This document shows, piece by piece, positions 1 to 64,000 of a stretch of DNA of 64,000 nt. Source of the DNA: Acidovorax sp. GBBC 1281 (GTDB lineage: Bacteria > Pseudomonadota > Gammaproteobacteria > Burkholderiales > Burkholderiaceae_C); the NCBI RefSeq assembly GCF_028473645.1, contig NZ_CP097269.1, forward strand, positions 1,692,001 to 1,756,000. Reading direction: 5' to 3'. The position numbers and the translations under genes were made by a program. How positions within the stretch are numbered: the first letter of the stretch is position 1; each line of letters starts with the position of its first letter. The notes beneath the pieces are model-generated. The model did no database searches. It saw nothing but the letters and a program-made list of their open reading frames with translations, and was not told where the DNA came from.

Positions 1-2514
1 GCCCTGGCGGCGGTCGGCGTAGCGCAGGGTTTCGGCGGTGGCCAGGCCCAGCAGGGCCTCGATGCGTTCGATCAGCGCATCGGGCGCGGGCCCGTGGCCG
101 GCGGCGCGCAGCAGCACGCCGTGGCGCTCGCGCTGCGGGCCGGCCAGCGGCGCGTTGTTGCTGAAGGGCACGCAGGTGGCGAAGGGCAGGGCGGGCATCA
201 GCGCGGCCAGCGCCTCGCGCACGGCCAGGGTGCCGTCCGCCGGCAGCCAGGCCATGGCCAGCAGCCGCCAGGGCAGCTCGGCCTTCAGGATCTTGACGGC
301 GGTGTGCTTGAGTTCGGGCTGCTTGGATGTGGGGCAGAAGGCCGGCGTGGTGAGCGCGTTCACGCCCGCCAGCGGCGTGCCGTCGGGCGACTGCCCGCTC
401 AGGTATTCGCTGCCCCAATGCATGGCGATGAAGGCCTGCGACAGGCCCACGTCGGTGCTGCCCTGCACCGGCACGACGATGGCGCCCCGCGCGCTGGCGA
501 CCTGCACCAGGTCGCCGTCGGCCAGTTGTCGGCGCGCCATGTCCTGCGGGTGCATCTGCACGCTGGGCTCGGCCACGTGGCCGAACAGGCGGCCCAGCGT
601 GCCGGTGCGGCTCATGCCGTGCCACTGGTCGCGCAGGCGGCCGGTGGTGAGGCTGAAGGGGTAGCGCGCCTGGCGCGGCTCGGCCACGGGCTGCCAGGCG
701 TGGGCGGCGAAGCGCGCGCGGCCGTCGGCGGTGGGGAAGATGCCGTCTTCGTACAGGCGCGCCTTGCCCAGCGGGCGGGGCGCGGCCGAAGGATCGGCAT
801 CGGCGTCCGCAGCGTCCGCAGCGCCTGCCGGGCACGGCCACTGCTGGGGGCCGTGGGCATCGAGCAAGGCCCATGAGAGGCCGGTGATGTCCAGGTCGCG
901 TCCGCGCGTGGTCTCGCGGTGCTCGTTCCACACGGCCTCGGCGCCTCGCTCGGCCTCGCCGTCCCCGGTGGCATACGGAAACAGCGTGGGCCGCCCCGGA
1001 CGCAGCCGCGCCTCCAGCCGACGGGCGAACTGCACGCCGATGGCCCAGTCGTGGCGCGTGTCGCCGGGCGCGGGCACGGCGGGGCGCACGCGGGAGATGC
1101 GGCGTTCGCTGTTGGTGACGGTGCCGGTCTTCTCGCCCCAGGTGGTGGCGGGCAGCAGCAGGTCGGCGTACTGCGACGTGGCGGTGGTGGCGAAGGCCTC
1201 CTGCACCACCACGAACTCGGCGCGCTCCAGCGCGCGGCGCACGGTGGCCTGGTCGGGCAGGCTTTGCGCCGGGTTGGTGCAGGCGATCCACAGCGCCCGG
1301 ATCTCGCCGTCGGCCGCGGCCTGGAACATCTCCACCGCGGTCTTGCCGGGCGTGCCCGGCACCTCGGGCACGCCCCACAGCGCGGCCACCTCGGCGCGGT
1401 GCCGGGGGTCGGCGAGGTCGCGGTGGGCCGACAGCAAATTGGCCAGGCCGCCCACCTCGCGCCCGCCCATGGCGTTGGGCTGCCCGGTGAGCGAGAACGG
1501 CCCCGCGCCCGGCCGGCCGATCTGGCCCGTGGCCAAGTGCAGGTTGACGAGGGCGGCGTTCTTGGCCGTGCCGCTGGCGCTCTGGTTCAGGCCCTGGCAG
1601 TAGAGGCTGAGCGTGGGCTGGCGCGCGGCACCGGCACCATCACCCACCCCGGCGAACCAGCGCGCGGCGGTGGCCAGATCCGCTTCGCTGATGCCGCACA
1701 CCTCGGCCACGCGGGCGGGCGTGCAGTCGCGCACCAGGGCCTTGAGCGCGTCGAAGCCGGTGGTGTGCGTGGCGATGTAGGCGCTGTCCACCCAGCCTTC
1801 CCACAGCATGAGGTGCAGCATGCCGTGGAACAGCATGACGTCGCTGCCCGGCTGGATGGGCAGGAACAGGTCGGCCAGCCCGGCGGTCTCGGTGCGGCGC
1901 GGGTCGGCCACGATGATCTTCATGCCCGGGTTGGCGGCCTTGGCGTCCTCGATGCGGCGAAACAGGATGGGGTGCGCCCACGCGGTGTTGCTGCCCACGA
2001 TGAAGAGGCACTGCGCGTGCTGCACGTCGTCGTAGCAGGTGGGCGGTGCGTCGGCGCCGAGCGTGGTTTTGTAGCCGGCCACGGCGCTGCTCATGCAAAG
2101 GCGCGAGTTGGTGTCGATGTTGTTGGTGCCGACCAGGCCCTTGGCGAGCTTGTTGAAGACGTAGTAGTCCTCGGTGAGGAGCTGGCCGGAGACGTAGAAG
2201 CCGACGGCGTCGGGGCCGTGTCGGGCGATGGTGTCGGCGAATTTTTGTGCGGCGGTGTCGAGGGCTGCTTCCCAGGCGATGGGCTGGGGTTTGTCGCCGC
2301 GCTGGGGGCGGTGCTGGGGGGTGAGCAGTCTTGTCTGGAGGGTGACGGGGCTGGCGGCGGTGAGGTGGAGGGTGGAGCCCTTGGTGCACAGGCGGCCGAA
2401 GTTGGCGGGGTGGGTGGGGTCGCCTCTCACGCCGGTGATCTGGGGGCCTGTGGATTCGATGATCACGCCGCAGCCTACGCCGCAGTAGGGGCAGGTGGAT
2501 TTGGTTTGGGTCAT
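1..2514 (-). CDS. nasA: Assimilatory nitrate reductase catalytic subunit (partial, 3' end outside window)
   Basis: Reduces nitrate to nitrite in the cytoplasm with Mo-bis-MGD and a [4Fe-4S] cluster. Reading the minus strand from the ATG at 2514 gives MTQTKSTCPYCGVGCGV, the N-terminal cluster motif CxxCxxxC, with the fourth cysteine in GRLCTKG about 30 residues later. Molybdopterin-oxidoreductase landmarks follow: FYVSGQLLTEDYYV, NIDTNSRLCMSSAVAGY, IVGSNTAWAHPILF, NAMGGREVGG and, near the left edge, the MopB C-terminal domain (GRLRDQWHGMSRTG). The frame stays open to base 1, so the C-terminus is missing. It lies downstream of nirB, the P-box protein and nirD on the same strand, separated from nirD by 747 bp holding a large inverted repeat, so co-transcription is likely but must pass through that structure. 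NasA is preferred over periplasmic NapA because no Tat signal precedes the cluster motif. Confidence 0.93.
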   Translation of the reverse strand, partial: MTQTKSTCPYCGVGCGVIIESTGPQITGVRGDPTHPANFGRLCTKGSTLHLTAASPVTLQTRLLTPQHRPQRGDKPQPIAWEAALDTAAQKFADTIARHGPDAVGFYVSGQLLTEDYYVFNKLAKGLVGTNNIDTNSRLCMSSAVAGYKTTLGADAPPTCYDDVQHAQCLFIVGSNTAWAHPILFRRIEDAKAANPGMKIIVADPRRTETAGLADLFLPIQPGSDVMLFHGMLHLMLWEGWVDSAYIATHTTGFDALKALVRDCTPARVAEVCGISEADLATAARWFAGVGDGAGAARQPTLSLYCQGLNQSASGTAKNAALVNLHLATGQIGRPGAGPFSLTGQPNAMGGREVGGLANLLSAHRDLADPRHRAEVAALWGVPEVPGTPGKTAVEMFQAAADGEIRALWIACTNPAQSLPDQATVRRALERAEFVVVQEAFATTATSQYADLLLPATTWGEKTGTVTNSERRISRVRPAVPAPGDTRHDWAIGVQFARRLEARLRPGRPTLFPYATGDGEAERGAEAVWNEHRETTRGRDLDITGLSWALLDAHGPQQWPCPAGAADAADADADPSAAPRPLGKARLYEDGIFPTADGRARFAAHAWQPVAEPRQARYPFSLTTGRLRDQWHGMSRTGTLGRLFGHVAEPSVQMHPQDMARRQLADGDLVQVASARGAIVVPVQGSTDVGLSQAFIAMHWGSEYLSGQSPDGTPLAGVNALTTPAFCPTSKQPELKHTAVKILKAELPWRLLAMAWLPADGTLAVREALAALMPALPFATCVPFSNNAPLAGPQRERHGVLLRAAGHGPAPDALIERIEALLGLATAETLRYADRRQG

Positions 2515-2601
2515 GGCGTGATTTTTGGTTAATTTATGGTTGTGTTGCTGCTTGTGTTGCTGGGCACGCGCTGATTTTTTGTTGGTTGCTGATTGGTTAC
2601 G

Positions 2602-3218
2602 TTCCGGGGCCGGGGTGTGCGCCCGGCGGCGCACTCACTTTCTTTTGCTTCGCCAAAAGAAAGTAAGCAAAGAAAAGGCGACCCTACTGTCCGTGTCCCC
2701 TGCGCTGCGCTCCGGGGCAACCTGCGGTGCTCGCGGCTGGCGGGGTCCGCGCAAACTCGCTCCACTGCGTTGCGCTCAAACAGCGCGCGGCCCTTTTTCC
2801 GCCAGCCGCTGCGCTCCTCGGCACGGCCAGAAGGGAACCCGACAGCCGAACTGCCCACACGGGCTATTGCTTCGCTCGGCCTCCGGTGCGCGAGCGCGTT
2901 GCGCCGCGCACGCTTGGCCGAGCGCAGCGATGGCCCGTCTGGCGGGTTCCCTTCTGGATGCGCCGAGGAGCGCAGGGCGCGGGGTGGGCAGGTGTGCCGT
3001 AGGACACACCTGCTTCGTGAACTGACTCGCCGTGGTTGTCCGAGCGCAGCGCGCAGCGCGAAGCGAGTTCCACGGCGCACCCCGCGCACGAGCACCGCAG
3101 GTTGCCCGGAGCGAAGCGCAGGGACGCAGCCAGCAGGGTCGCCTTTTCTTTGCTTACTTTCTTTTGGCGAAGCAAAAGAAAGTGAGTGCGCCGCCGGGCG
3201 CACACCCCGGCCCCGGAA
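2602..3218. repeat. 617-bp inverted-repeat element between nasA and nirD
   Basis: Bases 2602-2685 and 3135-3218 are perfect 84-bp inverted copies of each other. Each arm holds its own small palindrome, TTTCTTTTGCTTCGCCAAAAG followed by AAAG being its centre. The interior (2686-3134) also shows imperfect inverted matches: CAACCTGCGGTGCTCG near 2721 recurs in reverse complement near 3090, and the string CCAGAAGGGAACCCG near 2826 has a reversed partner near 2945. The interior is rich in GCGCTGCGCTC-like strings and gives only overlapping shadow reading frames, so I call no gene. Elements of this look are scattered between genes in Comamonadaceae as far as I recall. In an nirB-to-nasA transcript it would fold into a very long hairpin. 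Confidence 0.85.
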
Positions 3219-3261
3219 AGAAAAGCCACCACCAGCGCCAAAACAAGCCACACCCACAACC

Positions 3262-3654
3262 TCAAGCCCCCGAACCAGCAACTAAACGCCTGGTAGGCCC
3301 CGCCACAGGCCGCACCAACTCCACCGCATGCCCCGCCAACTCAACAGCATCCAAAAACACCTCCCCCCCCTCCACCTTCACCGCAAACTTCGGCGTACAC
3401 CCCTCGTCCGGCGCCGAAGCCTGCCCATCGCACAACCCGATCGTCCAGTTGTGCAGCGGACACGCCACGCTCGTCCCGAACACGATCCCCTGCGACAGGG
3501 GCCCCCCCTTGTGCGGACACCGGTCCAGCAGCGCGAACACCTCGTCCGCCCCGTTGCGGAACACGGCCACGTCCAGGCCCTGCGGCCGCGCCACGCGGCG
3601 CGAGCCCAGCACGGGAATGTCGTCCACACGGCAGATGTATTTCCAGTCGCTCAT
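3262..3654 (-). CDS. nirD: Nitrite reductase [NAD(P)H] small subunit, NirD
   Basis: The 130-residue partner of NirB in cytoplasmic NADH-dependent reduction of nitrite to ammonium. Start MSDWKYICRVDDIP at 3654 is chosen because GAGGT lies eight bases upstream; the longer frame to 3741 adds only a low-complexity serine/arginine leader. The fold is Rieske-like, with CPH at residues 46-48 and CPLH at 65-68, i.e. C-x-H-x16-C-x2-H. Many enterobacterial NirD proteins have lost these ligands, whereas here all four are kept, so a [2Fe-2S] cluster is plausible (inference). It sits 73 bp downstream of the P-box protein gene in the nirB operon. Confidence 0.93.
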   Translation of the reverse strand: MSDWKYICRVDDIPVLGSRRVARPQGLDVAVFRNGADEVFALLDRCPHKGGPLSQGIVFGTSVACPLHNWTIGLCDGQASAPDEGCTPKFAVKVEGGEVFLDAVELAGHAVELVRPVAGPTRRLVAGSGA

Positions 3655-3727
3655 CGCGGTACCTCGGGAATCGTTAGAAAAAACAACAAACTCGCTCATT
3701 GGCGCGCTCACTCGCTCACTCGCTCGC

Positions 3728-4507
3728 TCACGCAGCGGCATACAGCCCGGTCACCCGGTCCATCACCACCAGCAGGTTCTCGCTGGCCACGAACACCTCG
3801 CCCAGCTGCTTGGCCGAGGTGCCCCCGCCCTGCAGCCGCTGCAGCGCCGCGTCGAAGAACACCCACTGTCCGTCGGCCAGCTGCAGCTCCTGCTGGATGC
3901 GCGGCGTGGCCTGCGGCGCGGTGCGCAGGGCGGCCATGGCGGTGGCGAATTCGCTGCGCGCCTTGGCGATCTCGGCCTGGGCCGCGGCCGCGTCCACGGG
4001 CAGCGCGGCGGCCAGGTAGCACTTGGCCATGCGCTGGGTCAGCATGCGCTGGCGACCGGCCAGGTTGACGAGGTGGCCGGCGGGCCTGGATTGCGCGGCC
4101 TCGTACTGCTGCGTGCCCTGCTGGGCCAGGGCCAGCACGCGGGCGTCGGCCTGCAGCACGGCGGGCGCGGCGTCGCGGGCCGGGGCGGTGCCGGTCAGCG
4201 TGGCCTTGTAGAGGCCCCAAGCCGCCTCCAGTTCGCCGTAGGTGGCGCGGATGGCGGGCGTGGGGGCATAGGCTTTCAGCGCGGCCAGCTGACGCTTGAA
4301 CAGCGCCAGGGATTTGTCCAGCACCTGCTGGGCGTTGGCGGTCTCCACGCCGTGCACCAGCGCGAGCCAGGCCTTGCCCATGCGCTGGCTCAGCATGCGC
4401 TGGCGGCCGGCCTGGTTGATGGCGTCGTTCAGGTCGGCCACCTCGGCGCGGGCGGCGAACGCGCAGCCTCCCAGGGCGGTGGCGAGCAGGAGTCGGCGGC
4501 GGCGCAT
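3728..4507 (-). CDS. Periplasmic protein with two PilJ/NarX-type P-box domains, embedded in the nir operon
   Basis: A 259-residue exported protein encoded between nirB (17 bp upstream) and nirD (73 bp downstream), start at 4507 after an AGGGGG-type ribosome site. The N-terminus is a signal peptide (MRRRRLLLATALGGCAFAARA, AxA cut near residue 21; LGGC at 12-15 could alternatively be a lipobox). It contains two copies of a PilJ N-terminal-like helical unit. The motif NQAGRQRMLSQRMGK is at residues 31-45 and NLAGRQRMLTQRMAK at 148-162, both resembling the P-box of NarX/NarQ that binds nitrate (AGSLRMQSYR), with both arginines kept (R37/R42 and R154/R159). There is no transmembrane helix after the signal, no HAMP, no kinase and no MCP signalling domain, so it is a soluble tandem sensor-like module without an output. 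A role as periplasmic nitrate/nitrite-binding protein is inference from motif plus operon. Confidence 0.8.
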   Translation of the reverse strand: MRRRRLLLATALGGCAFAARAEVADLNDAINQAGRQRMLSQRMGKAWLALVHGVETANAQQVLDKSLALFKRQLAALKAYAPTPAIRATYGELEAAWGLYKATLTGTAPARDAAPAVLQADARVLALAQQGTQQYEAAQSRPAGHLVNLAGRQRMLTQRMAKCYLAAALPVDAAAAQAEIAKARSEFATAMAALRTAPQATPRIQQELQLADGQWVFFDAALQRLQGGGTSAKQLGEVFVASENLLVVMDRVTGLYAAA

Positions 4508-4524
4508 GGACGGGCCCCCTTCGG

Positions 4525-6969
4525 TCACGGCGCGATGGCGGCGAACTGCCGCGTGTCCACGCGGGCTTCCTGGAAGTCGAACCACGGGTCGGGCTCGCCA
4601 TCCAGCGCGAACTGCAGCTGCTCCCACAGCGCGCGGCGGCCTTCGTGGTCTTCGAGGATGCGTTTTTTCACGTGATCGAGGCCCACGCGGTTCACGTAGT
4701 GCACCGTGCGCTCCAGGTACCAGCCTTCCTGGCGGTACAGCTCGCAAAAAGCCCCGGTGTACTCCAGCACCTCGGCCGCGGTCTTGAGCTTGGTGAAGAA
4801 GTGCGCCACCTCGGTCTTGATGCCGCCGTTGCCGGCGATGTACATCTCCCAGCCGCTGTCCACGCCGATGATGCCCACGTCCTTGATGCCGCTCTCGGCG
4901 CAGTTGCGCGGGCAGCCGCTCACGGCGAACTTGACCTTGTGCGGGGCGTACATGCGCCACATCGCGCGCTCCAGGTCCTTGCCCATCTGCGTGCTGTCCT
5001 GCGTGCCCATGCGGCACCACTCGCTGCCCACGCAGGTCTTGACCGTGCGCAGGGCCTTGGCGTAGGCGTGGCCGCTGGGCATGCCGATGTCCTTCCACAC
5101 GGCCTGCAGGTCTTCCTTCTTCACGCCCAGCAGGTCGATGCGCTGGCCGCCGGTCACCTTCACGGTGGGGATCTGGTATTTGTCCACCACGTCGGCGATG
5201 CGGCGCAGCTCGCTGGCCGTGGTCTCTCCGCCCCACATGCGCGGGATCACGCTGTACGTGCCGTCCTTCTGGATGTTGGCGTGGCTGCGCTCGTTGATGG
5301 CGCGGCTTTGCGGGTCGTCCTTGGCCTCCTTCGGCCAGGTGCTGATGAGGTAGTAGTTGACGGCCGGGCGGCAGGTGGCGCAGCCGTTGGGCGTCTTCCA
5401 TTCCAGGAAGGCGAACACGTCGCCGATGGACAGCAGCTTGTTGGCGCGGATCGCGTCGCGCACCGCCTGGTGGCCGTGGTCGGTGCAGCCGCACACGGCC
5501 TTGGTCTTGGGCGTGGCGGAGTAGTCGCCGCCGGCCGTGAACATGATGATCTGCTCCACCAGGCCCGTGCACGAGCCGCAGCTGGCGCTGGCCTTGGTGT
5601 GCTTTTTCACGTCGTCCAGCGTGAACAGGCCCTTGTCCTTGATGGCCTTGCAGATCGCGCCCTTGGTCACGCCGTTGCAGCCGCACACCTCGTCGGTGTC
5701 GGCCATGGCGGCGGCCTTGCTGTGGCCCTGGTGGCCGGCGTCGCCGATGTTGCTCTCGCCGAACATCAGCTTGTCGCGGATGTCGCCCACCGTGCGGCCG
5801 TCGCGCAGCAGCTTGAAGTACCAGCTGCCGTCCACCGTGTCGCCGTAGAGGCACGCGCCCACGAGCTTGTCGTCCTTGATGACGAGTTTTTTGTACACGC
5901 CGCCGAAGGGGTCGCTCATCACGATTTCCTCGGTGCCTTCGCCGCCCTGGAAGTCGCCCGCGCTGAACAGGTCGATGCCCGTCACCTTGAGCTTGGTGGA
6001 GGTGAGCGAGCCCTGGTAGCGCCCGATGCCGAACTCCGCCAGGTGGTTGGCCAGCACCTTGCCCTGCTCGAACAGCGGCGCCACCAGCCCGTAGGCGATG
6101 CCCCGGTGCGCGGCGCATTCGCCCACGGCGTAGATGCGCGCGTCGGTGGTGGTCTGCAGCGTGTCGCTCACCACGATGCCGCGGTGGACGTGCAGGCGCA
6201 TCTTTTCGGCCAGCTGCGTGTTCGGGCGGATGCCCACGGCCATCACCACCAGGTCGGCGGGCACCTCGGTGCCGTCCTTGAACCGCACGGCGGTGACGCG
6301 GCCGTCCTGGCCGCCCACCAGCTCCTGCGTCTGCGCCTTCATCAGGAACTGCATGCCGCGCTCGGCCAGGGACTTTTGCAGCATCTTGCCCGCCACGTCG
6401 TCCAGCTGGCGCTCCATGAGCCAGTCGCCCACGTGCACCACGCTCACCTGCATGCCGCGCTTCATGAGGCCGTTGGCGGCCTCCAGGCCCAGCAGCCCGC
6501 CGCCGATGACCACCGCATGCTTGTAGGTGGCGGCGGCGTCGATCATGGCCTGCGTGTCGGCGATGTCGCGGTAGGCCAGCACGCCTTGCAAGTCCTTGCC
6601 CGGAATCGGCAGGATGAAGGGGTTGGAGCCGGTGGCGAGGATGAGCCGGTCGTACTCGGCGCTGATGGCCTCGCCCGCCGCGTTGGTGGCATGCACCACG
6701 CGGCGCACGCGGTCCACCTCGTTCACGGTGAAGCCCGTGTGCAGGTGGATGCCGTGCTCCTCGTACCAGGACCAGTCGTTGAGGATGATCTCGTCGATGG
6801 TCTGCTCGCCCGCCAGCACGGGCGACAGCAGGATGCGGTTGTAGTTGGGGTGCGGCTCGGCGCCGAACACCGTGATGTCGTAGAGGTCCGGAGCGATCTT
6901 GAGCAGCTCTTCGAGCGTGCGCACCCCGGCCATGCCATTGCCCACCATCACCAGCCTGGATTTTTTCAT
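4525..6969 (-). CDS. nirB: Nitrite reductase [NAD(P)H] large subunit, NirB
   Basis: An 814-residue siroheme/FAD enzyme that reduces nitrite to ammonium with NAD(P)H, with NirD as partner. Start MKKSRLVMVGNGMAG at 6969 has a GGGGGT ribosome site and begins directly with the FAD GxGxxG motif. The second nucleotide fold is AVVIGGGLLGLEAANGL near residue 150. Next come BFD-like [2Fe-2S] motifs (VCGCNGVTKGAIC and CGSCTGLVEQI), a second related pair (VCGCTDHGHQ and CATCRPAVNYY), then the siroheme/[4Fe-4S] ligands CVGSEWC and SGCPRNC in the C-terminal half. Length fits the family. It is the first gene of the operon and lies behind a sigma-54 promoter and an ANTAR-type leader at 7053-7202. The frame is open to 7251 but the extension overlaps the leader RNA and is not protein-like. 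Confidence 0.96.
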   Translation of the reverse strand: MKKSRLVMVGNGMAGVRTLEELLKIAPDLYDITVFGAEPHPNYNRILLSPVLAGEQTIDEIILNDWSWYEEHGIHLHTGFTVNEVDRVRRVVHATNAAGEAISAEYDRLILATGSNPFILPIPGKDLQGVLAYRDIADTQAMIDAAATYKHAVVIGGGLLGLEAANGLMKRGMQVSVVHVGDWLMERQLDDVAGKMLQKSLAERGMQFLMKAQTQELVGGQDGRVTAVRFKDGTEVPADLVVMAVGIRPNTQLAEKMRLHVHRGIVVSDTLQTTTDARIYAVGECAAHRGIAYGLVAPLFEQGKVLANHLAEFGIGRYQGSLTSTKLKVTGIDLFSAGDFQGGEGTEEIVMSDPFGGVYKKLVIKDDKLVGACLYGDTVDGSWYFKLLRDGRTVGDIRDKLMFGESNIGDAGHQGHSKAAAMADTDEVCGCNGVTKGAICKAIKDKGLFTLDDVKKHTKASASCGSCTGLVEQIIMFTAGGDYSATPKTKAVCGCTDHGHQAVRDAIRANKLLSIGDVFAFLEWKTPNGCATCRPAVNYYLISTWPKEAKDDPQSRAINERSHANIQKDGTYSVIPRMWGGETTASELRRIADVVDKYQIPTVKVTGGQRIDLLGVKKEDLQAVWKDIGMPSGHAYAKALRTVKTCVGSEWCRMGTQDSTQMGKDLERAMWRMYAPHKVKFAVSGCPRNCAESGIKDVGIIGVDSGWEMYIAGNGGIKTEVAHFFTKLKTAAEVLEYTGAFCELYRQEGWYLERTVHYVNRVGLDHVKKRILEDHEGRRALWEQLQFALDGEPDPWFDFQEARVDTRQFAAIAP

Positions 6970-7052
6970 CGTGACCCCCAATGGGTGCCTGCCGCGGCGC
7001 TGCAAAAACGAATGAACAGCGCCTGCCGGCAGACGAAGCCGAAACCAAAAAA

Positions 7053-7114
7053 CAAAAAAGGCGTCCGCACAGGGCGCGGGCGGTTGAAGCCTGCACTGCC
7101 TGTGGGGACGCCTT
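7053..7114 (-). terminator. Leader terminator (attenuator) in front of nirB
   Basis: On the minus strand AAGGCGTCC (7114-7106) pairs with GGACGCCTT (7066-7058), extended inward by CACAGG/CCTGTG, and is followed by six T residues. It lies between the predicted transcript start and nirB and must be read through for expression. The same nine-base arms recur in the nrtA leader. Confidence 0.85.
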
Positions 7115-7131
7115 CGTCCTGACCGCCCCGT

Positions 7132-7175
7132 TTCCGCCATTGGAAGGGGCCAGCCATGTGACCGGCATTGGTCAC
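7132..7175 (-). promoter_or_regulatory. Tandem hexaloop hairpins, probable NasT (ANTAR) target in the nirB leader
   Basis: Transcribed from the minus strand. The first hairpin is GTGACC-AATGCC-GGTCAC (7175-7158), the second TTCC-AATGGC-GGAA (7145-7132), its stem extended by CCCC/GGGG with a small bulge. Both loops have six bases with A at position 1 and G at position 4, the signature of ANTAR-bound two-hairpin RNAs. The second is 17 bases ahead of the leader terminator stem, suiting an antitermination switch. Confidence 0.82.
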
Positions 7176-7186
7176 GGGGACGCTGT

Positions 7187-7202
7187 TGCAATGCGCGTGC
7201 CA
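7187..7202 (-). promoter_or_regulatory. Sigma-54 promoter of the nir operon
   Basis: Minus strand reads TGGCACGCGCATTGCA, a full match to the -24/-12 consensus TGGCAC-N5-TTGCA. Counting 12 bases from the -12 element puts the transcript start near 7176, directly at the first hexaloop hairpin. Nitrogen (NtrC) control is inferred; I see only poor NtrC-like half sites upstream (around 7335-7352). Confidence 0.85.
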
Positions 7203-7256
7203 GGTCTGGGTGGGATCGGAGGGGTTGAGGGGAAATCGGGCCCTGGCGCATATTCC

Positions 7257-7289
7257 ACTAGGGCATTATGCTATTGATTTAATAGCATC
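7257..7289. repeat. Short Comamonadaceae-type intergenic palindrome (copy 1)
   Basis: Contains TGCTATTGATTTAATAGCA beside CTAGGGCAT. Related copies with GCTAT/ATAGC arms and, in several, the adjoining TATGCCCTAGT are at 19104-19145, 33630-33682, 46129-46184 and 55211-55245. It lies between the nirB promoter and the NTPase remnant. Confidence 0.7.
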
Positions 7290-7457
7290 AGGCGGTGTGG
7301 CGTGGCCTGCACGGAGGCGAGGGCAGGGCGGGGGGCGACCCGCCTTGGTGCATGGCGCCCAGGCCGGTGCGTGGCGGAATTGGGCTCTAGCCCTACCTCA
7401 GTACTACCATTGAGCGTCGCTGAGGGACGCCAAATAGAGAAAAGAAGCGAGGTTCAG

Positions 7458-8251
7458 ATGCTGCTGGTCCTGCGTACATGCGTGCGCCAAACTGACACGA
7501 ACGATGAGCGAATTGCAGAGCCGATGTCCCTGAACGACGCGCGGGCCCTGATGGCTTACGTATTGCTCGGTGATCCCGGCATGGGAAAAACAGAAGCGTT
7601 CAGACAGCAAGCCGAAGCTGTCGGAGGTCATTTCATCAACGCCGGTGATTTTCTGGCGCTTGATGATCACCCTGAACTGAAGAACTCGATGTTGCCTGTC
7701 TTCATCGACGGCTTGGACGAAACGCGTGCAGGTAGTACCGTCGCAGGCCGGGTGCCACTGGACAGCATCCGCAACAAGCTGCGCCAGTTTGGGTGCCATA
7801 GCTTTCGCCTCTCGTGTCGTGCTGCCGATTGGTTCGGAAATCCCGATGCGGCCAAGTTACAGGCTCTACTGCCTGCAGCAGAAGAGATCCAGGTGTTGAC
7901 TCTTCAGCCGTTGACAGCCTTAGATGTGGAGGCCATCCTTCGTAAAAATCACAGTATTGGCGATCCGCATGCCTTCATCACATCTGCTGCGCAACATGGA
8001 CTGACCGATCTGCTGCTCAACCCGCAGACCCTGGGCATGCTCGCCAAGGCAATTGGTCCAAACAATCAGTGGCCGGAGACGCGGCAGGCAGTTTATGAAA
8101 TGGCGTGCGATCGCTTGGTACTGGAGCACAACGAAGAGCACCGCACCGCTAGGTATAAAAGCGCTCCGGATCACGACAGACTGAAACGCGCTGCTGCTTA
8201 TCTTTGTGCAGTTCAGTTGATTGCCGATCTTGCTGGGTTCTCTCCCTTGTG
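7458..8251 (+). pseudogene. NACHT/STAND-like NTPase, 3' end lost at an IS element
   Basis: The reading frame from ATG 7458 (GCGAGG ribosome site) encodes about 265 residues before entering the IS end; the frame then stops at 8279 within the IS. Walker A is GDPGMGKTEAF, Walker B is VFIDGLDETR, followed by a sensor-like SCRAADW and a helical segment with DLLLNPQTLGMLA. This is the order in NACHT-type P-loop NTPases found in bacterial defence and signalling proteins, which normally carry several hundred more C-terminal residues. Codon use and GC are lower than in the neighbours, suggesting acquisition by transfer. No continuation is seen beyond the IS. The original function cannot be told from the remnant. 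Confidence 0.7.
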
Positions 8252-9281
8252 GGCTTTGTTGCACAAATCGCGATGCTGATGCCCGTAGACTGACTGCGTG
8301 ACAGAGACGAAGAACAGGCAGCGGAGCAAGTACCGCACGACGAACTGGAAGGCGTACAACGCGGCGCTGAAAGCGCGAGGCTCGTTGACGATGTGGTTTG
8401 GCACGCCGACCGGCAGGCGTGGACGCAGCCGAACCTTCTCGGACGCAGCAATCCAGTTCTGCCTGAGCATCAAGTGCCTGTTCGGCCAGCCCTTGCGACA
8501 GGCGCTGGGCATGGTGCAGAGCCTGCTGCGGCTGGCAAAGCTGGACTGGCCGGTACCTGACTTCAGCACTGTTTGCCGGCGCCAAAAGACCTTGCAGGTC
8601 GAACTGAGCTACCAGCGAACCAACTCGCCGCTGCAGTTGCTGGTGGACAGCACCGGCATCAAGTTCCTGGGCGAAGGAGAGTGGAAACGCAAGAAGCATG
8701 GTGCTGAATACCGGCGCGAATGGCGCAAGGTCCATCTGGGCATCGACGCGCAGACGCTGGAAATACGCGCCATCGAGGTGACCAGCAACGCCATTGGGGA
8801 TGCGCCGATGTTGCCCGGGTTGCTGGCTCAGATTCCCACTGACGAATCCATCGAAAGCGTCAGTGCCGATGGCGCCTACGACACGCGCGCCTGCCTGGAC
8901 GCCATTGCCGAGCGGCACGCGATGGCGGTGATCCCGCCCCGCAAGAACGCCAGCCATTGGAAGAAGTCGAGTCCGGGCTCGGCGCATCGTAATGAGGCCA
9001 TTCGGGCGTGCCAGCGCCTGGGTCGCGGCATTTGGAAGAAGTGGAGCGGCTACCACCGGCGCAGCCTTGTGGAGACGAAGATGCACTGCTTCAAGCGACT
9101 GGGCGAACGGGTGATCGCGCGCACGTTCGACCGCCAGGTTGTGGAGCTGCATGTCCGCGTGGCCTTGCTCAATCGGTTCAGTCAGATCGGCCGTCCTCAC
9201 ACCGTGTCGGTGACTGCTGTGGCATAGGTCCGTCTGGGGTTGGGGTCATGCCGTCTGCAATTCGATTTGTGCAACAGCGCC
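8252..9281 (+). mobile_element. IS5-family (IS903-group-like) insertion sequence
   Basis: The 1030-bp element has 18-bp terminal inverted repeats GGCTTTGTTGCACAAATC (8252-8269) and GGCGCTGTTGCACAAATC (complement of 9264-9281), resembling IS903-type ends, and holds one transposase gene. The nine-base flanks TCCCTTGTG and GATTCATGT do not match, so no target duplication remains. This suggests a deletion or recombination next to the element after insertion. Confidence 0.85.
8298..9227 (+). CDS. IS5-family transposase
   Basis: A 309-residue DDE transposase starting at GTG 8298. The catalytic acidic residues are in LLVDSTGIKF, SADGAYDTRA and the Y-(2)-R-(3)-E-(6)-K-like block HRRSLVETKMHCFKRLG. 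The N-terminal half carries the IS5-type domain (RGRSRTFSDAAIQFCLSIK, FGQPLRQALGM, VPDFSTVCRR). It is full length and uninterrupted, so the element may be active. Confidence 0.93.
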   Translation: MTETKNRQRSKYRTTNWKAYNAALKARGSLTMWFGTPTGRRGRSRTFSDAAIQFCLSIKCLFGQPLRQALGMVQSLLRLAKLDWPVPDFSTVCRRQKTLQVELSYQRTNSPLQLLVDSTGIKFLGEGEWKRKKHGAEYRREWRKVHLGIDAQTLEIRAIEVTSNAIGDAPMLPGLLAQIPTDESIESVSADGAYDTRACLDAIAERHAMAVIPPRKNASHWKKSSPGSAHRNEAIRACQRLGRGIWKKWSGYHRRSLVETKMHCFKRLGERVIARTFDRQVVELHVRVALLNRFSQIGRPHTVSVTAVA

Positions 9282-9358
9282 GATTCATGTACTCGATTGC
9301 TCAGTTCGCTCCGGTAGGTGAGGCGGCCCTTGTCCAGACACCAGTGGTAAAGCGACAT
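9282..9358 (-). pseudogene. Possible 5' fragment of a gene cut by the IS
   Basis: From an ATG at 9358 the minus strand encodes MSLYHWCLDKGRLTYRSELS and a few more residues before running into the right end of the IS. It looks like the start of a gene whose remainder was lost, facing the truncated NTPase across the IS. It is too short to identify and could be chance. Confidence 0.25.
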
Positions 9359-9417
9359 CGTTAGTCGCCTTTACCTTGTAGTGCGAACTGTCATGCTGCC
9401 CGCATCTGCGGAGCGCT

Positions 9418-9984
9418 TCAAGTGGATAGCGGTTCCTGTATAGGGTTCTCTGCCTGATAGGCCACCATGAACGCATCCGACGCCACCTGATCGGCCAGCG
9501 CCCGCAGGCTCGCGGCCGAGGCCGGGCCCAGGACGGCCTCGACCCGCTCGTTGGCGGCGGCCCAGCGCCCGATCGCTTGCGCCAGCAGTTGCTTGCCGCG
9601 CGCGGTGAGCACGGCGTGCTTGGTGCGCCGGTCCTGGGCGTCCTGCCGCAATTCGGCAATGCCGTCGCGCACCAGGGGCCTGAGGGCATGGGTCAGCGCC
9701 GATAGTTGAATGGCCAGCCGGTTCGCCAGGTCCTGCAGGGTCGGCCCCTGCCCATCGGCACTCTGGAACTTGCCGATCTCGACGATCAGCGCCAGCTGCG
9801 TCGCCTTGATGTTCAGGGGCGCGAGGGCGTCGTCGTACAGCTGCCCCAATCTGCGCGCCGCCAGGCGCACCGACGTGTTCGTGCAGACCTGCACACCGGT
9901 CGCGGCGGTGACCTCCGCGATCGCCTGATTCAAGGCGCAGTCGGCATCCGCAGCCGCACCGACGGGGTGGTTCGTCATTCCCAT
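9418..9984 (-). CDS. MarR-family transcriptional regulator
   Basis: A winged-helix regulator of about 188 residues. Helix-turn-helix LQDLANRLAIQLSALTHALRPLVRDG is followed by the wing DAQDRRTKHAVLTARGKQL, the DxRxxxxxLT pattern of MarR. It is preceded by an N-terminal dimerisation helix (NTSVRLAARRLGQLYDDAL). ATG 9984 is used; a TTG at 9993 and an ATG at 9978 are alternatives. It is transcribed divergently from the SDR/OYE pair with two palindromic operators between, so autoregulation and control of those redox enzymes is the natural reading. Confidence 0.88.
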   Translation of the reverse strand: MGMTNHPVGAAADADCALNQAIAEVTAATGVQVCTNTSVRLAARRLGQLYDDALAPLNIKATQLALIVEIGKFQSADGQGPTLQDLANRLAIQLSALTHALRPLVRDGIAELRQDAQDRRTKHAVLTARGKQLLAQAIGRWAAANERVEAVLGPASAASLRALADQVASDAFMVAYQAENPIQEPLST

Positions 9985-10042
9985 ATTTTCCAAATGGTTG
10001 AGTGCTGCACTATTCGAAGTGCATCGCTGTCCTGTTCTACAT

Positions 10043-10075
10043 TTGAGCCCTCAACTTATTTAATTGAGCCCTCAA
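10043..10075. promoter_or_regulatory. Two palindromic operators between marR-type gene and SDR
   Basis: TTGAGCCCTCAA occurs twice, at 10043-10054 and 10064-10075. Each is a perfect 5-bp inverted repeat (TTGAG/CTCAA) around CC. The starts are 21 bp apart, two helical turns, so two dimers would bind one DNA face. The AT-rich CTTATTTAAT between them could hold a -10 element. Probable MarR-family operators. Confidence 0.7.
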
Positions 10076-10094
10076 TTTTATTGGAGAACACCCG

Positions 10095-10895
10095 ATGACC
10101 CGTCCCCATTCCAACAAAGTCGCATTGATCACCGGGGCTTCTTCCGGCATCGGTGCGGTCTATGCCGATCGCCTCGCTGCGCGTGGATACGATCTTATTC
10201 TGGTGGCCCGGCGTGCCGACCGCCTGCAAGCCCTCAGCGCCCGGATCGCCGAGGCCCATGGCGTGAAAGCCGAGCCGGTGGTGGCGGACCTCGGCAAGGC
10301 CGAGGACCTGGCGCGCATCGAAGCCCTCCTGTCCACCCACGAACGCCTGCACATCCTGGTGAACAACGCGGGAATCGCCCGCCTGGGGCCCGTCGCCCAG
10401 CGGTCTGCCGACGACGCGGTGTCCCAGATCGACCTCAACATCACCGCCCTGACGCGGCTGACCCAGGCGGTGCTGCCCCCCTTCATCGCCAGGAAGCAGG
10501 GCGTGATCATCAACATCGCCTCCGTGCTGGGCATCCATGCGCTGCCGGTCAGCGCGGTCTACAGCGGCACCAAGGCTTTCGTCCTGCAATACAGCAGAGG
10601 CCTGCAGCAGGAACTGGCCGACACGGGGGTGCAGGTCCAACTGGTCTTGCCCGCATCGACCGCCACCGAAATCTGGGACCTGTCGGGCGTGCCGCTGGCG
10701 GCACTCAACCAAGACACCGTGATGACCACCGAGCACCTGGTCGACGCCGCGCTCGCCGGGCTGGACCAGGGCGAAACGGTCACCTGGCCGTCCGTTGCCG
10801 ACACCGGCCTGTGGGACCGCTACGAGTCGGCCCGCGCCGAGCTGTTCGCCGGCAGCCAGATGGGAACGCCGGCCCCTCGCTACAGCGTCGTTTGA
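10095..10895 (+). CDS. Short-chain dehydrogenase/reductase
   Basis: A 266-residue classical SDR with TGASSGIG (cofactor loop, residues 14-21), LVNNAG, the catalytic serine region INIASVLG and YSGTKAF supplying Tyr and Lys. The basic residues after the second strand (VARRADR) suggest NADP(H). The start has a TTGGAGA ribosome site nine bases upstream. It is divergent from the MarR gene and followed 101 bp later by an Old Yellow Enzyme on the same strand. Substrate unknown. Confidence 0.9.
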   Translation: MTRPHSNKVALITGASSGIGAVYADRLAARGYDLILVARRADRLQALSARIAEAHGVKAEPVVADLGKAEDLARIEALLSTHERLHILVNNAGIARLGPVAQRSADDAVSQIDLNITALTRLTQAVLPPFIARKQGVIINIASVLGIHALPVSAVYSGTKAFVLQYSRGLQQELADTGVQVQLVLPASTATEIWDLSGVPLAALNQDTVMTTEHLVDAALAGLDQGETVTWPSVADTGLWDRYESARAELFAGSQMGTPAPRYSVV

Positions 10896-10996
10896 CGCCA
10901 GCCCATGGACCCCACAGCCCATCGCACGCGGTTCTCCGCACGCCGATGGCCTTTTCCTCCGTCGCTTTCGCCCTGCTTTTTCCAAGGACAGCCCCG

Positions 10997-12073
10997 ATGC
11001 TTTTCGAACCCTTTTCCTTGCGCAACATCCCCCTGGCCAACCGCGTGGTGATGTCGCCGCTCACCCGCAGCCGCGCGGTGGACCACAACACGCCCAATCC
11101 GCTCATGGCGACCTACTACGCGCAGCGCGCGACGGCCGGCCTCATCGTCACGGAAGGCACTTCGCCGTCGCCCAACGGCCTGGGCTATGCCCGGATTCCC
11201 GGCCTGTTCAACGATGGCCACGTGCAAGGCTGGAAGCGGGTGACCAGCGCCGTGCATGCCCAAGGCGGCAAGATCGTCGTGCAACTGATGCACACGGGCC
11301 GCGTGGCCCACCAGGCCAACTTGCCCGCCGGCGCTGAAGTGGTCAGCGCGTCGGCCGAGGCGTGCCCCGGCGAGATGTACACCGATTCGCAAGGCAGCCA
11401 GCCGCACACGCCACCGCGCGCCATGACCGAGGCCGACATCCAGGCCGTGATCGGCGAATACGCCACGGCCGCGCGCCTGGCCATCGAAGCCGGTTTCGAC
11501 GGCATCGAACTGCACGCGGCCAATGGGTATCTCCTGGAGCAGTTCCTGAATTCCAACATCAACCGCCGCACGGATGGCTATGGCGCCACCGCCGAGGGGC
11601 GCAACCGGCTGGTGCTCGAAGTGGCGCGGGCCACCGCCAAGGAAATCGGCGCCGAACGCGTGGGCATCCGCCTGTCGCCGCATGGAGTGGTCAACAGCGC
11701 CGGCGCCTTCGACGGCGTGGACGGGCAGTACCTGGCCCTGGTGAAGGCGCTGTCCGCGCTCGGCCTCCTGTACGTCCACGTGCTGGACCACTCGGCCATG
11801 AGAACGCCACCGGTTCCCGCCCAGCTCAAGGCCGACCTGAGGGCGGCGTTCGACGGCCCGTTCATCCTGGCCGGCGGGCTGGACAAGACCGGTGCGGAGC
11901 GCGCGCTGGAGGGCGGCCTGGCCGACCTCACCGCTTTCGGCCGTGCATTCATCGCCAATCCGGACCTGGTCGAACGGATGCGCCAGGACGCGCCGCTGAA
12001 CGCGCCCGATCCGGCCACGTTCTATACGCCTGGGGCCCAGGGCTATACGGACTATCCGGCGCTCGCCGGTTAG
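10997..12073 (+). CDS. Old Yellow Enzyme-type alkene reductase (NADH:flavin oxidoreductase)
   Basis: A 358-residue FMN TIM-barrel enzyme that reduces activated C=C bonds or nitro compounds. Motifs: PLANRVVMSPLTRSRA near the N-terminus, QLMHTGRVAHQ, the paired active-site region ELHAANGYLLEQFLN, NRRTDGYG, and GGLDKTGAERAL plus FGRAFIANPDL at the phosphate site. Start MLFEPFSLRN at 10997 follows AAGGA. The site normally His-x-x-Asn/His reads HAAN. Together with the SDR and MarR it resembles an electrophile-responsive detoxification set (NemR/NemA analogy, inference). Confidence 0.92.
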   Translation: MLFEPFSLRNIPLANRVVMSPLTRSRAVDHNTPNPLMATYYAQRATAGLIVTEGTSPSPNGLGYARIPGLFNDGHVQGWKRVTSAVHAQGGKIVVQLMHTGRVAHQANLPAGAEVVSASAEACPGEMYTDSQGSQPHTPPRAMTEADIQAVIGEYATAARLAIEAGFDGIELHAANGYLLEQFLNSNINRRTDGYGATAEGRNRLVLEVARATAKEIGAERVGIRLSPHGVVNSAGAFDGVDGQYLALVKALSALGLLYVHVLDHSAMRTPPVPAQLKADLRAAFDGPFILAGGLDKTGAERALEGGLADLTAFGRAFIANPDLVERMRQDAPLNAPDPATFYTPGAQGYTDYPALAG

Positions 12074-12091
12074 CCATCGTTGGTGCGTATC

Positions 12092-12116
12092 GGGGCGGCG
12101 AGGAGAGCGCCGCCCC
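12092..12116 (+). terminator. GC hairpin after the OYE gene
   Basis: GGGGCGGCG and CGCCGCCCC form a 9-bp stem with loop AGGAGAG, 18 bp after the stop. There is no T tract, so termination is uncertain. Confidence 0.4.
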
Positions 12117-12214
12117 GGGCCGATGGCCTTCGGCTGCGGCCACCTTCCTTCGGACGCCTGGCCCGGCCCGCGAGGGCGCGGGCCTAGGCTCGGTGTCCAC
12201 GGAGGTTTAAAACG

Positions 12215-12649
12215 ATGTCTTACCAAGAGATGAAAGCCAGCGTCGAGCTGCTGCCCACCCAGGCCCCGAAATTCGAAACCGAGCGTTTCGTGGTCGTCCC
12301 GCTGGGGGCCGAGCCGGCGCGCGATCTGCTGAACGTGCTGCTGCAGGACGAGCTGCTGGCCGAGCAGTTGCCCTGGATGGTGGAGAAAACCGCGGACGGC
12401 GCGCGCAAGGAGGCGTTCCTGATCGGCCTGCAATGTGCCGCCGAGACCACGCTGGTCTGGGGCATCGTCGAGCGGGCGCGCAGCGCCTACATCGGCGCGG
12501 TGCTGGCGCGCAGCACGCTGGAGGGCCTGGACGTGGAGGTGCTGTGCGCCTCGCAGTTCTGGAACCAGGGCGTGGCCGACGAGGCCGGTCTGCCGGTCGC
12601 GGAGTGGCTGGAAGAACACGCCGCCGTCGAGTTGGTGCCGGCGGACTGA
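12215..12649 (+). CDS. Hypothetical protein, faintly GNAT-like
   Basis: A 144-residue protein with a strong GGAGG ribosome site at 12200-12204. The N-terminus KFETERFVVVPLG and the late FWNQGVADEAGLPVAEW are faintly like RimJ/RimL-type acetyltransferases (a first strand, and FWxxGxAxEA), but the acetyl-CoA loop QxxGxG/A is not visible. It may be a degenerate member or unrelated. It is convergent with the efflux outer-membrane gene, 19 bp away. Confidence 0.6.
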   Translation: MSYQEMKASVELLPTQAPKFETERFVVVPLGAEPARDLLNVLLQDELLAEQLPWMVEKTADGARKEAFLIGLQCAAETTLVWGIVERARSAYIGAVLARSTLEGLDVEVLCASQFWNQGVADEAGLPVAEWLEEHAAVELVPAD

Positions 12650-12668
12650 GCCCCTGGGCCGCAGCCCC

Positions 12669-14309
12669 TCAGCGCAGCGGGTCGTCCGCCACCCCCGCCC
12701 CATTGGCGGCCCAGCCGCCCCCCAGCACCTTGTACAGCGTGACCCGGTTGGTCTGCTCGGCCAGCAGCAGGGTGATCTGCGTCTGCTGCGCGGCGTACAG
12801 CGAGCGCTGCGCGTCCAGCACCGTGAGGAAGCTGTCGGCCCCCAGCCGGTAGCGCGCGTCCGACAGGTCCAGCGCGCGCTGGGTGGCGTCCAGCAGCGAG
12901 CGCTGGGCGGCCAGGCGCTCGTCCAGCGTGGCGCGGTCGGCCAGCGCGTCGGACACTTCGCGGAACGCGGTCTGGATGGATTTTTCGTACTGGGCCAGGG
13001 CCGTGTCGCGCGTCACTTCGGCCACGCGCAGGTTGGCGTTGTTGCGGCCGGCGTCGAAGATCGGGAGGCGGATCTGCGGCGCGAAGCTCCAGGTGCCGTT
13101 GCCGCCGTCGAACAGGCCCGACAGCGCATTGCTGGCCGTGCCGATGGAGCCGGTGAGCGTGATGGACGGAAAGAACGCCGCGCGCGCCGCGCCGATGCTG
13201 GCGTAGCTGCCCTGCAGCGTGCGCTCGGCCGCGCGCACGTCGGGCCGGCGCAGCAGCACGCCGGAGGGCAGGTCGGCGGGCACGGCCAGCAAAGCGGCGG
13301 CGGGCGTGGCAGGCACGATGGCGGTGCTGGTGTTGCGGGGGGCGCTGCTGCGCGAGGTGCCGTCGGCCGTTGCCGTTGCCTTGGCGGGCGGCACCGTGGC
13401 GGGCGCGGCATTCGCCGCGGCGGCCAGGGCCACGGGCGGCAGCAGGTCGTCGGGCACGGTGGCGCCCACCAGCAGCGCGAGCGCGTTGCGGTCGCGCGCG
13501 ACCTGGGCGGTGTAGGTGGCGACGTCGGCGCGCGCGGTGTCCACCGTGGTCTGCGTCTGCGCCAGGGTCAGGCCCGAAGTGGCACCCAGCGCATGGCTGC
13601 GCTGCGTGAGGTCCAGCGACTGCTGGCGCGTGCGCAGCGTGTCGCGCGCCAGTTGCAGGCGGCGGCCGTCGGCATCGAGGGTGAGCCAGGCGTTCACCGC
13701 CTCGGCCACCAGGCTCAGCTGCACACTGCGGCGGTTTTCGGCGGCGCGGAAGAACTCCTGGAGCGCAGCGTCGTTCAGGTTGCGCACGCGGCCGAAGAAG
13801 TCGATCTCGTAGCTGGCAAAGCCGAGCTGCGCGCTGTATTGGCCGGTGATGTTGGAGCGGCCCGCGGTGGTCAGGTCGTCGGCCGTGCGGCTGCGGCTGC
13901 CCGCGCCCGTGGCGTTCACGCCGGGGAACAGGTCGGCGCGCGAGACGCCGTACTGCGCCCGTGCCCGCTCGATGGCCAGCACGGCCACGCGCAGGTCGCG
14001 GTTGTTGGCCACGGCCATCTCGGCCAGGGCGCGCAGGCGGGGCTCCTGCAAGAATTCGGCCCATTCCAGGGGGCGGTCCAGCGGATCGGCCGGGACCGCC
14101 GTGGCGGACCCGTCCCCCAGGGGGGCGGGAGCGGTCACGGTCACCGGCACGGAGCCCGTGCCCAGGGCCGCCGGCACGGGCAGCGCGGGCGCCTGGTAAG
14201 GCGGCGCCAGGTTGGTGCAGCCGGGCAGCGCGGCCAGCGCCACGGTGGCGGCCACCGCCCAGGCCAGCGGGCGGAGGGCGGGGTGGGCGAGGGCTTGGCG
14301 CGGCGTCAT
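12669..14309 (-). CDS. RND efflux outer-membrane lipoprotein (NodT/OprM family)
   Basis: A 546-residue TolC-like channel. The N-terminus is a lipoprotein signal (VALAALPGC) followed by [10 protein letters not shown], typical of OprM/AdeK. Two repeated OEP domains follow, with [21 protein letters not shown] and a C-terminal half containing [13 protein letters not shown] and [19 protein letters not shown]. Its ATG overlaps the pump stop codon (ATGA at 14306-14309), so the two are translationally coupled. An Ala/Pro/Thr-rich insert around [13 protein letters not shown] is unusual and probably a loop. Confidence 0.93.
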
Positions 14310-17300
14310 GCGGGGGCTCCGGTGGGATGGCCGCCGGCCTTGGCGGCCCGGTCGGCGAAGAAGCCGCGGATGAGAACGAAGAACACGGGCACGAAGAAGA
14401 TGCCCAGCACGGTGGCGGAGATCATGCCGCCCAGCACCGCGGTGCCGATGGCCTGCCGCCCGCCCGCGCCGGCGCCCGTGCCGATGGCCAGCGGCAGCAC
14501 GCCGAAGCCGAAGGCCAGCGAGGTCATGAGGATCGGGCGCAGCCGCAGGCGCACGGCCTCCAGCGTGGCGTCGATCACGCTCTTGCCCTGGGCCTGCAGC
14601 TGGGTGGCGAACTCCACGATCAGGATGGCGTTCTTGGACGACAGCCCCACGGTGGTGAGCAGCCCGACCTGGAAATACACGTCGTTGGACAGCCCGCGGA
14701 TGCCGATGCCCAGCAGCGCGCCCACGATGCCGAGCGGCACCACCAGGATCACCGAGAACGGCACCGACCAGCTTTCGTACAGCGCCGCCAGGCACAGGAA
14801 CACGAACAGGATGGAGACGGCATACAGCAGCGGCGCCTGCGAGCCCGACAGCCGTTCCTGGTAGGAGGCGCCCGTCCATTCGTAGCCGATGCCGGGCGGC
14901 ATCTCCTTCATGATGGTTTCCACCGCGTCCATGGCCGCGCCGGAGCTGACCCCCGTGGCCGCGTCGCCCACGAATTCGTAGCTGGGGCTGCCGTTGTAGC
15001 GCTGCAGCTGGGGCGAGCCGTAGGTCCAGCTGGTGCTGGAGAACGCCGAGAACGGCACCATGAGGCCCTGGCTGTTGCGCACCGTCCAGGGCGCGATGTC
15101 CTGGGGCAGCATGCGGTAGGGCGCATCGCCCTGCATGTACACGCGCTTGACCCGGCCCTTGTTCAGGAAGTCGTTCACGTAGGTGCCGCCGATGGCGCTG
15201 CCCAGCGTGTTGTTGACGTCGGTGGTGGCCAGGCCCAGGGCGCCGGCCTTGGCGTCGTCGATGGCCACGCCCAGCTGCGGCGTATCGTCCAGGTTGTTGC
15301 TGCGGGTGTTGGACAGTTCGGGCCGCTGGCCGGCCAGCTGCAGCACCTTGTCGCGCGCGGCCACGAGCGCGTCGTGGCCCAGCCCGTTCAGGTCCTTGAG
15401 CTGGAAGTTGAAGCCCGCATTGGCGCCCAGGCCGCGCACGGCCGGCGGCAGCACAACGAAGATGCGCGCGTCGCGGATCTTGGACAGATCGCGCGTGGCC
15501 TTGCGGGCGATGGCGTCGGCGCTTTGCGAGGCCAGGGGGCGCTCGCTCCAGTCTTTCAGGCGCACGAAGCCGCGCGCCGAGCTCTGGTCGCCGTTGGAGC
15601 CGGTGATGGAGTTGAAGCTCACCACGTCGGGCTGCGCGGCGAAGTACTTCTGCACCTCGGCCATCACCACCTGCAGGCGGGTGTTGGAGGCGCCCGGGGG
15701 CAGGGTGATCTGCACCTGCACGGCGCCCTGGTCCTCGTTGGGCAGGAACGAGGTGGGCAGGCGCATGAACAGCACGGCCATGCCGCCCACGATGAGCGCA
15801 TAGACCAGCATCATCCGCCCGCCGCGGCGCACGATGCGACCCACGCCGCGCTGGTAGCCGTCGGCGGTGCGGTCGAAGCGGCGGTTGAAACCGGTGAAGA
15901 AGCGATCCACCCAGCCCAGCACGCCCCGCCGCGGCGCGCCGTGCGGGCTGTGCTGGCCCTGGGGGATGGGCTTGAGCAGCGTGGCGCACAGCGCCGGCGT
16001 GAGCGTGAGCGCCACCAGCACCGACAGCACCATGGCCGAGACGATGGTGATGGAGAACTGCCGGTAGATCACCCCGGTGGAGCCGCCGAAGAACGCCATG
16101 GGGATGAACACCGCCGACAGCGTGAGCGCGATGCCCACCAGCGCGGGCGTGATCTCGGCCATGGACTTGCGCGTGGCCTCCTTCGGGGGCAGGCCCTCCT
16201 CGCTCATCACGCGCTCGACGTTCTCCACCACCACGATGGCGTCGTCCACCAGCAGGCCGATGGCCAGGACCATGCCGAACATGGTCAGCGTGTTGATCGA
16301 GTAGCCCGCCACCGACAGCACGCCGAAGGTACCCAGCAGCACCACGGGCACCGCGATCGCCGGGATCAGCGTGGCGCGGAAGTTCTGCAGGAAGATGTAC
16401 ATCACCAGCACCACGAGCAGCATGGCCTCGACCAGCGCATTGACCACCTCTTCGATGGAGGCGCTCACGAAGGGCGTGGTGTCGTAGCTGGTGAAGGGCT
16501 TGAGCTGGTACGGAAAGAACGGCTGCAGCTCGGCGATCTTGGCGTTCACCGCGTTGGCCACCGCCATGGCGTTGGCGCTGTCGGCCAGCACCACGCCCAT
16601 GCCGGCGCCGGGCTGGCCGTTCAGGCGCGAGGTGATGGTGAGGTTCTCGGCGCCCAGTTCGATGCGGGCCACGTCTTTCAGGCGCACGATGGCGCCGTCC
16701 ACCGTGGACTTGAGAACGATGTTCTCGAACTCTTCCCGCGACTGCAGCTTGCTGCGCGCGGTGATGGTGGCGTTGAGCTGCTGCTCGCCCACGGCGGGCA
16801 GGGCGCCCAGCTGGCCGGCGGAGACCTGGGCGTTCTGGGCGTTGATGGCGTTGCCGATGTCGGACGGCATGAGCGCGTACTTCTCGAGCTTGGCCGGGTC
16901 CATCCACACGCGCATGGCGTAGGGCGTGCCCAGCGTGGCCACGTCGCCCACGCCGTCGATGCGGCTGATGACGTCCACCAGGTTGCTGGAGATGTAGTCG
17001 CCGATGTCCACCTGCGTCACGCTCGGGTCGGGCGAGGTGAAGGTGACGATCATCAGGTAGTCGTTGCCGCCCTTGGTGACGGTGACGCCCCGGCTCTGCA
17101 CCGCGGGCGGCAGGCGCGACATGGCCTGCTGCAGCTTGTTTTGCACCTGCACCTGCGCCACGTCGATGTTGGTGCCGGCATTGAAGGTGAGCGTGGTGCG
17201 CGAGCCGCCCGAGGCATCGCTGGTCGAGCCCATGTAGATCAGGTTGTCGAGGCCCTTGAGCTGCTGCTCGATCACCTGTGTGACCGATTCCTCCACCGTC

Positions 17301-17464
17301 TTGGCCGAGGCGCCGGTGTAGGTGGCGCTGATGGACACGCGCGGCGGCGCGATGTTGGGGTACTGCTCCAGCGGCAATGTCTTGATGGACATGGCCCCCG
17401 CCAGCATGATGACGATGGCGATGACCCACGCGAAGATGGGCCGGTTGATGAAGAACTGTGCCAT
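14306..17464 (-). CDS. RND multidrug efflux pump, HAE1 family
   Basis: A 1052-residue inner-membrane proton/drug antiporter of the AcrB/MexB type. It starts [17 protein letters not shown] and shows [15 protein letters not shown] with the paired aspartates of transmembrane helix 4, [24 protein letters not shown], and a second-half duplication ending [28 protein letters not shown]. Length matches the family. It is 13 bp after the adaptor gene and overlaps the outer-membrane gene, giving a complete tripartite operon. The substrate range is unknown. Confidence 0.96.
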
Positions 17465-17477
17465 GGCGGGCGGTCCT

Positions 17478-18725
17478 TCAGCGGGCGGCCGGGGCCGCAG
17501 CGCTGGAAGCCGTGGGTGCCGCCGCCGATGCGGCCGGTGCCGCAGAGGACGCGCCGCCTGCCGGGGCTGCCGCCGCCTTGGCCGCCACCTCCACCGGCTT
17601 GACCGTGTCGCCCACCTTCACGCGCTGCAGCCCGTCCACCACCACGCGGTCGCCGGCGGCCAGGCCGCCCACGGCCTGCCAGCGGTTGCCCACGGCGGCC
17701 TCGACCTGGATCTTGCGGCGCTCGACCTTGTTCTCGGCATTGACCAGCAGCACGCTGGCGTTGCCGGCGGTGTCGCGCGTCACGCCCTGCTGGGGCACGA
17801 GCAGGGCCTGCTCGTTCACGCCCGTCTCCAGCACTGCGCGCACGTACATGCCCGGCATCAGCAGGCCGTCCGGGTTGGGGAACACCGCGCGCAGGGTGAC
17901 CGCGCCGGTGGCGGGGTTCACCGTCACGCCGCTGAACTGCAGCCGGCCGGCCTGGGCGTAGGTGCTGCCGTCCTCCAGCTTGAGCGCCACGCGCGCCTGG
18001 CCTTCGCCCGCGCGCTGGAAGCGGCCCTTGGCCAGGTCGGTCTTCAGGCGCAGCACGTCGGTGCTGGACTGGGTCACGTCCACGTAGAGCGGGTCGATCT
18101 GCGAGATGGTGGTGAGCGCCGTGGTCTGGTTGGCGGTGACCAGCGCGCCCGGCGTCACCGCCGAGGTGGTGGTGCGGCCCGAGATGGGCGCCTTGATGCG
18201 GGTATAGCCCAGGTTGATGCGGGCGTTCTCGACCGCCGCGCGGTTCACGGCCAGGTCCGAGCGGGCCTGCACCAGCACCGCCTGGCTGTCGTCATACACC
18301 TGCCGGCTGATCGCATCGATCTTGACCAGTTCGGCATTGCGACGCGCGTTGGTCTCCGCCGTGCCTACGGTGGCCTGGGCCTTGCCCAGCGACGCTTCGG
18401 CGCTCGCCAGCGCCACCTCGAAGGGCGAGGCGTCCAGCTGGTACAGCACCTGGCCGGCCTTCACGTCCGCCCCTTCGGTGAAGAGCCGCTTTTGCACGAT
18501 GCCGCCCACCTGCGGCCGGATCTCGGCGACCAGGAAGGCGCTGGTGCGCCCGGGCAGCTCGGTGGTGATCGACTGCCGCTCGGGCTGGATCGTGACCACA
18601 CCGGCTTCCACCGGGGCGCGCGGCGCGGGCTGCTTGGCCGCCTTGTCCGAACACCCGGCCACCACGAAGGCGGCCGCCAACACGGCAGCGCCGGCCCGGC
18701 GCAGGGCATCGGGAACAGCGGTCAT
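17478..18725 (-). CDS. RND efflux periplasmic adaptor lipoprotein (AcrA/MexA family)
   Basis: A 415-residue membrane-fusion protein and first gene of the efflux operon. Start [12 protein letters not shown] gives a lipoprotein signal ending VVAGC, followed by an adaptor core: [26 protein letters not shown] and [11 protein letters not shown] (lipoyl halves), a coiled hairpin, [15 protein letters not shown], and a C-terminal barrel. The tail is a long Ala/Pro-rich stretch ([16 protein letters not shown]). The longer frame to 18926 has no signal sequence and is rejected. No ribosome site is clear. No regulator is adjacent; the divergent neighbour is a chemoreceptor. Confidence 0.93.
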
Positions 18726-19103
18726 GCAGGAAGAAGTCAAGGAGGAGGGCCGTGGGGCCATGGCAGCGGGCGTGGAGGGCAGCGAGCGTGTGGCGGGGCG
18801 TGGGCAATTCATGGACAGGGCACGGCTTTCGTTGTGGCGAGCATTCTGACGGTCAATTGAAAAGATCGTGTGAAGCTGTAGCAGGCTGGAAAGCCCTCCG
18901 GCGGGCCTCGTGTCCGGACCTTGCAACCTTCATGCCGCCTGCGGGCCGCGCGCGCCCCTCGCAGGCGGTGGCGGGCCCCTCGGGCGCTGGCCCCGGGAGT
19001 GTGTGGCCGCGCTGGCGGGCCGCCGGCCGGCCGGGCCGTCGATCCGAAGGGTTTCTGCGGGGCGGAACGGCGTTTCGAGGGCCAAATCGCCCGCATGCCG
19101 GTG

Positions 19104-19145
19104 TTTTCATTGCCTTGATAGCTATTAGATTAATAGCAAATGGGT
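19104..19145. repeat. Short intergenic palindrome (copy 2)
   Basis: TTTTCATTGCCTTGATAGC then TATTAGATTAATAGCAAATG: the arms GCTATTA/TAATAGC match the family at 7257-7289. It lacks the TATGCCCTAGT tail. Confidence 0.6.
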
Positions 19146-19187
19146 GGTCGGGAAACGACGGTCCGCGTTCGCGGCGTCCCCGGGCTC

Positions 19188-19201
19188 TTGACTCAGATCA
19201 A
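19188..19201. promoter_or_regulatory. FNR/ANR-like box upstream of the chemoreceptor
   Basis: TTGACTCAGATCAA matches the FNR consensus TTGAT-N4-ATCAA at all but one position. It is 134 bp upstream of the Aer-like receptor start, so oxygen-linked expression is plausible; the half-sites also suit a CRP-family protein. Confidence 0.5.
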
Positions 19202-19334
19202 GCCCCGGCCGAAAGGTTTCCACAAGCCGGGATGTGCCACCTACCATCGGCCGCACTGCATCCCCGCAGGGGCCCGCGGCGCCGTGCCGCACCGTCCGTA
19301 CGAGACAAAAGCTTCTTCCCCAGAAAGGCTTCCC

Positions 19335-20984
19335 ATGCGAAGAAATCTTCCGGTCAGCACGCAGGAATACCCGTTTCCTTCCGGCGAAACCCTGGTGTCC
19401 ACCACCGACCTCAAAGGGCGCATCCTGTACTGCAACCCGATGTTCATCGAGGTGAGCGGCTACGAGCGCGAGGCCCTGCTGGGCCAGCCCCACAACCTGA
19501 TCCGCCACCCCGACATGCCCGAGGAGGCGTTCCGCGACATGTGGGACACCATCGGCCAGGGCCGGCCCTGGTCGGCCGCGGTGAAGAACCGGCGCAAGAA
19601 CGGCGACTTCTACTGGGTGATGGCCAACGTCACCCCGCTGATGGAAGGCGACCGCCCCGTGGGCTACCTGTCGGTGCGCACCGAGGCCACCCGCGAGCAG
19701 GTGCAGGCCGCCGACGCGCTGTATGCCCGCATGCGCACCGAGGCCGAGGCCGGCCGCCCGGTGCACGTGCTGCGCGCGGGCCGGCTGGCACGCCTGACCG
19801 CCCTGGGCCGCGTCGCGGAGTGGACCCGCATCGGCGTGGGTGGCCAGGTGGCCATGGCGTTTTTGGCCGTGCTGTTGGCCGCCTTCCTGGCGGGGCTCGT
19901 GGATGAAGCGCAGGGCCTCTTCTCGGCCGCCGCCTGGGCTGCCGTGGCCGGCGTGGCGATGGTCGCCTTCGCCCAGGTGCGCCGCGTGGCCGTGCTGCCG
20001 CTGTCGGACATGGTGCGCGCCGCCAACCGCATGGCGGCCGGCGACCTGACCGAGCGCATGCGCGTGACCCGCTCCGACGGCGTGGGCGACCTGCAGAAGG
20101 CGCTGAGCCAGCTCAACGTGAACCTGCAGTCCATCGTGCGCGATGCGCTGCAGGAGACCGAGAAGATGCGCGTGTCCAGCCGCGCCATCGCCCAGGGCAA
20201 CCAGGAGCTGTCCGGCCGCACCGAGACGCAGGCCAGCAACCTGCAGGAGACGGCCGCCTCGATGGAGGAGATCACCGGCACCGTGCAGCAGACGGCCGAA
20301 TCGGCCCGCCAGGCGGCCGACCTGGCGCGGCAGGCCACGGGCGTGGCCGAGCGCACCAGCGGCGCGGTGGACGGCGTGGCCGCCACCATGCAGCAGATCC
20401 AGGCTGCCTCGGGCCGCATCGGCGAGATCACGCAGCTCATCGACTCCATCGCCTTCCAGACCAACATCCTCGCGCTGAACGCGGCGGTGGAGGCGGCGCG
20501 GGCGGGCGAGCAGGGCCGGGGCTTCGCGGTGGTGGCCGGCGAGGTGCGCAGCCTCTCGCAGCGCACGCTGACCGCCGCGCGCGAGATCCGCCAGCTCATC
20601 GACCAGTCGGCCGAGAAGGTGGGCGAGGGCCGCCAGCGCACCGAGAGCGCGCAAAAGACCATGCAGGAGTCGCTGGACCTGGTGCGCCGCGTGGGCGCCC
20701 TCATCGGTCAGATCCACAGCGCGGCCAACGAGCAGCAGGCCGGCATCTCGCAGGTGAACAGCGCGGTCTCCCACCTGGACGGCATCACCCAGCAGAACGC
20801 GGCGCTGGTGGAGGAGAACGCCGCCCTGGCGCTGGAGCTGCAGTCCCAGGCGCAGACCGTGTCGGACGCGGTGCAGGTGTTCCGTGTGCACGGCGGCCCG
20901 CGCGGCGCCGTGGCGTCCGATGCCGTGGCCCTGCGCAAGGCGGCGCGCCCCGGCCCATCGCTGATCGCCGCGCGGGGGGCTTAA
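19335..20984 (+). CDS. Aer-like PAS-domain methyl-accepting chemotaxis protein
   Basis: A 549-residue receptor for aerotaxis/energy taxis. The N-terminal PAS domain (about residues 15-115) has the Aer landmarks ETLVSTTDLKGRILYCNPMF and NLIRHPDMPEEAF, associated with FAD binding. Two adjacent hydrophobic helices (about 170-215) form a membrane anchor without a large periplasmic domain, followed by a HAMP region and a signalling domain with AFQTNILALNAAVEAARAGE and EVRSLSQR. The C-terminus lacks the NWETF methylation pentapeptide. The start follows AGAAAGG. Chemotaxis partners are outside the window. Confidence 0.94.
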   Translation: MRRNLPVSTQEYPFPSGETLVSTTDLKGRILYCNPMFIEVSGYEREALLGQPHNLIRHPDMPEEAFRDMWDTIGQGRPWSAAVKNRRKNGDFYWVMANVTPLMEGDRPVGYLSVRTEATREQVQAADALYARMRTEAEAGRPVHVLRAGRLARLTALGRVAEWTRIGVGGQVAMAFLAVLLAAFLAGLVDEAQGLFSAAAWAAVAGVAMVAFAQVRRVAVLPLSDMVRAANRMAAGDLTERMRVTRSDGVGDLQKALSQLNVNLQSIVRDALQETEKMRVSSRAIAQGNQELSGRTETQASNLQETAASMEEITGTVQQTAESARQAADLARQATGVAERTSGAVDGVAATMQQIQAASGRIGEITQLIDSIAFQTNILALNAAVEAARAGEQGRGFAVVAGEVRSLSQRTLTAAREIRQLIDQSAEKVGEGRQRTESAQKTMQESLDLVRRVGALIGQIHSAANEQQAGISQVNSAVSHLDGITQQNAALVEENAALALELQSQAQTVSDAVQVFRVHGGPRGAVASDAVALRKAARPGPSLIAARGA

Positions 20985-21112
20985 AGCCAAAGGCGGCGGC
21001 CATGGGCGCGCCCGGCCGGATAGCATGGGGCCCGGGGCCGATGTCCGGCCGCTACGCCCACGGCAACGCCACGCGCTGCCACCCGCACCGAATGTTGATG
21101 AAGGAGCCGCCC

Positions 21113-21754
21113 ATGAACCCGTCCACCCCCTCCCTGTCCGATGAACTGATGGCCCAGTTGCAAGGGGCCCCGCTCCAGCAGCTGTCCAGCCAACTGGGCA
21201 CCGACGCCACGCAGACCCGTTCCGCGGTGGCGACCGCACTGCCCCTGCTGCTGGGCGCGCTGGGCCGCAACGCCGCGCAGCCACAGGGCGCGGAGGCCCT
21301 GCTGGGTGCCCTGCAGCGCGACCACCAGCCGGCCGCCGGCGGCGCGGGCGGGCTGGACCTGGGCGGGCTCCTGGGGTCGCTGCTCGGCGGCGGCGGTGCC
21401 GCCAGCGGGCAGGGCGCCGACATCCTGGGCCACGTGTTCGGCAGCCAGCGCCCGCAGGCCGAGGCCGGGCTGGGCCAGGCCACGGGCCTGGGCGCCAACG
21501 CGGGGCAACTGCTGCAGTTGCTCGCGCCCATCGTGATGTCGTTCCTGGCGCAGCGCGTGCAGGCCGGTGGGCTGGATGCTGGCAGCCTGGGCCGCACCCT
21601 CGGCCACGAGCGCGACCGCGCCCAGCAGTCGGGTGGCCTGGGCGGCCTGGGTGGAGGCGCGCTGGGCAGCCTGCTCGATCAGGACGGCGACGGCCAGGTC
21701 GGCCTGTCGGACCTGGTCAAGCTCGGCGGCGGCCTGTTCGGCGGGCGACGCTGA
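21113..21754 (+). CDS. DUF937-family protein with a C-terminal EF-hand-like loop
   Basis: 213 residues, AAGGAG ribosome site six bases before ATG 21113. The helical N-terminus (LSDELMAQLQGAPLQQLSSQLG) and the repeated LLLGALGRNAA and ILGHVFG segments fit DUF937/YidB-like proteins. Glycine-rich stretches separate them. Near the end DQDGDGQVGLSDLVKLGG matches a calcium-binding EF-hand/dockerin loop (DxDxDGxxxxxD). The biochemical role of the family is unknown. An IS630 element begins 25 bp after the stop and leaves it intact. Confidence 0.82.
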   Translation: MNPSTPSLSDELMAQLQGAPLQQLSSQLGTDATQTRSAVATALPLLLGALGRNAAQPQGAEALLGALQRDHQPAAGGAGGLDLGGLLGSLLGGGGAASGQGADILGHVFGSQRPQAEAGLGQATGLGANAGQLLQLLAPIVMSFLAQRVQAGGLDAGSLGRTLGHERDRAQQSGGLGGLGGGALGSLLDQDGDGQVGLSDLVKLGGGLFGGRR

Positions 21755-21776
21755 GCTGAAAACGCAAGCGCGGTGC

Positions 21777-22939
21777 TAGTGTCCTGTCCCGTTAATTCGC
21801 AGGCACGATAGCTGCATGGTTTCGGGCCATCCTTGAGGTGCCGCCATGCCCAATGCAACGACCCGAACAGAAATTGCGCTTAGTGAAGTGGAGCGCGCGG
21901 AACTGACGTCCATGGCGCGATCACGTTCGCTGCCAGCGGCGTTGTCGCTCAGGGCGCGCATCGTGCTGACTTGCGAAGGCACAGATAAAGCCAGCACCGC
22001 GGTTGCGCAGGCTCTGGGGATCAGTCGTAGCACTGTCACCAAGTGGCGCGGGCGCTATGCGCGCCATCGCATTGCAGGGCTTTACGACGAGTTGCGCCCG
22101 GGTCGCCCCCGCACGGTAGATGACGAGCGTGTTGCTGAGTTGATTACCAAGACGTTGCACACCAAGCCTGCTGATGGGGGTACCCACTGGAGCACCCGCA
22201 CGCTGGCCGCCGATACGGGCATCAGCAAGAGCACGGTGGCGCGCTATCTGCAGACCTTCAACCTCAAGCCGCACCGGGCCGACAGCTTCAAGCTGTCGAC
22301 CGATCCGCTGTTCATCGAGAAGCTGCGCGACGTTGTGGGGCTGTACCTGAACCCACCTGACAACGCGCTGGTGCTGTGCGTGGACGAGAAGAGCCAATGC
22401 CAAGCTTTGGAGCGTACGCAGCCGATGCTGCCAATGGGGTTTGGCTATGTCGAAGGTGTCACGCACGACTACGTGCGCCACGGCACCACCACCTTGTTCG
22501 CGGCCCTGAACGTGATGAATGGCCAAGTGATCGCGCAGTGCCGGCCCCGGCATCGTCATCAAGAGTTCCTTGCCTTCCTGCGCGCCATCGACAAGGCAGT
22601 GCCCGACGAACTGGATGTGCACTGCATAGCTGATAACTACGCCAGCCACAAGCATCCAAAGGTGCGCGCTTGGTTGGCCGAGCGGCCTCGCTGGCACATG
22701 CACTTCGTTCCGACCTATTCAAGCTGGCTCAATCAGGTCGAGCGCTTCTTCTCGATCATCACCACGCGGGCAATCCGCCGTGGCTCGTTCACCAGCGTGA
22801 AGGATCTGATCAACAAGATCGACACATTCATCGCGAATTACAACCAGTCCTGCCAGCCGTTTACTTGGACAGCTACAGCAGACTCCATCCTCGAAAAACT
22901 CGCCAGACTATGCGGGCGAATTAACGGGACAGGACACTA
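21777..22939 (+). mobile_element. IS630-family insertion sequence flanked by TA duplication
   Basis: Perfect 22-bp terminal inverted repeats, left 21779-21800 (GTGTCCTGTCCCGTTAATTC and two more bases) and right 22916-22937, bound a 1159-bp element. TA flanks both ends (21777-21778 and 22938-22939), the target duplication of IS630/Tc1 elements. It inserted between the DUF937 and CBS genes and breaks neither. Perfect ends and an open transposase suggest a recent insertion. Confidence 0.95.
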
Positions 22940-22940
22940 G
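21846..22940 (+). CDS. IS630-family transposase
   Basis: A 364-residue DDE transposase. The N-terminal helix-turn-helix region has STAVAQALGISRSTVTKWRGRY and STVARYLQTFNLKPH. Catalytic residues are in LVLCVDEKSQCQALER, HCIADNYASHKHP and the SSWLNQVERFFSI block, giving DDE. The last codons lie in the right inverted repeat, and the stop TAG (22938-22940) is formed by the duplicated target TA plus the next chromosomal G. Confidence 0.95.
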   Translation: MPNATTRTEIALSEVERAELTSMARSRSLPAALSLRARIVLTCEGTDKASTAVAQALGISRSTVTKWRGRYARHRIAGLYDELRPGRPRTVDDERVAELITKTLHTKPADGGTHWSTRTLAADTGISKSTVARYLQTFNLKPHRADSFKLSTDPLFIEKLRDVVGLYLNPPDNALVLCVDEKSQCQALERTQPMLPMGFGYVEGVTHDYVRHGTTTLFAALNVMNGQVIAQCRPRHRHQEFLAFLRAIDKAVPDELDVHCIADNYASHKHPKVRAWLAERPRWHMHFVPTYSSWLNQVERFFSIITTRAIRRGSFTSVKDLINKIDTFIANYNQSCQPFTWTATADSILEKLARLCGRINGTGH

Positions 22941-23077
22941 GGCCCGGCGACCGGCGGCGCGCGGGTTTGCAACCAACTGCATCGCCGCCCCGGACGGCTT
23001 CGCAAACCCCTGTTGCGCGCACCCCGCCGTTGGGCGGAAACTGCGGTCATCCATGCCACTTCACTCCGGGAGGCCCC

Positions 23078-23524
23078 ATGACCGCAGTCGCCGACATCCT
23101 CAAGTCCAAGCCCCATGCCCAGGTCCACACCATCGGGCCCTCCGATTCGATGCTCGATGCGCTGCGGCTCATGGCCGACAAGGGCATCGGCGCGCTCCTG
23201 GTGATGGAGGGCGAGCAGATCGCCGGCATCGTGACCGAGCGCGACTACGCCCGCAAGGTGGCCCTGCTGGGCCGCACCTCCGGCGCCACCCAGGTGAGCG
23301 ACGTGATGACCCGGGCCGTGCGCTTCGTGCGGCCGCACCAGAGCAGCGAGCAGTGCATGCAGCTCATGACCGACAACCGGCTGCGCCACTTGCCGGTGGT
23401 GGACGATGCCAACCGGCTCGTGGGCCTGATCTCCATCGGTGACCTGGTGAAGAACATCATGTCCGAGCAGCAGTTCATCATCGAGCAGATGGAGCAGTAC
23501 ATCACCGGCGGCCAGCGCAACTGA
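23078..23524 (+). CDS. CBS-domain pair protein
   Basis: 148 residues consisting only of two CBS domains, a Bateman module that binds adenosyl ligands and senses energy state. First CBS: VHTIGPSDSMLDALRLMADKG to GIVTERDYARKV. Second: VRFVRPHQSSEQCMQLMTDN to RLVGLISIGDLVK. The start at 23078 has CGGGAGG seven bases upstream. No enzyme or channel domain is attached, so it probably acts by binding another protein (inference). Confidence 0.93.
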   Translation: MTAVADILKSKPHAQVHTIGPSDSMLDALRLMADKGIGALLVMEGEQIAGIVTERDYARKVALLGRTSGATQVSDVMTRAVRFVRPHQSSEQCMQLMTDNRLRHLPVVDDANRLVGLISIGDLVKNIMSEQQFIIEQMEQYITGGQRN

Positions 23525-23552
23525 GGCCGCCGCGCGCCGCGCAAACCGCCCT

Positions 23553-24506
23553 CTAGGGATCGAGGGCGATCACCTCGTCCTGCGGCCCGGCCTCGCACCC
23601 CGGGCCCAGCGCCTGCCAGCCGCGGCGCACCACGATCTGGCGGCGGTCGTGGCATAGCTCGATGCGCTCGGCGCCCGGCATGCGATCGTGCACGAAGGCC
23701 TCCAGCGAGGCCGGCAGGCTCACCCGCATGCGCAGCGCGTAGAGATCGTCCCGCGGGTGGTCGTCCACATGCACCAGCGGCGCGAAATGCGCGGCGAACA
23801 CCACGCCGTGCGATCCCAGCCCGATCGGCTCGGGCCGGTAGCCCTCCGAGCGCAGCCACGCCTGCGCGCGCTCGCGCGTCGGGGGAGCGTCGCCGGCCGG
23901 CGCCCAGGCGCTGGCCATCATCTCCGCCACCCACTGGTTGCAGTTCTGGTAGCGCGTGCTGAACGGGTACGCATTGGCGCTGTAGTCGACCGCCAGCAGG
24001 GCCAGCGCGGCGCGCTTATCCTGGGCCGTGCGCTCCAGCGCGTCGGCGGGCAGCGCGGGCAGCAGCACGATGGCAACGTAACCCCGCGACGGATCGTCCC
24101 GGCCCATCAGGAAGCCCGGGATGCCCTGGTCGAACAGCCGGGGCCGCGACTCCTCGCAGGTGTAGTACAGCTGGCGCACCGCCCACGGGCGGTCCGGCTG
24201 CGGCCGCAGCGCCAGGCCGGCGTGCGAGTAGCGCACCCCGAAGCGGCCCAGGTCCAGGCCCGAGCGCGAGATCAGCGCCACGCGCTGGCCCGAGGCGTCG
24301 AGCACCTGCTTGACCACCGCGGCAAAGCGCAGGATCCGGTCCTGATCGGTGGCGCTCAGCGACGCGGCGGCATCGCACAGGCCCCAGGTGCCGGCGTGGG
24401 CCGGAACCTCCGCCCCCAGCGCGGCGAGGCCGATGGCGGCGATCCCGGTCCAGCGCGCCAGCGCGCGCCGGGGCCGCACGCCGGATGGCAAGGTGGCGCG
24501 CCGCAT
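23553..24506 (-). CDS. DUF2145-family exported protein
   Basis: 317 residues with an N-terminal signal (WTGIAAIGLAALGAEVPAHA). The conserved core includes SRSGLDLGRFGVRYSHAGLA, RQLYYTCEESRPRLFDQG and RYQNCNQWVAEMMA, whose Ser/His/Asn-Cys pattern is reminiscent of papain-like/NlpC folds. The function of DUF2145 is not known. The ATG (24506-24504) overlaps the stop of the preceding gene (TGATG), so they are coupled. Confidence 0.8.
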   Translation of the reverse strand: MRRATLPSGVRPRRALARWTGIAAIGLAALGAEVPAHAGTWGLCDAAASLSATDQDRILRFAAVVKQVLDASGQRVALISRSGLDLGRFGVRYSHAGLALRPQPDRPWAVRQLYYTCEESRPRLFDQGIPGFLMGRDDPSRGYVAIVLLPALPADALERTAQDKRAALALLAVDYSANAYPFSTRYQNCNQWVAEMMASAWAPAGDAPPTRERAQAWLRSEGYRPEPIGLGSHGVVFAAHFAPLVHVDDHPRDDLYALRMRVSLPASLEAFVHDRMPGAERIELCHDRRQIVVRRGWQALGPGCEAGPQDEVIALDP

Positions 24507-24937
24507 CACAGGGCGAGCGGCCGGGAGTCCATCTCCTCGTACCAGTCGTCGTTCAGCACCAGGAAGAAGGCTTCGCGGGTGTCGCCGCGCGCGAACTCGA
24601 AGCCGTAGGGCCGCTCGCGCGCCTGCAACAGGTCGCTGGCGGCGAGCGGCCGCGCGCCCTGCGCCTGGCGCGGCAGGTTCAGCACGAACTCGCGCGCGGC
24701 GCCGGTCTCGGTCGCGCGCAGCCTGAGGCCCGTGGCGTCGGGCCGGCCGGGCACCTGCTCCACGCCGATCACGCGGTACTCGCCCTCGGCCAGGCGCCGG
24801 TCGCGGCCCCCGCCGCCGCTCGAAGCCGCCGACCCCGCACTGGAGGCCATGGAGGTGAACAGTTCCGCATGGCCGGGCAGGGCGGCGGCGAGTAGCGAAG
24901 ACACGCACGCGGCGCGAACGAAGGCAATCAGGGGCAT
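24506..24937 (-). CDS. Hypothetical exported protein
   Basis: 143 residues. The signal peptide ends near ALPGHA, followed by a Ser/Gly-rich linker and a mixed strand region (RLAEGEYRVIGVEQV, FVLNLPRQAQG, FFLVLNDDWYEEM). I recognise no family. It is translationally coupled to the DUF2145 gene and lies 83 bp behind a DUF3313 lipoprotein gene, so these three may act together at the envelope. Confidence 0.7.
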   Translation of the reverse strand: MPLIAFVRAACVSSLLAAALPGHAELFTSMASSAGSAASSGGGGRDRRLAEGEYRVIGVEQVPGRPDATGLRLRATETGAAREFVLNLPRQAQGARPLAASDLLQARERPYGFEFARGDTREAFFLVLNDDWYEEMDSRPLAL

Positions 24938-24957
24938 GGCAATTCTCGGGGCCGCGG

Positions 24958-24989
24958 CGGGCAGGCGGGCAGGCGGGCAGGCGGGCAGG
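24958..24989. repeat. 8-bp tandem repeat, four units
   Basis: CGGGCAGG is repeated four times without error in the gap between two minus-strand genes, followed by G-rich sequence. Copy number is likely to vary by slippage. Confidence 0.85.
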
Positions 24990-25020
24990 GGGGCGGGGTG
25001 GGAGGGGATCATGGCGGCGG

Positions 25021-25689
25021 TCACTGGAACTGGGCGGTGAGTTCCTGCGCGCCCTTTTCGATGCCGGCCTGCGCCGCATCCAGGGTGCCGAAGGTCGCGC
25101 CGATGTTCAGCGCGTTCGGGTATTGCTTGGTGACGAAGGCGTCGAGCAACTGGTTCGACACCGCATCGAAGATCTCCACGGCATAGCTGACCGAGCCGGT
25201 GAAGGTGCCTTCCTTGCCGCGGATGCCCTGCACCAGGTTGTAGGGCCCGCCGCCGATGTCGAAGCGCGTGAAGGTGCTCAGGCCCCGTGTGGTGAGCCTG
25301 GCGCCGGTGAGCGTCACGCGCAGGCGCAGCGTGGCGGGGGCGGGCTGGGCCACGATCTGAAAGCGCGTGGCCAGCCGCGCGGTGAACTGCCGGCGCATGT
25401 CGCCGGCCAGCTGGCGCCGCTGGGCCTCGGGCACGTCCTCGAACTGGTGGTCGGGCCCGCCGTAGATCACGATGGGGTCGAGGATCACCTTGGTGTACTG
25501 GCTCCAGTCGCGGTGCGATGCCACGCGGTAGGGAATGCGGCCGGTGTCGTCGTCCAGGTTGGGCCGCAGCTGGGGCGCGGACTGCAGCCCGGTGTAGGCG
25601 ATGGGCTGCGTGCTGGCGCAGCCGGCCAGGGCGGCAACGCACAGCAGGGGCAGGAGCGCCGCGGGGCGCAGAAAAGGGGTGGCATGCAT
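25021..25689 (-). CDS. DUF3313-like lipoprotein
   Basis: 222 residues. The lipobox is LAALAGC near residue 24, followed by a pattern typical of DUF3313: YTGLQSAP, HRDWSQYTKVILDPIVIYGG, then strands with LRLRVTLTGA and VSYAVEIFDAVSNQLLDAFV. Start ATG 25689 is preceded by GGAGAAGC. It is first in a minus-strand set of three and divergent from a TetR regulator. The 161-bp gap holds CATGCATG and GTACAAGTTAGTTCAC, possible operator material but not convincing palindromes. Confidence 0.75.
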   Translation of the reverse strand: MHATPFLRPAALLPLLCVAALAGCASTQPIAYTGLQSAPQLRPNLDDDTGRIPYRVASHRDWSQYTKVILDPIVIYGGPDHQFEDVPEAQRRQLAGDMRRQFTARLATRFQIVAQPAPATLRLRVTLTGARLTTRGLSTFTRFDIGGGPYNLVQGIRGKEGTFTGSVSYAVEIFDAVSNQLLDAFVTKQYPNALNIGATFGTLDAAQAGIEKGAQELTAQFQ

Positions 25690-25850
25690 GGGAGCTTCTC
25701 CAAAAGAAAGGGGCGAAAAGGGGTCCAGCCCCGGGCCGCGGGGCCAGGGGATTGGGCTATAACTGAACATGCATGTACGGTATAGTATGATTTGCCCAAG
25801 GGAGCCCTGTCAAGTAAAGAGTACAAGTTAGTTCACTTTTGGAGATGCGA

Positions 25851-26471
25851 ATGCGGGTCAGGACCCAGGCGCGGCGGGATGCCATCGTGGAAGCGGCGGC
25901 CAAATTGTTCGAAGAGGTGGGGTACGAGGCGGCGTCGATGAACGAGCTGGCCAAGCGGCTCGGGGGCTCCAAGGCCACCCTCTACGGCTATTTCCCGTCC
26001 AAGGAGCCGCTGTTCGTCGCCGTGGTGCAGTCGCTGGCGACCTCTCACCTGGCCGACGCCACCTCCCACCTGCTGGCAGCGCTGGAAACGCGCCCGCCGA
26101 TGCGGCCCACGCTGAACCGGTTCGGGGACGAGGCGCTGCAGGTGATGCTGAACGACCGCCGCGCACTCTCGGTGTATCGCATGGTGCTGGCGGACGCGGG
26201 CCGCTCCAACATCGGCGAGCTGTTCGACGGCGCCGGCCCGCGCCAGTGCATCGATGCGCTCACCCGTTTCATGGGCGCCGCCATGGCGCACGGCGAGGTG
26301 TGCGAGGGCGATCCCCAGGTCATGGCGATGCAGTTCATGGCGCTGCTCACCGCGGAAACCGGGCCGCGCCTGTACCAGCAGGACCCGCCGGCCGTCTCCG
26401 TCGCCGACATCCACGCGCGGGTGGTGCGGGCCGTCGACTTTTTCCTGCGGGGCGCGGCGCCCAGGCGCTAG
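25851..26471 (+). CDS. TetR-family transcriptional regulator
   Basis: 206 residues. The N-terminal DNA-binding domain is RRDAIVEAAAKLFEEVGYEAAS then MNELAKRLGGSKATLYGYFPSKEPLF, and the C-terminal domain resembles TetR_C_33/AefR type. ATG 25851 is chosen because GGAG sits six bases upstream; ATG 25845 and TTG 25839 are in frame. Target unknown: the divergent lipoprotein gene and the trehalase downstream are the nearest candidates. Confidence 0.9.
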   Translation: MRVRTQARRDAIVEAAAKLFEEVGYEAASMNELAKRLGGSKATLYGYFPSKEPLFVAVVQSLATSHLADATSHLLAALETRPPMRPTLNRFGDEALQVMLNDRRALSVYRMVLADAGRSNIGELFDGAGPRQCIDALTRFMGAAMAHGEVCEGDPQVMAMQFMALLTAETGPRLYQQDPPAVSVADIHARVVRAVDFFLRGAAPRR

Positions 26472-26635
26472 GCGCGACCCGAAGCGCGCCGGCATGCCCT
26501 GCGGCACCGACGCCGATTCGGCGTCTTGTCCTGCGCATTTGCCGGGGCCGCGGGCCGGCGCGGTCGGCTCAGCCGTCGTTCAATAGGGCCATCCCCCGCC
26601 GACCCTTCTCTTTGGTCCCTTCGCCTGGAACCCGA

Positions 26636-28342
26636 ATGTCTGCCTTGCCGTCCTGCACCGAGTCTCCCGCCGCTCCACCGCCGTCCTTGCCGGGCGGCGA
26701 TTCGTCCACCCACCGTGCGCACAGCGCCTCGCGGCGCGCCGCGGCCGCGCTTGCGCCGCCGGCCGATACCCACACGCCCGCGGACCGCTATGAAGAGCTT
26801 TTCATCGAAGTGCAGCGCCAGCGCATCTTCGAAGACTCCAAGACCTTCGTGGACTGCGCCCCGCGTCAGCCGCCCGAGACCATCCTCGCGGCCTACCGCG
26901 CGCAGTGCCAGGCGCCGGACTTCGACCTGCATGCCTTCGTGCACCGGCATTTCAAGCCCCAGACCCGCGCCTGCGACGGCCCCACGGTCGAACCCGGGCT
27001 GACCATGGCGGCGCACATCGATGCGCTGTGGGACGAGCTCACCCGTCACCCGGCCCACCACCCCCCGCGCGGCTCGCTGCTGGCGCTGCCGCACGCCTAC
27101 GTGGTGCCGGGCGGCCGGTTCGTGGAGATGTATTACTGGGATTCGTACTTCACCATGCTGGGCCTGGTGCGCAGCGGCCGGCGGCACCTGCTGCACACGA
27201 TGACGGACAACTTCGCCTACCTCATCGACACCTACGGCCACGTGCCCAACGGCACCCGCACCTACTACCTGAGCCGCTCGCAGCCGCCGGTGTTCTCGTT
27301 GATGGCCGAGCTGTGCGAATCGTGCGCGGGGCACGGCGCCGCGCAGTACCTGCCGCAGATGCGGCGCGAATACGACTTCTGGATGGAGGGCGCGGACACC
27401 CTGGCCCCGGGCAGCGCCCACCGCCGCGTGGTGGCGCTGCCGGACGGCGCCGTGCTCAACCGCTACTGGGACGACCGCGACACGCCGCGCGAGGAATCGT
27501 GGCGCGAGGACGTGGAGACCGCCGCCCAATGCCAGCGCCCCGCGAACGAGGTGTACCGCGACCTGCGCGCCGCCGCCGAGTCGGGCTGGGACTTCAGCGC
27601 GCGCTGGCTGGACGACGGCGCCTGCGGCACCTGCCGCACGCAGACCCTGTCCACCATCGGCACCACGCGCATCCTGCCGGTGGACCTGAACGCGCTGCTG
27701 CACAAGGCCGAGACCACCATCGCCCGCCTGAGCCGCGCGGCGGGCGACACGGCCACGGCCGACGCGTTCGACCACCGGGCCCGCCAGCGTACCGAGGCCA
27801 TGTCCCGCGTGCTGTGGAACGCCGAGGCCGGCGCCTTCCTCGACCACGACTGGCAGGCCGGCACGCCGCGCCCGGCGCTCAATGCCGCCACCGTGGTGCC
27901 GCTTTTCACCGGCACGGCCACGCCCGAGCAGGCCCATGCGCTGGCCGCCACCGTGCGCCGGCGCCTGCTGGTGCGGGGCGGCCTGTCCACCTCGGAGACC
28001 GCCAGCGGCGAGCAGTGGGACCGCCCCAACGGCTGGGCGCCGCTGCAGTGGATGGCGGTGGAAGGCTTCGCCGCCTACGGCACGGCCGACGAGAGCTGCC
28101 GCCAGCTGTCGGACGACATCCGCACGCGCTGGCTCAAAACCGTGCAGGACGTGTACGACCACGAGGGCAAGCTGGTCGAAAAATACTCGCTGTGCGAATC
28201 CGGCGACAGCCCCTCCACCGGCGGCGATGGCGGCGAATACCCGCTGCAGGACGGGTTCGGCTGGACGAACGGGGTGGTGCGGGGCTGGCTGCCCGATGCG
28301 GCCCGGGCGGAAACCGGCGCCGGGCCGCAGCCCGAAAAATAG
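26636..28342 (+). CDS. treF: Trehalase, GH37 family
   Basis: 568 residues; hydrolyses alpha,alpha-trehalose to two glucose. Both family signatures are present: PGGRFVEMYYWDSYF near residue 155 and QWDRPNGWAPLQW near 460, plus the late glycine-rich GGDGGEYPLQDGFGWTNGV. The N-terminus has no signal peptide but a proline/serine-rich stretch of about 50 residues, so a cytoplasmic TreF-like enzyme is more likely than periplasmic TreA. The ATG at 26636 is the first that avoids the upstream TetR overlap. A GC hairpin follows at once. Confidence 0.92.
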   Translation: MSALPSCTESPAAPPPSLPGGDSSTHRAHSASRRAAAALAPPADTHTPADRYEELFIEVQRQRIFEDSKTFVDCAPRQPPETILAAYRAQCQAPDFDLHAFVHRHFKPQTRACDGPTVEPGLTMAAHIDALWDELTRHPAHHPPRGSLLALPHAYVVPGGRFVEMYYWDSYFTMLGLVRSGRRHLLHTMTDNFAYLIDTYGHVPNGTRTYYLSRSQPPVFSLMAELCESCAGHGAAQYLPQMRREYDFWMEGADTLAPGSAHRRVVALPDGAVLNRYWDDRDTPREESWREDVETAAQCQRPANEVYRDLRAAAESGWDFSARWLDDGACGTCRTQTLSTIGTTRILPVDLNALLHKAETTIARLSRAAGDTATADAFDHRARQRTEAMSRVLWNAEAGAFLDHDWQAGTPRPALNAATVVPLFTGTATPEQAHALAATVRRRLLVRGGLSTSETASGEQWDRPNGWAPLQWMAVEGFAAYGTADESCRQLSDDIRTRWLKTVQDVYDHEGKLVEKYSLCESGDSPSTGGDGGEYPLQDGFGWTNGVVRGWLPDAARAETGAGPQPEK

Positions 28343-28363
28343 CCCCACGGGTGGCCCGTGGGG
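28343..28363 (+). terminator. Perfect GC hairpin after the trehalase gene
   Basis: CCCCACGGG-TGG-CCCGTGGGG begins at the base after the stop codon. It has a nine-base stem with no T tract, so it is a possible terminator or 3' stabiliser. Confidence 0.5.
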
Positions 28364-28426
28364 CGCCAGCGCGCGCGGCCAGCGCGGCCCGGTGCTTGTC
28401 CGGGCGCGCGCCGGGCCTTGGGCAGG

Positions 28427-29851
28427 CTACGAAGGAATCCCCCAGACCGAGGTGGTTTTCCGGTCGGCGGTGTTGGCCTGGGTGGTCACGATGCAGGCAT
28501 TGCCGTGGGTGCCGTCCGTGCCGAAGGACATCACCACCGTCGGATTGCTGGCGGGGTAGGCCAGGATGTACATCAGCGGCACGTAGATGATGCTGTCCAT
28601 GTCGGTGCCGTTGTAGTGGACCTCGTTGTCGTTGTTGACGGTGAGCGTGTCGGACTGGCTGTTCGTCATGGGCGCGCCCTGGAAGGCGGACAGCGGCACC
28701 GGGTTGAACAGCGTCGAGCCGGTGATGGCCTGGCCGCCGATCGTTCCGCTCAGCGACGCCAGCGCTCCGTTGCCCGCGCTATAGCCCCGCGTCAGCTGCA
28801 GCTTGATGCCCTGGTCCGGCATGCTCAGCGTGCCCCCTTTGAAGGACATGGTGAAGGGGTTGAAGTAATACCCCTGCGAGGTCACGCCGTCCAGCGACAC
28901 GCTGATCATCACGAAATTCAGGTCCCACCCGGTGTCGGGCAGCACCGTGGCGTACTGGGACTGGATGGACACGAAGGCCGTTGGCTGCAGGGGCTGGGCC
29001 GCCGTGCCCTGGATGGTGTAGTAGCCGCTGAAATCGGCCAGTTGGCAACCGCTGAGGTCGTACAGTTCCAGCGCGGGCTTCTGGGCCTTGGGAATGGTGA
29101 CCAGGGACCGGGACACCAGCGAGCCACCGGTCCCCGAGATCATGTTGTTGCAGGCGAAACCTTGCTCGGCCGCCGTGCCCATGATGAGGTTGACCTTGGC
29201 GCTGCCTTGCATGAAGGTGAAGAAGTACATGTTCAGGTTGTACAGGTACGTCGTCACCGGGGCCAGCGTGCCAGTGTTGGTGCCTCCGTCGTACTGCAGC
29301 TGGTTGTCTGCCCCGATGTGCGCCACCTTGCTGCCACTGTCCTCATCGAAGTAGTCCCCTGCGAACAGGGAGGCCGGAATGGGGTTGTTGTAGGTGCTGC
29401 CCACCACCGGCACCGCCGCTTGCCCGGGCAGGGCGATGGTGCCCGAACAGGAGGCGACCGGGCCGAAGCCGCCCTGCGGCCGGGTGAATGTCAGCTGGAT
29501 GGACAGCCCGCCCGTCTCCCAGGTCTGGCTGAGGGTGGTGCCGTCGAAGGTGCCGGTGAACGCATAGCGGGTGGCCGTCTTGCCGTCCAGCGAGACGATC
29601 AGCGTCAGGTCGAAAAACGGTGCGGCGGCCTGTGGGTGGACCACCATGTTGGTGTCCACGGCGAAAAAAGCCCCCACGGCATTGGCGAGCGGGTAGTAGC
29701 CGTTGAAGGGCATCAACGCCTGCGTGTCGGCATTGGCTGGAATCAGGACGCCGGGATTCTCGGCAATCCTGCCCAGGAGTTGCTGGTAGTAGGCCTCGGT
29801 GTTCTGGGTGGTGGCTGAGCGCCGAACGGACGATTGAATGTCTTGGGTCAT
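28427..29851 (-). CDS. Unknown protein, tandem duplication of a ~200-residue beta-rich domain
   Basis: 474 residues with no recognised family, signal peptide or membrane helix. Two halves are alignable by eye. First: FNGYYPLANAVGAFF, LTLIVSLDGKTATRYAFTG, LSIQLTFTRPQGGFG, CSGTIALPGQ, STYNNPIPASLFAG, LQYDGGTNTG, FFTFMQGSAKVNLIMGT. Second: FSGYYTIQGTAAQPL, FVMISVSLDGVTSQGYYFNP, IKLQLTRGYSAGNGALAS, LSGTIGGQAITG, STLFNPVPLSAFQG, VHYNGTDMDS, YILAYPASNPTVVMSFGTDG. It is rich in Thr, Gly, Asn and aromatic residues and looks like repeated beta-sheet domains. Codon use looks less GC-biased than the neighbours. ATG 29851 lacks a clear ribosome site. It stands alone between trehalase and the nrt operon. 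Confidence 0.75.
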   Translation of the reverse strand: MTQDIQSSVRRSATTQNTEAYYQQLLGRIAENPGVLIPANADTQALMPFNGYYPLANAVGAFFAVDTNMVVHPQAAAPFFDLTLIVSLDGKTATRYAFTGTFDGTTLSQTWETGGLSIQLTFTRPQGGFGPVASCSGTIALPGQAAVPVVGSTYNNPIPASLFAGDYFDEDSGSKVAHIGADNQLQYDGGTNTGTLAPVTTYLYNLNMYFFTFMQGSAKVNLIMGTAAEQGFACNNMISGTGGSLVSRSLVTIPKAQKPALELYDLSGCQLADFSGYYTIQGTAAQPLQPTAFVSIQSQYATVLPDTGWDLNFVMISVSLDGVTSQGYYFNPFTMSFKGGTLSMPDQGIKLQLTRGYSAGNGALASLSGTIGGQAITGSTLFNPVPLSAFQGAPMTNSQSDTLTVNNDNEVHYNGTDMDSIIYVPLMYILAYPASNPTVVMSFGTDGTHGNACIVTTQANTADRKTTSVWGIPS

Positions 29852-30360
29852 GATGGAACGATGAGAAATGCTGGAATGGCAGCGGCGGCCACGCGGATCG
29901 GGCCGACGCCGGATGGGGCGAACGGTGGCGGTCGCCGCTTATCCGGACCCATTCCATTCCCATCGTTGGTGGTTGAACGGCTTGCGCATCGGGAACCCCC
30001 TCTCTTTGGGTGGACAAACGAATTCTTCTGCTGGGCGACGCTCCCCCACTGCAGCCGGGTGCGCCGAAGCCACGCGTCTTTTGCCTGTCTTGCAAAAGCC
30101 GTGCGGTGCCTATTTTTCGGAAGATCGTCGCCTCAGGTCAATCCGGGCACGCCAGCTTTCTCTCACAGGCTATCGGGTTTGGACTAAACCGGGATGACAG
30201 GGCCGTGAAGCCTTCGTGCGGACCGCGGCGCCCGCAGCCCCCGCCGTTCAGGGCGCGCCCGCTGCGCCCGCCATGGCGGCAGGCGCGGGTGTGCCTCGGG
30301 CAGCGCGGCGTTGCGCCGTGCAGCCACCGCTGCGGCCTGGAACCATTCGCCGGCCCTGGT
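29852..30360. other. 509-bp intergenic region
   Basis: It lies between the upstream side of the unknown gene and the 3' end of the nitrate transporter operon. Only overlapping frames without protein-like composition are seen. A small palindrome GGTTTGGACTAAACC is at 30177-30191. No gene, IS or RNA is recognised. Confidence 0.4.
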
Positions 30361-31167
30361 TCAGGCCGCCTTCTCCACATGCGCCTGGCGCGTGTACAGG
30401 AAATCGATCACGGCCTTGCGGCTGCGCAGGTAGCGCGGGTCTTCGGCCAGGGCCACGCGGTTGCGCGGGCGCGGGATGTCCACCGCCAGCACCTCGCCGA
30501 TGGTGGCGGCCGGGCCGTTGGTCATCATCACGATCTTGTCGGACAGCAGCACGGCCTCGTCCACGTCGTGGGTGACCATGACCACGGTGCTCTGCGTGCG
30601 CGCCACGATCTCCAGCAGCTCGTCCTGCAACTTGGCACGGGTGAGGGCGTCGAGCGCACCGAAGGGCTCGTCCATCAGCAGCACCTGGGGCTCCATCGAC
30701 AGCGCCCGGGCGATGCCCACGCGCTGCTTCATGCCGCCCGAGATCTCGCCGGGGCGCTTTTGCGCCGCGTGCGTGAGGCCCACCATGGCCAGCGCGGCCT
30801 CGGTGCGGGCCTTGAGCTGGGCCTTCGGTTCCCGCTTGCCGAACACGCGCTCGACCGCCAGGTGCACGTTGCCTTCGCAGGTCAGCCAGGGCAGCAGGGA
30901 GTGGTTCTGGAACACCACCGCGCGCTCGGGGCCGGGGCCCTTGATCTCCTTGTTGGCGCACAGCAGCGCGCCGGCCGTGGGCACCGTGAGCCCGGCGATC
31001 AGGTTGAGCAAGGTGGACTTGCCGCAGCCCGAGTGCCCGATGAGGGCCACGAACTCGCCCTTGGCGATGGACAGGTCGATATCGCGCAGCGCCGGGAACA
31101 GCCCCTTGGCGGTCTTGAAGGTCTGGGCGACGCCCTGGACTTCGATGAATTTCGCGGGGTTGTTCAT
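30361..31167 (-). CDS. nrtD: Nitrate ABC transporter ATP-binding protein
   Basis: 268 residues; energises nitrate uptake. Walker A GHSGCGKSTLLNLIAG, Q-loop FQNHSLLPWLT, signature ISGGMKQRVGIARAL, Walker B VLLMDEPFGALDA, H-loop VVMVTHDVDEAVLLSD. The length equals the ATPase domain alone, so it is NrtD/NasD-like, not the NrtC type with a fused substrate-binding domain. Its ATG overlaps the permease stop (ATGA at 31164-31167). Last gene of the nrt operon. Confidence 0.93.
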   Translation of the reverse strand: MNNPAKFIEVQGVAQTFKTAKGLFPALRDIDLSIAKGEFVALIGHSGCGKSTLLNLIAGLTVPTAGALLCANKEIKGPGPERAVVFQNHSLLPWLTCEGNVHLAVERVFGKREPKAQLKARTEAALAMVGLTHAAQKRPGEISGGMKQRVGIARALSMEPQVLLMDEPFGALDALTRAKLQDELLEIVARTQSTVVMVTHDVDEAVLLSDKIVMMTNGPAATIGEVLAVDIPRPRNRVALAEDPRYLRSRKAVIDFLYTRQAHVEKAA

Positions 31168-32111
31168 GCCTTCACCTCTTCGAACGTGAATGCCGTGGCC
31201 AGCTTGACCAGGGCGTATTCGAGCAGCAGCCCGACGATGCCGATCACGAAGATCGCGATGATGATGTTCTTGACGTTCAGGTTGTTCCACTCGTCCCACA
31301 CCCAGAACCCGATGCCCACGCCGCCGGTCAGCATCTCGGCCGCCACGATCACGAGCCAGGCGGTGCCCACGGCCAGGCGCACGCCGGTCAGCATGTACGG
31401 CAGCACGGCGGGAAACAGGATGGTGGTGGCGATCTTCCACTCGGAGAGGTTGAGCACGCGGGCCACGTTCATGTAGTCCTGCGGCACGCGCTGCACGCCC
31501 ACCGCGGTGTTGATGATCATGGGCCAGATCGAGCAGATGAAGATGGTCCAGATGGCGGCCGGGTTGGCGCCCTTGAACACCAGCAGGCCGATGGGCAGCC
31601 ACGCCAGCGGCGACACGGGCCGCAGCAGGCTGATGAGCGGGTTGAACATGCGCGAGAGGAAGTTGAACCGCCCGATCACGAAGCCCGCGGGAATGCCCAC
31701 CAGCGCCGCCAGCCCGAAGCCGACCGCCACGCGCTCCAGCGAGGCGAGCACGTTCCAGCCCACGCCCTGGTCGTTGGGGCCGTTGCGGTAGAAGGGGTTG
31801 CTGAAGACTTCCAGCGCCTGCTTCCAGGTCTCCAGCGGGCCTGGAATGCTCTGCCCGGTGGTGGAGGACACCACGGCCCACAGCCCGATCAAGAGGCCCA
31901 GGCCGCAGGCCGGCGGCAGTACCGCGAGCCAGAAGGTGCGCGAGGCGGCCGCCCAGTCGCGGGGCGCCCGCGGCGGGCTGGGCGGGGCGGATTGCAAGGG
32001 TTTTTGCCCCGATGCCGGCGTTTTGATTGCCGGTGTTGCTATCGTTTGCATAGCAGACGGGGCCGCGGCTGGGGTGGGCTCCGGCGGGGCGTGGAAGACG
32101 GCGCTGACCAT
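31164..32111 (-). CDS. nrtB: Nitrate ABC transporter permease
   Basis: 315 residues with about six membrane helices. The BPD-type EAA loop reads NVARVLNLSEWKIATTILFPAVLPYMLTG; other landmarks are FNPLISLLRPVSPLAWLPIGLL and GIGFWVWDEWNN, typical of NrtB/NtrB. The start at 32111 has AGGAG nine bases upstream. The first 50 residues are Pro/Ala-rich, and part of this tail (32020-32065) is encoded by DNA resembling the short intergenic palindromes (TTGCTATCGTTTGCATAGC), as if a repeat had been captured into the reading frame. Confidence 0.93.
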   Translation of the reverse strand: MVSAVFHAPPEPTPAAAPSAMQTIATPAIKTPASGQKPLQSAPPSPPRAPRDWAAASRTFWLAVLPPACGLGLLIGLWAVVSSTTGQSIPGPLETWKQALEVFSNPFYRNGPNDQGVGWNVLASLERVAVGFGLAALVGIPAGFVIGRFNFLSRMFNPLISLLRPVSPLAWLPIGLLVFKGANPAAIWTIFICSIWPMIINTAVGVQRVPQDYMNVARVLNLSEWKIATTILFPAVLPYMLTGVRLAVGTAWLVIVAAEMLTGGVGIGFWVWDEWNNLNVKNIIIAIFVIGIVGLLLEYALVKLATAFTFEEVKA

Positions 32112-32164
32112 GGTGGGTTCTCCTGGCGGGGGCTGGGGGCGGGCGGCTCGGGCGGGGCCCGGGG

Positions 32165-33409
32165 TCAGGCCTTGATCTTGAAGCTGTCGGCGTACTTGGC
32201 CGGGTCCTTGCCGTCCCAGACGACGCCGTCCATCAATTTGCTGGAACGCATGTCGCTCTTGGGCAGGGGCGCCTTGGCGGCGGTGGCGGCCTGCTTGTAC
32301 AGCTCGGTGCGGTTGATCGACTTGGCGACGGCCAGGTAGTCCGGGTGGTCCTTGAGCAGGCCCCAGCGCTTGTGCTGCGTGAGGAACCACATGCCGTCGG
32401 ACAGGTAGGGGAAGTTCACCGCGCCGTCGTTGTAGAACTTCATGTAGTTGGGGTCGTCCCAGGTCTTGCCCAGGCCGTTCTGGTAGCGGCCCAGGATGCG
32501 CTGGTTGATGGCGTCCACGCTGGTGTTCACGTAGGCCTTGCCGGCGATGGTTTCGGCCATCTTGTTCTTGTTGGCGAGGCCCTCGTCGATCCAGCGGCCG
32601 GCCTCCAGGATGGCGGCCGTCACGGCGCGCGCGGTGTTGGGGTACTTCTGCACGAACTCCGACGTGGTGCCCAGCACCTTCTCGGGGTGGTCCTTCCAGA
32701 TGTCCTGCGTGGTGGTGGCGGTGATGCCGATGCCGTCCATGATGGCGCGGTGGTTCCAGGGCTCGCCCACGCAGAAGCCGTCCATGTTGCCCACGCGCAT
32801 GTTGGCCACCATCTGCGGCGGCGGCACGGTGATGACCTTGGCCCCCTTGAGCGGGTCGATGCCGTTGGCGGCCAGCCAGTAGTACAGCCACATGGCGTGC
32901 GTGCCGGTGGGGAAGGTCTGCGCGAAGGTGTATTCGCGCTTTTCCTTGGCCATGAGCTGGGCCAGGCCCGCGCCGTCCACCGCGCCGGCATCGGCGAGCT
33001 TCTTGCTCAGCGTGATGGCCTGGCCGTTGTTGTTCAGGGTCATGAGCACGGCCATGTCCTTCTTGGGGCCGCCGACACCTAAGTGCACGCCGTACACCAG
33101 GCCGTACAGCACGTGGGCGAAGTCCAGCTCGCCGTTGGCCAGCTTGTCGCGCACGCCGGCCCAGCTCGCTTCCTTGGAAGGCACGATCTTCACACCGTAC
33201 TTCTGGTCGATGCCCAGCACCGAGGCCATCACCACGCTGGCGCAGTCGGTGAGGGGGATGAAGCCGATCTTGACTTCCTTCTTTTCCGGCGCGTCGGAGC
33301 CGGCTGCATGCACTATGGAGCGCAGCGCGGGGCTCACGCCGACGGCCCCCACGGCGGCGGCCTGCAGCACGGTGCGGCGGTGGAGACTGGTTTTGGACAG
33401 GTCGGTCAT
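32165..33409 (-). CDS. nrtA: Nitrate ABC transporter substrate-binding protein
   Basis: 414 residues; binds nitrate in the periplasm. The N-terminus SLHRRTVLQAAAVGAVG looks like a twin-arginine signal. The mature part shows KIGFIPLTDCASVVMAS, FAHVLYGLVYGVHLG, NNNGQAITLSK, PTGTHAMWLYYWLAANGIDP and VGNMDGFCVGEPWNHRAI, all typical of NrtA/CmpA. ATG 33409 is chosen for the AAGGG nine bases upstream; ATG 33418 is also in frame. First gene after the sigma-54/ANTAR leader. Confidence 0.94.
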   Translation of the reverse strand: MTDLSKTSLHRRTVLQAAAVGAVGVSPALRSIVHAAGSDAPEKKEVKIGFIPLTDCASVVMASVLGIDQKYGVKIVPSKEASWAGVRDKLANGELDFAHVLYGLVYGVHLGVGGPKKDMAVLMTLNNNGQAITLSKKLADAGAVDGAGLAQLMAKEKREYTFAQTFPTGTHAMWLYYWLAANGIDPLKGAKVITVPPPQMVANMRVGNMDGFCVGEPWNHRAIMDGIGITATTTQDIWKDHPEKVLGTTSEFVQKYPNTARAVTAAILEAGRWIDEGLANKNKMAETIAGKAYVNTSVDAINQRILGRYQNGLGKTWDDPNYMKFYNDGAVNFPYLSDGMWFLTQHKRWGLLKDHPDYLAVAKSINRTELYKQAATAAKAPLPKSDMRSSKLMDGVVWDGKDPAKYADSFKIKA

Positions 33410-33447
33410 GGAAGGCATCCCTTGGCTTGGCTGGCAACGTGGAAAAA

Positions 33448-33515
33448 CAAAAAAGGCGTCCTCACACGCCCGCAGGCTGCCTTGGGGGCAGCGCCGCGAG
33501 CGGTGGGGACGCCTT
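33448..33515 (-). terminator. Leader terminator (attenuator) in front of nrtA
   Basis: AAGGCGTCC (33515-33507) pairs with GGACGCCTT (33461-33453) on the minus strand, then six T residues. The arms are identical to those in the nirB leader, while the loop sequence differs. It lies 39 bases upstream of nrtA. Confidence 0.85.
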
Positions 33516-33536
33516 TGTCCGGGTTCTGCCAGGTCG

Positions 33537-33579
33537 CACCCGCCATTGGGTGGGGCCTGGCAATCGACCAACGTTGGTC
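33537..33579 (-). promoter_or_regulatory. Tandem hexaloop hairpins, probable NasT (ANTAR) target in the nrtA leader
   Basis: First hairpin GACC-AACGTT-GGTC (33579-33566), second CACCC-AATGGC-GGGTG (33552-33537), minus strand. Loops have A1 and G4 as in the nirB leader, and the second loop is identical to the nirB second loop. The terminator stem follows 21 bases later. Confidence 0.82.
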
Positions 33580-33592
33580 TTGCCTCCGTCAT

Positions 33593-33608
33593 TGCAAGCC
33601 TTGTGCCA
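33593..33608 (-). promoter_or_regulatory. Sigma-54 promoter of the nrt operon
   Basis: Minus strand TGGCACAAGGCTTGCA matches TGGCAC-N5-TTGCA completely. The predicted start near 33582 is three bases before the first hexaloop hairpin, the same geometry as at nirB. Confidence 0.85.
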
Positions 33609-33629
33609 GAGCGGACCATACGGGATGTT

Positions 33630-33682
33630 TGCTATTGTTTTTGTAGCGATATGCCCTAGTGTTGATTGCGCTGGAGGCCTTT
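33630..33682. repeat. Short intergenic repeat (copy 3)
   Basis: Contains TGCTATTGTTTTTGTAGCGA then TATGCCCTAGTGTTGATTGC and GCTGGAGGCCTTTTGG. It is nearly identical over about 50 bp to the copy at 46129-46184. It sits just upstream of the nrt promoter. Confidence 0.8.
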
Positions 33683-33794
33683 TGGGCTCGAGCCGTCCGG
33701 CGCCGGGCGCCGCGTGGCCCTGCGCCGAAGCGGGCCAATGCGGGCCGCGGCGCGTGCAGGGCCAGGCACGGAAGCCGCGCGATGGTGCAGTGCC

Positions 33795-33809
33795 GCACTG
33801 CCCTTGTGC
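33795..33809. promoter_or_regulatory. Possible NtrC site upstream of the nrt promoter
   Basis: GCACTGCCCTTGTGC has the GCAC-N7-GTGC spacing of NtrC enhancers and lies about 200 bp upstream of the sigma-54 promoter, a usual enhancer distance. It is a short match in a GC-rich region, so chance is possible. Confidence 0.4.
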
Positions 33810-33829
33810 AGCGCCGCCGGCCGCGCCGG

Positions 33830-34456
33830 TCAGCCCAGCAGGTCCGCCACGTCCAGCATGCGCTGGGCCACCTCGACCAGCTTCATGCCCTTGTCCATCG
33901 CGCTCTTGCGCAGCTTGTCGTAGGCGGCCTGTTCGGTCAGGCCCTGGCGCTGCATCAGCAGGCCCTTGGCGCGGTCGATGGTCTTGCGGTCCTTCAGCTC
34001 GCTGCGCGCATCGGCCAGTTCGGCGCGCAGGGCCTGCTCGTGCTGGAAGCGCGCCATCGCCACGTCCAGGATGGGGCGGATGCGCTGGGGCGACAGCCCG
34101 GCCACGATGTAGGCCGACACGCCCGCGGCCACCGCCTGCCGCACGTGGGAGGGGTCGTCGTCGTTGGTGAACATCACGATGGCGCGGGGCGCATCGCGGG
34201 TGGCCATTACCACGTGCTCCAGCGCATCGCGGGCGTCGCTTTCGGCGTCCACGATCACCAGGTCGGGCTGCAGCTGCGCGAGCCGCTCGCTCAGGAACAC
34301 GTCGGCCGGCAGCGTGGCCACCAGGTTGAAGTTGTTTTCCAGCAGGCCGATGCGCAGCGCCCGCGAGCGCTCGGCCTGCAGCTGGGCGTGCTCGTCGTCC
34401 TCGGCACCCACCGCCAGGTCGGGGGCCACCACCACGATGCGCAGAGAGTCGGTCAT
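33830..34456 (-). CDS. nasT: ANTAR-domain antiterminator, NasT-like
   Basis: 208 residues. The N-terminal receiver-like domain (LRIVVVAP, LQPDLVIVDAESDARDALEHV, PRAIVMFTNDDDPSHVRQAV) is followed by a coiled linker and a C-terminal ANTAR domain: ELKDRKTIDRAKGLLMQRQGL, then TEQAAYDKLRKSAMDKGMKLV. The family binds two-hairpin leader RNA and prevents termination. The receiver has an insert of about 20 residues after the first strand (AEDDEHAQLQAERSRALR) compared with usual NasT. It sits 420 bp upstream of nrtA on the same strand. The usual nitrate-sensing partner NasS is not next to it. Confidence 0.92.
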   Translation of the reverse strand: MTDSLRIVVVAPDLAVGAEDDEHAQLQAERSRALRIGLLENNFNLVATLPADVFLSERLAQLQPDLVIVDAESDARDALEHVVMATRDAPRAIVMFTNDDDPSHVRQAVAAGVSAYIVAGLSPQRIRPILDVAMARFQHEQALRAELADARSELKDRKTIDRAKGLLMQRQGLTEQAAYDKLRKSAMDKGMKLVEVAQRMLDVADLLG

Positions 34457-34698
34457 GCCCCAAGCTTAAGCAATAAATACGCCCATCCTGGTGCGCCGCC
34501 GCGGTGCAAACCCAATGGATCGCGGCGGAGGCCCGAAAGCGCACTGTGCGGGTGCATTAGCACCGCTTTCGGCCTGGGATGGAAATTGCTAATGAATGTA
34601 ACTTGCTATGGAGCAGGGGTTACCCGATAGCGTAAGACCCTTCGGTCTTATATACATCCGGATACATGTAAACCACTGAATGGATTGGAGCTGGGTCT

Positions 34699-35850
34699 AT
34701 GAGCACACAAGGAAGCAGACGTGCCGCGCTGCTGGCGATCGCGGCGCTGGCCGCCACGTTGGGGGCAGGGTGCAGCAAGGTGCCGGACACCATAAAGATC
34801 GGCGTGGCCCAGCCGCTGTCGGGTCCGCAAGGCGAGGTGGGGCAGGACATGCTCAACGGCGTGACGCTGGCGGTGCAGGAGCTCAACAAGTCCGGCTTCA
34901 CGGTCGATGGCAAGACCGTCACCCTGGAAGTGGTCGCGCAGGACGACCGGGCCGACGCCGACTCCGGCAAGAAAGCCGCGCAGCAGCTGGTGGAGTCCGG
35001 CGTGGTGGCGGTCATCGGCAACCTCAATTCGGGCGTCAGCATCGCGGCGGCGCCCATCTATGCCGAAAAGGGCATCGCGCAGCTGGCCATCTCCACCAAC
35101 CCGCGCTTCACCGAACTGGGCCTGCAGACCACCTTGCGCCTGGTGGCCAATGACAACCTGCAGGCCCGCGCCATGGGCTCGTTCGCGGCCACGCAGCTCA
35201 GCACCGCCAGCTACGCAGTGCTGGACGACGGCACGCCCTACGGCAAGGACCTGGCCGATGGCGCGGCCAAGCAGCTGGCGACGGAGAAGAAGGAGGTCAC
35301 CGTGCGCCAGTCGTTCGACGACAAGACCACGGATTTCGACGAGGTGGCCCGCCGCATCCAGACGGCGAAGGTGGGCGTGATCGTCACCACGCTCAACGAC
35401 TTCCAGGTGCTGGCGCTGCTGCAGGCGCTGCAGAAGATCAACTACACCCAGCTGTCCGTGCTGGGCAGCGACACCATCAAGACCGCCGACATGGTCAAGG
35501 GCATGGGGATGGTCACGGCCATCTATGCCACCTCGCCCGTGCTGGAGGTGCGCGAGTTCATCACCGGCCGCCAGTTCCTGGACCGCTACAACACCGCGTT
35601 CAAGAAGCCGCCCGCCTACGGCGGCCACTACAGCTACGACGCCACCTACGTGCTGTCGGCCGCCATCAAGCAGGCCAAGTCCGCCGATCCGAAGGAGATC
35701 ACCAAGGCCCTGCGCGCCATCAACGGCTACGCGCCCGTCACCGGCACGATGACCTGGGACGACAAGGGCGAACAGCGCTACGGCGCCGTGGGCGTGTACA
35801 GCCTGCGCGCCGGCAACTGGGAACTGCGCATGCGCTCCGACCGCTGGTGA
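34699..35850 (+). CDS. ABC transporter substrate-binding lipoprotein, branched-chain amino acid type
   Basis: 383 residues of the LivJ/LivK-like periplasmic-binding type I fold. The lipobox is TLGAGC near residue 25. Features: [47 protein letters not shown], a hinge region with [18 protein letters not shown], and a C-terminal [20 protein letters not shown] lies upstream of ATG 34699, and a 6-bp stem-loop AAGACC-CTTC-GGTCTT (34634-34649) lies in the leader. No permease or ATPase genes are adjacent, so it is an orphan receptor; the ligand is unknown. Confidence 0.9.
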
Positions 35851-35941
35851 GCGGACCGCCGCCCGGCGCCACCATGGCGTCCGGGGCCTCGCCAGTCCAC
35901 GGGGAGGGGAGGGGCAGGCCCCAGGTCCTACACTCGGGCGC

Positions 35942-36982
35942 ATGAGTCTGTTGATCCTCGGAATCGAATCCTCCTGCGACGAAACCGGTGTGGCGCTGGT
36001 GCAGTCGCCCACCGGCGACGGCGTGCCCACGCTGCTCGCCCATGCCCTGCACAGCCAGATCGAAATGCACCAGGCCTATGGTGGCGTGGTGCCCGAGCTG
36101 GCCAGCCGCGACCACATCCGCCGCGTGCTGCCCCTGACCGAAACCGTGCTCGCCGAATCCGGCCGGCGCCTGGCCGACGTGGATGTGGTGGCCTACACGC
36201 GCGGCCCGGGACTGGCCGGCGCGCTGCTCGTGGGCGCCGGCGTGGCCTGCGCCCTGGGCGCTGCACTCGACAAGCCCGTGCTGGGCGTGCATCACCTCGA
36301 AGGGCACCTGCTGTCGCCGTTCCTCAGCGCGGACCCGCCGGAATTTCCCTTCATCGCGCTGCTGGTCTCGGGCGGCCACACGCAGCTGATGCGCGTGGAC
36401 GGCGTGGGCCGCTACGAAATGCTGGGCGAGACCATCGACGACGCCGCCGGCGAGGCCTTCGACAAATCCGCCAAGCTGATGGGCCTGGGCTACCCCGGCG
36501 GGCCCGCGCTGTCGCGGCTGGCCGAGCAGGGCGACCCGGCCGCCTTCAAGCTGCCGCGCCCGCTGCTGCACAGCGGCAATCTCGATTTCTCGTTCGCCGG
36601 CCTCAAGACCGCCGTGCTCACCCAGGCCAAGAAGCTGGGCGACGACCTCGAAGCGCGCAAGGCCGACCTGGCCGCCAGCACGCAGGCCGCCATCGTGGAC
36701 GTGCTGGTGCGCAAGACCGCCACGGCGCTGCAGCAGACCGGGTTGCGCCGCGTGGTGGTGGCGGGCGGCGTGGGCGCCAACCGGCACCTGCGCGAGCAGC
36801 TCAACGCCATCTGCGCCCGCACCCAGGTGCGCGTGCACTACCCCGAGCTGCACCTGTGCACCGACAACGGCGCCATGATCGCCATGGCCGCCGCCATGCG
36901 CCTGCAGGCCGGCCGCCAGCAGGCCAACCGCGACTACGCCTTCGACGTCAAGCCGCGCTGGCCGCTCGATACGCTGCAATAA
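35942..36982 (+). CDS. tsaD: tRNA threonylcarbamoyladenosine transferase TsaD
   Basis: 346 residues; transfers threonylcarbamoyl to A37 of ANN-decoding tRNAs with TsaB and TsaE. ASKHA fold with [15 protein letters not shown], metal-binding [50 protein letters not shown] and [11 protein letters not shown]. The length is normal. It is a stand-alone housekeeping gene. Confidence 0.97.
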
Positions 36983-37158
36983 GGAGCGGCGGCCGAAACT
37001 GGCGGCCAGACCGCAGAGCAACCGCTGGCAGACGATGGCGCCGGCGAACTGACGCATTGCCAGCTAGATGCACCGTTGTCGCTCGAAGCGGCTGCGCCGC
37101 TGGCCGCAGCCCGCGAGCAGGCGCGGGGACGCTCTGCCACCGGGCGAGCGAACCCCGG

Positions 37159-37584
37159 CTACGGCTTCACCGTCACCAGCACGGCGATGGCCGCTGAAAG
37201 CGCGGCGACTGCCGTGGGCCCGTGTCGAAACAGCGACGGCTGGGGCCCGGTGTCGCTTTGCAGGCGCCGGCGAAGCGTTGCCGACAGCACCCCGTGAATC
37301 GCTGAAAGGGCGATGACCAGCGCCATCTTGCCGAAGAGCCAGGCTTGTCCGATCCAGCCACCCCCTGCCGCGAGGCCGAGGCCCAGCACCCACACCAGCG
37401 CCATGGACGGCGTGGTGACGCGCCGGTCCCATTGAAGCACCGCCATACCCAGGCGCTTTTCATGCGGCAGAAGCACGCTGCCGGCCGCTGGCCATCGCGA
37501 TGCCACCACGGAAAGTAGCAGCAGGCCTCCCACGAAGATGAGGGCCGCGCCGACGTGCAGGCCTTTGATCCACAGGTACGTCAT
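37159..37584 (-). CDS. Small integral membrane protein, CopD-like
   Basis: 141 residues, four predicted membrane helices. The start MTYLWIKGLHVGAALIFVGG has the conserved early histidine of CopD/HemJ-like proteins, then GWIGQAWLFGKMALVIALSAIHGVLSATLRRRL. Function unknown; copper or heme handling is only family-level inference. The ATG overlaps the stop of the preceding DUF3817-like gene (ATGA), so the pair is coupled. Confidence 0.8.
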   Translation of the reverse strand: MTYLWIKGLHVGAALIFVGGLLLLSVVASRWPAAGSVLLPHEKRLGMAVLQWDRRVTTPSMALVWVLGLGLAAGGGWIGQAWLFGKMALVIALSAIHGVLSATLRRRLQSDTGPQPSLFRHGPTAVAALSAAIAVLVTVKP

Positions 37585-37907
37585 CGAAGAACCCACCGGC
37601 TGTAAAGCCCTCCAAAGGGCAGGCAGGCAGCGAGCATCAGCTTCCCCGCGGCCTGCTTTGAAAGGCCTCCGCCTGCCACTGTTCGCACCACCGCCCATCC
37701 CAGCGCCAGGAACGCCAACCCGTGTATCGGCCCCATCACTGAGACGGCCATTGGAAAGCCCCCCAGGTGCTTCAACGGCACCGCGACAAAAAGCAGTGCC
37801 AACAACGTTGTCGCTTCCAGGACGCACCAGGTGCGCAGCGCTGCGAAACCGTGAGCGGGCCCATCCGGGCGGGCAGAAGAGCCAGGGGCTGGATCGTGAT
37901 GCGTCAT
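37581..37907 (-). CDS. DUF3817-like membrane protein
   Basis: 108 residues with three hydrophobic helices: LRTWCVLEATTLLALLFVAVPLKHLGG, VMGPIHGLAFLALGWAVV, and GKLMLAACLPFGGLYSRWVL. The E-T-x(2)-L-L and GxxHG patterns fit DUF3817, whose function is unknown. It is the first gene of a two-gene unit, divergent from a GlxA-type regulator. Confidence 0.8.
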   Translation of the reverse strand: MTHHDPAPGSSARPDGPAHGFAALRTWCVLEATTLLALLFVAVPLKHLGGFPMAVSVMGPIHGLAFLALGWAVVRTVAGGGLSKQAAGKLMLAACLPFGGLYSRWVLR

Positions 37908-38021
37908 TGCCCCATTCTTGCTGGAACCCCTACACTGGGACAGTGGCAAGAATGCCAGTATTCGATGGTTTTGAGACAGCGCCCCCGGATTGCGCTGCAC
38001 GGCTCTGGTGCCCCCTCCCGC

Positions 38022-39005
38022 ATGACCTCAACGAGACCTCCGCTTCAAAGACCCCATCGCATTGCATGTCTCGCGCTTCCGGGCGTCTTGTCGTTCGATC
38101 TGGCGACCGCCTGCGAGTCCTTTCGATTTGCGACGAATGCTTCTGGCGCGCCCTGCTACCAGATCGCGGTATGCGCGGAGCAGCAGGAACTCGATGCAGG
38201 CCCCTTCGCCATACGCATCAGGCACGGCCTGGAACCGCTCGAGACGGCTGACACCATCATCGTGCCGGGCATCCTGCTGCCTTCGCCACCCCTGTCTCTT
38301 GCCGCCTCGCAAGCGCTGCGCCGGGCGTCCCAGAGAGGCGCTCGCATCGCTTCCATCTGCTCCGGCGCCTTCGTTCTCGCGGAAGCGGGTTTGCTGGATG
38401 GGCTGCGGGCGACCACCCATTGGGTGGCCGCACCGGCACTGGCCCACCGGTATCCCGCGATCGACGTCGATCCGTCGGTGCTGTTCGTCGACAACGGACA
38501 GATACTCACCTCTGCAGGGGCCGCTGCGGGCCTGGACCTCTGTCTGCACATGATCCGTGCAGACTTTGGCGCCGCCGTCGCTGCGCACGTGGCTCGGCTG
38601 TCCGTGGTGCCGTTGCAGCGCGAAGGGGGGCAAGCGCAGTTCATTCCACCGCCGGCACAGGCCACCGACAAAAGCCTGCAGCCCCTGGTCCGTTGGGCCC
38701 TGGCAAACCTTCATCGGCCAATGACCCTCACGTCCCTGGCCCAGCAGGCGTGCAGCAGCACCCGGACGCTGCACAGGCGGTTCAGTGAGCAGTTCGGAGA
38801 GTCGCCCGCGCAGTGGCTGTCCCGGATGCGCGTGCAGAGGGCGCAAGAACTGCTGGAACGCAGCCGTCTCTCGGTGGAGCAAATTGTCAGCCAGGTGGGC
38901 CTGGGTTCTGCCGCGAACTTCAGGCTGCAGTTCCAGCGGATCGTCGGCGTGAGTCCAAGCCACTACCGCAAGAGTTTCGGCCGGCGCATCGGTACGGGCG
39001 ATTAG
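38022..39005 (+). CDS. GlxA/AraC-family transcriptional regulator (DJ-1/PfpI-like domain plus AraC HTH)
   Basis: 327 residues. The N-terminal DJ-1/PfpI-like domain has CLALPGVLSFDLATACESF and RIASICSGAFVLAEAGLLDG with the nucleophile-elbow cysteine, followed by THWVAA. The C-terminal AraC domain has MTLTSLAQQACSSTRTLHRR then FSEQFGESPAQWLSRMRVQ and QIVSQVGLGSAANFRLQFQR. ATG 38022 is used; 37965 is an alternative. It is divergent from the DUF3817/CopD pair, which it may control. Confidence 0.9.
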   Translation: MTSTRPPLQRPHRIACLALPGVLSFDLATACESFRFATNASGAPCYQIAVCAEQQELDAGPFAIRIRHGLEPLETADTIIVPGILLPSPPLSLAASQALRRASQRGARIASICSGAFVLAEAGLLDGLRATTHWVAAPALAHRYPAIDVDPSVLFVDNGQILTSAGAAAGLDLCLHMIRADFGAAVAAHVARLSVVPLQREGGQAQFIPPPAQATDKSLQPLVRWALANLHRPMTLTSLAQQACSSTRTLHRRFSEQFGESPAQWLSRMRVQRAQELLERSRLSVEQIVSQVGLGSAANFRLQFQRIVGVSPSHYRKSFGRRIGTGD

Positions 39006-39072
39006 CCCGTTCGCAGCCCGCTCAGCCGTGAAGCATCGGTTTTTTCGTGGAGACGCGGGGGGGGGGGGCACG

Positions 39073-39105
39073 AAAAAGCGCCCTGGCGTTTCGGCCAGGG
39101 CGCTT
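39073..39105 (-). terminator. Strong intrinsic terminator after hsp20
   Basis: On the minus strand AAGCGCCCTGGC-CGAAAC-GCCAGGGCGCTT is a 12-bp stem followed by TTT, 30 bp after the Hsp20 stop. A 12-base G tract (39057-39068) lies just beyond. Confidence 0.85.
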
Positions 39106-39134
39106 CGCGTTCTGCCTGCCTCGGCGGGCCGGCG

Positions 39135-39512
39135 TCAGGCGATGGTCAATTGCGTGGCGCGGCTTTCCGGCACCACCTTGCCCAGCACCAGCGTCAGCAC
39201 GCCGTTTTCGAGCTTGGCCGAACTCGCGGCGACGTCGATGTCCGCGGGCAGTTCCCAGGCGCGCTGCACCTGGCGCGGCGCACCCTCCACGCTGGCCAGG
39301 CGCACCTGGTTGCCGTCGATGGTCAGTTGCAACTGGTCGCGTGAGAGACCTGGCAGATCCATCTGCAGGGTCACGGTCTTTTCGTCCTGCTGCACGGTGT
39401 AGCCGGCAGCCGCCGGGGCCGACAGGGTATGGTTCAAAAAGCGCTGCAGGGCCACGTCGGCGGAGCGGGGGGCGTTGAAAGCGGCGCGGCGGATCACGGG
39501 GGCGAAAATCAT
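39135..39512 (-). CDS. Small heat-shock protein, Hsp20/alpha-crystallin family
   Basis: 125 residues; an ATP-independent holdase. The alpha-crystallin domain begins at YTVQQDEKTVTLQMDLPGLS, continues with QLQLTIDGNQVRLAS, and ends in the conserved LENGVLTLVLGKV (usually ANGVLTV). The N-terminal arm is short and there is no C-terminal IxI motif, unlike most oligomeric members. AGGAG lies upstream of the start at 39512. A sigma-32-like promoter is at 39574-39603. Confidence 0.9.
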   Translation of the reverse strand: MIFAPVIRRAAFNAPRSADVALQRFLNHTLSAPAAAGYTVQQDEKTVTLQMDLPGLSRDQLQLTIDGNQVRLASVEGAPRQVQRAWELPADIDVAASSAKLENGVLTLVLGKVVPESRATQLTIA

Positions 39513-39573
39513 GGAAAAACTCCTGGAAAAAACAGTGTCTTCGCGGCTCCCGGGTCGTTCGCCGCATGGTCCA

Positions 39574-39603
39574 CAAATGTGTGTGGCGCGCTGCATTTCA
39601 AGG
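39574..39603 (-). promoter_or_regulatory. Heat-shock (sigma-32-like) promoter for hsp20
   Basis: Minus strand CCTTGAAA (39603-39596), 14 bases, then CACATTTG (39581-39574): close to CTTGAAA-N13/15-CCCCATNT. It lies 62 bp upstream of the hsp20 start. The rest of the 314-bp gap 39513-39826 shows no gene. Confidence 0.6.
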
Positions 39604-39826
39604 GCTTTTTGATCACGCGAATCGGCGCTGCACGCGCATGGAATCGGCCTGGGGATGCCTGCCGTTTTTACAAGGGGCCGCCGCGCACGGGTTGCGCTGC
39701 CGGAACCCGCGCGGCGCTGGCGCATCCCATGTGCAGCCGCCCCCGCGCCGGTTGCGCGGGGTTACATCCCTTTGTCCGGACGCGTCTTTCGCAGCCTTCA
39801 CAATGCACGCTGATCAGGGAATCGCC

Positions 39827-40669
39827 ATGCCTACTCTTCGTCCATCACCTTCAAGCCCCATGCCTTCGCGCCATTCCCGCACCGTCCGGGTGCTCGCGCT
39901 GTCCGCCGCGCTCGTCGCCACCCTGGCCGGTTGCGCTTCCAGCTCGGTCCCCGGCCTGGACCGCACGCCGCGCTTCGACCCGGACGACTTCGACAGCGCC
40001 AGCATGCACACCCGCCACATCAATGCACCGCAGGCGCGCGTGTGCGAAGGCGCCCGCCGCGCCCTCCTGAGCCAGGGCTACCTGGTGAGCACCGCCAGCG
40101 CCGAAGTGGTGGCCGGGCGCAAGTACTTCCAGCCGTCCAGCGACATCCATTACGAGGTCGAGATGCGCGTCGTCTGCGCCACCGAGGGCGGTGACAAGAC
40201 CCGCACCGCCGCCTTCGCCAGCGCCCTGCAGGACCGCTACGTCATCAAGAAGATCAACAACTCCGCCTCGCTCGGCGTGGGCGCGCTGGGCTCGGTGTCG
40301 CTGCCGTTTTCCGCCAGCGACGACACGCTCGTGAAGGTGGGCAGCGAAACCGTGACCGACCCGCGCTTCTACGACCGCTTCTTCCAGCTGTTCGACCGCT
40401 TCGTGCCCGCCGCGCGCGAGCAGGTGGGGCAGGCATCGCCCGCCGTGCCGCCCACCGTCGCCAACGAAACCGCGAAGAAGGAGGCCCGCGAATCCGGCGA
40501 GGTGCACGAGATCCTGCCCATGCCCGTCACCATCCCCACGCCGGTTCCCCGCCAGCCGGCCGTCACCGGCTTTCCGATGCCGCCCGCCGCGAACGCGGGG
40601 GTGGAAACGCCAGCGGCCGAACCGGCTGCGGCGCCCGCTTCGGCACCGGCCTCCACGCCGGCGAACTGA
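39827..40669 (+). CDS. DUF2242-family lipoprotein
   Basis: 280 residues. The lipobox ATLAGC is near residue 32. The DUF2242 core has CEGARRALLSQGYLVSTASAE, RKYFQPSSDIHYEVEMRVVC and KINNSASLGVGALGSVSLP. The last 80 residues are low-complexity Pro/Ala (EPAAAPASAPASTPAN), likely disordered. Function unknown. ATG 39827 follows AGGGA; a second Met 18 residues later would still give a signal sequence. Confidence 0.85.
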   Translation: MPTLRPSPSSPMPSRHSRTVRVLALSAALVATLAGCASSSVPGLDRTPRFDPDDFDSASMHTRHINAPQARVCEGARRALLSQGYLVSTASAEVVAGRKYFQPSSDIHYEVEMRVVCATEGGDKTRTAAFASALQDRYVIKKINNSASLGVGALGSVSLPFSASDDTLVKVGSETVTDPRFYDRFFQLFDRFVPAAREQVGQASPAVPPTVANETAKKEARESGEVHEILPMPVTIPTPVPRQPAVTGFPMPPAANAGVETPAAEPAAAPASAPASTPAN

Positions 40670-40888
40670 ACGCCGGCACCGCCGGGAGCGCGGTGCCTGC
40701 CACGCGATGCCAACGGGGCCCCGTGCGATGCCGTTTCGCGGGCCGGGCCGGGCGGGCGGCCTGAAGGACGGGCGGCGGTGATCGCGCAGCGCCGGGCGCC
40801 ATCCGCGCCCGGCCGCTCCGATACACTGCGCGCCTTTCCCATCCCGGGCGGCTGCCCTGCCGGCAGCGCGGCCCACAGGACCGCTCGC

Positions 40889-42259
40889 ATGACCCATTCC
40901 TTCCCGCTCGCCGCGCGCCGCGCGCGCGCCCTGGCCGTGGCCGCCGCCACGCTCGCTCCCCTGGCTTTCATCGCGGCCAGCACCGCGCAGGCCGCCCCGG
41001 CCGCCGCTGCGGCGGCCCAGGCCACGTCCGCCAGCGCACCGCGCAAGGCAGCCGCAGCCACCGGCGCGCCGATCCAGGTCGCGCTCATCGAAAGCATGTC
41101 CGGCCCCTTCGCCAACACCGGCGAGGCGGTGTTCCGCAACGTGCTGTGGGCCACCGAGCGCGTGAACGCGCGCGGTGGCGTGCGCCTGCCCACCGCGGCC
41201 GGCGGTGCCCGGCCCCTGGTGATCGAGCGCTACGACAGCAAGGGCCAGAACGAAGAGGCCCTGTCCGCCCTGCGCGCGGCCATCGACGACGGCGCGCGCG
41301 TCATCCTGCAGGGCAACTCGTCGGCCACCGCCGCGGTCCTGATCGAGGCCATCAACAAGCACAACGAGCGCGAGCCGGGCAAGCGCGTGCTGTTCCTCAA
41401 CTACTCGGCCGTCGATCCCATCCTCACCAACGAAAAGTGCAGTTTCTGGCACTTTCGCTTCGACGCCCACGCCGACATGCGCATGGCCGCGCTCATGGAC
41501 GTGATCCGCGAGGACAAGGCCCTGAAAAGCGTGTACCTCATCGGGCAGGACTACAGCTTCGGCCAGGCCGTGCTGCGCGAGGCCAGGAAGCAGCTGGCTG
41601 CCCAGCGCCCCGACGTCGCCGTGGTGGGCGACGAGCTGCACCCCGTCGGCCGGGTGAAGGACTTCGCCCCCTACGCCGTCAAGATCAAGGCCAGCGGCGC
41701 CCAGGCTGTCGTCACAGGCAACTGGGGCAACGACCTCACCCTGCTCGTCAAGGCCGCGCGCGAGGTCGGCTACGACGGCATGTTCTACACCTTCTACGGC
41801 AACGCCCTGGGCGCGCCCGCCGCGCTCGGCGATGCCGGCGTGGGCAAGGTCGTGGCCGTGGCCGACTGGCTGCCCAACGTGCCGGGCGCGCAGAGCGAGG
41901 CCTTCTACCGCTCCTTCCGCCAGCGCTTTCCGCAGCCCGCCGACGACTACGTGCACATGCGCATGCAGCTCATGGTGGAGACCCTCGCCCAGTCCATCGA
42001 ACGCGCCGGCAGCACCGACGCCACCGCCGTCGCCCGCGCCATGGAAACCGCGAAGGTGCAGCTGAACGGCCAGGCCGGCACCATGCGCGCGGCCGACCAC
42101 CAGTTCCAGCAGCCCCTGGCCGTGGGCGTGATGGACCGGCAGGGCGCGCCCGGCGTGCCGTTCGATGTGGAGGGTTCGGGCTATGGGTTTCGCGTGGTGC
42201 GCCAGATCGCCGCGGAGAAGGCGGAGCAGCCGCAGAGCTGCAAGATGGTGCGGCCGTGA
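40889..42259 (+). CDS. ABC transporter substrate-binding protein, amino-acid/amide type
   Basis: 456 residues of the LivK-like fold. The signal peptide ends near FIAASTAQA, followed by an Ala-rich linker. The mature part shows IQVALIESMSGPFANTGEAV, VIERYDSKGQNEEALSALRA, ILQGNSSATAAVLIEA, KSVYLIGQDYSFGQAVLREA and AQAVVTGNWGNDLTLLVKAA. No permease or ATPase is adjacent and the ligand is unknown. It converges on the phosphatase gene 13 bp beyond its stop. Confidence 0.88.
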   Translation: MTHSFPLAARRARALAVAAATLAPLAFIAASTAQAAPAAAAAAQATSASAPRKAAAATGAPIQVALIESMSGPFANTGEAVFRNVLWATERVNARGGVRLPTAAGGARPLVIERYDSKGQNEEALSALRAAIDDGARVILQGNSSATAAVLIEAINKHNEREPGKRVLFLNYSAVDPILTNEKCSFWHFRFDAHADMRMAALMDVIREDKALKSVYLIGQDYSFGQAVLREARKQLAAQRPDVAVVGDELHPVGRVKDFAPYAVKIKASGAQAVVTGNWGNDLTLLVKAAREVGYDGMFYTFYGNALGAPAALGDAGVGKVVAVADWLPNVPGAQSEAFYRSFRQRFPQPADDYVHMRMQLMVETLAQSIERAGSTDATAVARAMETAKVQLNGQAGTMRAADHQFQQPLAVGVMDRQGAPGVPFDVEGSGYGFRVVRQIAAEKAEQPQSCKMVRP

Positions 42260-42272
42260 TTCCCTGCGGGGA

Positions 42273-42878
42273 TCAGGGCGGCCCGAGGCTGGATCGCGGG
42301 GTTGGGTGGGCCGCTAGCCCTTGATCCGCCGCAGCACCATCGGCGCTCCATCCACACCCCATCCCCCGCCGCAACACCAGCACCTCGCCCGACGCCGGGT
42401 AGATCCCCGTCAACGCCGTGATGTTGACCTGGTGCGTCACCCACACCTCGACCTGACCCGCAGGCACTGCCGCCAGCGCTTTTCGCAGCGCCGCGGTCTG
42501 CGCGCCTTGCGTGTCGCCCCCCTCGAAGAACGAATTCAACGCTTCCCAAGGCTCCATCTGGCCGAAGGCCAGCATGGCGGTGTCCTGGCATCGGCACCAG
42601 GCGCTGGAGCGCACCCGCTGGGGCGCCAGGCCTTGCTGCTTCAGCAGTGCCCCGATGCGCTGGGCCTGCGCGCGCCCTTCGGCGCTGAGGTTGCGTTGCG
42701 TGCTGCATTGGCCCAGGGCGAAGCCGGGTGGATCGCCCGTGCCGGGGTCGGTCTGCGCATGCCGCATCAGCAGCACGGTGCCCGGCTCGGTGGCGGCGTA
42801 GGAGGCGGCGGCGGTGGAGGACAGGGCGCCAGCCAGGCTGGCGGCCGATCCCAGGCGCAGGAATTGACGGCGTTGCAT
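42273..42878 (-). CDS. Exported histidine phosphatase superfamily protein
   Basis: 201 residues. The N-terminus MQRRQFLRLGSAASLAGALS is a twin-arginine-type signal. The catalytic motif is LMRHAQT, followed by LSAEGRAQAQRIGALL, VRSSAWCRCQDTAMLAFG and the second histidine in VWVTHQVNITALTG. It is therefore a phosphoglycerate-mutase-fold periplasmic phosphatase of unknown substrate. ATG 42887 is an alternative start. It is last in the minus-strand run that starts at moxR. Confidence 0.85.
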   Translation of the reverse strand: MQRRQFLRLGSAASLAGALSSTAAASYAATEPGTVLLMRHAQTDPGTGDPPGFALGQCSTQRNLSAEGRAQAQRIGALLKQQGLAPQRVRSSAWCRCQDTAMLAFGQMEPWEALNSFFEGGDTQGAQTAALRKALAAVPAGQVEVWVTHQVNITALTGIYPASGEVLVLRRGMGCGWSADGAAADQGLAAHPTPRSSLGPP

Positions 42879-42937
42879 GCGGTCCATTGTGGGCCCCGAA
42901 GCGGGGAACGCTCGCTTTTTTGTTCCGCCGGGTTTTG

Positions 42938-44020
42938 CTACCGCGCCGCGTTCACCTCGCGCCCCAGCTCGATCACGGCCATGGCGTAATAGCTCGACCA
43001 GTTGTAGCGCGTGACCGCATAGAAGTTCTCGGTGCCCGCGTAGAAGACGGGCGATGCCACGCCGTTCTGCAGTTCCACCAGGGCCAGTGGGCCGCGGTGG
43101 GTGGCGCCGTCGCCCTGCACCAGTGCGCCCAGTTCGGCCATGCGGGCGACGGTGAAGGTGGGCAGGATGTCGGGGGCCAGCAGGTCTTCGAGGCGCAGCC
43201 GCGCCGGGTCGAACTCGACCGCGTAGTGCGTGGGCATGCCGGTGGTCCAGCCGTGGCCCTTGAAGTAGTTGGCGACCGAGCCGATGGCGTCGGCGGGGCT
43301 GTTGAAGAGGTCGATGCGGCCGTCGCCGTCGAAGTCCACCGCGTATCGCGCCCAGCTGGAGGGCATGAACTGGCCCAGGCCCATGGCGCCGGCGTAGCTG
43401 CCGCGCGGCTCCAGCGGGTCGGCGTTGGTGCGCTGCATGAGGCTCAGGAACTGCTCCAGCTCGCCCCGGAAGAACGCCACGCGCTCGGCCGCGCGCGGGT
43501 GGGCCATGGGAAAGTCGAACGACAGGGTGGCCAGCGCGTCGATGACGCGGAAGTTGCCCATCTGCTGGCCGTAGATGGTTTCCACGCCGATGATGCCGAC
43601 GATCATTTCCGCCGGCACGCCGTATTCGCGCTCCGCGCGGGCCAGGGTGTCGGCGTTGTCGTGCCAGAAGCGCACGCCCGCGCGGATGCGCACGGGCTCG
43701 ACGAAGCGGCTGCGGTACACGCGCCAGTTCTTGGGCGTGCCGGCCGGCGGCGGCAGCATGAGGCGCGGCACCTGGCTCAAAAAGCGCGCCTGGCCGATGG
43801 CCTGGCGCACCCATTCGCGGTCCAGGTCGCGGCGCGCGGCGATGTCGTCGGCGAACTGCATGGCGTCCGCGCGCTGGTCGTAGAAGATCGCCGGCTGCGG
43901 GGCCGCGGCCGGGGCCCGGGGCGGGTTTTTCTTGACGGGCTTTTGGGCGATGGCACCCGGGGACAGGAGGGCGGCGGCGATCAGCAGCAGGGCGTGGCGA
44001 AGGAAGGCGAAGGAGGGCAT
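42938..44020 (-). CDS. mltB: Lytic murein transglycosylase B
   Basis: 360 residues; cleaves peptidoglycan glycan strands to 1,6-anhydro ends. The signal peptide ends near PGAIA and has no lipobox, so it is a soluble or loosely attached form. The catalytic Glu is in VGIIGVETIYGQQMGNFRV, with the family SYAGAMGLGQFMPSSWARYAVD and the calcium-loop-like DFDGDGRIDLF. It starts seven bases after the tgpA stop, so the two are co-transcribed. Confidence 0.94.
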   Translation of the reverse strand: MPSFAFLRHALLLIAAALLSPGAIAQKPVKKNPPRAPAAAPQPAIFYDQRADAMQFADDIAARRDLDREWVRQAIGQARFLSQVPRLMLPPPAGTPKNWRVYRSRFVEPVRIRAGVRFWHDNADTLARAEREYGVPAEMIVGIIGVETIYGQQMGNFRVIDALATLSFDFPMAHPRAAERVAFFRGELEQFLSLMQRTNADPLEPRGSYAGAMGLGQFMPSSWARYAVDFDGDGRIDLFNSPADAIGSVANYFKGHGWTTGMPTHYAVEFDPARLRLEDLLAPDILPTFTVARMAELGALVQGDGATHRGPLALVELQNGVASPVFYAGTENFYAVTRYNWSSYYAMAVIELGREVNAAR

Positions 44021-44027
44021 GGGGCGG

Positions 44028-46076
44028 TCAAGGGGTCGGCGGCTGGCGCGCCGGCCAGGGCAGGCGGCGCAGGTCGCGCCGCAGGTCGGCCAGGGCGGTG
44101 GCCGGTTCGGGGGCGTAGCGGGTGTGTTCCAGGCGCAGCAGCCAGTCGGCGATGGGTGCGCTGGCGGCGTCGCCGAACTGCGCCCGGGCCCGCTCGGCCA
44201 TGGCGCGCGGCGGCAGGGTGGCGGGCAAGGGCAGGCCGGCGCGGGCGAGCCGGTCGCGGGCATGGGCCAGCAGGCGCAGCCAGGGGTCGTGCTGGCTGCG
44301 TTCCCACAGCGTCCAGCCGGCGCCCACGAGCGCGGCCAGCGCGGCCAGCCCGCCCAGGGCCCGGGCCAGGTCTTCCCAGCTGGGCGATTCGATGCCCAGG
44401 GCTTTCAGCATGTCGAGCTGGCGGCCCTGGGTGTAGTTGAGCACCCACTGGTTCCAGCCGTTGTTGACGGCCTCCCACACGGCGCGCATCTGCTGCACCA
44501 TGCCGGGGCTGATCATGGTGTCCATGGCGTTGCCGAACACGCCGCGCGGGGCCTGCAGGCGCTGGAAGGCGCCGATGCGGCCGGGCGAGACGGCGCCGGT
44601 CGGGTCCACGCTCACCCAGCCGCGGCCTTCGAGCCAGACCTCGGCCCAGGCGTGTGCATCGCTCTGGCGCACGGTCCAGTAGCCGTCGACCCCGTTGCGT
44701 TCGCCGCCCTGGTAGCCGGTGACGATGCGCGCGGGAATGTCCATCGCCCGCATCAGCACGACGAACGCCGAGGCAATGTGTTCGCAAAAGCCTTCCTTGA
44801 TGTCGAACCAGAAGGCGTCGGCCGTGTGCTGGCCGTACACGCCGGGCTCCAGCGTGTAGTTGTAGCCGCCGGTGCGCAGCCGGGCGAGGGCGGCGTCGAT
44901 CAGGGCGGGCGGCCCGCCGGCGGCCAGGCGCGGGTCGGCCAGCATCTCCTGCGCCAGGGCGCGGGTGCGCGGGTCGAAGCCGTCGGGCAGCTCCACGTAG
45001 GAGCGCATCTGCCCGGTGCGCTGCGCCGGGCCGTGGGTGAAGCGGGGATAGCTTTCGGCGCGGTAGCGCATGACCTCGTTGACCGGCCGGTTGACCACCC
45101 ACTGCAGTTCCTGCGTCATGAAGGCCGACAGGCCCTCGGGCAGCTCGGGCCGGTCGCGGGCCACGTCCAGGGTGAGCAGCCAGGGGCGCCGCAGCGGCTC
45201 CAGCGTGACGGCGTAGCGCAGGGGCTCGCCCTCGGTCTGCAGCCGCGCGGGCGCGGGCGGGCGAAAGGCCGAGGACGGCGCGCCGGACTGCCCGAGGGCG
45301 AACCACTGCCGGCCGTTGAAGGCGGTGAGCACCGGGCCGCGAAAGTAAAGCTGGCTCTGCGGCGGCGCCTCGCCGCCCGGCGTGTCGAACTGCACGCGCA
45401 TCGCCACGCTGTCGTCCAGCGCCAGCGAGGCGACGTTGCCGATCTCCATCTCGCCCGACAGCCCGCTGCGGCCCGAGGGGTTGTCGTTGGGCATGCCCCA
45501 CAGGGGCGCCATGCGCGGGAACAGCAGGAACAGCGCCAGCATGATGGGCGCGCCCAGCAGCGCCATCTTGCCGGCCGTGCGCATGGATTGCGCCAGCGGC
45601 GGGCGGCCGACGGGCATGTGGGCGTTGACCAGGGCGGTGAGCAGCCCCAGCAGCGCGACCAGCATGGCGGTCGCCGTGAGCAGCGACTGCGAGAAGAAGA
45701 AGTTGCTGAGCATCGTGAAGAAGCCCAGGAAGAAGATGACCATGGCGTCGCGCCGCGCGCGCAGCTCCAGCGTCTTGAGCGCCAGCAGCATCACGATGAG
45801 CGTGACGCCCGCATCGCGCCCCACGATCGTGCGGTGCGACGCCAGCGTGAGCGCCACCGACACCACCAGCAGCCCGCCGGTGGCCCAGCGGCCCGGCAGC
45901 GGCCGGCCTTCCAGCGCCAGCCAGCCGCGCCACGCCAGCACCAGGGCGGCGAGCGCCGTGGTCCACACGGGCAGGTTGGCGGTCTGCGGCGCGATCACCC
46001 AGGCGATGACGACGATGAGGAACAGGGTGTCGCGGGTGTCGCGCGGCAGGGTGGCGAGCGTCTGGCGCAGGCTCAT
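44028..46076 (-). CDS. tgpA: TgpA-like membrane transglutaminase (DUF3488 + transglutaminase domain)
   Basis: 682 residues. The first 200 form about six membrane helices (DUF3488), then a periplasmic transglutaminase-like domain with Cys in IKEGFCEHIASAFVVLMRA, His in SDAHAWAEVWLEGRGW and Asp in VSVDPTGAVSPGRIG. One further membrane helix (LGGLAALAALVGAGWTL) precedes a cytoplasmic DUF4129-like tail. It is standard in the moxR-DUF58-tgpA arrangement, linked to envelope protein modification. It is separated from the DUF58 gene by 129 bp holding a short repeat. Confidence 0.93.
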   Translation of the reverse strand: MSLRQTLATLPRDTRDTLFLIVVIAWVIAPQTANLPVWTTALAALVLAWRGWLALEGRPLPGRWATGGLLVVSVALTLASHRTIVGRDAGVTLIVMLLALKTLELRARRDAMVIFFLGFFTMLSNFFFSQSLLTATAMLVALLGLLTALVNAHMPVGRPPLAQSMRTAGKMALLGAPIMLALFLLFPRMAPLWGMPNDNPSGRSGLSGEMEIGNVASLALDDSVAMRVQFDTPGGEAPPQSQLYFRGPVLTAFNGRQWFALGQSGAPSSAFRPPAPARLQTEGEPLRYAVTLEPLRRPWLLTLDVARDRPELPEGLSAFMTQELQWVVNRPVNEVMRYRAESYPRFTHGPAQRTGQMRSYVELPDGFDPRTRALAQEMLADPRLAAGGPPALIDAALARLRTGGYNYTLEPGVYGQHTADAFWFDIKEGFCEHIASAFVVLMRAMDIPARIVTGYQGGERNGVDGYWTVRQSDAHAWAEVWLEGRGWVSVDPTGAVSPGRIGAFQRLQAPRGVFGNAMDTMISPGMVQQMRAVWEAVNNGWNQWVLNYTQGRQLDMLKALGIESPSWEDLARALGGLAALAALVGAGWTLWERSQHDPWLRLLAHARDRLARAGLPLPATLPPRAMAERARAQFGDAASAPIADWLLRLEHTRYAPEPATALADLRRDLRRLPWPARQPPTP

Positions 46077-46128
46077 GGGCGGGCGCTCCGCGCCACCGGC
46101 AGGCGGCCGGACGGCATCGGCAAGGAAT

Positions 46129-46184
46129 TGCTACTATTTTTGTAGCGATATGCCCTAGTGTTGATTGCGCTGGATGGCATTTTG
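46129..46184. repeat. Short intergenic repeat (copy 4)
   Basis: TGCTACTATTTTTGTAGCGA then TATGCCCTAGTGTTGATTGC and GCTGGATGGCATTTTGA. It is nearly identical to the copy at 33630-33682 and lies inside the DUF58-tgpA operon gap. Confidence 0.8.
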
Positions 46185-46205
46185 ATCATGAAAGGTGGGC
46201 GGTGC

Positions 46206-47246
46206 TCAGCACAGGGCCAGCGCCTCCAGGCAACGGCGGCGGTGGGCGGCGCCGCTGTCCTGGGCGATCTCGCCGCCGGGCAGGCGCAGCCCGTATTCCA
46301 CGCCCAGCCGGTCGGCCTGCAGCACCCAGGCGGCCAGGCGCGACAGGCGCGCTTCGGGGTCGCTCAGGCCGGTGACGGCCGGGTCAAGCCATAGCTCCTG
46401 CCGCTGGGCCTGCTGGGCGTCGCGGCTCACCAGGTCGTCGGTGCCGGTGGCCAGCGACTTGGCGGCCTTCTTCCAGACCACCAGCTTGAGCGGGTCGCCA
46501 CGGCGGTAGGCCCGCACGCCGTCGAACTCGCCGATGCCCTGCGTGGGCGTGCTGCCCGCGCCGCCCGAGCGCGGCTCGCCCGCGGGCAGCGGTGGGGGCG
46601 GCACCTCGGGCTGGGGATACACCAGCACCTGCGCCGCGGGCCGCCAGAGGGTCCAGACACGGAAGGTGCCCAGCGGAAAACGTGTCTCGGCCGTGAGCGT
46701 GGGCGCGTCGTGCAGCCCGCGCCGCAGCGGCTGGTAGGCCACCTGCACGCTGGCCGAGCCTTCGGCGGGCACGTCGGTCCAGACCCATTTGGTGTCCGTG
46801 CCCGCGCCGTGCACCGCCACCGCGATGCCGTGGCGCGCGGTGCGCCGCGTGTGGCTCAGCTTCACCTCCAGCGCGGTGCTGGTGCCCAGGAACTGCGGCT
46901 CCGGCGCCACCAGGTGCAGGGTGAGGCCGCGCAGCGTGCCGTGGCAGATGTGGATGCCCACCACCGCGCTGCCGGCCAGCAGGAAGGTGAGCAGGTAGCC
47001 CAGGTTGAGCTGGAAGTTGATGGACGCCACCAGCAGCACCAGCAGCGTGAGCGCCAGCATCCAGCCCGCGCCCGTGGGCAGGATGTACACATTGCGCTGG
47101 GTGAGCGTGACGGTGTCGGTGCGCTTGATGCGCGACTGCCACCAGCGCTGCCAGCGCCGCTGCAGGGCGGACAGCGGCCAGAGGGTCGCGCGCGGGGCGT
47201 GCGGCGGCAGCGGCGGGGTGAGCGGGGGCGGGGCGGCGGCCGGCAT
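46206..47246 (-). CDS. DUF58-family membrane protein
   Basis: 346 residues with two adjacent membrane helices (AGWMLALTLLVLLVASINFQ, GYLLTFLLAGSAVVGIHICH) after a cytoplasmic N-terminus. The C-terminal region carries the DUF58 signature GEFDGVRAYRRGDPLKLVVW, followed by a VWA-like segment. The family always pairs with MoxR ATPases. It follows moxR by 71 bp. Confidence 0.92.
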   Translation of the reverse strand: MPAAAPPPLTPPLPPHAPRATLWPLSALQRRWQRWWQSRIKRTDTVTLTQRNVYILPTGAGWMLALTLLVLLVASINFQLNLGYLLTFLLAGSAVVGIHICHGTLRGLTLHLVAPEPQFLGTSTALEVKLSHTRRTARHGIAVAVHGAGTDTKWVWTDVPAEGSASVQVAYQPLRRGLHDAPTLTAETRFPLGTFRVWTLWRPAAQVLVYPQPEVPPPPLPAGEPRSGGAGSTPTQGIGEFDGVRAYRRGDPLKLVVWKKAAKSLATGTDDLVSRDAQQAQRQELWLDPAVTGLSDPEARLSRLAAWVLQADRLGVEYGLRLPGGEIAQDSGAAHRRRCLEALALC

Positions 47247-47317
47247 GGCGGGGCGGTGTGGTTGGGATCGGGGGAGCAGGGGGTTCTATGGGGGGGGGCC
47301 GGCGGCGGAGGGCGGAT

Positions 47318-48238
<921 letters not shown>

Positions 48239-48275
48239 GGTGCGACGTTATCCGAAAAAGAACGAGGCTACGGGA

Positions 48276-49235
48276 ATGACTGTGGGCATGACAGGCTATT
48301 TCACCCATCGCGAATGCTGGAAGCACGAGATGGGCCCGGGGCATCCCGAATGCCCGGCGCGGCTGGATGCCATCGAGGACCGACTGCTCGCCACCGGCGT
48401 GGCCGACGCGCTGGAACGCATCCAGGCCCCCGAGGCGTCGCTGGCCGACATCGAGCTGGCGCACGACCGCCGCCATGTGGACGCCCTGCGCGGCATGTCC
48501 GAGCGCCTGGCCGAAGAGCTGCTCGCCGGCGGCCCGGCGCATGCGCAGATCGACCCCGACACCTCCATCAACACCCACACCTGGAACGCCGCGCTGCGCG
48601 CCGCCGGCGCGGCCCTGGCCGCCACCGATGCGGTGATGGCGGGCGAACTGGAGAACGCCTTCTGCTGCGTGCGCCCGCCGGGCCACCACGCCACGCGCGA
48701 CAAGGCCATGGGGTTTTGCTTCTTCAACAACGTGGCCATCGCCGCGCGCTACGCGCTCAAGCGCCACGGCCTGCGCCGCGTGGCGGTGGTGGATTTCGAC
48801 GTGCACCACGGCAACGGCACCGAGGACATCCTGGCCGGCGACGACCGCGTGCTGATGGTGGGCATCTTCCAGCATCCGTTCTATCCCTACAGCGGCGACC
48901 GCGATCCGGCGCCCAACATGCTCAACGTGCCCGTGGCCGCCTACACGCGCGGCATGGACATCCGCGAACTGATCGAGATGCTGTGGATTCCGCGGCTGGA
49001 GGCCTTCAAGCCCGAGATGATCTTCGTGAGTGCCGGCTTCGACGGCCACCGCGAGGACGACATGGGCCAGCTCGGCCTGACCGAGCAGGACTACACCTGG
49101 ATCACCCAGCGCGTGAAGGACGTGGCCCGCCGCCATTCCAAGGGCCGCATCGTCTCGTGCCTGGAGGGCGGCTACATGATGGACGCCCTGGCGCGCAGCG
49201 TGGAAGCCCACGTGCGCGTGCTGGCCGACCTCTGA
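48276..49235 (+). CDS. Histone-deacetylase-family amidohydrolase
   Basis: 319 residues of the arginase/deacetylase zinc fold. Motifs: MGPGHPECPARLDAIEDRL, RPPGHHATRDKAMGFCFFNNVAIAA (catalytic His pair), VVDFDVHHGNGTEDIL (zinc ligands Asp and His), and FVSAGFDGHREDDMGQLGL (third zinc Asp). Bacterial members include acetylpolyamine and acetoin-type hydrolases; the substrate is unknown. ATG 48276 has GAGG upstream; ATG 48288 is an in-frame alternative. Confidence 0.92.
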   Translation: MTVGMTGYFTHRECWKHEMGPGHPECPARLDAIEDRLLATGVADALERIQAPEASLADIELAHDRRHVDALRGMSERLAEELLAGGPAHAQIDPDTSINTHTWNAALRAAGAALAATDAVMAGELENAFCCVRPPGHHATRDKAMGFCFFNNVAIAARYALKRHGLRRVAVVDFDVHHGNGTEDILAGDDRVLMVGIFQHPFYPYSGDRDPAPNMLNVPVAAYTRGMDIRELIEMLWIPRLEAFKPEMIFVSAGFDGHREDDMGQLGLTEQDYTWITQRVKDVARRHSKGRIVSCLEGGYMMDALARSVEAHVRVLADL

Positions 49236-49260
49236 CCTTCTGCCTCAGCCGCCCCATCGC

Positions 49261-50061
49261 ATGACGACCCCTTCCGCCCCACTGAACCCCCTGGCCGTTT
49301 CGCGCGATGCGCGCGGCGTCGTCACTCTCACGCTGGACGACCCCGCGCGCTTCAACGCGCTGGGCGACGGCATGCTCGCCGCGCTGCAGCAGGCGCTGGC
49401 CGACGTGGCCCGCGACGACACCGCGCGGGTGGTGGTGCTGGCCGCCAGTGGCAAGGCCTTTTGCGCCGGCCACAACCTGAAGGACATGGCCGCCCACCCC
49501 GACAAGGCCTGGTACCAGAAGCTCTTCGCCCAGTGCAGCCGCATGATGCTCGCCATCCAGCAGCTGCCCGTGCCGGTGATCGCCCGCGTGCAGGGCATGG
49601 CCACGGCGGCCGGCTGCCAGCTGGTGGCGCAGTGCGACCTGGCGGTGGCGGCGGACAACGCCACGTTCGCCACCAGTGGCATCCACTACGGCCTGTTCTG
49701 CGCCACGCCCAGCGTGCCGCTGCTGCGCAACGTGCCGCTCAAGCGCGCCATGGAAATGCTGCTGACGGGCGACTTCATCGATGCGCGCACCGCGCAGGCG
49801 CAAGGGCTGGTGAACCGCGTGGTGCCGCAGGCGCAACTCGATGCCGAGGTCGAACGGCTCGTGCAGTCCATCGTGGAAAAGCCCCGCGCCGCGGTCGCCA
49901 TGGGCAAGGCCCTGGTCTACCAGCAGCGCGAACTGGGCGTGGAGGCGGCCTACCAGCTCGCGGGCCAGGCCATGGCCACCAACATGATGGACGCGGCGGC
50001 GCAGGAGGGCGCGCGCGCCTTCGCCGAAAAACGCACGCCGGCCTGGAAGCCGGCGCGCTGA
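49261..50061 (+). CDS. Enoyl-CoA hydratase/isomerase family protein
   Basis: 266 residues of the crotonase fold. The oxyanion-hole motifs are ASGKAFCAGHNLKDM and the stretch around VQGMATAAGCQLVAQCDLAVA. The usual first catalytic Glu position in the second motif is Gln/Cys, so a hydratase reaction is uncertain; members with AGHNLKEM are annotated as ECHDC3-like enoyl-CoA hydratases. It lies 25 bp after the deacetylase gene, probably in the same unit. Confidence 0.88.
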   Translation: MTTPSAPLNPLAVSRDARGVVTLTLDDPARFNALGDGMLAALQQALADVARDDTARVVVLAASGKAFCAGHNLKDMAAHPDKAWYQKLFAQCSRMMLAIQQLPVPVIARVQGMATAAGCQLVAQCDLAVAADNATFATSGIHYGLFCATPSVPLLRNVPLKRAMEMLLTGDFIDARTAQAQGLVNRVVPQAQLDAEVERLVQSIVEKPRAAVAMGKALVYQQRELGVEAAYQLAGQAMATNMMDAAAQEGARAFAEKRTPAWKPAR

Positions 50062-50171
50062 GCCCGCTGGCCATGCCGCCGTCCCCGGTTCTCGATCCCT
50101 GCCTCTCTTTCCATCCCGGCGCCGCCGCGGGTGGCGCCTTCTTCTGCTTCTGCTGCTTCTTCTGACTGCCG

Positions 50172-51494
50172 ATGGAAATCTTCGACACCCTGTCGCGCGA
50201 CTTCAACAACTCCAGCACCTGGCTGGAGATCGCCGTGCTCGCGGCCTGCATCGCCCTGGCCTACCTGGCCAGCCGCGCGGTGGGGCGCCAGCAGCCGGCC
50301 GATTCGGTGTGGTTCGGGCGGCGCACCGTCGATGGGCTGATGTTCCCGTTGCTCTCGCTGGCGCTGGTGTACGCGGCGCGCGTGGGCGTGGAGCATTACC
50401 AGCCGGTGTTCCTGCTGCGCGTGGCGGTGCCGGTGCTGACCTCGCTGGTGCTGATCCGCTTCTTCGCGCGGGTGCTGACCGCCGCGTTCCCGCGCTCGGC
50501 GGCCATGCGGCTGGTCGAGCGCATCGTCTCGTGGGTGGCCTGGGGCGTGGCCGTGCTGTGGATCGTGGGGCTGCTGCCGCTGGTGCGCCAGGAACTGGCC
50601 GACATCAACATCAGCTTCGGCAAGTCGCAGGTCAGCTTGCTCATGCTGCTGCAGGGCGTGCTGTCGGCGGGGCTGGTGATGGTGCTGGCGCTGTGGGTGT
50701 CGTCCACGTTCGAGCGCCGCGTGCTGAGCAATGCCGTCAACGACCTGTCCATGCGCAAGGTGGCGGTGAACGCCACGCGCGCGGTGCTGCTGATGATCGG
50801 CATGCTGTTCGCCCTGTCGGCCGTGGGCGTGGACCTGACCGCGCTGTCGGTGCTGGGCGGCGCGGTGGGCGTGGGCCTGGGGTTCGGGCTGCAAAAGCTC
50901 GCCTCCAACTACGTGAGCGGCTTCGTCATCCTGCTGGAGCGCTCGCTGCGCATCGGCGACAACGTGCGGGTCGATGGCTTCGAGGGCCGCATCACCGACA
51001 TCAAGACGCGCTACACCCTCATCCGCGCGGGCAACGGCCGCGAGTCCATCGTGCCGAACGAAACCCTCATCACCCAGCGGGTGGAGAACCTCTCCGACGC
51101 CGATCGCAAGTTCAACGTCACCACCAACATCGTCGTCGGCTACGACAGCGAGGTGGCGCAGGTGCAGCAGATCCTGTGCGAGGCCGCCGCCGCGCAGGCG
51201 CGCGTGCTGAAAGAGCCGCAGCCCGTGGCCTACCTGGTCAACTTCGCGCCCGACGGGCTGGAGTTCAGCCTGAACTTCTGGATCAGCGATCCCTCCGCCG
51301 GCTCGGTCAACCTGCGCTCGGCCATCAACATCGCCATCCTGGACGGGCTTCGCGGGGCGGGCATCGACATTCCCTACCCGCAGCGGGTGGTGCAGATCCG
51401 GGGCGACGCCGTGCCCCCGGCATCGGCCGGCGCTGTCGCCGAAGTGCCAGTGCCCGCACCGCAGCGCCCGGAGGCCGGCGCCGCTGGCCTATAA
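50172..51494 (+). CDS. MscS-family mechanosensitive ion channel
   Basis: 440 residues, with four to five membrane helices before the pore helix. The MscS core reads LSVLGGAVGVGLGFGLQKLASNYVSGFVILLERSLRIGD in pieces (GAVGVGLGFGLQKLASNYVS is the pore-lining part), followed by the beta domain VRVDGFEGRITDIKTRYT and ESIVPNETLITQRVENLS. Its stop codon lies in a TATAAT (51490-51495) that may be the -10 box of etfBA. Confidence 0.93.
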   Translation: MEIFDTLSRDFNNSSTWLEIAVLAACIALAYLASRAVGRQQPADSVWFGRRTVDGLMFPLLSLALVYAARVGVEHYQPVFLLRVAVPVLTSLVLIRFFARVLTAAFPRSAAMRLVERIVSWVAWGVAVLWIVGLLPLVRQELADINISFGKSQVSLLMLLQGVLSAGLVMVLALWVSSTFERRVLSNAVNDLSMRKVAVNATRAVLLMIGMLFALSAVGVDLTALSVLGGAVGVGLGFGLQKLASNYVSGFVILLERSLRIGDNVRVDGFEGRITDIKTRYTLIRAGNGRESIVPNETLITQRVENLSDADRKFNVTTNIVVGYDSEVAQVQQILCEAAAAQARVLKEPQPVAYLVNFAPDGLEFSLNFWISDPSAGSVNLRSAINIAILDGLRGAGIDIPYPQRVVQIRGDAVPPASAGAVAEVPVPAPQRPEAGAAGL

Positions 51495-51500
51495 TTCTCA

Positions 51501-51522
51501 AAAAAGCACGATCGTTCTTTTT
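51501..51522. promoter_or_regulatory. 22-bp palindrome upstream of etfBA, probable repressor operator
   Basis: AAAAAGC-ACGATCGT-TCTTTTT, a perfect palindrome except for one pair, placed just after TATAAT (51490-51495), where a bound TetR-type dimer would cover the transcript start. The regulator is not in the adjacent genes. Confidence 0.55.
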
Positions 51523-51590
51523 GTGGATGGGCGCCATCCCACTGCCTCGCGCAGGGGTATGCGCCAGGGGTGCGGAATAGAATGTTTCGG

Positions 51591-51606
51591 TTTACGTAAA
51601 CGTCAA
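51591..51606. promoter_or_regulatory. TTTACGTAAACGTCAA element upstream of etfB
   Basis: A perfect palindrome TTTACGTAAA extended by CGTCAA, 28 bp before etfB. It resembles the MerR-family LiuR sites described for branched-chain amino acid and fatty acid catabolism genes in proteobacteria (from memory). A TAGAAT -10-like box is at 51578-51583. Confidence 0.5.
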
Positions 51607-51634
51607 TTAATCAACAACTCTAGGAGCCGCAGCA

Positions 51635-52384
51635 ATGAAGGTTTTGGTCCCTGTCAAGCGCGTGGTGGACTACAACGTGAAGGTCCGAGTGAAGTCGGAC
51701 AACACGGGTGTGGACATCGCGAACGTGAAGATGAGCATGAACCCCTTTGACGAAATCGCCGTCGAGGAGGCCGTGCGCCTGAAGGAAAAGGGCGTGGTGA
51801 CCGAAGTCATCGCCGTCTCCTGCGGCGTCGCGCAGTGCCAGGAAACGCTGCGCACCGCCATGGCCATCGGTGCCGACCGTGCCATCCTGGTGGAGACCAC
51901 CGAAGAGCTGCAGCCCCTGGCCGTGGCCAAGATCCTGAAGGCGCTGGTGGACAAGGAGCAGCCCCAACTCATCATCCTGGGCAAGCAGGCCATCGACGAC
52001 GATGCCAACCAGACCGGGCAGATGCTCGCCGCGCTCGCCGACCTGCCGCAGGCCACCTTCGCCTCCAAGGTGGAAGTGAGCGGCGACAAGGTCAACGTCA
52101 CACGCGAAGTCGATGGCGGTCTGGAGACCATCTCCCTCACGCTGCCGGCCGTGGTCACCACCGACCTGCGCCTGAACGAGCCGCGCTACGTCACCTTGCC
52201 CAACATCATGAAGGCCAAGAAAAAGCAGCTCGATACCGTCAAGCCCGAAGACCTCGGTGTGGACGTGAAGCCCCGCCTGAAGACCCTGAAGGTCTCCGAA
52301 CCGCCGAAGCGCGGCGCCGGCATCAAGGTGCCCGACGTGGCCGCCCTGGTGGACAAGCTCAAGAACGAAGCAAAGGTGATCTGA
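51635..52384 (+). CDS. etfB: Electron transfer flavoprotein beta subunit
   Basis: 249 residues; with EtfA it accepts electrons from acyl-CoA dehydrogenases and passes them to ETF:ubiquinone oxidoreductase. Starts [23 protein letters not shown]-binding and signature regions read [20 protein letters not shown] and [20 protein letters not shown], ending [22 protein letters not shown] lies nine bases before ATG. It is two bases upstream of etfA. Confidence 0.97.
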
Positions 52385-52386
52385 AC

Positions 52387-53319
52387 ATGACAGCCCTCGT
52401 AATTGCTGAACACGACAACGCCAGCATCAAGCCCTCCACCCTGAACACCGTGACGGCCGCCGTGGCCTGCGGTGGCGACGTGCACGTGCTGGTGGCGGGC
52501 AACGGCGCCGATGCCGCCGCCCAGGCCGCCGCGCAGATCGCCGGCGTCAGCAAGGTCATCCTGGCCGATGGCGCGAGCCTCAAGGACGGCCTGGCCGAGA
52601 ACGTCGCCGCGCAGGTGCTCGCCATCGCCGCCAGCTACAGCCACATTCTGTTCCCCGCCACCGCCGGCGGCAAGAACGTGGCTCCCCGCGTGGCCGCCAA
52701 GCTCGACGTCGCCCAGATCAGCGACATCACCAAGGTGGACAGCCCCGACACCTTTGAGCGTCCCATCTACGCCGGCAACGCCATCGCCACGGTGCAGAGC
52801 GGCGATGCGACCAAGGTCATCACCGTGCGCACCACCGGTTTCGATGCCGCAGCCGCCACCGGTGGGTCCGCCGCCGTCGAGAAACAGGATGCCGCTGCCG
52901 ATTCCGGCAAGAGCAGCTTCGTGGGCCGCGAAGTGACCAAGAGCGACCGTCCCGAACTCACCGCCGCCAAGATCATCGTATCGGGCGGCCGCGCGCTGGG
53001 CAGCAGCGAGAAGTTCACCGAAGTCATGACGCCCCTGGCCGACAAGCTGGGCGCGGCCATCGGCGCCAGCCGCGCCGCGGTGGATGCGGGCTACGCACCC
53101 AACGACCTGCAGGTGGGCCAGACGGGCAAGATCGTGGCGCCGCAGCTGTACATCGCGGCCGGCATCTCGGGCGCGATCCAGCATCTGGCGGGCATGAAGG
53201 ACTCCAAGGTGATCGTGGCGATCAACAAGGACCCCGAGGCGCCGATCTTCAGCGTGGCCGACTACGGCCTGGAGGCCGACCTGTTCACGGCCGTGCCGGA
53301 ACTGGTCAAGGCGCTCTGA
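52387..53319 (+). CDS. etfA: Electron transfer flavoprotein alpha subunit
   Basis: 310 residues. The N-terminal domain contains [20 protein letters not shown]; the FAD-binding C-terminal domain has [55 protein letters not shown] and [21 protein letters not shown]. It directly follows etfB and is closed by a hairpin terminator at 53341-53367. Confidence 0.97.
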
Positions 53320-53340
53320 CCGCGCGGCCGCGCTCTCTGG

Positions 53341-53367
53341 AAGGCATCGCTTGCGATGCCTTTTTTT
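53341..53367 (+). terminator. Intrinsic terminator after etfA
   Basis: AAGGCATC-GCTTGC-GATGCCTT followed by seven T residues, 22 bp after the etfA stop and 32 bp before the acyl-CoA dehydrogenase start. That gene is therefore either partly attenuated or has its own promoter in a very small space. Confidence 0.85.
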
Positions 53368-53398
53368 CCGACCTTTTTCGCCCCCGGAGACTTCTTCC

Positions 53399-55189
53399 AT
53401 GAGTTACACCGCCCCCGTCAAGGACATGCTGTTCGCGATCGAGCACCTTGCGAACATCGAGCAGGTGGCGCAGCTGCCCGGCTTCGAGGATGCCGGCCTC
53501 GACACCGCCCAGGCGGTGCTGCAGGAATGCGCCCGCTTCAACGAGGGCGTGGTGGCGCCATTGAACGTCGCAGGGGACCGCAACCCGTCGTCCTGGAAGG
53601 ACGGGGTGGTCACGACCACGCCGGGGTTCAAGGAGGCCTTTCGCCAGTACGCCGAGGGCGGCTGGCAGGGCCTGCAGCACCCGGCCGACTTCGGCGGCCA
53701 GGGGCTGCCCAAGACCATCGGCGCCGCGTGCATCGAGATGTGCAACAGCGCCAACCTGAGCTTCGCTCTGTGCCCGCTGCTGACCGACGGCGCCATCGAG
53801 GCGCTGCTGACGGCCGGCAGCGACGCCCTCAAGGCCACCTACCTCGAAAAGCTGGTGACCGGCGAGTGGACCGGCACCATGAACCTCACCGAGCCCCAGG
53901 CCGGCTCGGACCTGGCACTGGTGCGCACGCGCGCCGAACCCCAGGGGGACGGCACCTACAAGGTGTTCGGCACCAAGATCTTCATCACCTACGGCGAACA
54001 CGACATGGCCGCCAACATCGTGCACCTCGTGCTGGCGCGCGTGCAGGGCGCGCCCGAGGGCGTGAAGGGCATCAGCCTCTTCGTAGTGCCGAAGTTCTTG
54101 GTGAACGCCGACGGCAGCCTGGGCGCGCGCAACGACGCGCATTGCGTGTCCATCGAGCACAAGCTGGGCATCAAGGCATCGCCCACCGCCGTGCTGCAGT
54201 TCGGCGACCACGGAGGCGCCGTGGGCTATCTCGTGGGCGAGGAAAACCGCGGCCTCGAATACATGTTCATCATGATGAACGCGGCCCGCTATGCCGTGGG
54301 CGTGCAGGGCATCGCGGTGGCCGAGCGCGCCTACCAGCAGGCCGTGGCCTATGCGAAGGACCGCGTGCAGAGCCGGCCCGTGGATGGCAGCGTGAAGGCC
54401 AGCGCCACCATCATCCACCACCCCGACGTGCGCCGCATGCTCATGACAATGCGCGCCTGTACCGAGGGCTGCCGCGCCATTGCCACCGTGGCCGCGGCCG
54501 CCTACGACGCCTCGCACCACCATCCCGATGCCGAGACGCGCCGGCAGAACACGGCGTTCTACGAATTCATGGTGCCGCTGGTCAAGGGCTACAGCACCGA
54601 AATGAGCCTGGAGGTCACCAGCCTGGGCGTGCAGGTGCACGGCGGCATGGGCTTCATCGAGGAGACCGGCGCCGCGCAGCATTACCGCGACGCCAAGATC
54701 CTCACCATCTACGAAGGCACCACCGCCATCCAGGCCAACGACCTCGTGGGCCGCAAGACGGCGCGCGACGGCGGCCAGACGGCCAAGGCCATCGCCGCGC
54801 AGATCCAGGCGACCGAGGGCGAACTGGATGCCAGCGGCACGCCCGCGGCCCGCGCGGTGGCCCGTCGCCTGTCCCAGGCCCGCGCGGCGTTCCTGGAGGT
54901 GGTGGATTTCATCGCCGCCAGCGCCAAGGCCCGGCCCAATGCCGCCTACGCGGGCAGCGTGCCGTACCTGATGCTGGCCGGCAACCTGGTGGCGGGCTGG
55001 CAGATGGGCCGCGCGCTGCTGGCGGCCGAGCGGCTGTTGCCCGAGGGACGGGACGAAGCCTTCCTGCGCGCCAAGATCGCCACCGCGCAGTTCTACGCGG
55101 ACCACATCCTGGTCAAGGCCGGCGGCCTGCGCGATGCCATCGTGGAGGGCGCCGACAGCGTCACCGCGCTGGCACCCGAGGCTTTCTGA
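53399..55189 (+). CDS. Acyl-CoA dehydrogenase (long form, with C-terminal extension)
   Basis: 596 residues. Family landmarks: LQECARFNEGVVAPLNVAGD, GLQHPADFGGQGLP, FAD-binding TGTMNLTEPQAGSDLALVRT and KVFGTKIFITYGEHD, the catalytic-base region VQVHGGMGFIEETGAAQHYRDAKI containing EETGAAQHYRD, then IYEGTTAIQANDL. The extra 130 residues at the C-terminus match the AcdA/DmdC-type long acyl-CoA dehydrogenases. Electrons would go to the adjacent ETF. Chain-length preference cannot be judged. Confidence 0.94.
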   Translation: MSYTAPVKDMLFAIEHLANIEQVAQLPGFEDAGLDTAQAVLQECARFNEGVVAPLNVAGDRNPSSWKDGVVTTTPGFKEAFRQYAEGGWQGLQHPADFGGQGLPKTIGAACIEMCNSANLSFALCPLLTDGAIEALLTAGSDALKATYLEKLVTGEWTGTMNLTEPQAGSDLALVRTRAEPQGDGTYKVFGTKIFITYGEHDMAANIVHLVLARVQGAPEGVKGISLFVVPKFLVNADGSLGARNDAHCVSIEHKLGIKASPTAVLQFGDHGGAVGYLVGEENRGLEYMFIMMNAARYAVGVQGIAVAERAYQQAVAYAKDRVQSRPVDGSVKASATIIHHPDVRRMLMTMRACTEGCRAIATVAAAAYDASHHHPDAETRRQNTAFYEFMVPLVKGYSTEMSLEVTSLGVQVHGGMGFIEETGAAQHYRDAKILTIYEGTTAIQANDLVGRKTARDGGQTAKAIAAQIQATEGELDASGTPAARAVARRLSQARAAFLEVVDFIAASAKARPNAAYAGSVPYLMLAGNLVAGWQMGRALLAAERLLPEGRDEAFLRAKIATAQFYADHILVKAGGLRDAIVEGADSVTALAPEAF

Positions 55190-55210
55190 TCCCTTCCAAA
55201 GTGCTTCGAT

Positions 55211-55245
55211 TGCTATTTAATTTATAGCAATATGCCGTAGATCCA
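55211..55245. repeat. Short intergenic palindrome (copy 5)
   Basis: TGCTATTTAATTTATAGCA then ATATGCCGTAG; same family as the copies at 7257, 19104, 33630 and 46129. It lies between the acyl-CoA dehydrogenase and nitronate monooxygenase genes. Confidence 0.7.
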
Positions 55246-55295
55246 TATGGTCTAGGGCCGTTTTTGGTCATCAACCCCCACTCCGGAGACCGTCC

Positions 55296-56252
55296 ATGTC
55301 CCAGTTGCCACCGGCGCTTCAGAAACTCTCGCTGCCCGTGATCGGGTCGCCGCTGTTCATCATCAGCAACCCCCAACTGGTGATCGCACAGTGCAAGGCG
55401 GGCATCGTGGGCTCCATGCCCGCGCTCAACGCCCGCCCCGCCGAGCAGCTGGACGACTGGCTGGCCGAGATCACCGAGTCGCTGGCGGCCCACGACCGGG
55501 CGCACCCCGACCGGCCCTCGGCCCCGTTCGCCATCAACCAGATCGTGCACAAGAGCAACGATCGCCTGGAGCACGACATGCAGGTCTGCGCCAAGTACAA
55601 GGTGCCGATCGTCATCACCAGCCTGGGCGCGCGCGAGGACGTGAACCAGGCCGTTCACGGCTGGGGCGGCATCGTGCTGCACGACATCATCAACAACAAG
55701 TTCGCGCACAAGGCGATCGAGAAGGGCGCCGACGGCCTCATCGCGGTGGCGGCGGGCGCGGGCGGGCACGCGGGGGTCAAGAGCCCGTTCGCGCTGATCC
55801 AGGAGATCCGCCAGTGGTTCGACGGCCCCCTGGCGCTGTCCGGCGCGATCGCCTCGGGCGGCGCCGTGCTGGCCGCGCAGGCCATGGGCGCCGATTTCGC
55901 CTACATCGGCTCGGCCTTCATCGCCACGCACGAGGCGCGGGCGCAGGAGGCCTACAAGCAGGCCATCGTGGACGGCAATTCCGACGACATCGTCTACAGC
56001 AATCTGTTCACGGGCGTGCACGGCAACTACCTGGCGCCCTCGGTGCGCGCGGCCGGGCTCGACCCCGACCACCTGCCCGAATCCGATCCGAGCCAGATGA
56101 ATTTCGGTGGCGACGCCAAGAAGGCGTGGAAGGACATCTGGGGCTGCGGCCAGGGCATCGGCGCCATCACCGAGGTGGCGAGCGCGGCCGATCTGGTGGC
56201 GCGCCTGCGCCGGGAGTACCAAGCCGCGCGAGGCCGCTTGGCGGTGGTCTGA
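55296..56252 (+). CDS. Nitronate monooxygenase (2-nitropropane dioxygenase family)
   Basis: 318 residues, FMN-dependent TIM barrel oxidising alkyl nitronates. Features: LPVIGSPLFIISNPQLVIAQCKAG, GIVGSMPALNARP, AINQIVHKSNDRL, AVAAGAGGHAGVKSPFALI (with the catalytic His region), ALSGAIASGGAVLAAQAMGADFAYIGSAF and ATHEA. Start follows GGAG at 55284. Related family members also reduce enoyl groups, so the substrate is open. Terminator at 56300-56343. Confidence 0.92.
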   Translation: MSQLPPALQKLSLPVIGSPLFIISNPQLVIAQCKAGIVGSMPALNARPAEQLDDWLAEITESLAAHDRAHPDRPSAPFAINQIVHKSNDRLEHDMQVCAKYKVPIVITSLGAREDVNQAVHGWGGIVLHDIINNKFAHKAIEKGADGLIAVAAGAGGHAGVKSPFALIQEIRQWFDGPLALSGAIASGGAVLAAQAMGADFAYIGSAFIATHEARAQEAYKQAIVDGNSDDIVYSNLFTGVHGNYLAPSVRAAGLDPDHLPESDPSQMNFGGDAKKAWKDIWGCGQGIGAITEVASAADLVARLRREYQAARGRLAVV

Positions 56253-56299
56253 GCCGGGCCGGGCGGCCAGCGCCCGGGAAGCTATACTTTTCGACCCCC

Positions 56300-56343
56300 G
56301 CGCTCCCTGCGCTGCCGCATGGCAGTGCAGGGAGCGCTTTTTT
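56300..56343 (+). terminator. Intrinsic terminator after nitronate monooxygenase
   Basis: GCGCTCCCTGC pairs with GCAGGGAGCGC, with an inner CTGCC/GGCAG extension, and is followed by six T residues. Confidence 0.88.
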
Positions 56344-56406
56344 GCGGGCCCGCAGCCGCCTTGGCGTGCCGCCCGCTCCATGATTCCTCCCGCTCCCGTT
56401 CCCCGT

Positions 56407-57549
56407 ATGTCCTCCGCCTCCCGCAGTTCCTTGATCGATACGGTCAAGGGCCTGGCCTGCGCGACCATCGTCGCGCACCACCTGGCCTTCTACGGCCCCA
56501 TGTCCGACGCCGCATTGCCGCTGATGCCCGAGGTGATGGCTTGGCTGTCCCAGCACGGGCGGATGGCGGTGCAGGTGTTCCTGGTCCTGGGCGGCTATCT
56601 GGCGGCCGCCAGCCTGGCACCCACCGGCCTGGCGCGGTTCGAAAGCGCCTCCGAGCAGATCGGCCGGCGGTTCGTGCGCCTGGCCGTGCCCTATGCCGTC
56701 GCGCTGGTGCTGGCCGTGCTGGCCGCCGCCGCGGTGCGGCCCTTCCTGGACCATCCCTCGGTGCCGGGCGAACCCAGCCCGGCCCAGCTCGTGGCGAACG
56801 CGCTGATGATCCAGGACATCGTGGGAGAGGAAGCCCTGTCCGCCGGCGTCTGGTACGTGGGCATCGACTTTCAGCTCTTCGCGCTGGCGGCGCTGCTGTT
56901 CTCGGCCGCGCGCCGCTGGCCGGGGGCGGACCGGCCGCAGGCGGAGCGCCTGGGCAAGGCGCTGGTGCTGGGCGGTACGGCGCTGTCCCTGCTGTGGCTC
57001 AACCGCGAGCCGGGCCTGGACATGTGGGCGTGCTACTTCTTCGGCTCGTACGGCCTGGGCATGCTGGCGTGCTGGGCCGTGCGTGCGCCCCGTGCGCGGG
57101 CGGGGCTGCTGGCCATCGCCGCGCTGGGGGTGGTGGCGCTGGCGGTGGAGTTCCGCGAACGCATCGCGGTGGCCTGGGTGGCTGCGCTGGTGCTGGTGCT
57201 GTGGCTGCGCTGGGGGCAGCCCTGGCTGTCGGCGCGCTGGCCCGCCGGGGCATCCAGTGCCGTGCCCCATCCCCTGGAGCGGCTGGGGCGCATGTCTTAT
57301 TCGGTGTTCCTCGTGCACTTTCCCGTGTGCCTGCTGGTGAATGCCGCGTTCCAGCAGGCCTGGCCGGACTCCGCCGCGATGAACCTGCTGGGCATGGCCA
57401 CCGCCTTCGGCCTGTCGCTGGCCGCGGGGCGCCTGCTGTACTGGCGGGTGGAGCGCCACGTGCCGTCGTGTACGGTGGCGCTGCGCTGGCAGGCCGGGCT
57501 CGTGGGCACCGGCGTGGTGGTGGCGTTCGCGGCCGGGCGCTTCGGCTGA
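56407..57549 (+). CDS. Acyltransferase-3 family membrane protein
   Basis: 380 residues with about ten membrane helices. N-terminal LIDTVKGLACATIVAHHLAFYG carries the family's catalytic histidine region, then RMAVQVFLVLGGYLAAASL, RRFVRLAVPYAVALVLAVLA, VWYVGIDFQLFALAALLFSA and LGRMSYSVFLVHFPVCLLVNA. Such proteins transfer acyl groups onto extracytoplasmic glycans (OafA, OpgC types). ATG 56407 is used; 56380 is in frame. It lies close to a cyclic-glucan synthase, so glucan decoration is possible but unproven. Confidence 0.88.
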   Translation: MSSASRSSLIDTVKGLACATIVAHHLAFYGPMSDAALPLMPEVMAWLSQHGRMAVQVFLVLGGYLAAASLAPTGLARFESASEQIGRRFVRLAVPYAVALVLAVLAAAAVRPFLDHPSVPGEPSPAQLVANALMIQDIVGEEALSAGVWYVGIDFQLFALAALLFSAARRWPGADRPQAERLGKALVLGGTALSLLWLNREPGLDMWACYFFGSYGLGMLACWAVRAPRARAGLLAIAALGVVALAVEFRERIAVAWVAALVLVLWLRWGQPWLSARWPAGASSAVPHPLERLGRMSYSVFLVHFPVCLLVNAAFQQAWPDSAAMNLLGMATAFGLSLAAGRLLYWRVERHVPSCTVALRWQAGLVGTGVVVAFAAGRFG

Positions 57550-57614
57550 TCAGGCCCGGCGGTGGGCCCGTGCGTTCAGGCTCGGGGCCCCGCCATGCCA
57601 GGCCGGGATGACGC

Positions 57615-58019
57615 TCAGGCGGGGTCCTTCGCCACCTCGCGCCCGCGGCGGCGCCAGTCGATGAACCAGGCCATGAACGGCAGGATGAGCATGGAGCCGG
57701 GCACCACCCACACCAGCAGGTAAGGGCTGACCGACGAGGCCGAGCGCATCACGCTGCGCAGCCGGTCGCGCTCCTCGGCCGTCCACAGCCCCTGGCGGCG
57801 CTGCTGCACCAGCCATGTCACCGACCCCTTCATGGTGGCCAGCTCCTTGAGGAAGCGGTTCTTCTCCCGGTTGCTGCCCGCCAGGAAGGCGCAGAACCAC
57901 TCCGGTGCGCACTCGACGCGGCGCTGCAGGGCCGCGGCGGACGCGGGATCGGACGCCTGCGTCAGGGCGGTGTCGGGCGGAAGCGGGGGCTCCGGATCAT
58001 GGGGAGAAGCGGTGTTCAT
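57615..58019 (-). CDS. Small membrane protein of unknown function
   Basis: 134 residues from ATG 58019, or 161 from ATG 58100. The N-terminus is proline-rich; the middle is charged and helical (PEWFCAFLAGSNREKNRFLK, TWLVQQRRQGLWTAEERDRL); the end is a single membrane segment (VSPYLLVWVVPGSMLILPFM) followed by DWRRRGRE. The last part faintly recalls LETM1-like ribosome-binding domains. A LexA-type palindrome lies 24 bp upstream of the longer start, which favours that start if the gene is SOS-controlled. Confidence 0.7.
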   Translation of the reverse strand: MNTASPHDPEPPLPPDTALTQASDPASAAALQRRVECAPEWFCAFLAGSNREKNRFLKELATMKGSVTWLVQQRRQGLWTAEERDRLRSVMRSASSVSPYLLVWVVPGSMLILPFMAWFIDWRRRGREVAKDPA

Positions 58020-58124
58020 GGTTGGGGGGCGTTCACTGCGCAGTGCCGGGCGGGTTGCCTGCAGGCGTGCCCTCCGACTGTGCCACAGAGCGAAATCCAT
58101 GGTGGGCCAGAGTGTACTGAGTGT

Positions 58125-58140
58125 CTGTATTTAAATACAG
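58125..58140. promoter_or_regulatory. LexA-type SOS box
   Basis: CTGTATTTAAATACAG is a perfect 16-bp palindrome matching the SOS consensus CTGT-N8-ACAG. It lies upstream of the small membrane gene (minus strand), with TACACT (58116-58111) as a possible -10 box, and 38 bp beyond the end of the ndvB gene. Confidence 0.65.
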
Positions 58141-58178
58141 TATGGGCGGCTTTCTTCGGTGCACGGGGCGCACCGCGA

Positions 58179-61100
58179 TCAGAGCGTCAGCAGCAAATCG
58201 TGCCCGCCCCCGTCGAGCGGCACGCGCACGCCGCTGTCTTCGCAGGGCACGGAGACACCGTCCAGCCAGGCCTGCGGTGGGCCGCCGGCACCCGGGGCAC
58301 GGGTGATGCGGATCGCGCAGTGGCTGGTGCCGATGGTGACCGTCGCCTCGAACCCCGGCCAGTCCGGAGGGATGCAGGGCCGCACGCGCAGCGCCGTGCC
58401 TTCGCGGCGCAGCCCCAGGATGCCTTCGATGCCCGCGCGGTACATCCAGGCGGCCGAGCCGGTGTACCAGGTCCAGCCGCCGCGCCCGGCATGCGGGGGC
58501 ACGGCATAGACGTCGGCCGCGACCACGTAGGGTTCGACCCGGTAGCGGGCGACCTGCTCGGGCGTGCTGGCGTGCAGGATGGGGTTCACCAGCCGGAACA
58601 GCGCGGCGGCCCGGTCGCCATCGCCCTGCTGGGCGAATGCGAGGATGGACCACATGGCGGCGTGGCTGTACTGGCCGCCGTTCTCGCGCAGGCCGGGCGG
58701 GTAGCCCTTGATGTACCCCGGGTCGCGCGGCATCTGGTCGAACGGGGGGGCCAGCAGCAGCGCGAGCCCGTCGTCCTGGCGGATCAGGTGCCGCTCCAGC
58801 GAATCCATGGCCTGGGAGGCCCGCGCCGGGTCGGCGGCCCCCGACAGCACGGCCCAGGCCTGGGCGATGGCGTCGATGCGGCACTCCCCGCTGTCCTGCG
58901 AGCCCAGCCAGGTGCCATCGTCGAAGGTGGCGCGGCGGTACCAGGCGCCGTCCCATGCCACCGCCTCGATGGCGGCACGCACCGATTCCGCGTGCGCGCG
59001 CCAGAGCGCGGCCCGGCCGTCGTCCCGATCTTCGGCCAGCGGCGCGAAGAGGGCGACGGTGCGGATCAGCAGCCAGCCCAGCCACACGCTTTCGCCTTGT
59101 CCTTCGGCGCCCACGCGGTTCATGCCGTCGTTCCAGTCGCCGGTGCCGATGAGCGGCAACCCCTGCCGGCCCGTGAGCGCCATGCACTGGTCCAGCGCGC
59201 GGGCGCAGTGCTCGAACAGCGAGGCCGACTGTCCGGACGGCATGGGCTGGAAGAACGCATCGTGTTCGCCAGGCTGCAGCGCCGGGCCTTCGAGGAAGGG
59301 CACGGCTTCGTCCAGCACGGCGCGATCGCCCGATGTGGCGACGTACTCCGCCGCCGCATAGGCCAGCCAGGCGCGGTCGTCCGAGATGCGGGTGCGCACG
59401 CCCTGGCCGGAGTGCGGCAGCCACCAGTGCTGCACGTCGCCTTCCGGGAACTGGCGGCCGGCGGCGCGCAGCAGGTGCGCGCGGGTCTGCTCCGGGTGGG
59501 TGAAGCGCAGCGCCATCCCGTCCTGCAACTGGTCGCGGAACCCGTAGGCGCCGCTGGCCTGATAGAAGGCCGCCCGGGCCCAGAGCCGGCAGGCGATGGT
59601 CTGGTAGAGCAGCCAGCCGTTGAGCAGGATGTCCATGGCCCGGTCGGGCGTGCGCACCTGCACCGCGCCCAGCGTCTGCTGCCAGCCTGCGGTCACCTGC
59701 GCCAGCACGGCATCGAGATCGCAGGTGCGGTAGCGGGCGATGAGCGCCTGCGTGGCCTGCAGCGAGTCGCCTTGCCCCAGCAGGGACACGACCTCCACCG
59801 AAGCCCCTGGGGCCAGTTCGACCATGCACTGCAGCGCCGCGCACGGGTCGAGCCCGGCGCCCGTGCGGCCCGACAGCGGGTCGTTGCTGGCGAACGCGGC
59901 GGGTGCCCCGGGCCCGCCGTGGCGGCCCAGGAACTCCGTGCGGTCGGCCGTCCACGCCGTCTGCTGCCCGCGCAGGTCCGCGAAGGCCACCCGGCCGGGA
60001 AAGGCCATGTCCCAGGGCTTGTGGGCGAGCAGGGCGCCGCTGCCGGCATCCACCGCAGTCACGATGAACGGCGCCGACGCGCCGCGCGAGGTGCCCAGCA
60101 CCCATTCGGCGTAGGCCGTGACGGTCAGGCGCCGGGCCTTGCCCGAGGTGTTGCGCAGCGTGAGTCGTGAGATTTTGATGGGGTCCTCGCCGGGCACGTA
60201 CTGCAGCAGCTCCAGCCCCAGGCCGCGCGCTGCGTGCGCGAACCTGCTGTAGCCGTGGCCGTGGCGCGCTTCGTACACGCCATCGTCGCCCAAGGGCTGT
60301 GCCGTGGCGGTCCACGCTTCGCCCGTGGCTTCGTCGTGCACGTAGATCGCTTCTCCGGACGGATCGCTCACCGGGTCGTTGGACCACGGGGTCAGCTGGT
60401 TCTCGCGGCTGTTGGTGCACCAGGTGCAGGTGCTGCCGCGCTCGGACACCTGGAACCCGAACCCCGGGTTGGCGATGACGTTGATCCAGGGCGCCGGGGT
60501 GGCCTGGCCCGGGCCCAACCGCACCACATACTCCCGCCCGTCCAGGGCGAATCCGCCCAGGCCGTTGAAGAATTCCAGGTCCGCGGAGGCGGCCGTGGCC
60601 GTGGGTGTGTCCACCGCCGGAGAGGAGGGCGGCGCCCCGGCCGGCCTGGCGGGGGCCGGTCCCACGCCCGGGGCGGGTGGCGCCATGCGGGCAAGGCGGT
60701 CGGCGACCTGGCCCTGGCGCGCGACGAGCTCCAGGCGCGCCGCCGACTGCAGCAGCGCGCGCCCCTGGACCCCGAGCAGGTCGGCCCGCAGGACATGGAC
60801 CGCGCCCTGCGCTAGGCCCGACGCCATGGCCGGGCGCGCCTGGCTGCTGCGCACCGCGGTCTCGATGGCCACCTGCAGGTCCTGCACGTAGGAAGACGCG
60901 CGTTCGTTGAGGATGACCAGGTCCACGCTCAGCTGCTTCATGCGCCAGTATTCGTGGGCCGTGAGCAATTGCCGCACCTGCGGCATGTCCTCGATGTCGT
61001 CGATGCGCAGCACCACGATGGGCAGGTCGCCGGAGACCGCGTGCGGCCACAGCCCCGACTGCGGCCCGGCGCCCTGCAGCAGGGTCTCGGGATGGGCGCG

Positions 61101-64000
61101 GAACCGGCGGTCGGCATACAGCAACGGGGCGGCCAGGCGCTGGAAGTCGGCGGCTTCCTCGCCGTCCACCCCCAGGTGGCGCAGTTGCACCTGGGCCTGC
61201 GTCCACGACAGCGTGGCGGCGCGGTCGAAGGCGCTGCGCTCGTGGTGCTGATCGATCAGGTCCAGCAGCCCCGCGCGGGTCGATGCCACCACCGTCCAGA
61301 AGGCGATGCGCGCCAGCCCGCCCGGTGCCACGCGCACCCGCTGGCGCAGGGCGAACACCGGGTCCAGCACCGTGCCCACGGCGCCCGGCAGCGGCAGGTC
61401 CTGCAGCACGGCGGCGGCGGTGGCGGGGTCGCGTCCCCGGCCCAGAAAGCCCGCGCGGTCGGAGCCGTACTGGGGCGCCGCGGTGATCTCGCCCTCCAGC
61501 ACCGCGAAATGCCCGGCCCATGCCTGCGGCTCGTGCGGCGTGCGCGGCCGGCGCGTGGCGATCAGCGCGCCGAATTCCGGCAGGTACTCGGTCAGCACGA
61601 AGAGCTTGGAGAACGCGGGATGCGCGTCGTCCGCGGCCTGCGGCGCCAGCACCACCTCGGCATAGGAGGTCACATCGATCTCGCGCGCCCGGCGCCCGCT
61701 GTTGGCCAGCGAGATGCGGCGCACCTCGCCGTCGGTTTCGCCGGACACCAGCACGTCCAACGTGGTGAGCAGGCCCTTGTCGTGGTGCGAGAACGTGGCG
61801 TGGTCCTCGCCGAACAGCACGTCGCCGTGGTGGTGGCTGGCCCCCAGGGGCTGGGTGGTGGGCGACCAGAGCTGGGCGCTTTGCACATCGCGCAGGTAGA
61901 TGAAACTGCCGTGCGAATCCCGCGTGGCGTCCTCGCGCCAGCGGGTCACCGCCACCCCGCGCCAGCGGCTGTAGCCCGCACCGGCGGCCGTGAGCATGAC
62001 CGTGTAGCTGCCGTTGGACAGCAGGTGCGTGACCGGCCCCGGCGCTCCGGCAACCAGTCGGCGCACGGTGGGCGGCTGGCCCACGCCGCCGTCCAGCGAG
62101 GCCTTGACCTCTTCGGCGCGCGGCCGGTCCACCGCCACGTTGCGCGGCGTGCGCTCCTGCAGCAGCAGCTCGCTGGACTGGATCATGGGCTCGCGGTGAA
62201 AGCGCTCCCGCATGCGGCCGTCCTTCAGCACGTTGAGCAGGGCCACGATGGTCATGCCCTGGTGGTGGGCCATGTAGTTGCGCACGATGGCCACCGGCTG
62301 CCCCTCGGGCAGGCGGGTGGGCGTGAAATCCAGCGCTTCGTAGAAGCCATGGTGGCCCAACGCGCCCAGAGCGGCCAGGCGCTCGTAGTTCAGCAGCGCC
62401 GCGCGCGGCTCCACCATGGCGGCCAGGCCGGTGGCGTACGGCGCGATGACGCGGTTGTCACCGAGTCCGCGCTTGAGGCCCAGGCCCGGCACGCCGAAGT
62501 TGGAGTACTGGTAAGTGAACTCCCGGTCGCGCGCGTTGTAGGCGGACTCCGAGATGCCCCACGGAATGCCGAGCGCCTGCCCGTACGCGATCTGCCGCTG
62601 CACCACCAGGCGGTTCGTCTGCTCCAGCAGGCTGCCCGCGGGCGCCTGCATGACCAGCGAGGGCATCAGGTATTCGAACATCGAGCCGGACCAGGAGATC
62701 AGCGCCGAGCTGCCCGCAAGCGGCGTGGCAGCACGCCCCAGGCGGAACCAGTGGCGGGTGGGTGCGTCGCCCTTGGCGATGGCGAAGAGGCTCGCCAGCC
62801 GGGCCTCGGACCCGAGCAGGTCGTAGCAGTTTTCGTCCAGGCGCTGCTCCGCCAGGGCGTAGCCGATGGACAGCAGCTTGCGCTCCGGGTGCATCAGGAA
62901 CGCGAAATCCATGGCCAGGGCCATCTCACGCGCCGTGCCGGCCAGTGCCTGCAGCCGCTGGGCCAGGGCCGGCGCCGGGGTGGGCGCCAGGGCATCGTCG
63001 GCGTGCGCCGCGGCCACGCGGGCGATCTCACGGGTCCAGAACAGCATTTCGTCCACGCCCGGATCGTCGTCCACCGAGCCTGCCGGCTTCGCCGCGCCGG
63101 CCGCCTTGTCGGCCAGACGGCCCAGCGCGGGCGCCAGCTCTCGCAGGGGCAGGGGGCCATCGATCAGGGCGGCCATGCCGTCCAGCAGCTCGCCCATGCG
63201 CTGCGCCAGGGGCACGCCGCGCGCGCTGACCAGGCCCGGCAGGCCCGCACGCGCCAGCTGCAGCGCGTCGCCGATGCCCATGCGGACTTCCGTGCAGGGG
63301 CCGCCCTGGGCCCGCCACTCGTCGCAGGTGTTGGCCAGGGCGATCAGGTGACCGGCGAGGTTGCCGCTGTCCACCGACGACACGTAGGGCGGATCGAGCG
63401 CGCGCAGGTCCGCCGTGCCATACCAGTTGAAGAAGTGGCCCCGAAAGCGCTGCAGCTGCTGTAGCGTGGCGAACGTCGCCTCCAGGCGCGCCACTGTCTC
63501 CAGCGTGCCGGCCCAGCCGAAATCGCGCGCCGCGGCCGTCGCCAGCAGGTACAGGCCGATGTTGGTCGGCGAGGTGCGGCGCGCCACCACGGGCCGGGGC
63601 GTTTCCTGGAAGTTGTCGGGCGGCAGCATGTGGTCCGCCGGTGTCACGAAGGTCTCGAAGTATCGCCAGGTGCGGCGCGCGATCCGGCGCAGCACCAGGG
63701 CCTGCGCCGGTTGCAGTGCCAGCAGCGGGGCCGTGCCCGGCGGCCGGCTGGCCCAGGCGGCGAGGGCGGGCGCCGCCAGCCACAGCGACAGCATCGGCAG
63801 CAGGAGCGCCAGCGTGGCGGCCCAGTGCGATGGCGCGAGCGCGGTGGCGGCCCCCGCCACGGCCAGGCCCAGCGCCATGCCCGGGGCCATCTGGCGGTAA
63901 AAGCCAACGACGCCCGGCCGGGGCCGCTGGCCGGACTGCGCCGCGGTCGTCCATTCCAGCAGGTGGCGGCGGGTGGCCAACATTCGGGCCAGCGTGTGCA
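58179..64000 (-). CDS. ndvB: Cyclic beta-1,2-glucan synthase, C-terminal part (5' end outside window)
   Basis: At least 1940 residues are in the window and the frame is open at the right edge. NdvB/ChvB is a very large inner-membrane enzyme that initiates, elongates and cyclises beta-1,2-glucan and trims it with a GH94 phosphorylase domain. Seen in order: MLATRRHLLEWTTA, two membrane helices, a glycoamylase-like region (WRYFETFVTPADHMLPPDNF, SPTNIGLYLLATAAARDFGW, SGSMFEYLMPSLVM), then GH94 super-sandwich repeats (SRWRGVAVTRWREDATRD, ENQLTPWSNDPVSDPSGEA) and the GH94 catalytic domain with GTGDWNDGMNRVG, QDSGECRIDAIAQ and GYIKGYPPGLRENGGQYSHA. The N-terminal GT84 domain must lie to the right of the window. 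Confidence 0.94.
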   Translation of the reverse strand, partial: HTLARMLATRRHLLEWTTAAQSGQRPRPGVVGFYRQMAPGMALGLAVAGAATALAPSHWAATLALLLPMLSLWLAAPALAAWASRPPGTAPLLALQPAQALVLRRIARRTWRYFETFVTPADHMLPPDNFQETPRPVVARRTSPTNIGLYLLATAAARDFGWAGTLETVARLEATFATLQQLQRFRGHFFNWYGTADLRALDPPYVSSVDSGNLAGHLIALANTCDEWRAQGGPCTEVRMGIGDALQLARAGLPGLVSARGVPLAQRMGELLDGMAALIDGPLPLRELAPALGRLADKAAGAAKPAGSVDDDPGVDEMLFWTREIARVAAAHADDALAPTPAPALAQRLQALAGTAREMALAMDFAFLMHPERKLLSIGYALAEQRLDENCYDLLGSEARLASLFAIAKGDAPTRHWFRLGRAATPLAGSSALISWSGSMFEYLMPSLVMQAPAGSLLEQTNRLVVQRQIAYGQALGIPWGISESAYNARDREFTYQYSNFGVPGLGLKRGLGDNRVIAPYATGLAAMVEPRAALLNYERLAALGALGHHGFYEALDFTPTRLPEGQPVAIVRNYMAHHQGMTIVALLNVLKDGRMRERFHREPMIQSSELLLQERTPRNVAVDRPRAEEVKASLDGGVGQPPTVRRLVAGAPGPVTHLLSNGSYTVMLTAAGAGYSRWRGVAVTRWREDATRDSHGSFIYLRDVQSAQLWSPTTQPLGASHHHGDVLFGEDHATFSHHDKGLLTTLDVLVSGETDGEVRRISLANSGRRAREIDVTSYAEVVLAPQAADDAHPAFSKLFVLTEYLPEFGALIATRRPRTPHEPQAWAGHFAVLEGEITAAPQYGSDRAGFLGRGRDPATAAAVLQDLPLPGAVGTVLDPVFALRQRVRVAPGGLARIAFWTVVASTRAGLLDLIDQHHERSAFDRAATLSWTQAQVQLRHLGVDGEEAADFQRLAAPLLYADRRFRAHPETLLQGAGPQSGLWPHAVSGDLPIVVLRIDDIEDMPQVRQLLTAHEYWRMKQLSVDLVILNERASSYVQDLQVAIETAVRSSQARPAMASGLAQGAVHVLRADLLGVQGRALLQSAARLELVARQGQVADRLARMAPPAPGVGPAPARPAGAPPSSPAVDTPTATAASADLEFFNGLGGFALDGREYVVRLGPGQATPAPWINVIANPGFGFQVSERGSTCTWCTNSRENQLTPWSNDPVSDPSGEAIYVHDEATGEAWTATAQPLGDDGVYEARHGHGYSRFAHAARGLGLELLQYVPGEDPIKISRLTLRNTSGKARRLTVTAYAEWVLGTSRGASAPFIVTAVDAGSGALLAHKPWDMAFPGRVAFADLRGQQTAWTADRTEFLGRHGGPGAPAAFASNDPLSGRTGAGLDPCAALQCMVELAPGASVEVVSLLGQGDSLQATQALIARYRTCDLDAVLAQVTAGWQQTLGAVQVRTPDRAMDILLNGWLLYQTIACRLWARAAFYQASGAYGFRDQLQDGMALRFTHPEQTRAHLLRAAGRQFPEGDVQHWWLPHSGQGVRTRISDDRAWLAYAAAEYVATSGDRAVLDEAVPFLEGPALQPGEHDAFFQPMPSGQSASLFEHCARALDQCMALTGRQGLPLIGTGDWNDGMNRVGAEGQGESVWLGWLLIRTVALFAPLAEDRDDGRAALWRAHAESVRAAIEAVAWDGAWYRRATFDDGTWLGSQDSGECRIDAIAQAWAVLSGAADPARASQAMDSLERHLIRQDDGLALLLAPPFDQMPRDPGYIKGYPPGLRENGGQYSHAAMWSILAFAQQGDGDRAAALFRLVNPILHASTPEQVARYRVEPYVVAADVYAVPPHAGRGGWTWYTGSAAWMYRAGIEGILGLRREGTALRVRPCIPPDWPGFEATVTIGTSHCAIRITRAPGAGGPPQAWLDGVSVPCEDSGVRVPLDGGGHDLLLTL

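Follow-up and report, generated by a model that had tools for sequence, protein, structure and literature searches.

A stand-alone tandem PilJ protein encoded between nirB and nirD in Acidovorax sp. GBBC 1281 as a candidate exported nitrate receptor

Our results indicate that the gene lying between nirB and nirD in a 64,000-nucleotide stretch of the genome of Acidovorax sp. GBBC 1281 (the window) is best read as encoding an exported nitrate receptor without an output domain, in which a known domain family and a known ligand motif come in a new packaging. In the fuller reading, towards which we lean, this stand-alone ("solo") protein would be a soluble receptor, probably exported by Tat, that binds nitrate at a single-chain site like that of NasR and reports to a membrane partner. 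The gene, its operon, promoter and leader motifs, export-type N-terminus, N-boxes and predicted fold were computed here, and the features with coordinates are given in Table 1. A preliminary description of this DNA knew of no described function for such a solo tandem form, and in the open-licence PMC literature we likewise found no published account of a stand-alone exported tandem PilJ protein.

Table 1. Features of the solo gene, its protein and its surroundings in window coordinates
Feature	Positions	Strand	Remarks
Tandem PilJ stand-alone protein (P0001)	4507..3728	minus	259 aa; Acidovorax sp. GBBC 1281
Twin-arginine-like signal peptide, residues 1-21 (MRRRRLLLATALGGCAFAARA)	4445..4507	minus	Read by eye
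N-box 1, residues 30-41 (INQAGRQRMLSQ)	4385..4420	minus	Exact to the pattern in PMC6381276; predicted helix 1 (26-52); includes G34-x-x-R37
N-box 2, residues 147-158 (VNLAGRQRMLTQ)	4034..4069	minus	Exact to the pattern in PMC6381276; predicted helix 5 (142-167); includes G151-x-x-R154
nirB, nitrite reductase large subunit	4525..6969	minus	Directly upstream; TIGR02374, E 7e-276, above cut-off; script-called start
nirD, nitrite reductase small subunit (Rieske)	3262..3654	minus	Directly downstream; TIGR02378, E 2.2e-23, above cut-off
nasA-type molybdopterin reductase	1..2514 (past window edge)	minus	Molybdopterin oxidoreductase domains; name from operon
ANTAR-type leader of nirB	7050..7145	minus	Hairpin UUCC-AAUGGC-GGAA, alternative hairpin GGAC-GAAGGC-GUCC, terminator with U run
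Sigma-54-type -24/-12 site before nirB (CTGGCACGCGCATTGCA)	7187..7203	minus	Exact match
nrtA-type nitrate-binding protein of ABC importer	32165..33409	minus	PF13379, E 1e-101; name from domain and place
Second sigma-54-type site, before nrtA, then sister leader	33593..33609	minus	One mismatch
nasT-type gene (REC-like and ANTAR)	33830..34456	minus	Sole ANTAR gene found in the genome; name from domains and place

The protein and its predicted nitrate site

The coordinates of the open reading frame, which lies on the minus strand, and the numbering of its key arginines (R37/R42 and R154/R159) had been given correctly in the preliminary description, which also proposed two PilJ-type units with no membrane anchor, kinase or chemotaxis output. 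Both proposals agree with our searches. Pfam matched PF13675 (PilJ) in two stretches of the protein (92.8 bits against a cut-off of 26.6; E 1.9e-26), and no other domain, output domains included, rose above its cut-off. The 259 residues hold PilJ only, with neither the kinase domain that stands behind the membrane-spanning sensor of NarX and NarQ nor the methyl-accepting signalling domain of a chemoreceptor, and the NIT model PF08376 gave no row at E up to 1. Aligned over 77 residues, the halves of the protein share 40% identity. Along the mature chain, hydrophobicity on the Kyte-Doolittle scale peaks at a mean of 1.14 per 19-residue stretch, which would usually be considered low for a membrane helix.

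The secretion proposed earlier is supported by a putative signal peptide, and export is probably by the Tat route. Of 76 presumed N-termini of relatives, 72 have two adjacent arginines among their first 20 residues and 57 have RR with a hydrophobic Tat-like pattern (a pattern count); these starts were chosen by script, two of the 78 rows having no recognised domain start, and one genome was counted twice (L032 and L074). By eye, several class-level solos carry ordinary hydrophobic signal-like N-termini.

Each PilJ half contains one motif, INQAGRQRMLSQRM and VNLAGRQRMLTQRM. In the chemoreceptor McpN, the N-box has the pattern [IVL]-[ND]-x-A-G-x-Q-R-M-L-[ST]-Q, its residue R61 binds nitrate, the R61A protein does not recognise nitrate, and the authors propose the N-box as a mark of nitrate-binding PilJ domains (PMC6381276). 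Both solo halves match this pattern exactly. The motifs had been described as copies of the NarX/NarQ P-box; a nitrate-type motif is indeed present in both units, but the exact match is to the N-box of McpN and not to the P-box. Across 65 rows linked to nas genes (the window plus 64 relatives), G34, R37, R42, G151 and R154 are invariant, and mean conservation is 95% over the 24 N-box columns vs 65% in the other mature columns, so that the match goes beyond chance. Both boxes are exact in 54 of the 65 rows and one is exact in 11. Both are also exact in 7 of 12 close copies away from nas genes (A_other), 7 of 16 class-level solos, 1 of 33 moaA-type and other paralogs and none of 16 ANTAR fusions, six of which have one exact box while 15 contain AGQLRM or SGQLRM. 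As the motif also persists in copies without nas genes beside them, its presence is no proof of a nas function.

The AlphaFold2 model (pLDDT 92, pTM 0.87) consists of two four-helix bundles in a single chain, and its nearest whole-chain fold is the NIT domain of NasR from Klebsiella oxytoca (PDB 4AKK), with 233 residues superposed in the model comparison. Like the solo protein, NasR has two such bundles in one chain, with arginines on helices 1 and 5, and it works in nitrate assimilation, just as the solo protein is encoded among nitrate-assimilation genes. Unlike NasR, to which it is 9% identical, the solo protein has a Pfam PilJ and not a NIT match, G-x-x-R on both sides, an export-type N-terminus and no ANTAR domain. 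The helix-1 arginine of NasR we take to be R49. Profile comparison with three NIT-ANTAR proteins returned nothing (hhalign probability 0.3), and Foldseek found no match to the model at E < 0.001, with PilJ 7zjr on top (E 0.029) and NasR absent among the best 50 matches.

The PilJ domain of McpN from Pseudomonas aeruginosa (PDB 6GCV) is the best PDB sequence match, and the non-binding PilJ receptor scores nearly equal to McpN with profile A2 (7zjr, E 7.9e-5). The periplasmic part of McpN differs from the solo protein in being one PilJ domain of a membrane chemoreceptor, which binds nitrate across a homodimer (PMC6381276). NarX and NarQ differ in having single sensor units in a membrane kinase dimer. 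The periplasmic part of the PilJ receptor (PDB 7ZJR, 8WDF) shares the tandem PilJ domains but aligned to only one bundle of the solo model (117 residues); this natural tandem of P. aeruginosa is without an N-box and does not bind nitrate (PMC6381276).

Because the nearest whole-chain fold is that of NasR, R37 and R154 probably meet within one chain. The arginines of the NarX/NarQ-like site proposed earlier lie on helices 1 and 5 of the model, and the site is probably not formed across a homodimer. Two McpN-like PilJ bundles would be arranged side by side in the manner of NasR's NIT domain. Between helix 1 and helix 5, G34-x-x-R37 and G151-x-x-R154 would hold a single nitrate, or possibly nitrite, ion. 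An intramolecular site of this kind appears likely from the model, and we are slightly more confident that the protein binds nitrate at all.

Operon, promoter and leader

The solo gene begins 17 bp after nirB and ends 73 bp before nirD, and the nasA-type gene comes next. In NCBIfam, the nasA-type protein scored 479.5 bits with formate dehydrogenase alpha, 448.2 with NasA and 427.9 with NasC, all below the cut-offs, and the nasT-type and nrtA-type proteins had no match. The names nasA, nasT and nrtA are presumed from Pfam domains and place. Some 23 kb with transposase-like and efflux-like genes (by eye; 7250-30360) part nrtABC from nirB, and in some relatives nasT-nrtABC-nirB-solo-nirD-nasA are found together. 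Between nirD and the nasA-type gene (2597-3223) there is an imperfect palindrome of about 620 bp, with 103-nt arms that are 94% complementary; a second copy, 96% identical, lies at G000:C1:4059818-4060434.

Sigma-54-type patterns with up to two mismatches are no commoner than chance (8 found vs 9.25 expected), and so only the exact match before nirB and its place count. The leaders of nirB and nrtA align with each other, and both fold better than all 200 shuffled sequences (z -4.8 for nirB and -6.3 for nrtA). The loop of the first hairpin is AAUGGC in both, that of the second is GAAGGC in nirB and AAAGGC in nrtA, and the second hairpin overlaps in each case the terminator stem, which is followed by a U run. 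The minimum-energy folds contain the terminator stems and, of the hairpins, only the first of nirB, the others being alternatives read by eye. The published element has a pair of hexanucleotide loops, each beginning with A and carrying G as its fourth base (PMC3369931). Three of our four loops agree at both positions; the second loop of nirB starts with G instead. An Rfam search of window positions 1-35000 at gathering scores gave no match, so the assignment rests on the folds, the alignment and PMC3369931. Promoter and leader of nirB are of the same kind as those of nrtA, in agreement with the sigma-54/NasT-type leader that had been suggested. The solo protein would then be made together with the enzymes of nitrate assimilation, under sigma-54 and NasT-type antitermination.

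The resemblance to the promoter and leader of nrtA, the export-type N-terminus and the presence of nrtABC in the same cluster in many relatives could also fit a periplasmic nitrate buffer or feeder, which would bind nitrate and pass it to NrtABC or retain it near the importer, with no signalling. NrtA already does the feeder job, however, and in many operons with a solo gene nrtABC was not seen in the region retrieved. Moreover, among characterised PilJ domains the closest has a nitrate affinity of only 47 uM (PMC6381276), which is weak for a feeder. We regard a buffer or feeder as improbable.

Regulators, partners and possible roles

In the NasS-NasT system, as may be the case here, a nas operon responds to nitrate through an ANTAR protein and leader RNA. 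NasS is described as a cytoplasmic, soluble protein that binds nitrate and resembles periplasmic proteins of that kind (PMC3795266). In contrast to that system, the present genome yielded no clear NasS homolog, a search with NrtA returning NrtA itself and one weak match (28%, E 1.8e-4); the nasT-type gene at 33830-34456 is therefore found in a genome without a clear nasS.

In some relatives, a gene encoding REC-ANTAR-PilJ-PilJ stands beside the nas operon (two confirmed by Pfam); 10 of the 55 nas loci with a solo gene have it, as do 2 of the 20 without one. This suggests that a homologous PilJ tandem can serve as cis sensor for nas antitermination, and the fusion to REC-ANTAR supports a nitrate role for the solo protein. 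The ANTAR fusions form one clade, with a support of 99 in one tree and 100/100 in another that holds 65 of 142 rows, 8 having been dropped outright as long or doubtful and the rest thinned. Loci with the fusion are L071, L081, L087, L088, L094, L100, L110, L120, L121, L131 and L167-L169.

Regulators within reach of the 55 solo-bearing nas-linked loci were varied: NasT in 4, ANTAR-only (NIT-ANTAR type) in 5, the PilJ fusion in 10, another in 2 and none in 34. The corresponding numbers for the 20 solo-less loci are 2, 3, 2, 1 and 12, the sole other regulator (L202) being a NIT-ANTAR protein. A tie of the solo gene to one regulator type was not seen.

Tat substrates fold before export, and a folded precursor, or a non-exported form, might act as sensor arm of the antiterminator, controlling NasT in place of the absent NasS. 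That the nasT-type gene is the only ANTAR gene found, that no clear NasS was found in the genome and that relatives fuse the homologous tandem to REC-ANTAR would all be in keeping with such an arm. Nevertheless, RR signals occur in 72 of 76 relatives, solos also stand beside fusions (10/55 loci) and ANTAR-only regulators (5/55) that have their own sensors, and the same NasT type is present in 2 of 20 solo-less loci. This explanation seems to us a little less probable than the buffer.

Searching the genome with PF13675 at E up to 0.01 found only the solo protein and a PilJ-type receptor without an N-box, and the same search matched in control genomes, E. coli among them. Given that receptor's lack of an N-box, the solo protein is the sole N-box protein of the two. 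NarX or NarQ as a membrane partner is accordingly unsupported in this genome. A NIT-domain match falls in a 652-aa open frame at G000:C1:3837515-3838204.

Presentation of nitrate to a membrane chemoreceptor or pilus receptor, as TorT does to TorS, would draw on the PilJ-type receptor and the NIT-domain protein of this genome, and the fold comparison did match the TorS-TorT and XylFII-LytS complexes. Those matches are to single helical bundles, though, at Z 9.1 to 11.6, possibly an ordinary level, and no chemotaxis genes were seen beside the operon in loci with genes catalogued; a partner of this sort is quite unlikely.

In the reading of an exported receptor that we prefer, the change between bound and unbound solo protein would tell a membrane partner, for instance the NrtABC importer or a receptor, of periplasmic nitrate. 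Such signalling to a partner is the more tentative part, and we give it somewhat less than an even chance. Still more speculative, and rather doubtful at present, is a whole class of exported free-standing nitrate receptors. In these, two McpN-type PilJ domains would make up a NIT fold resembling that of NasR, through which bacteria that have neither NarX/NarQ nor NasS would feed periplasmic nitrate signals into nitrate assimilation; the homologous tandem joined to REC-ANTAR would be a different nas antiterminator. The predicted fold ties PilJ and NIT, two sensor families that have been described separately; if this is true, they may belong to a single family, NIT being an ancient tandem of PilJ. 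The solo protein could explain the tuning of NasT-type operons in bacteria without NasS and NarX/NarQ; as a small soluble protein it is also a candidate nitrate biosensor.

Distribution among relatives

At least 157 of 397 family genomes have some match to the solo protein at E 1e-6, and 251 of the 397 have nirD at E 1e-20. We considered 67 close ortholog loci, one per genome other than the window's, with a solo match at E 6e-42 or better; weaker matches were sampled in part (33 loci, E 2.6e-34 or weaker). "Near" means within 1000 bp for nirB and nirD and within 1600 bp for nasA, as judged by tblastn with the proteins of the window; the identity of some nasA matches is only 35-37%. So defined, nirB, nirD and a nasA-type gene are near in 43 of the 67 loci (42 complete, one at a contig edge), an N-terminal half of NirB and a nasA-type gene in 10, a nasA-type gene only in 2, and none in 12. 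At E 6e-42 or better, the solo gene adjoins nirD in about 44 of the 251 nirD genomes, the window's included, and it is absent beside nirD in most nirD-bearing relatives sampled. In 20 solo-less loci taken from the top of the nirD match list, four of them congeners (L197-L200), the gap between nirB and nirD is 24-265 bp.

The place between nirB and nirD, for which a survey had been suggested, thus recurs in 43 of 67 close ortholog loci, but most sampled nirD-bearing relatives are without the gene. Of the proposed nitrate/nitrite-linked role, a genuine association with nitrate genes is borne out across a large clade; it follows nasA-type operons and not nirBD as such. A NirBD-specific role is weakened by the loci with a NirB half and a nasA-type gene but no nirD near (10/67) or a nasA-type gene only (2/67). 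In the former (L075, L077, L082, L098, L101, L103, L104, L106, L108 and L131), NirB-like proteins matching only NirB residues 1 to about 407 are followed by the solo and nasA-type genes; the NirB-half protein is possibly an electron-transfer subunit. Two solo copies lie in tandem between nirB and nirD at L032 7001-8641, in the genome that also holds L074.

The close clade has 77 rows and a support of 100. The optional, patchy presence of the solo gene, and paralogs near moaA with a decayed first box, could point to a hitch-hiking remnant, a former sensor whose output part is gone and which serves no particular function. Against this, the N-box residues are invariant across orthologs down to about 42% identity, the RR signal is conserved and the operon place is repeated, and a remnant is in our view the least probable of the explanations. 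Tandem PilJ paralogs near moaA, mostly with mobA too, were found at L137, L139-L141, L145, L149, L152, L164 and L166; their first N-box is decayed (TARFRALSQR or similar) and the second often intact.

Outside the family, 30 class-level matches were sampled and 20 regions fetched, of which 16 rows entered the tree (L181, L184, L192 and L193 were left out). Only 2 of the 16 (L182 and L183) stand directly beside nas or nar genes, so that a general nitrate link of the wider family is weak. A nasA-like match (35%) lies about 4 kb away in L189 and a partial one (31%) about 5 kb away in L188; neighbours of L187, L189 and L190 come from tblastn with window proteins only. Other class-level copies adjoin proC, gspF or moaA and, by eye, ubiA-like and mobA-like genes. 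L182 belongs to a different family within the class. Its nasT-, nrtA-, nrtB- and nrtC-like genes are accompanied by a further NrtA-like gene, the solo gene (35% identity) and a nasA-like gene, for which NCBIfam models scored below their cut-offs, formate dehydrogenase alpha best. In L183, a NarX/NarQ-type kinase (below cut-off), NarL (above cut-off) and a porin-like gene (by eye) are followed by the solo gene.
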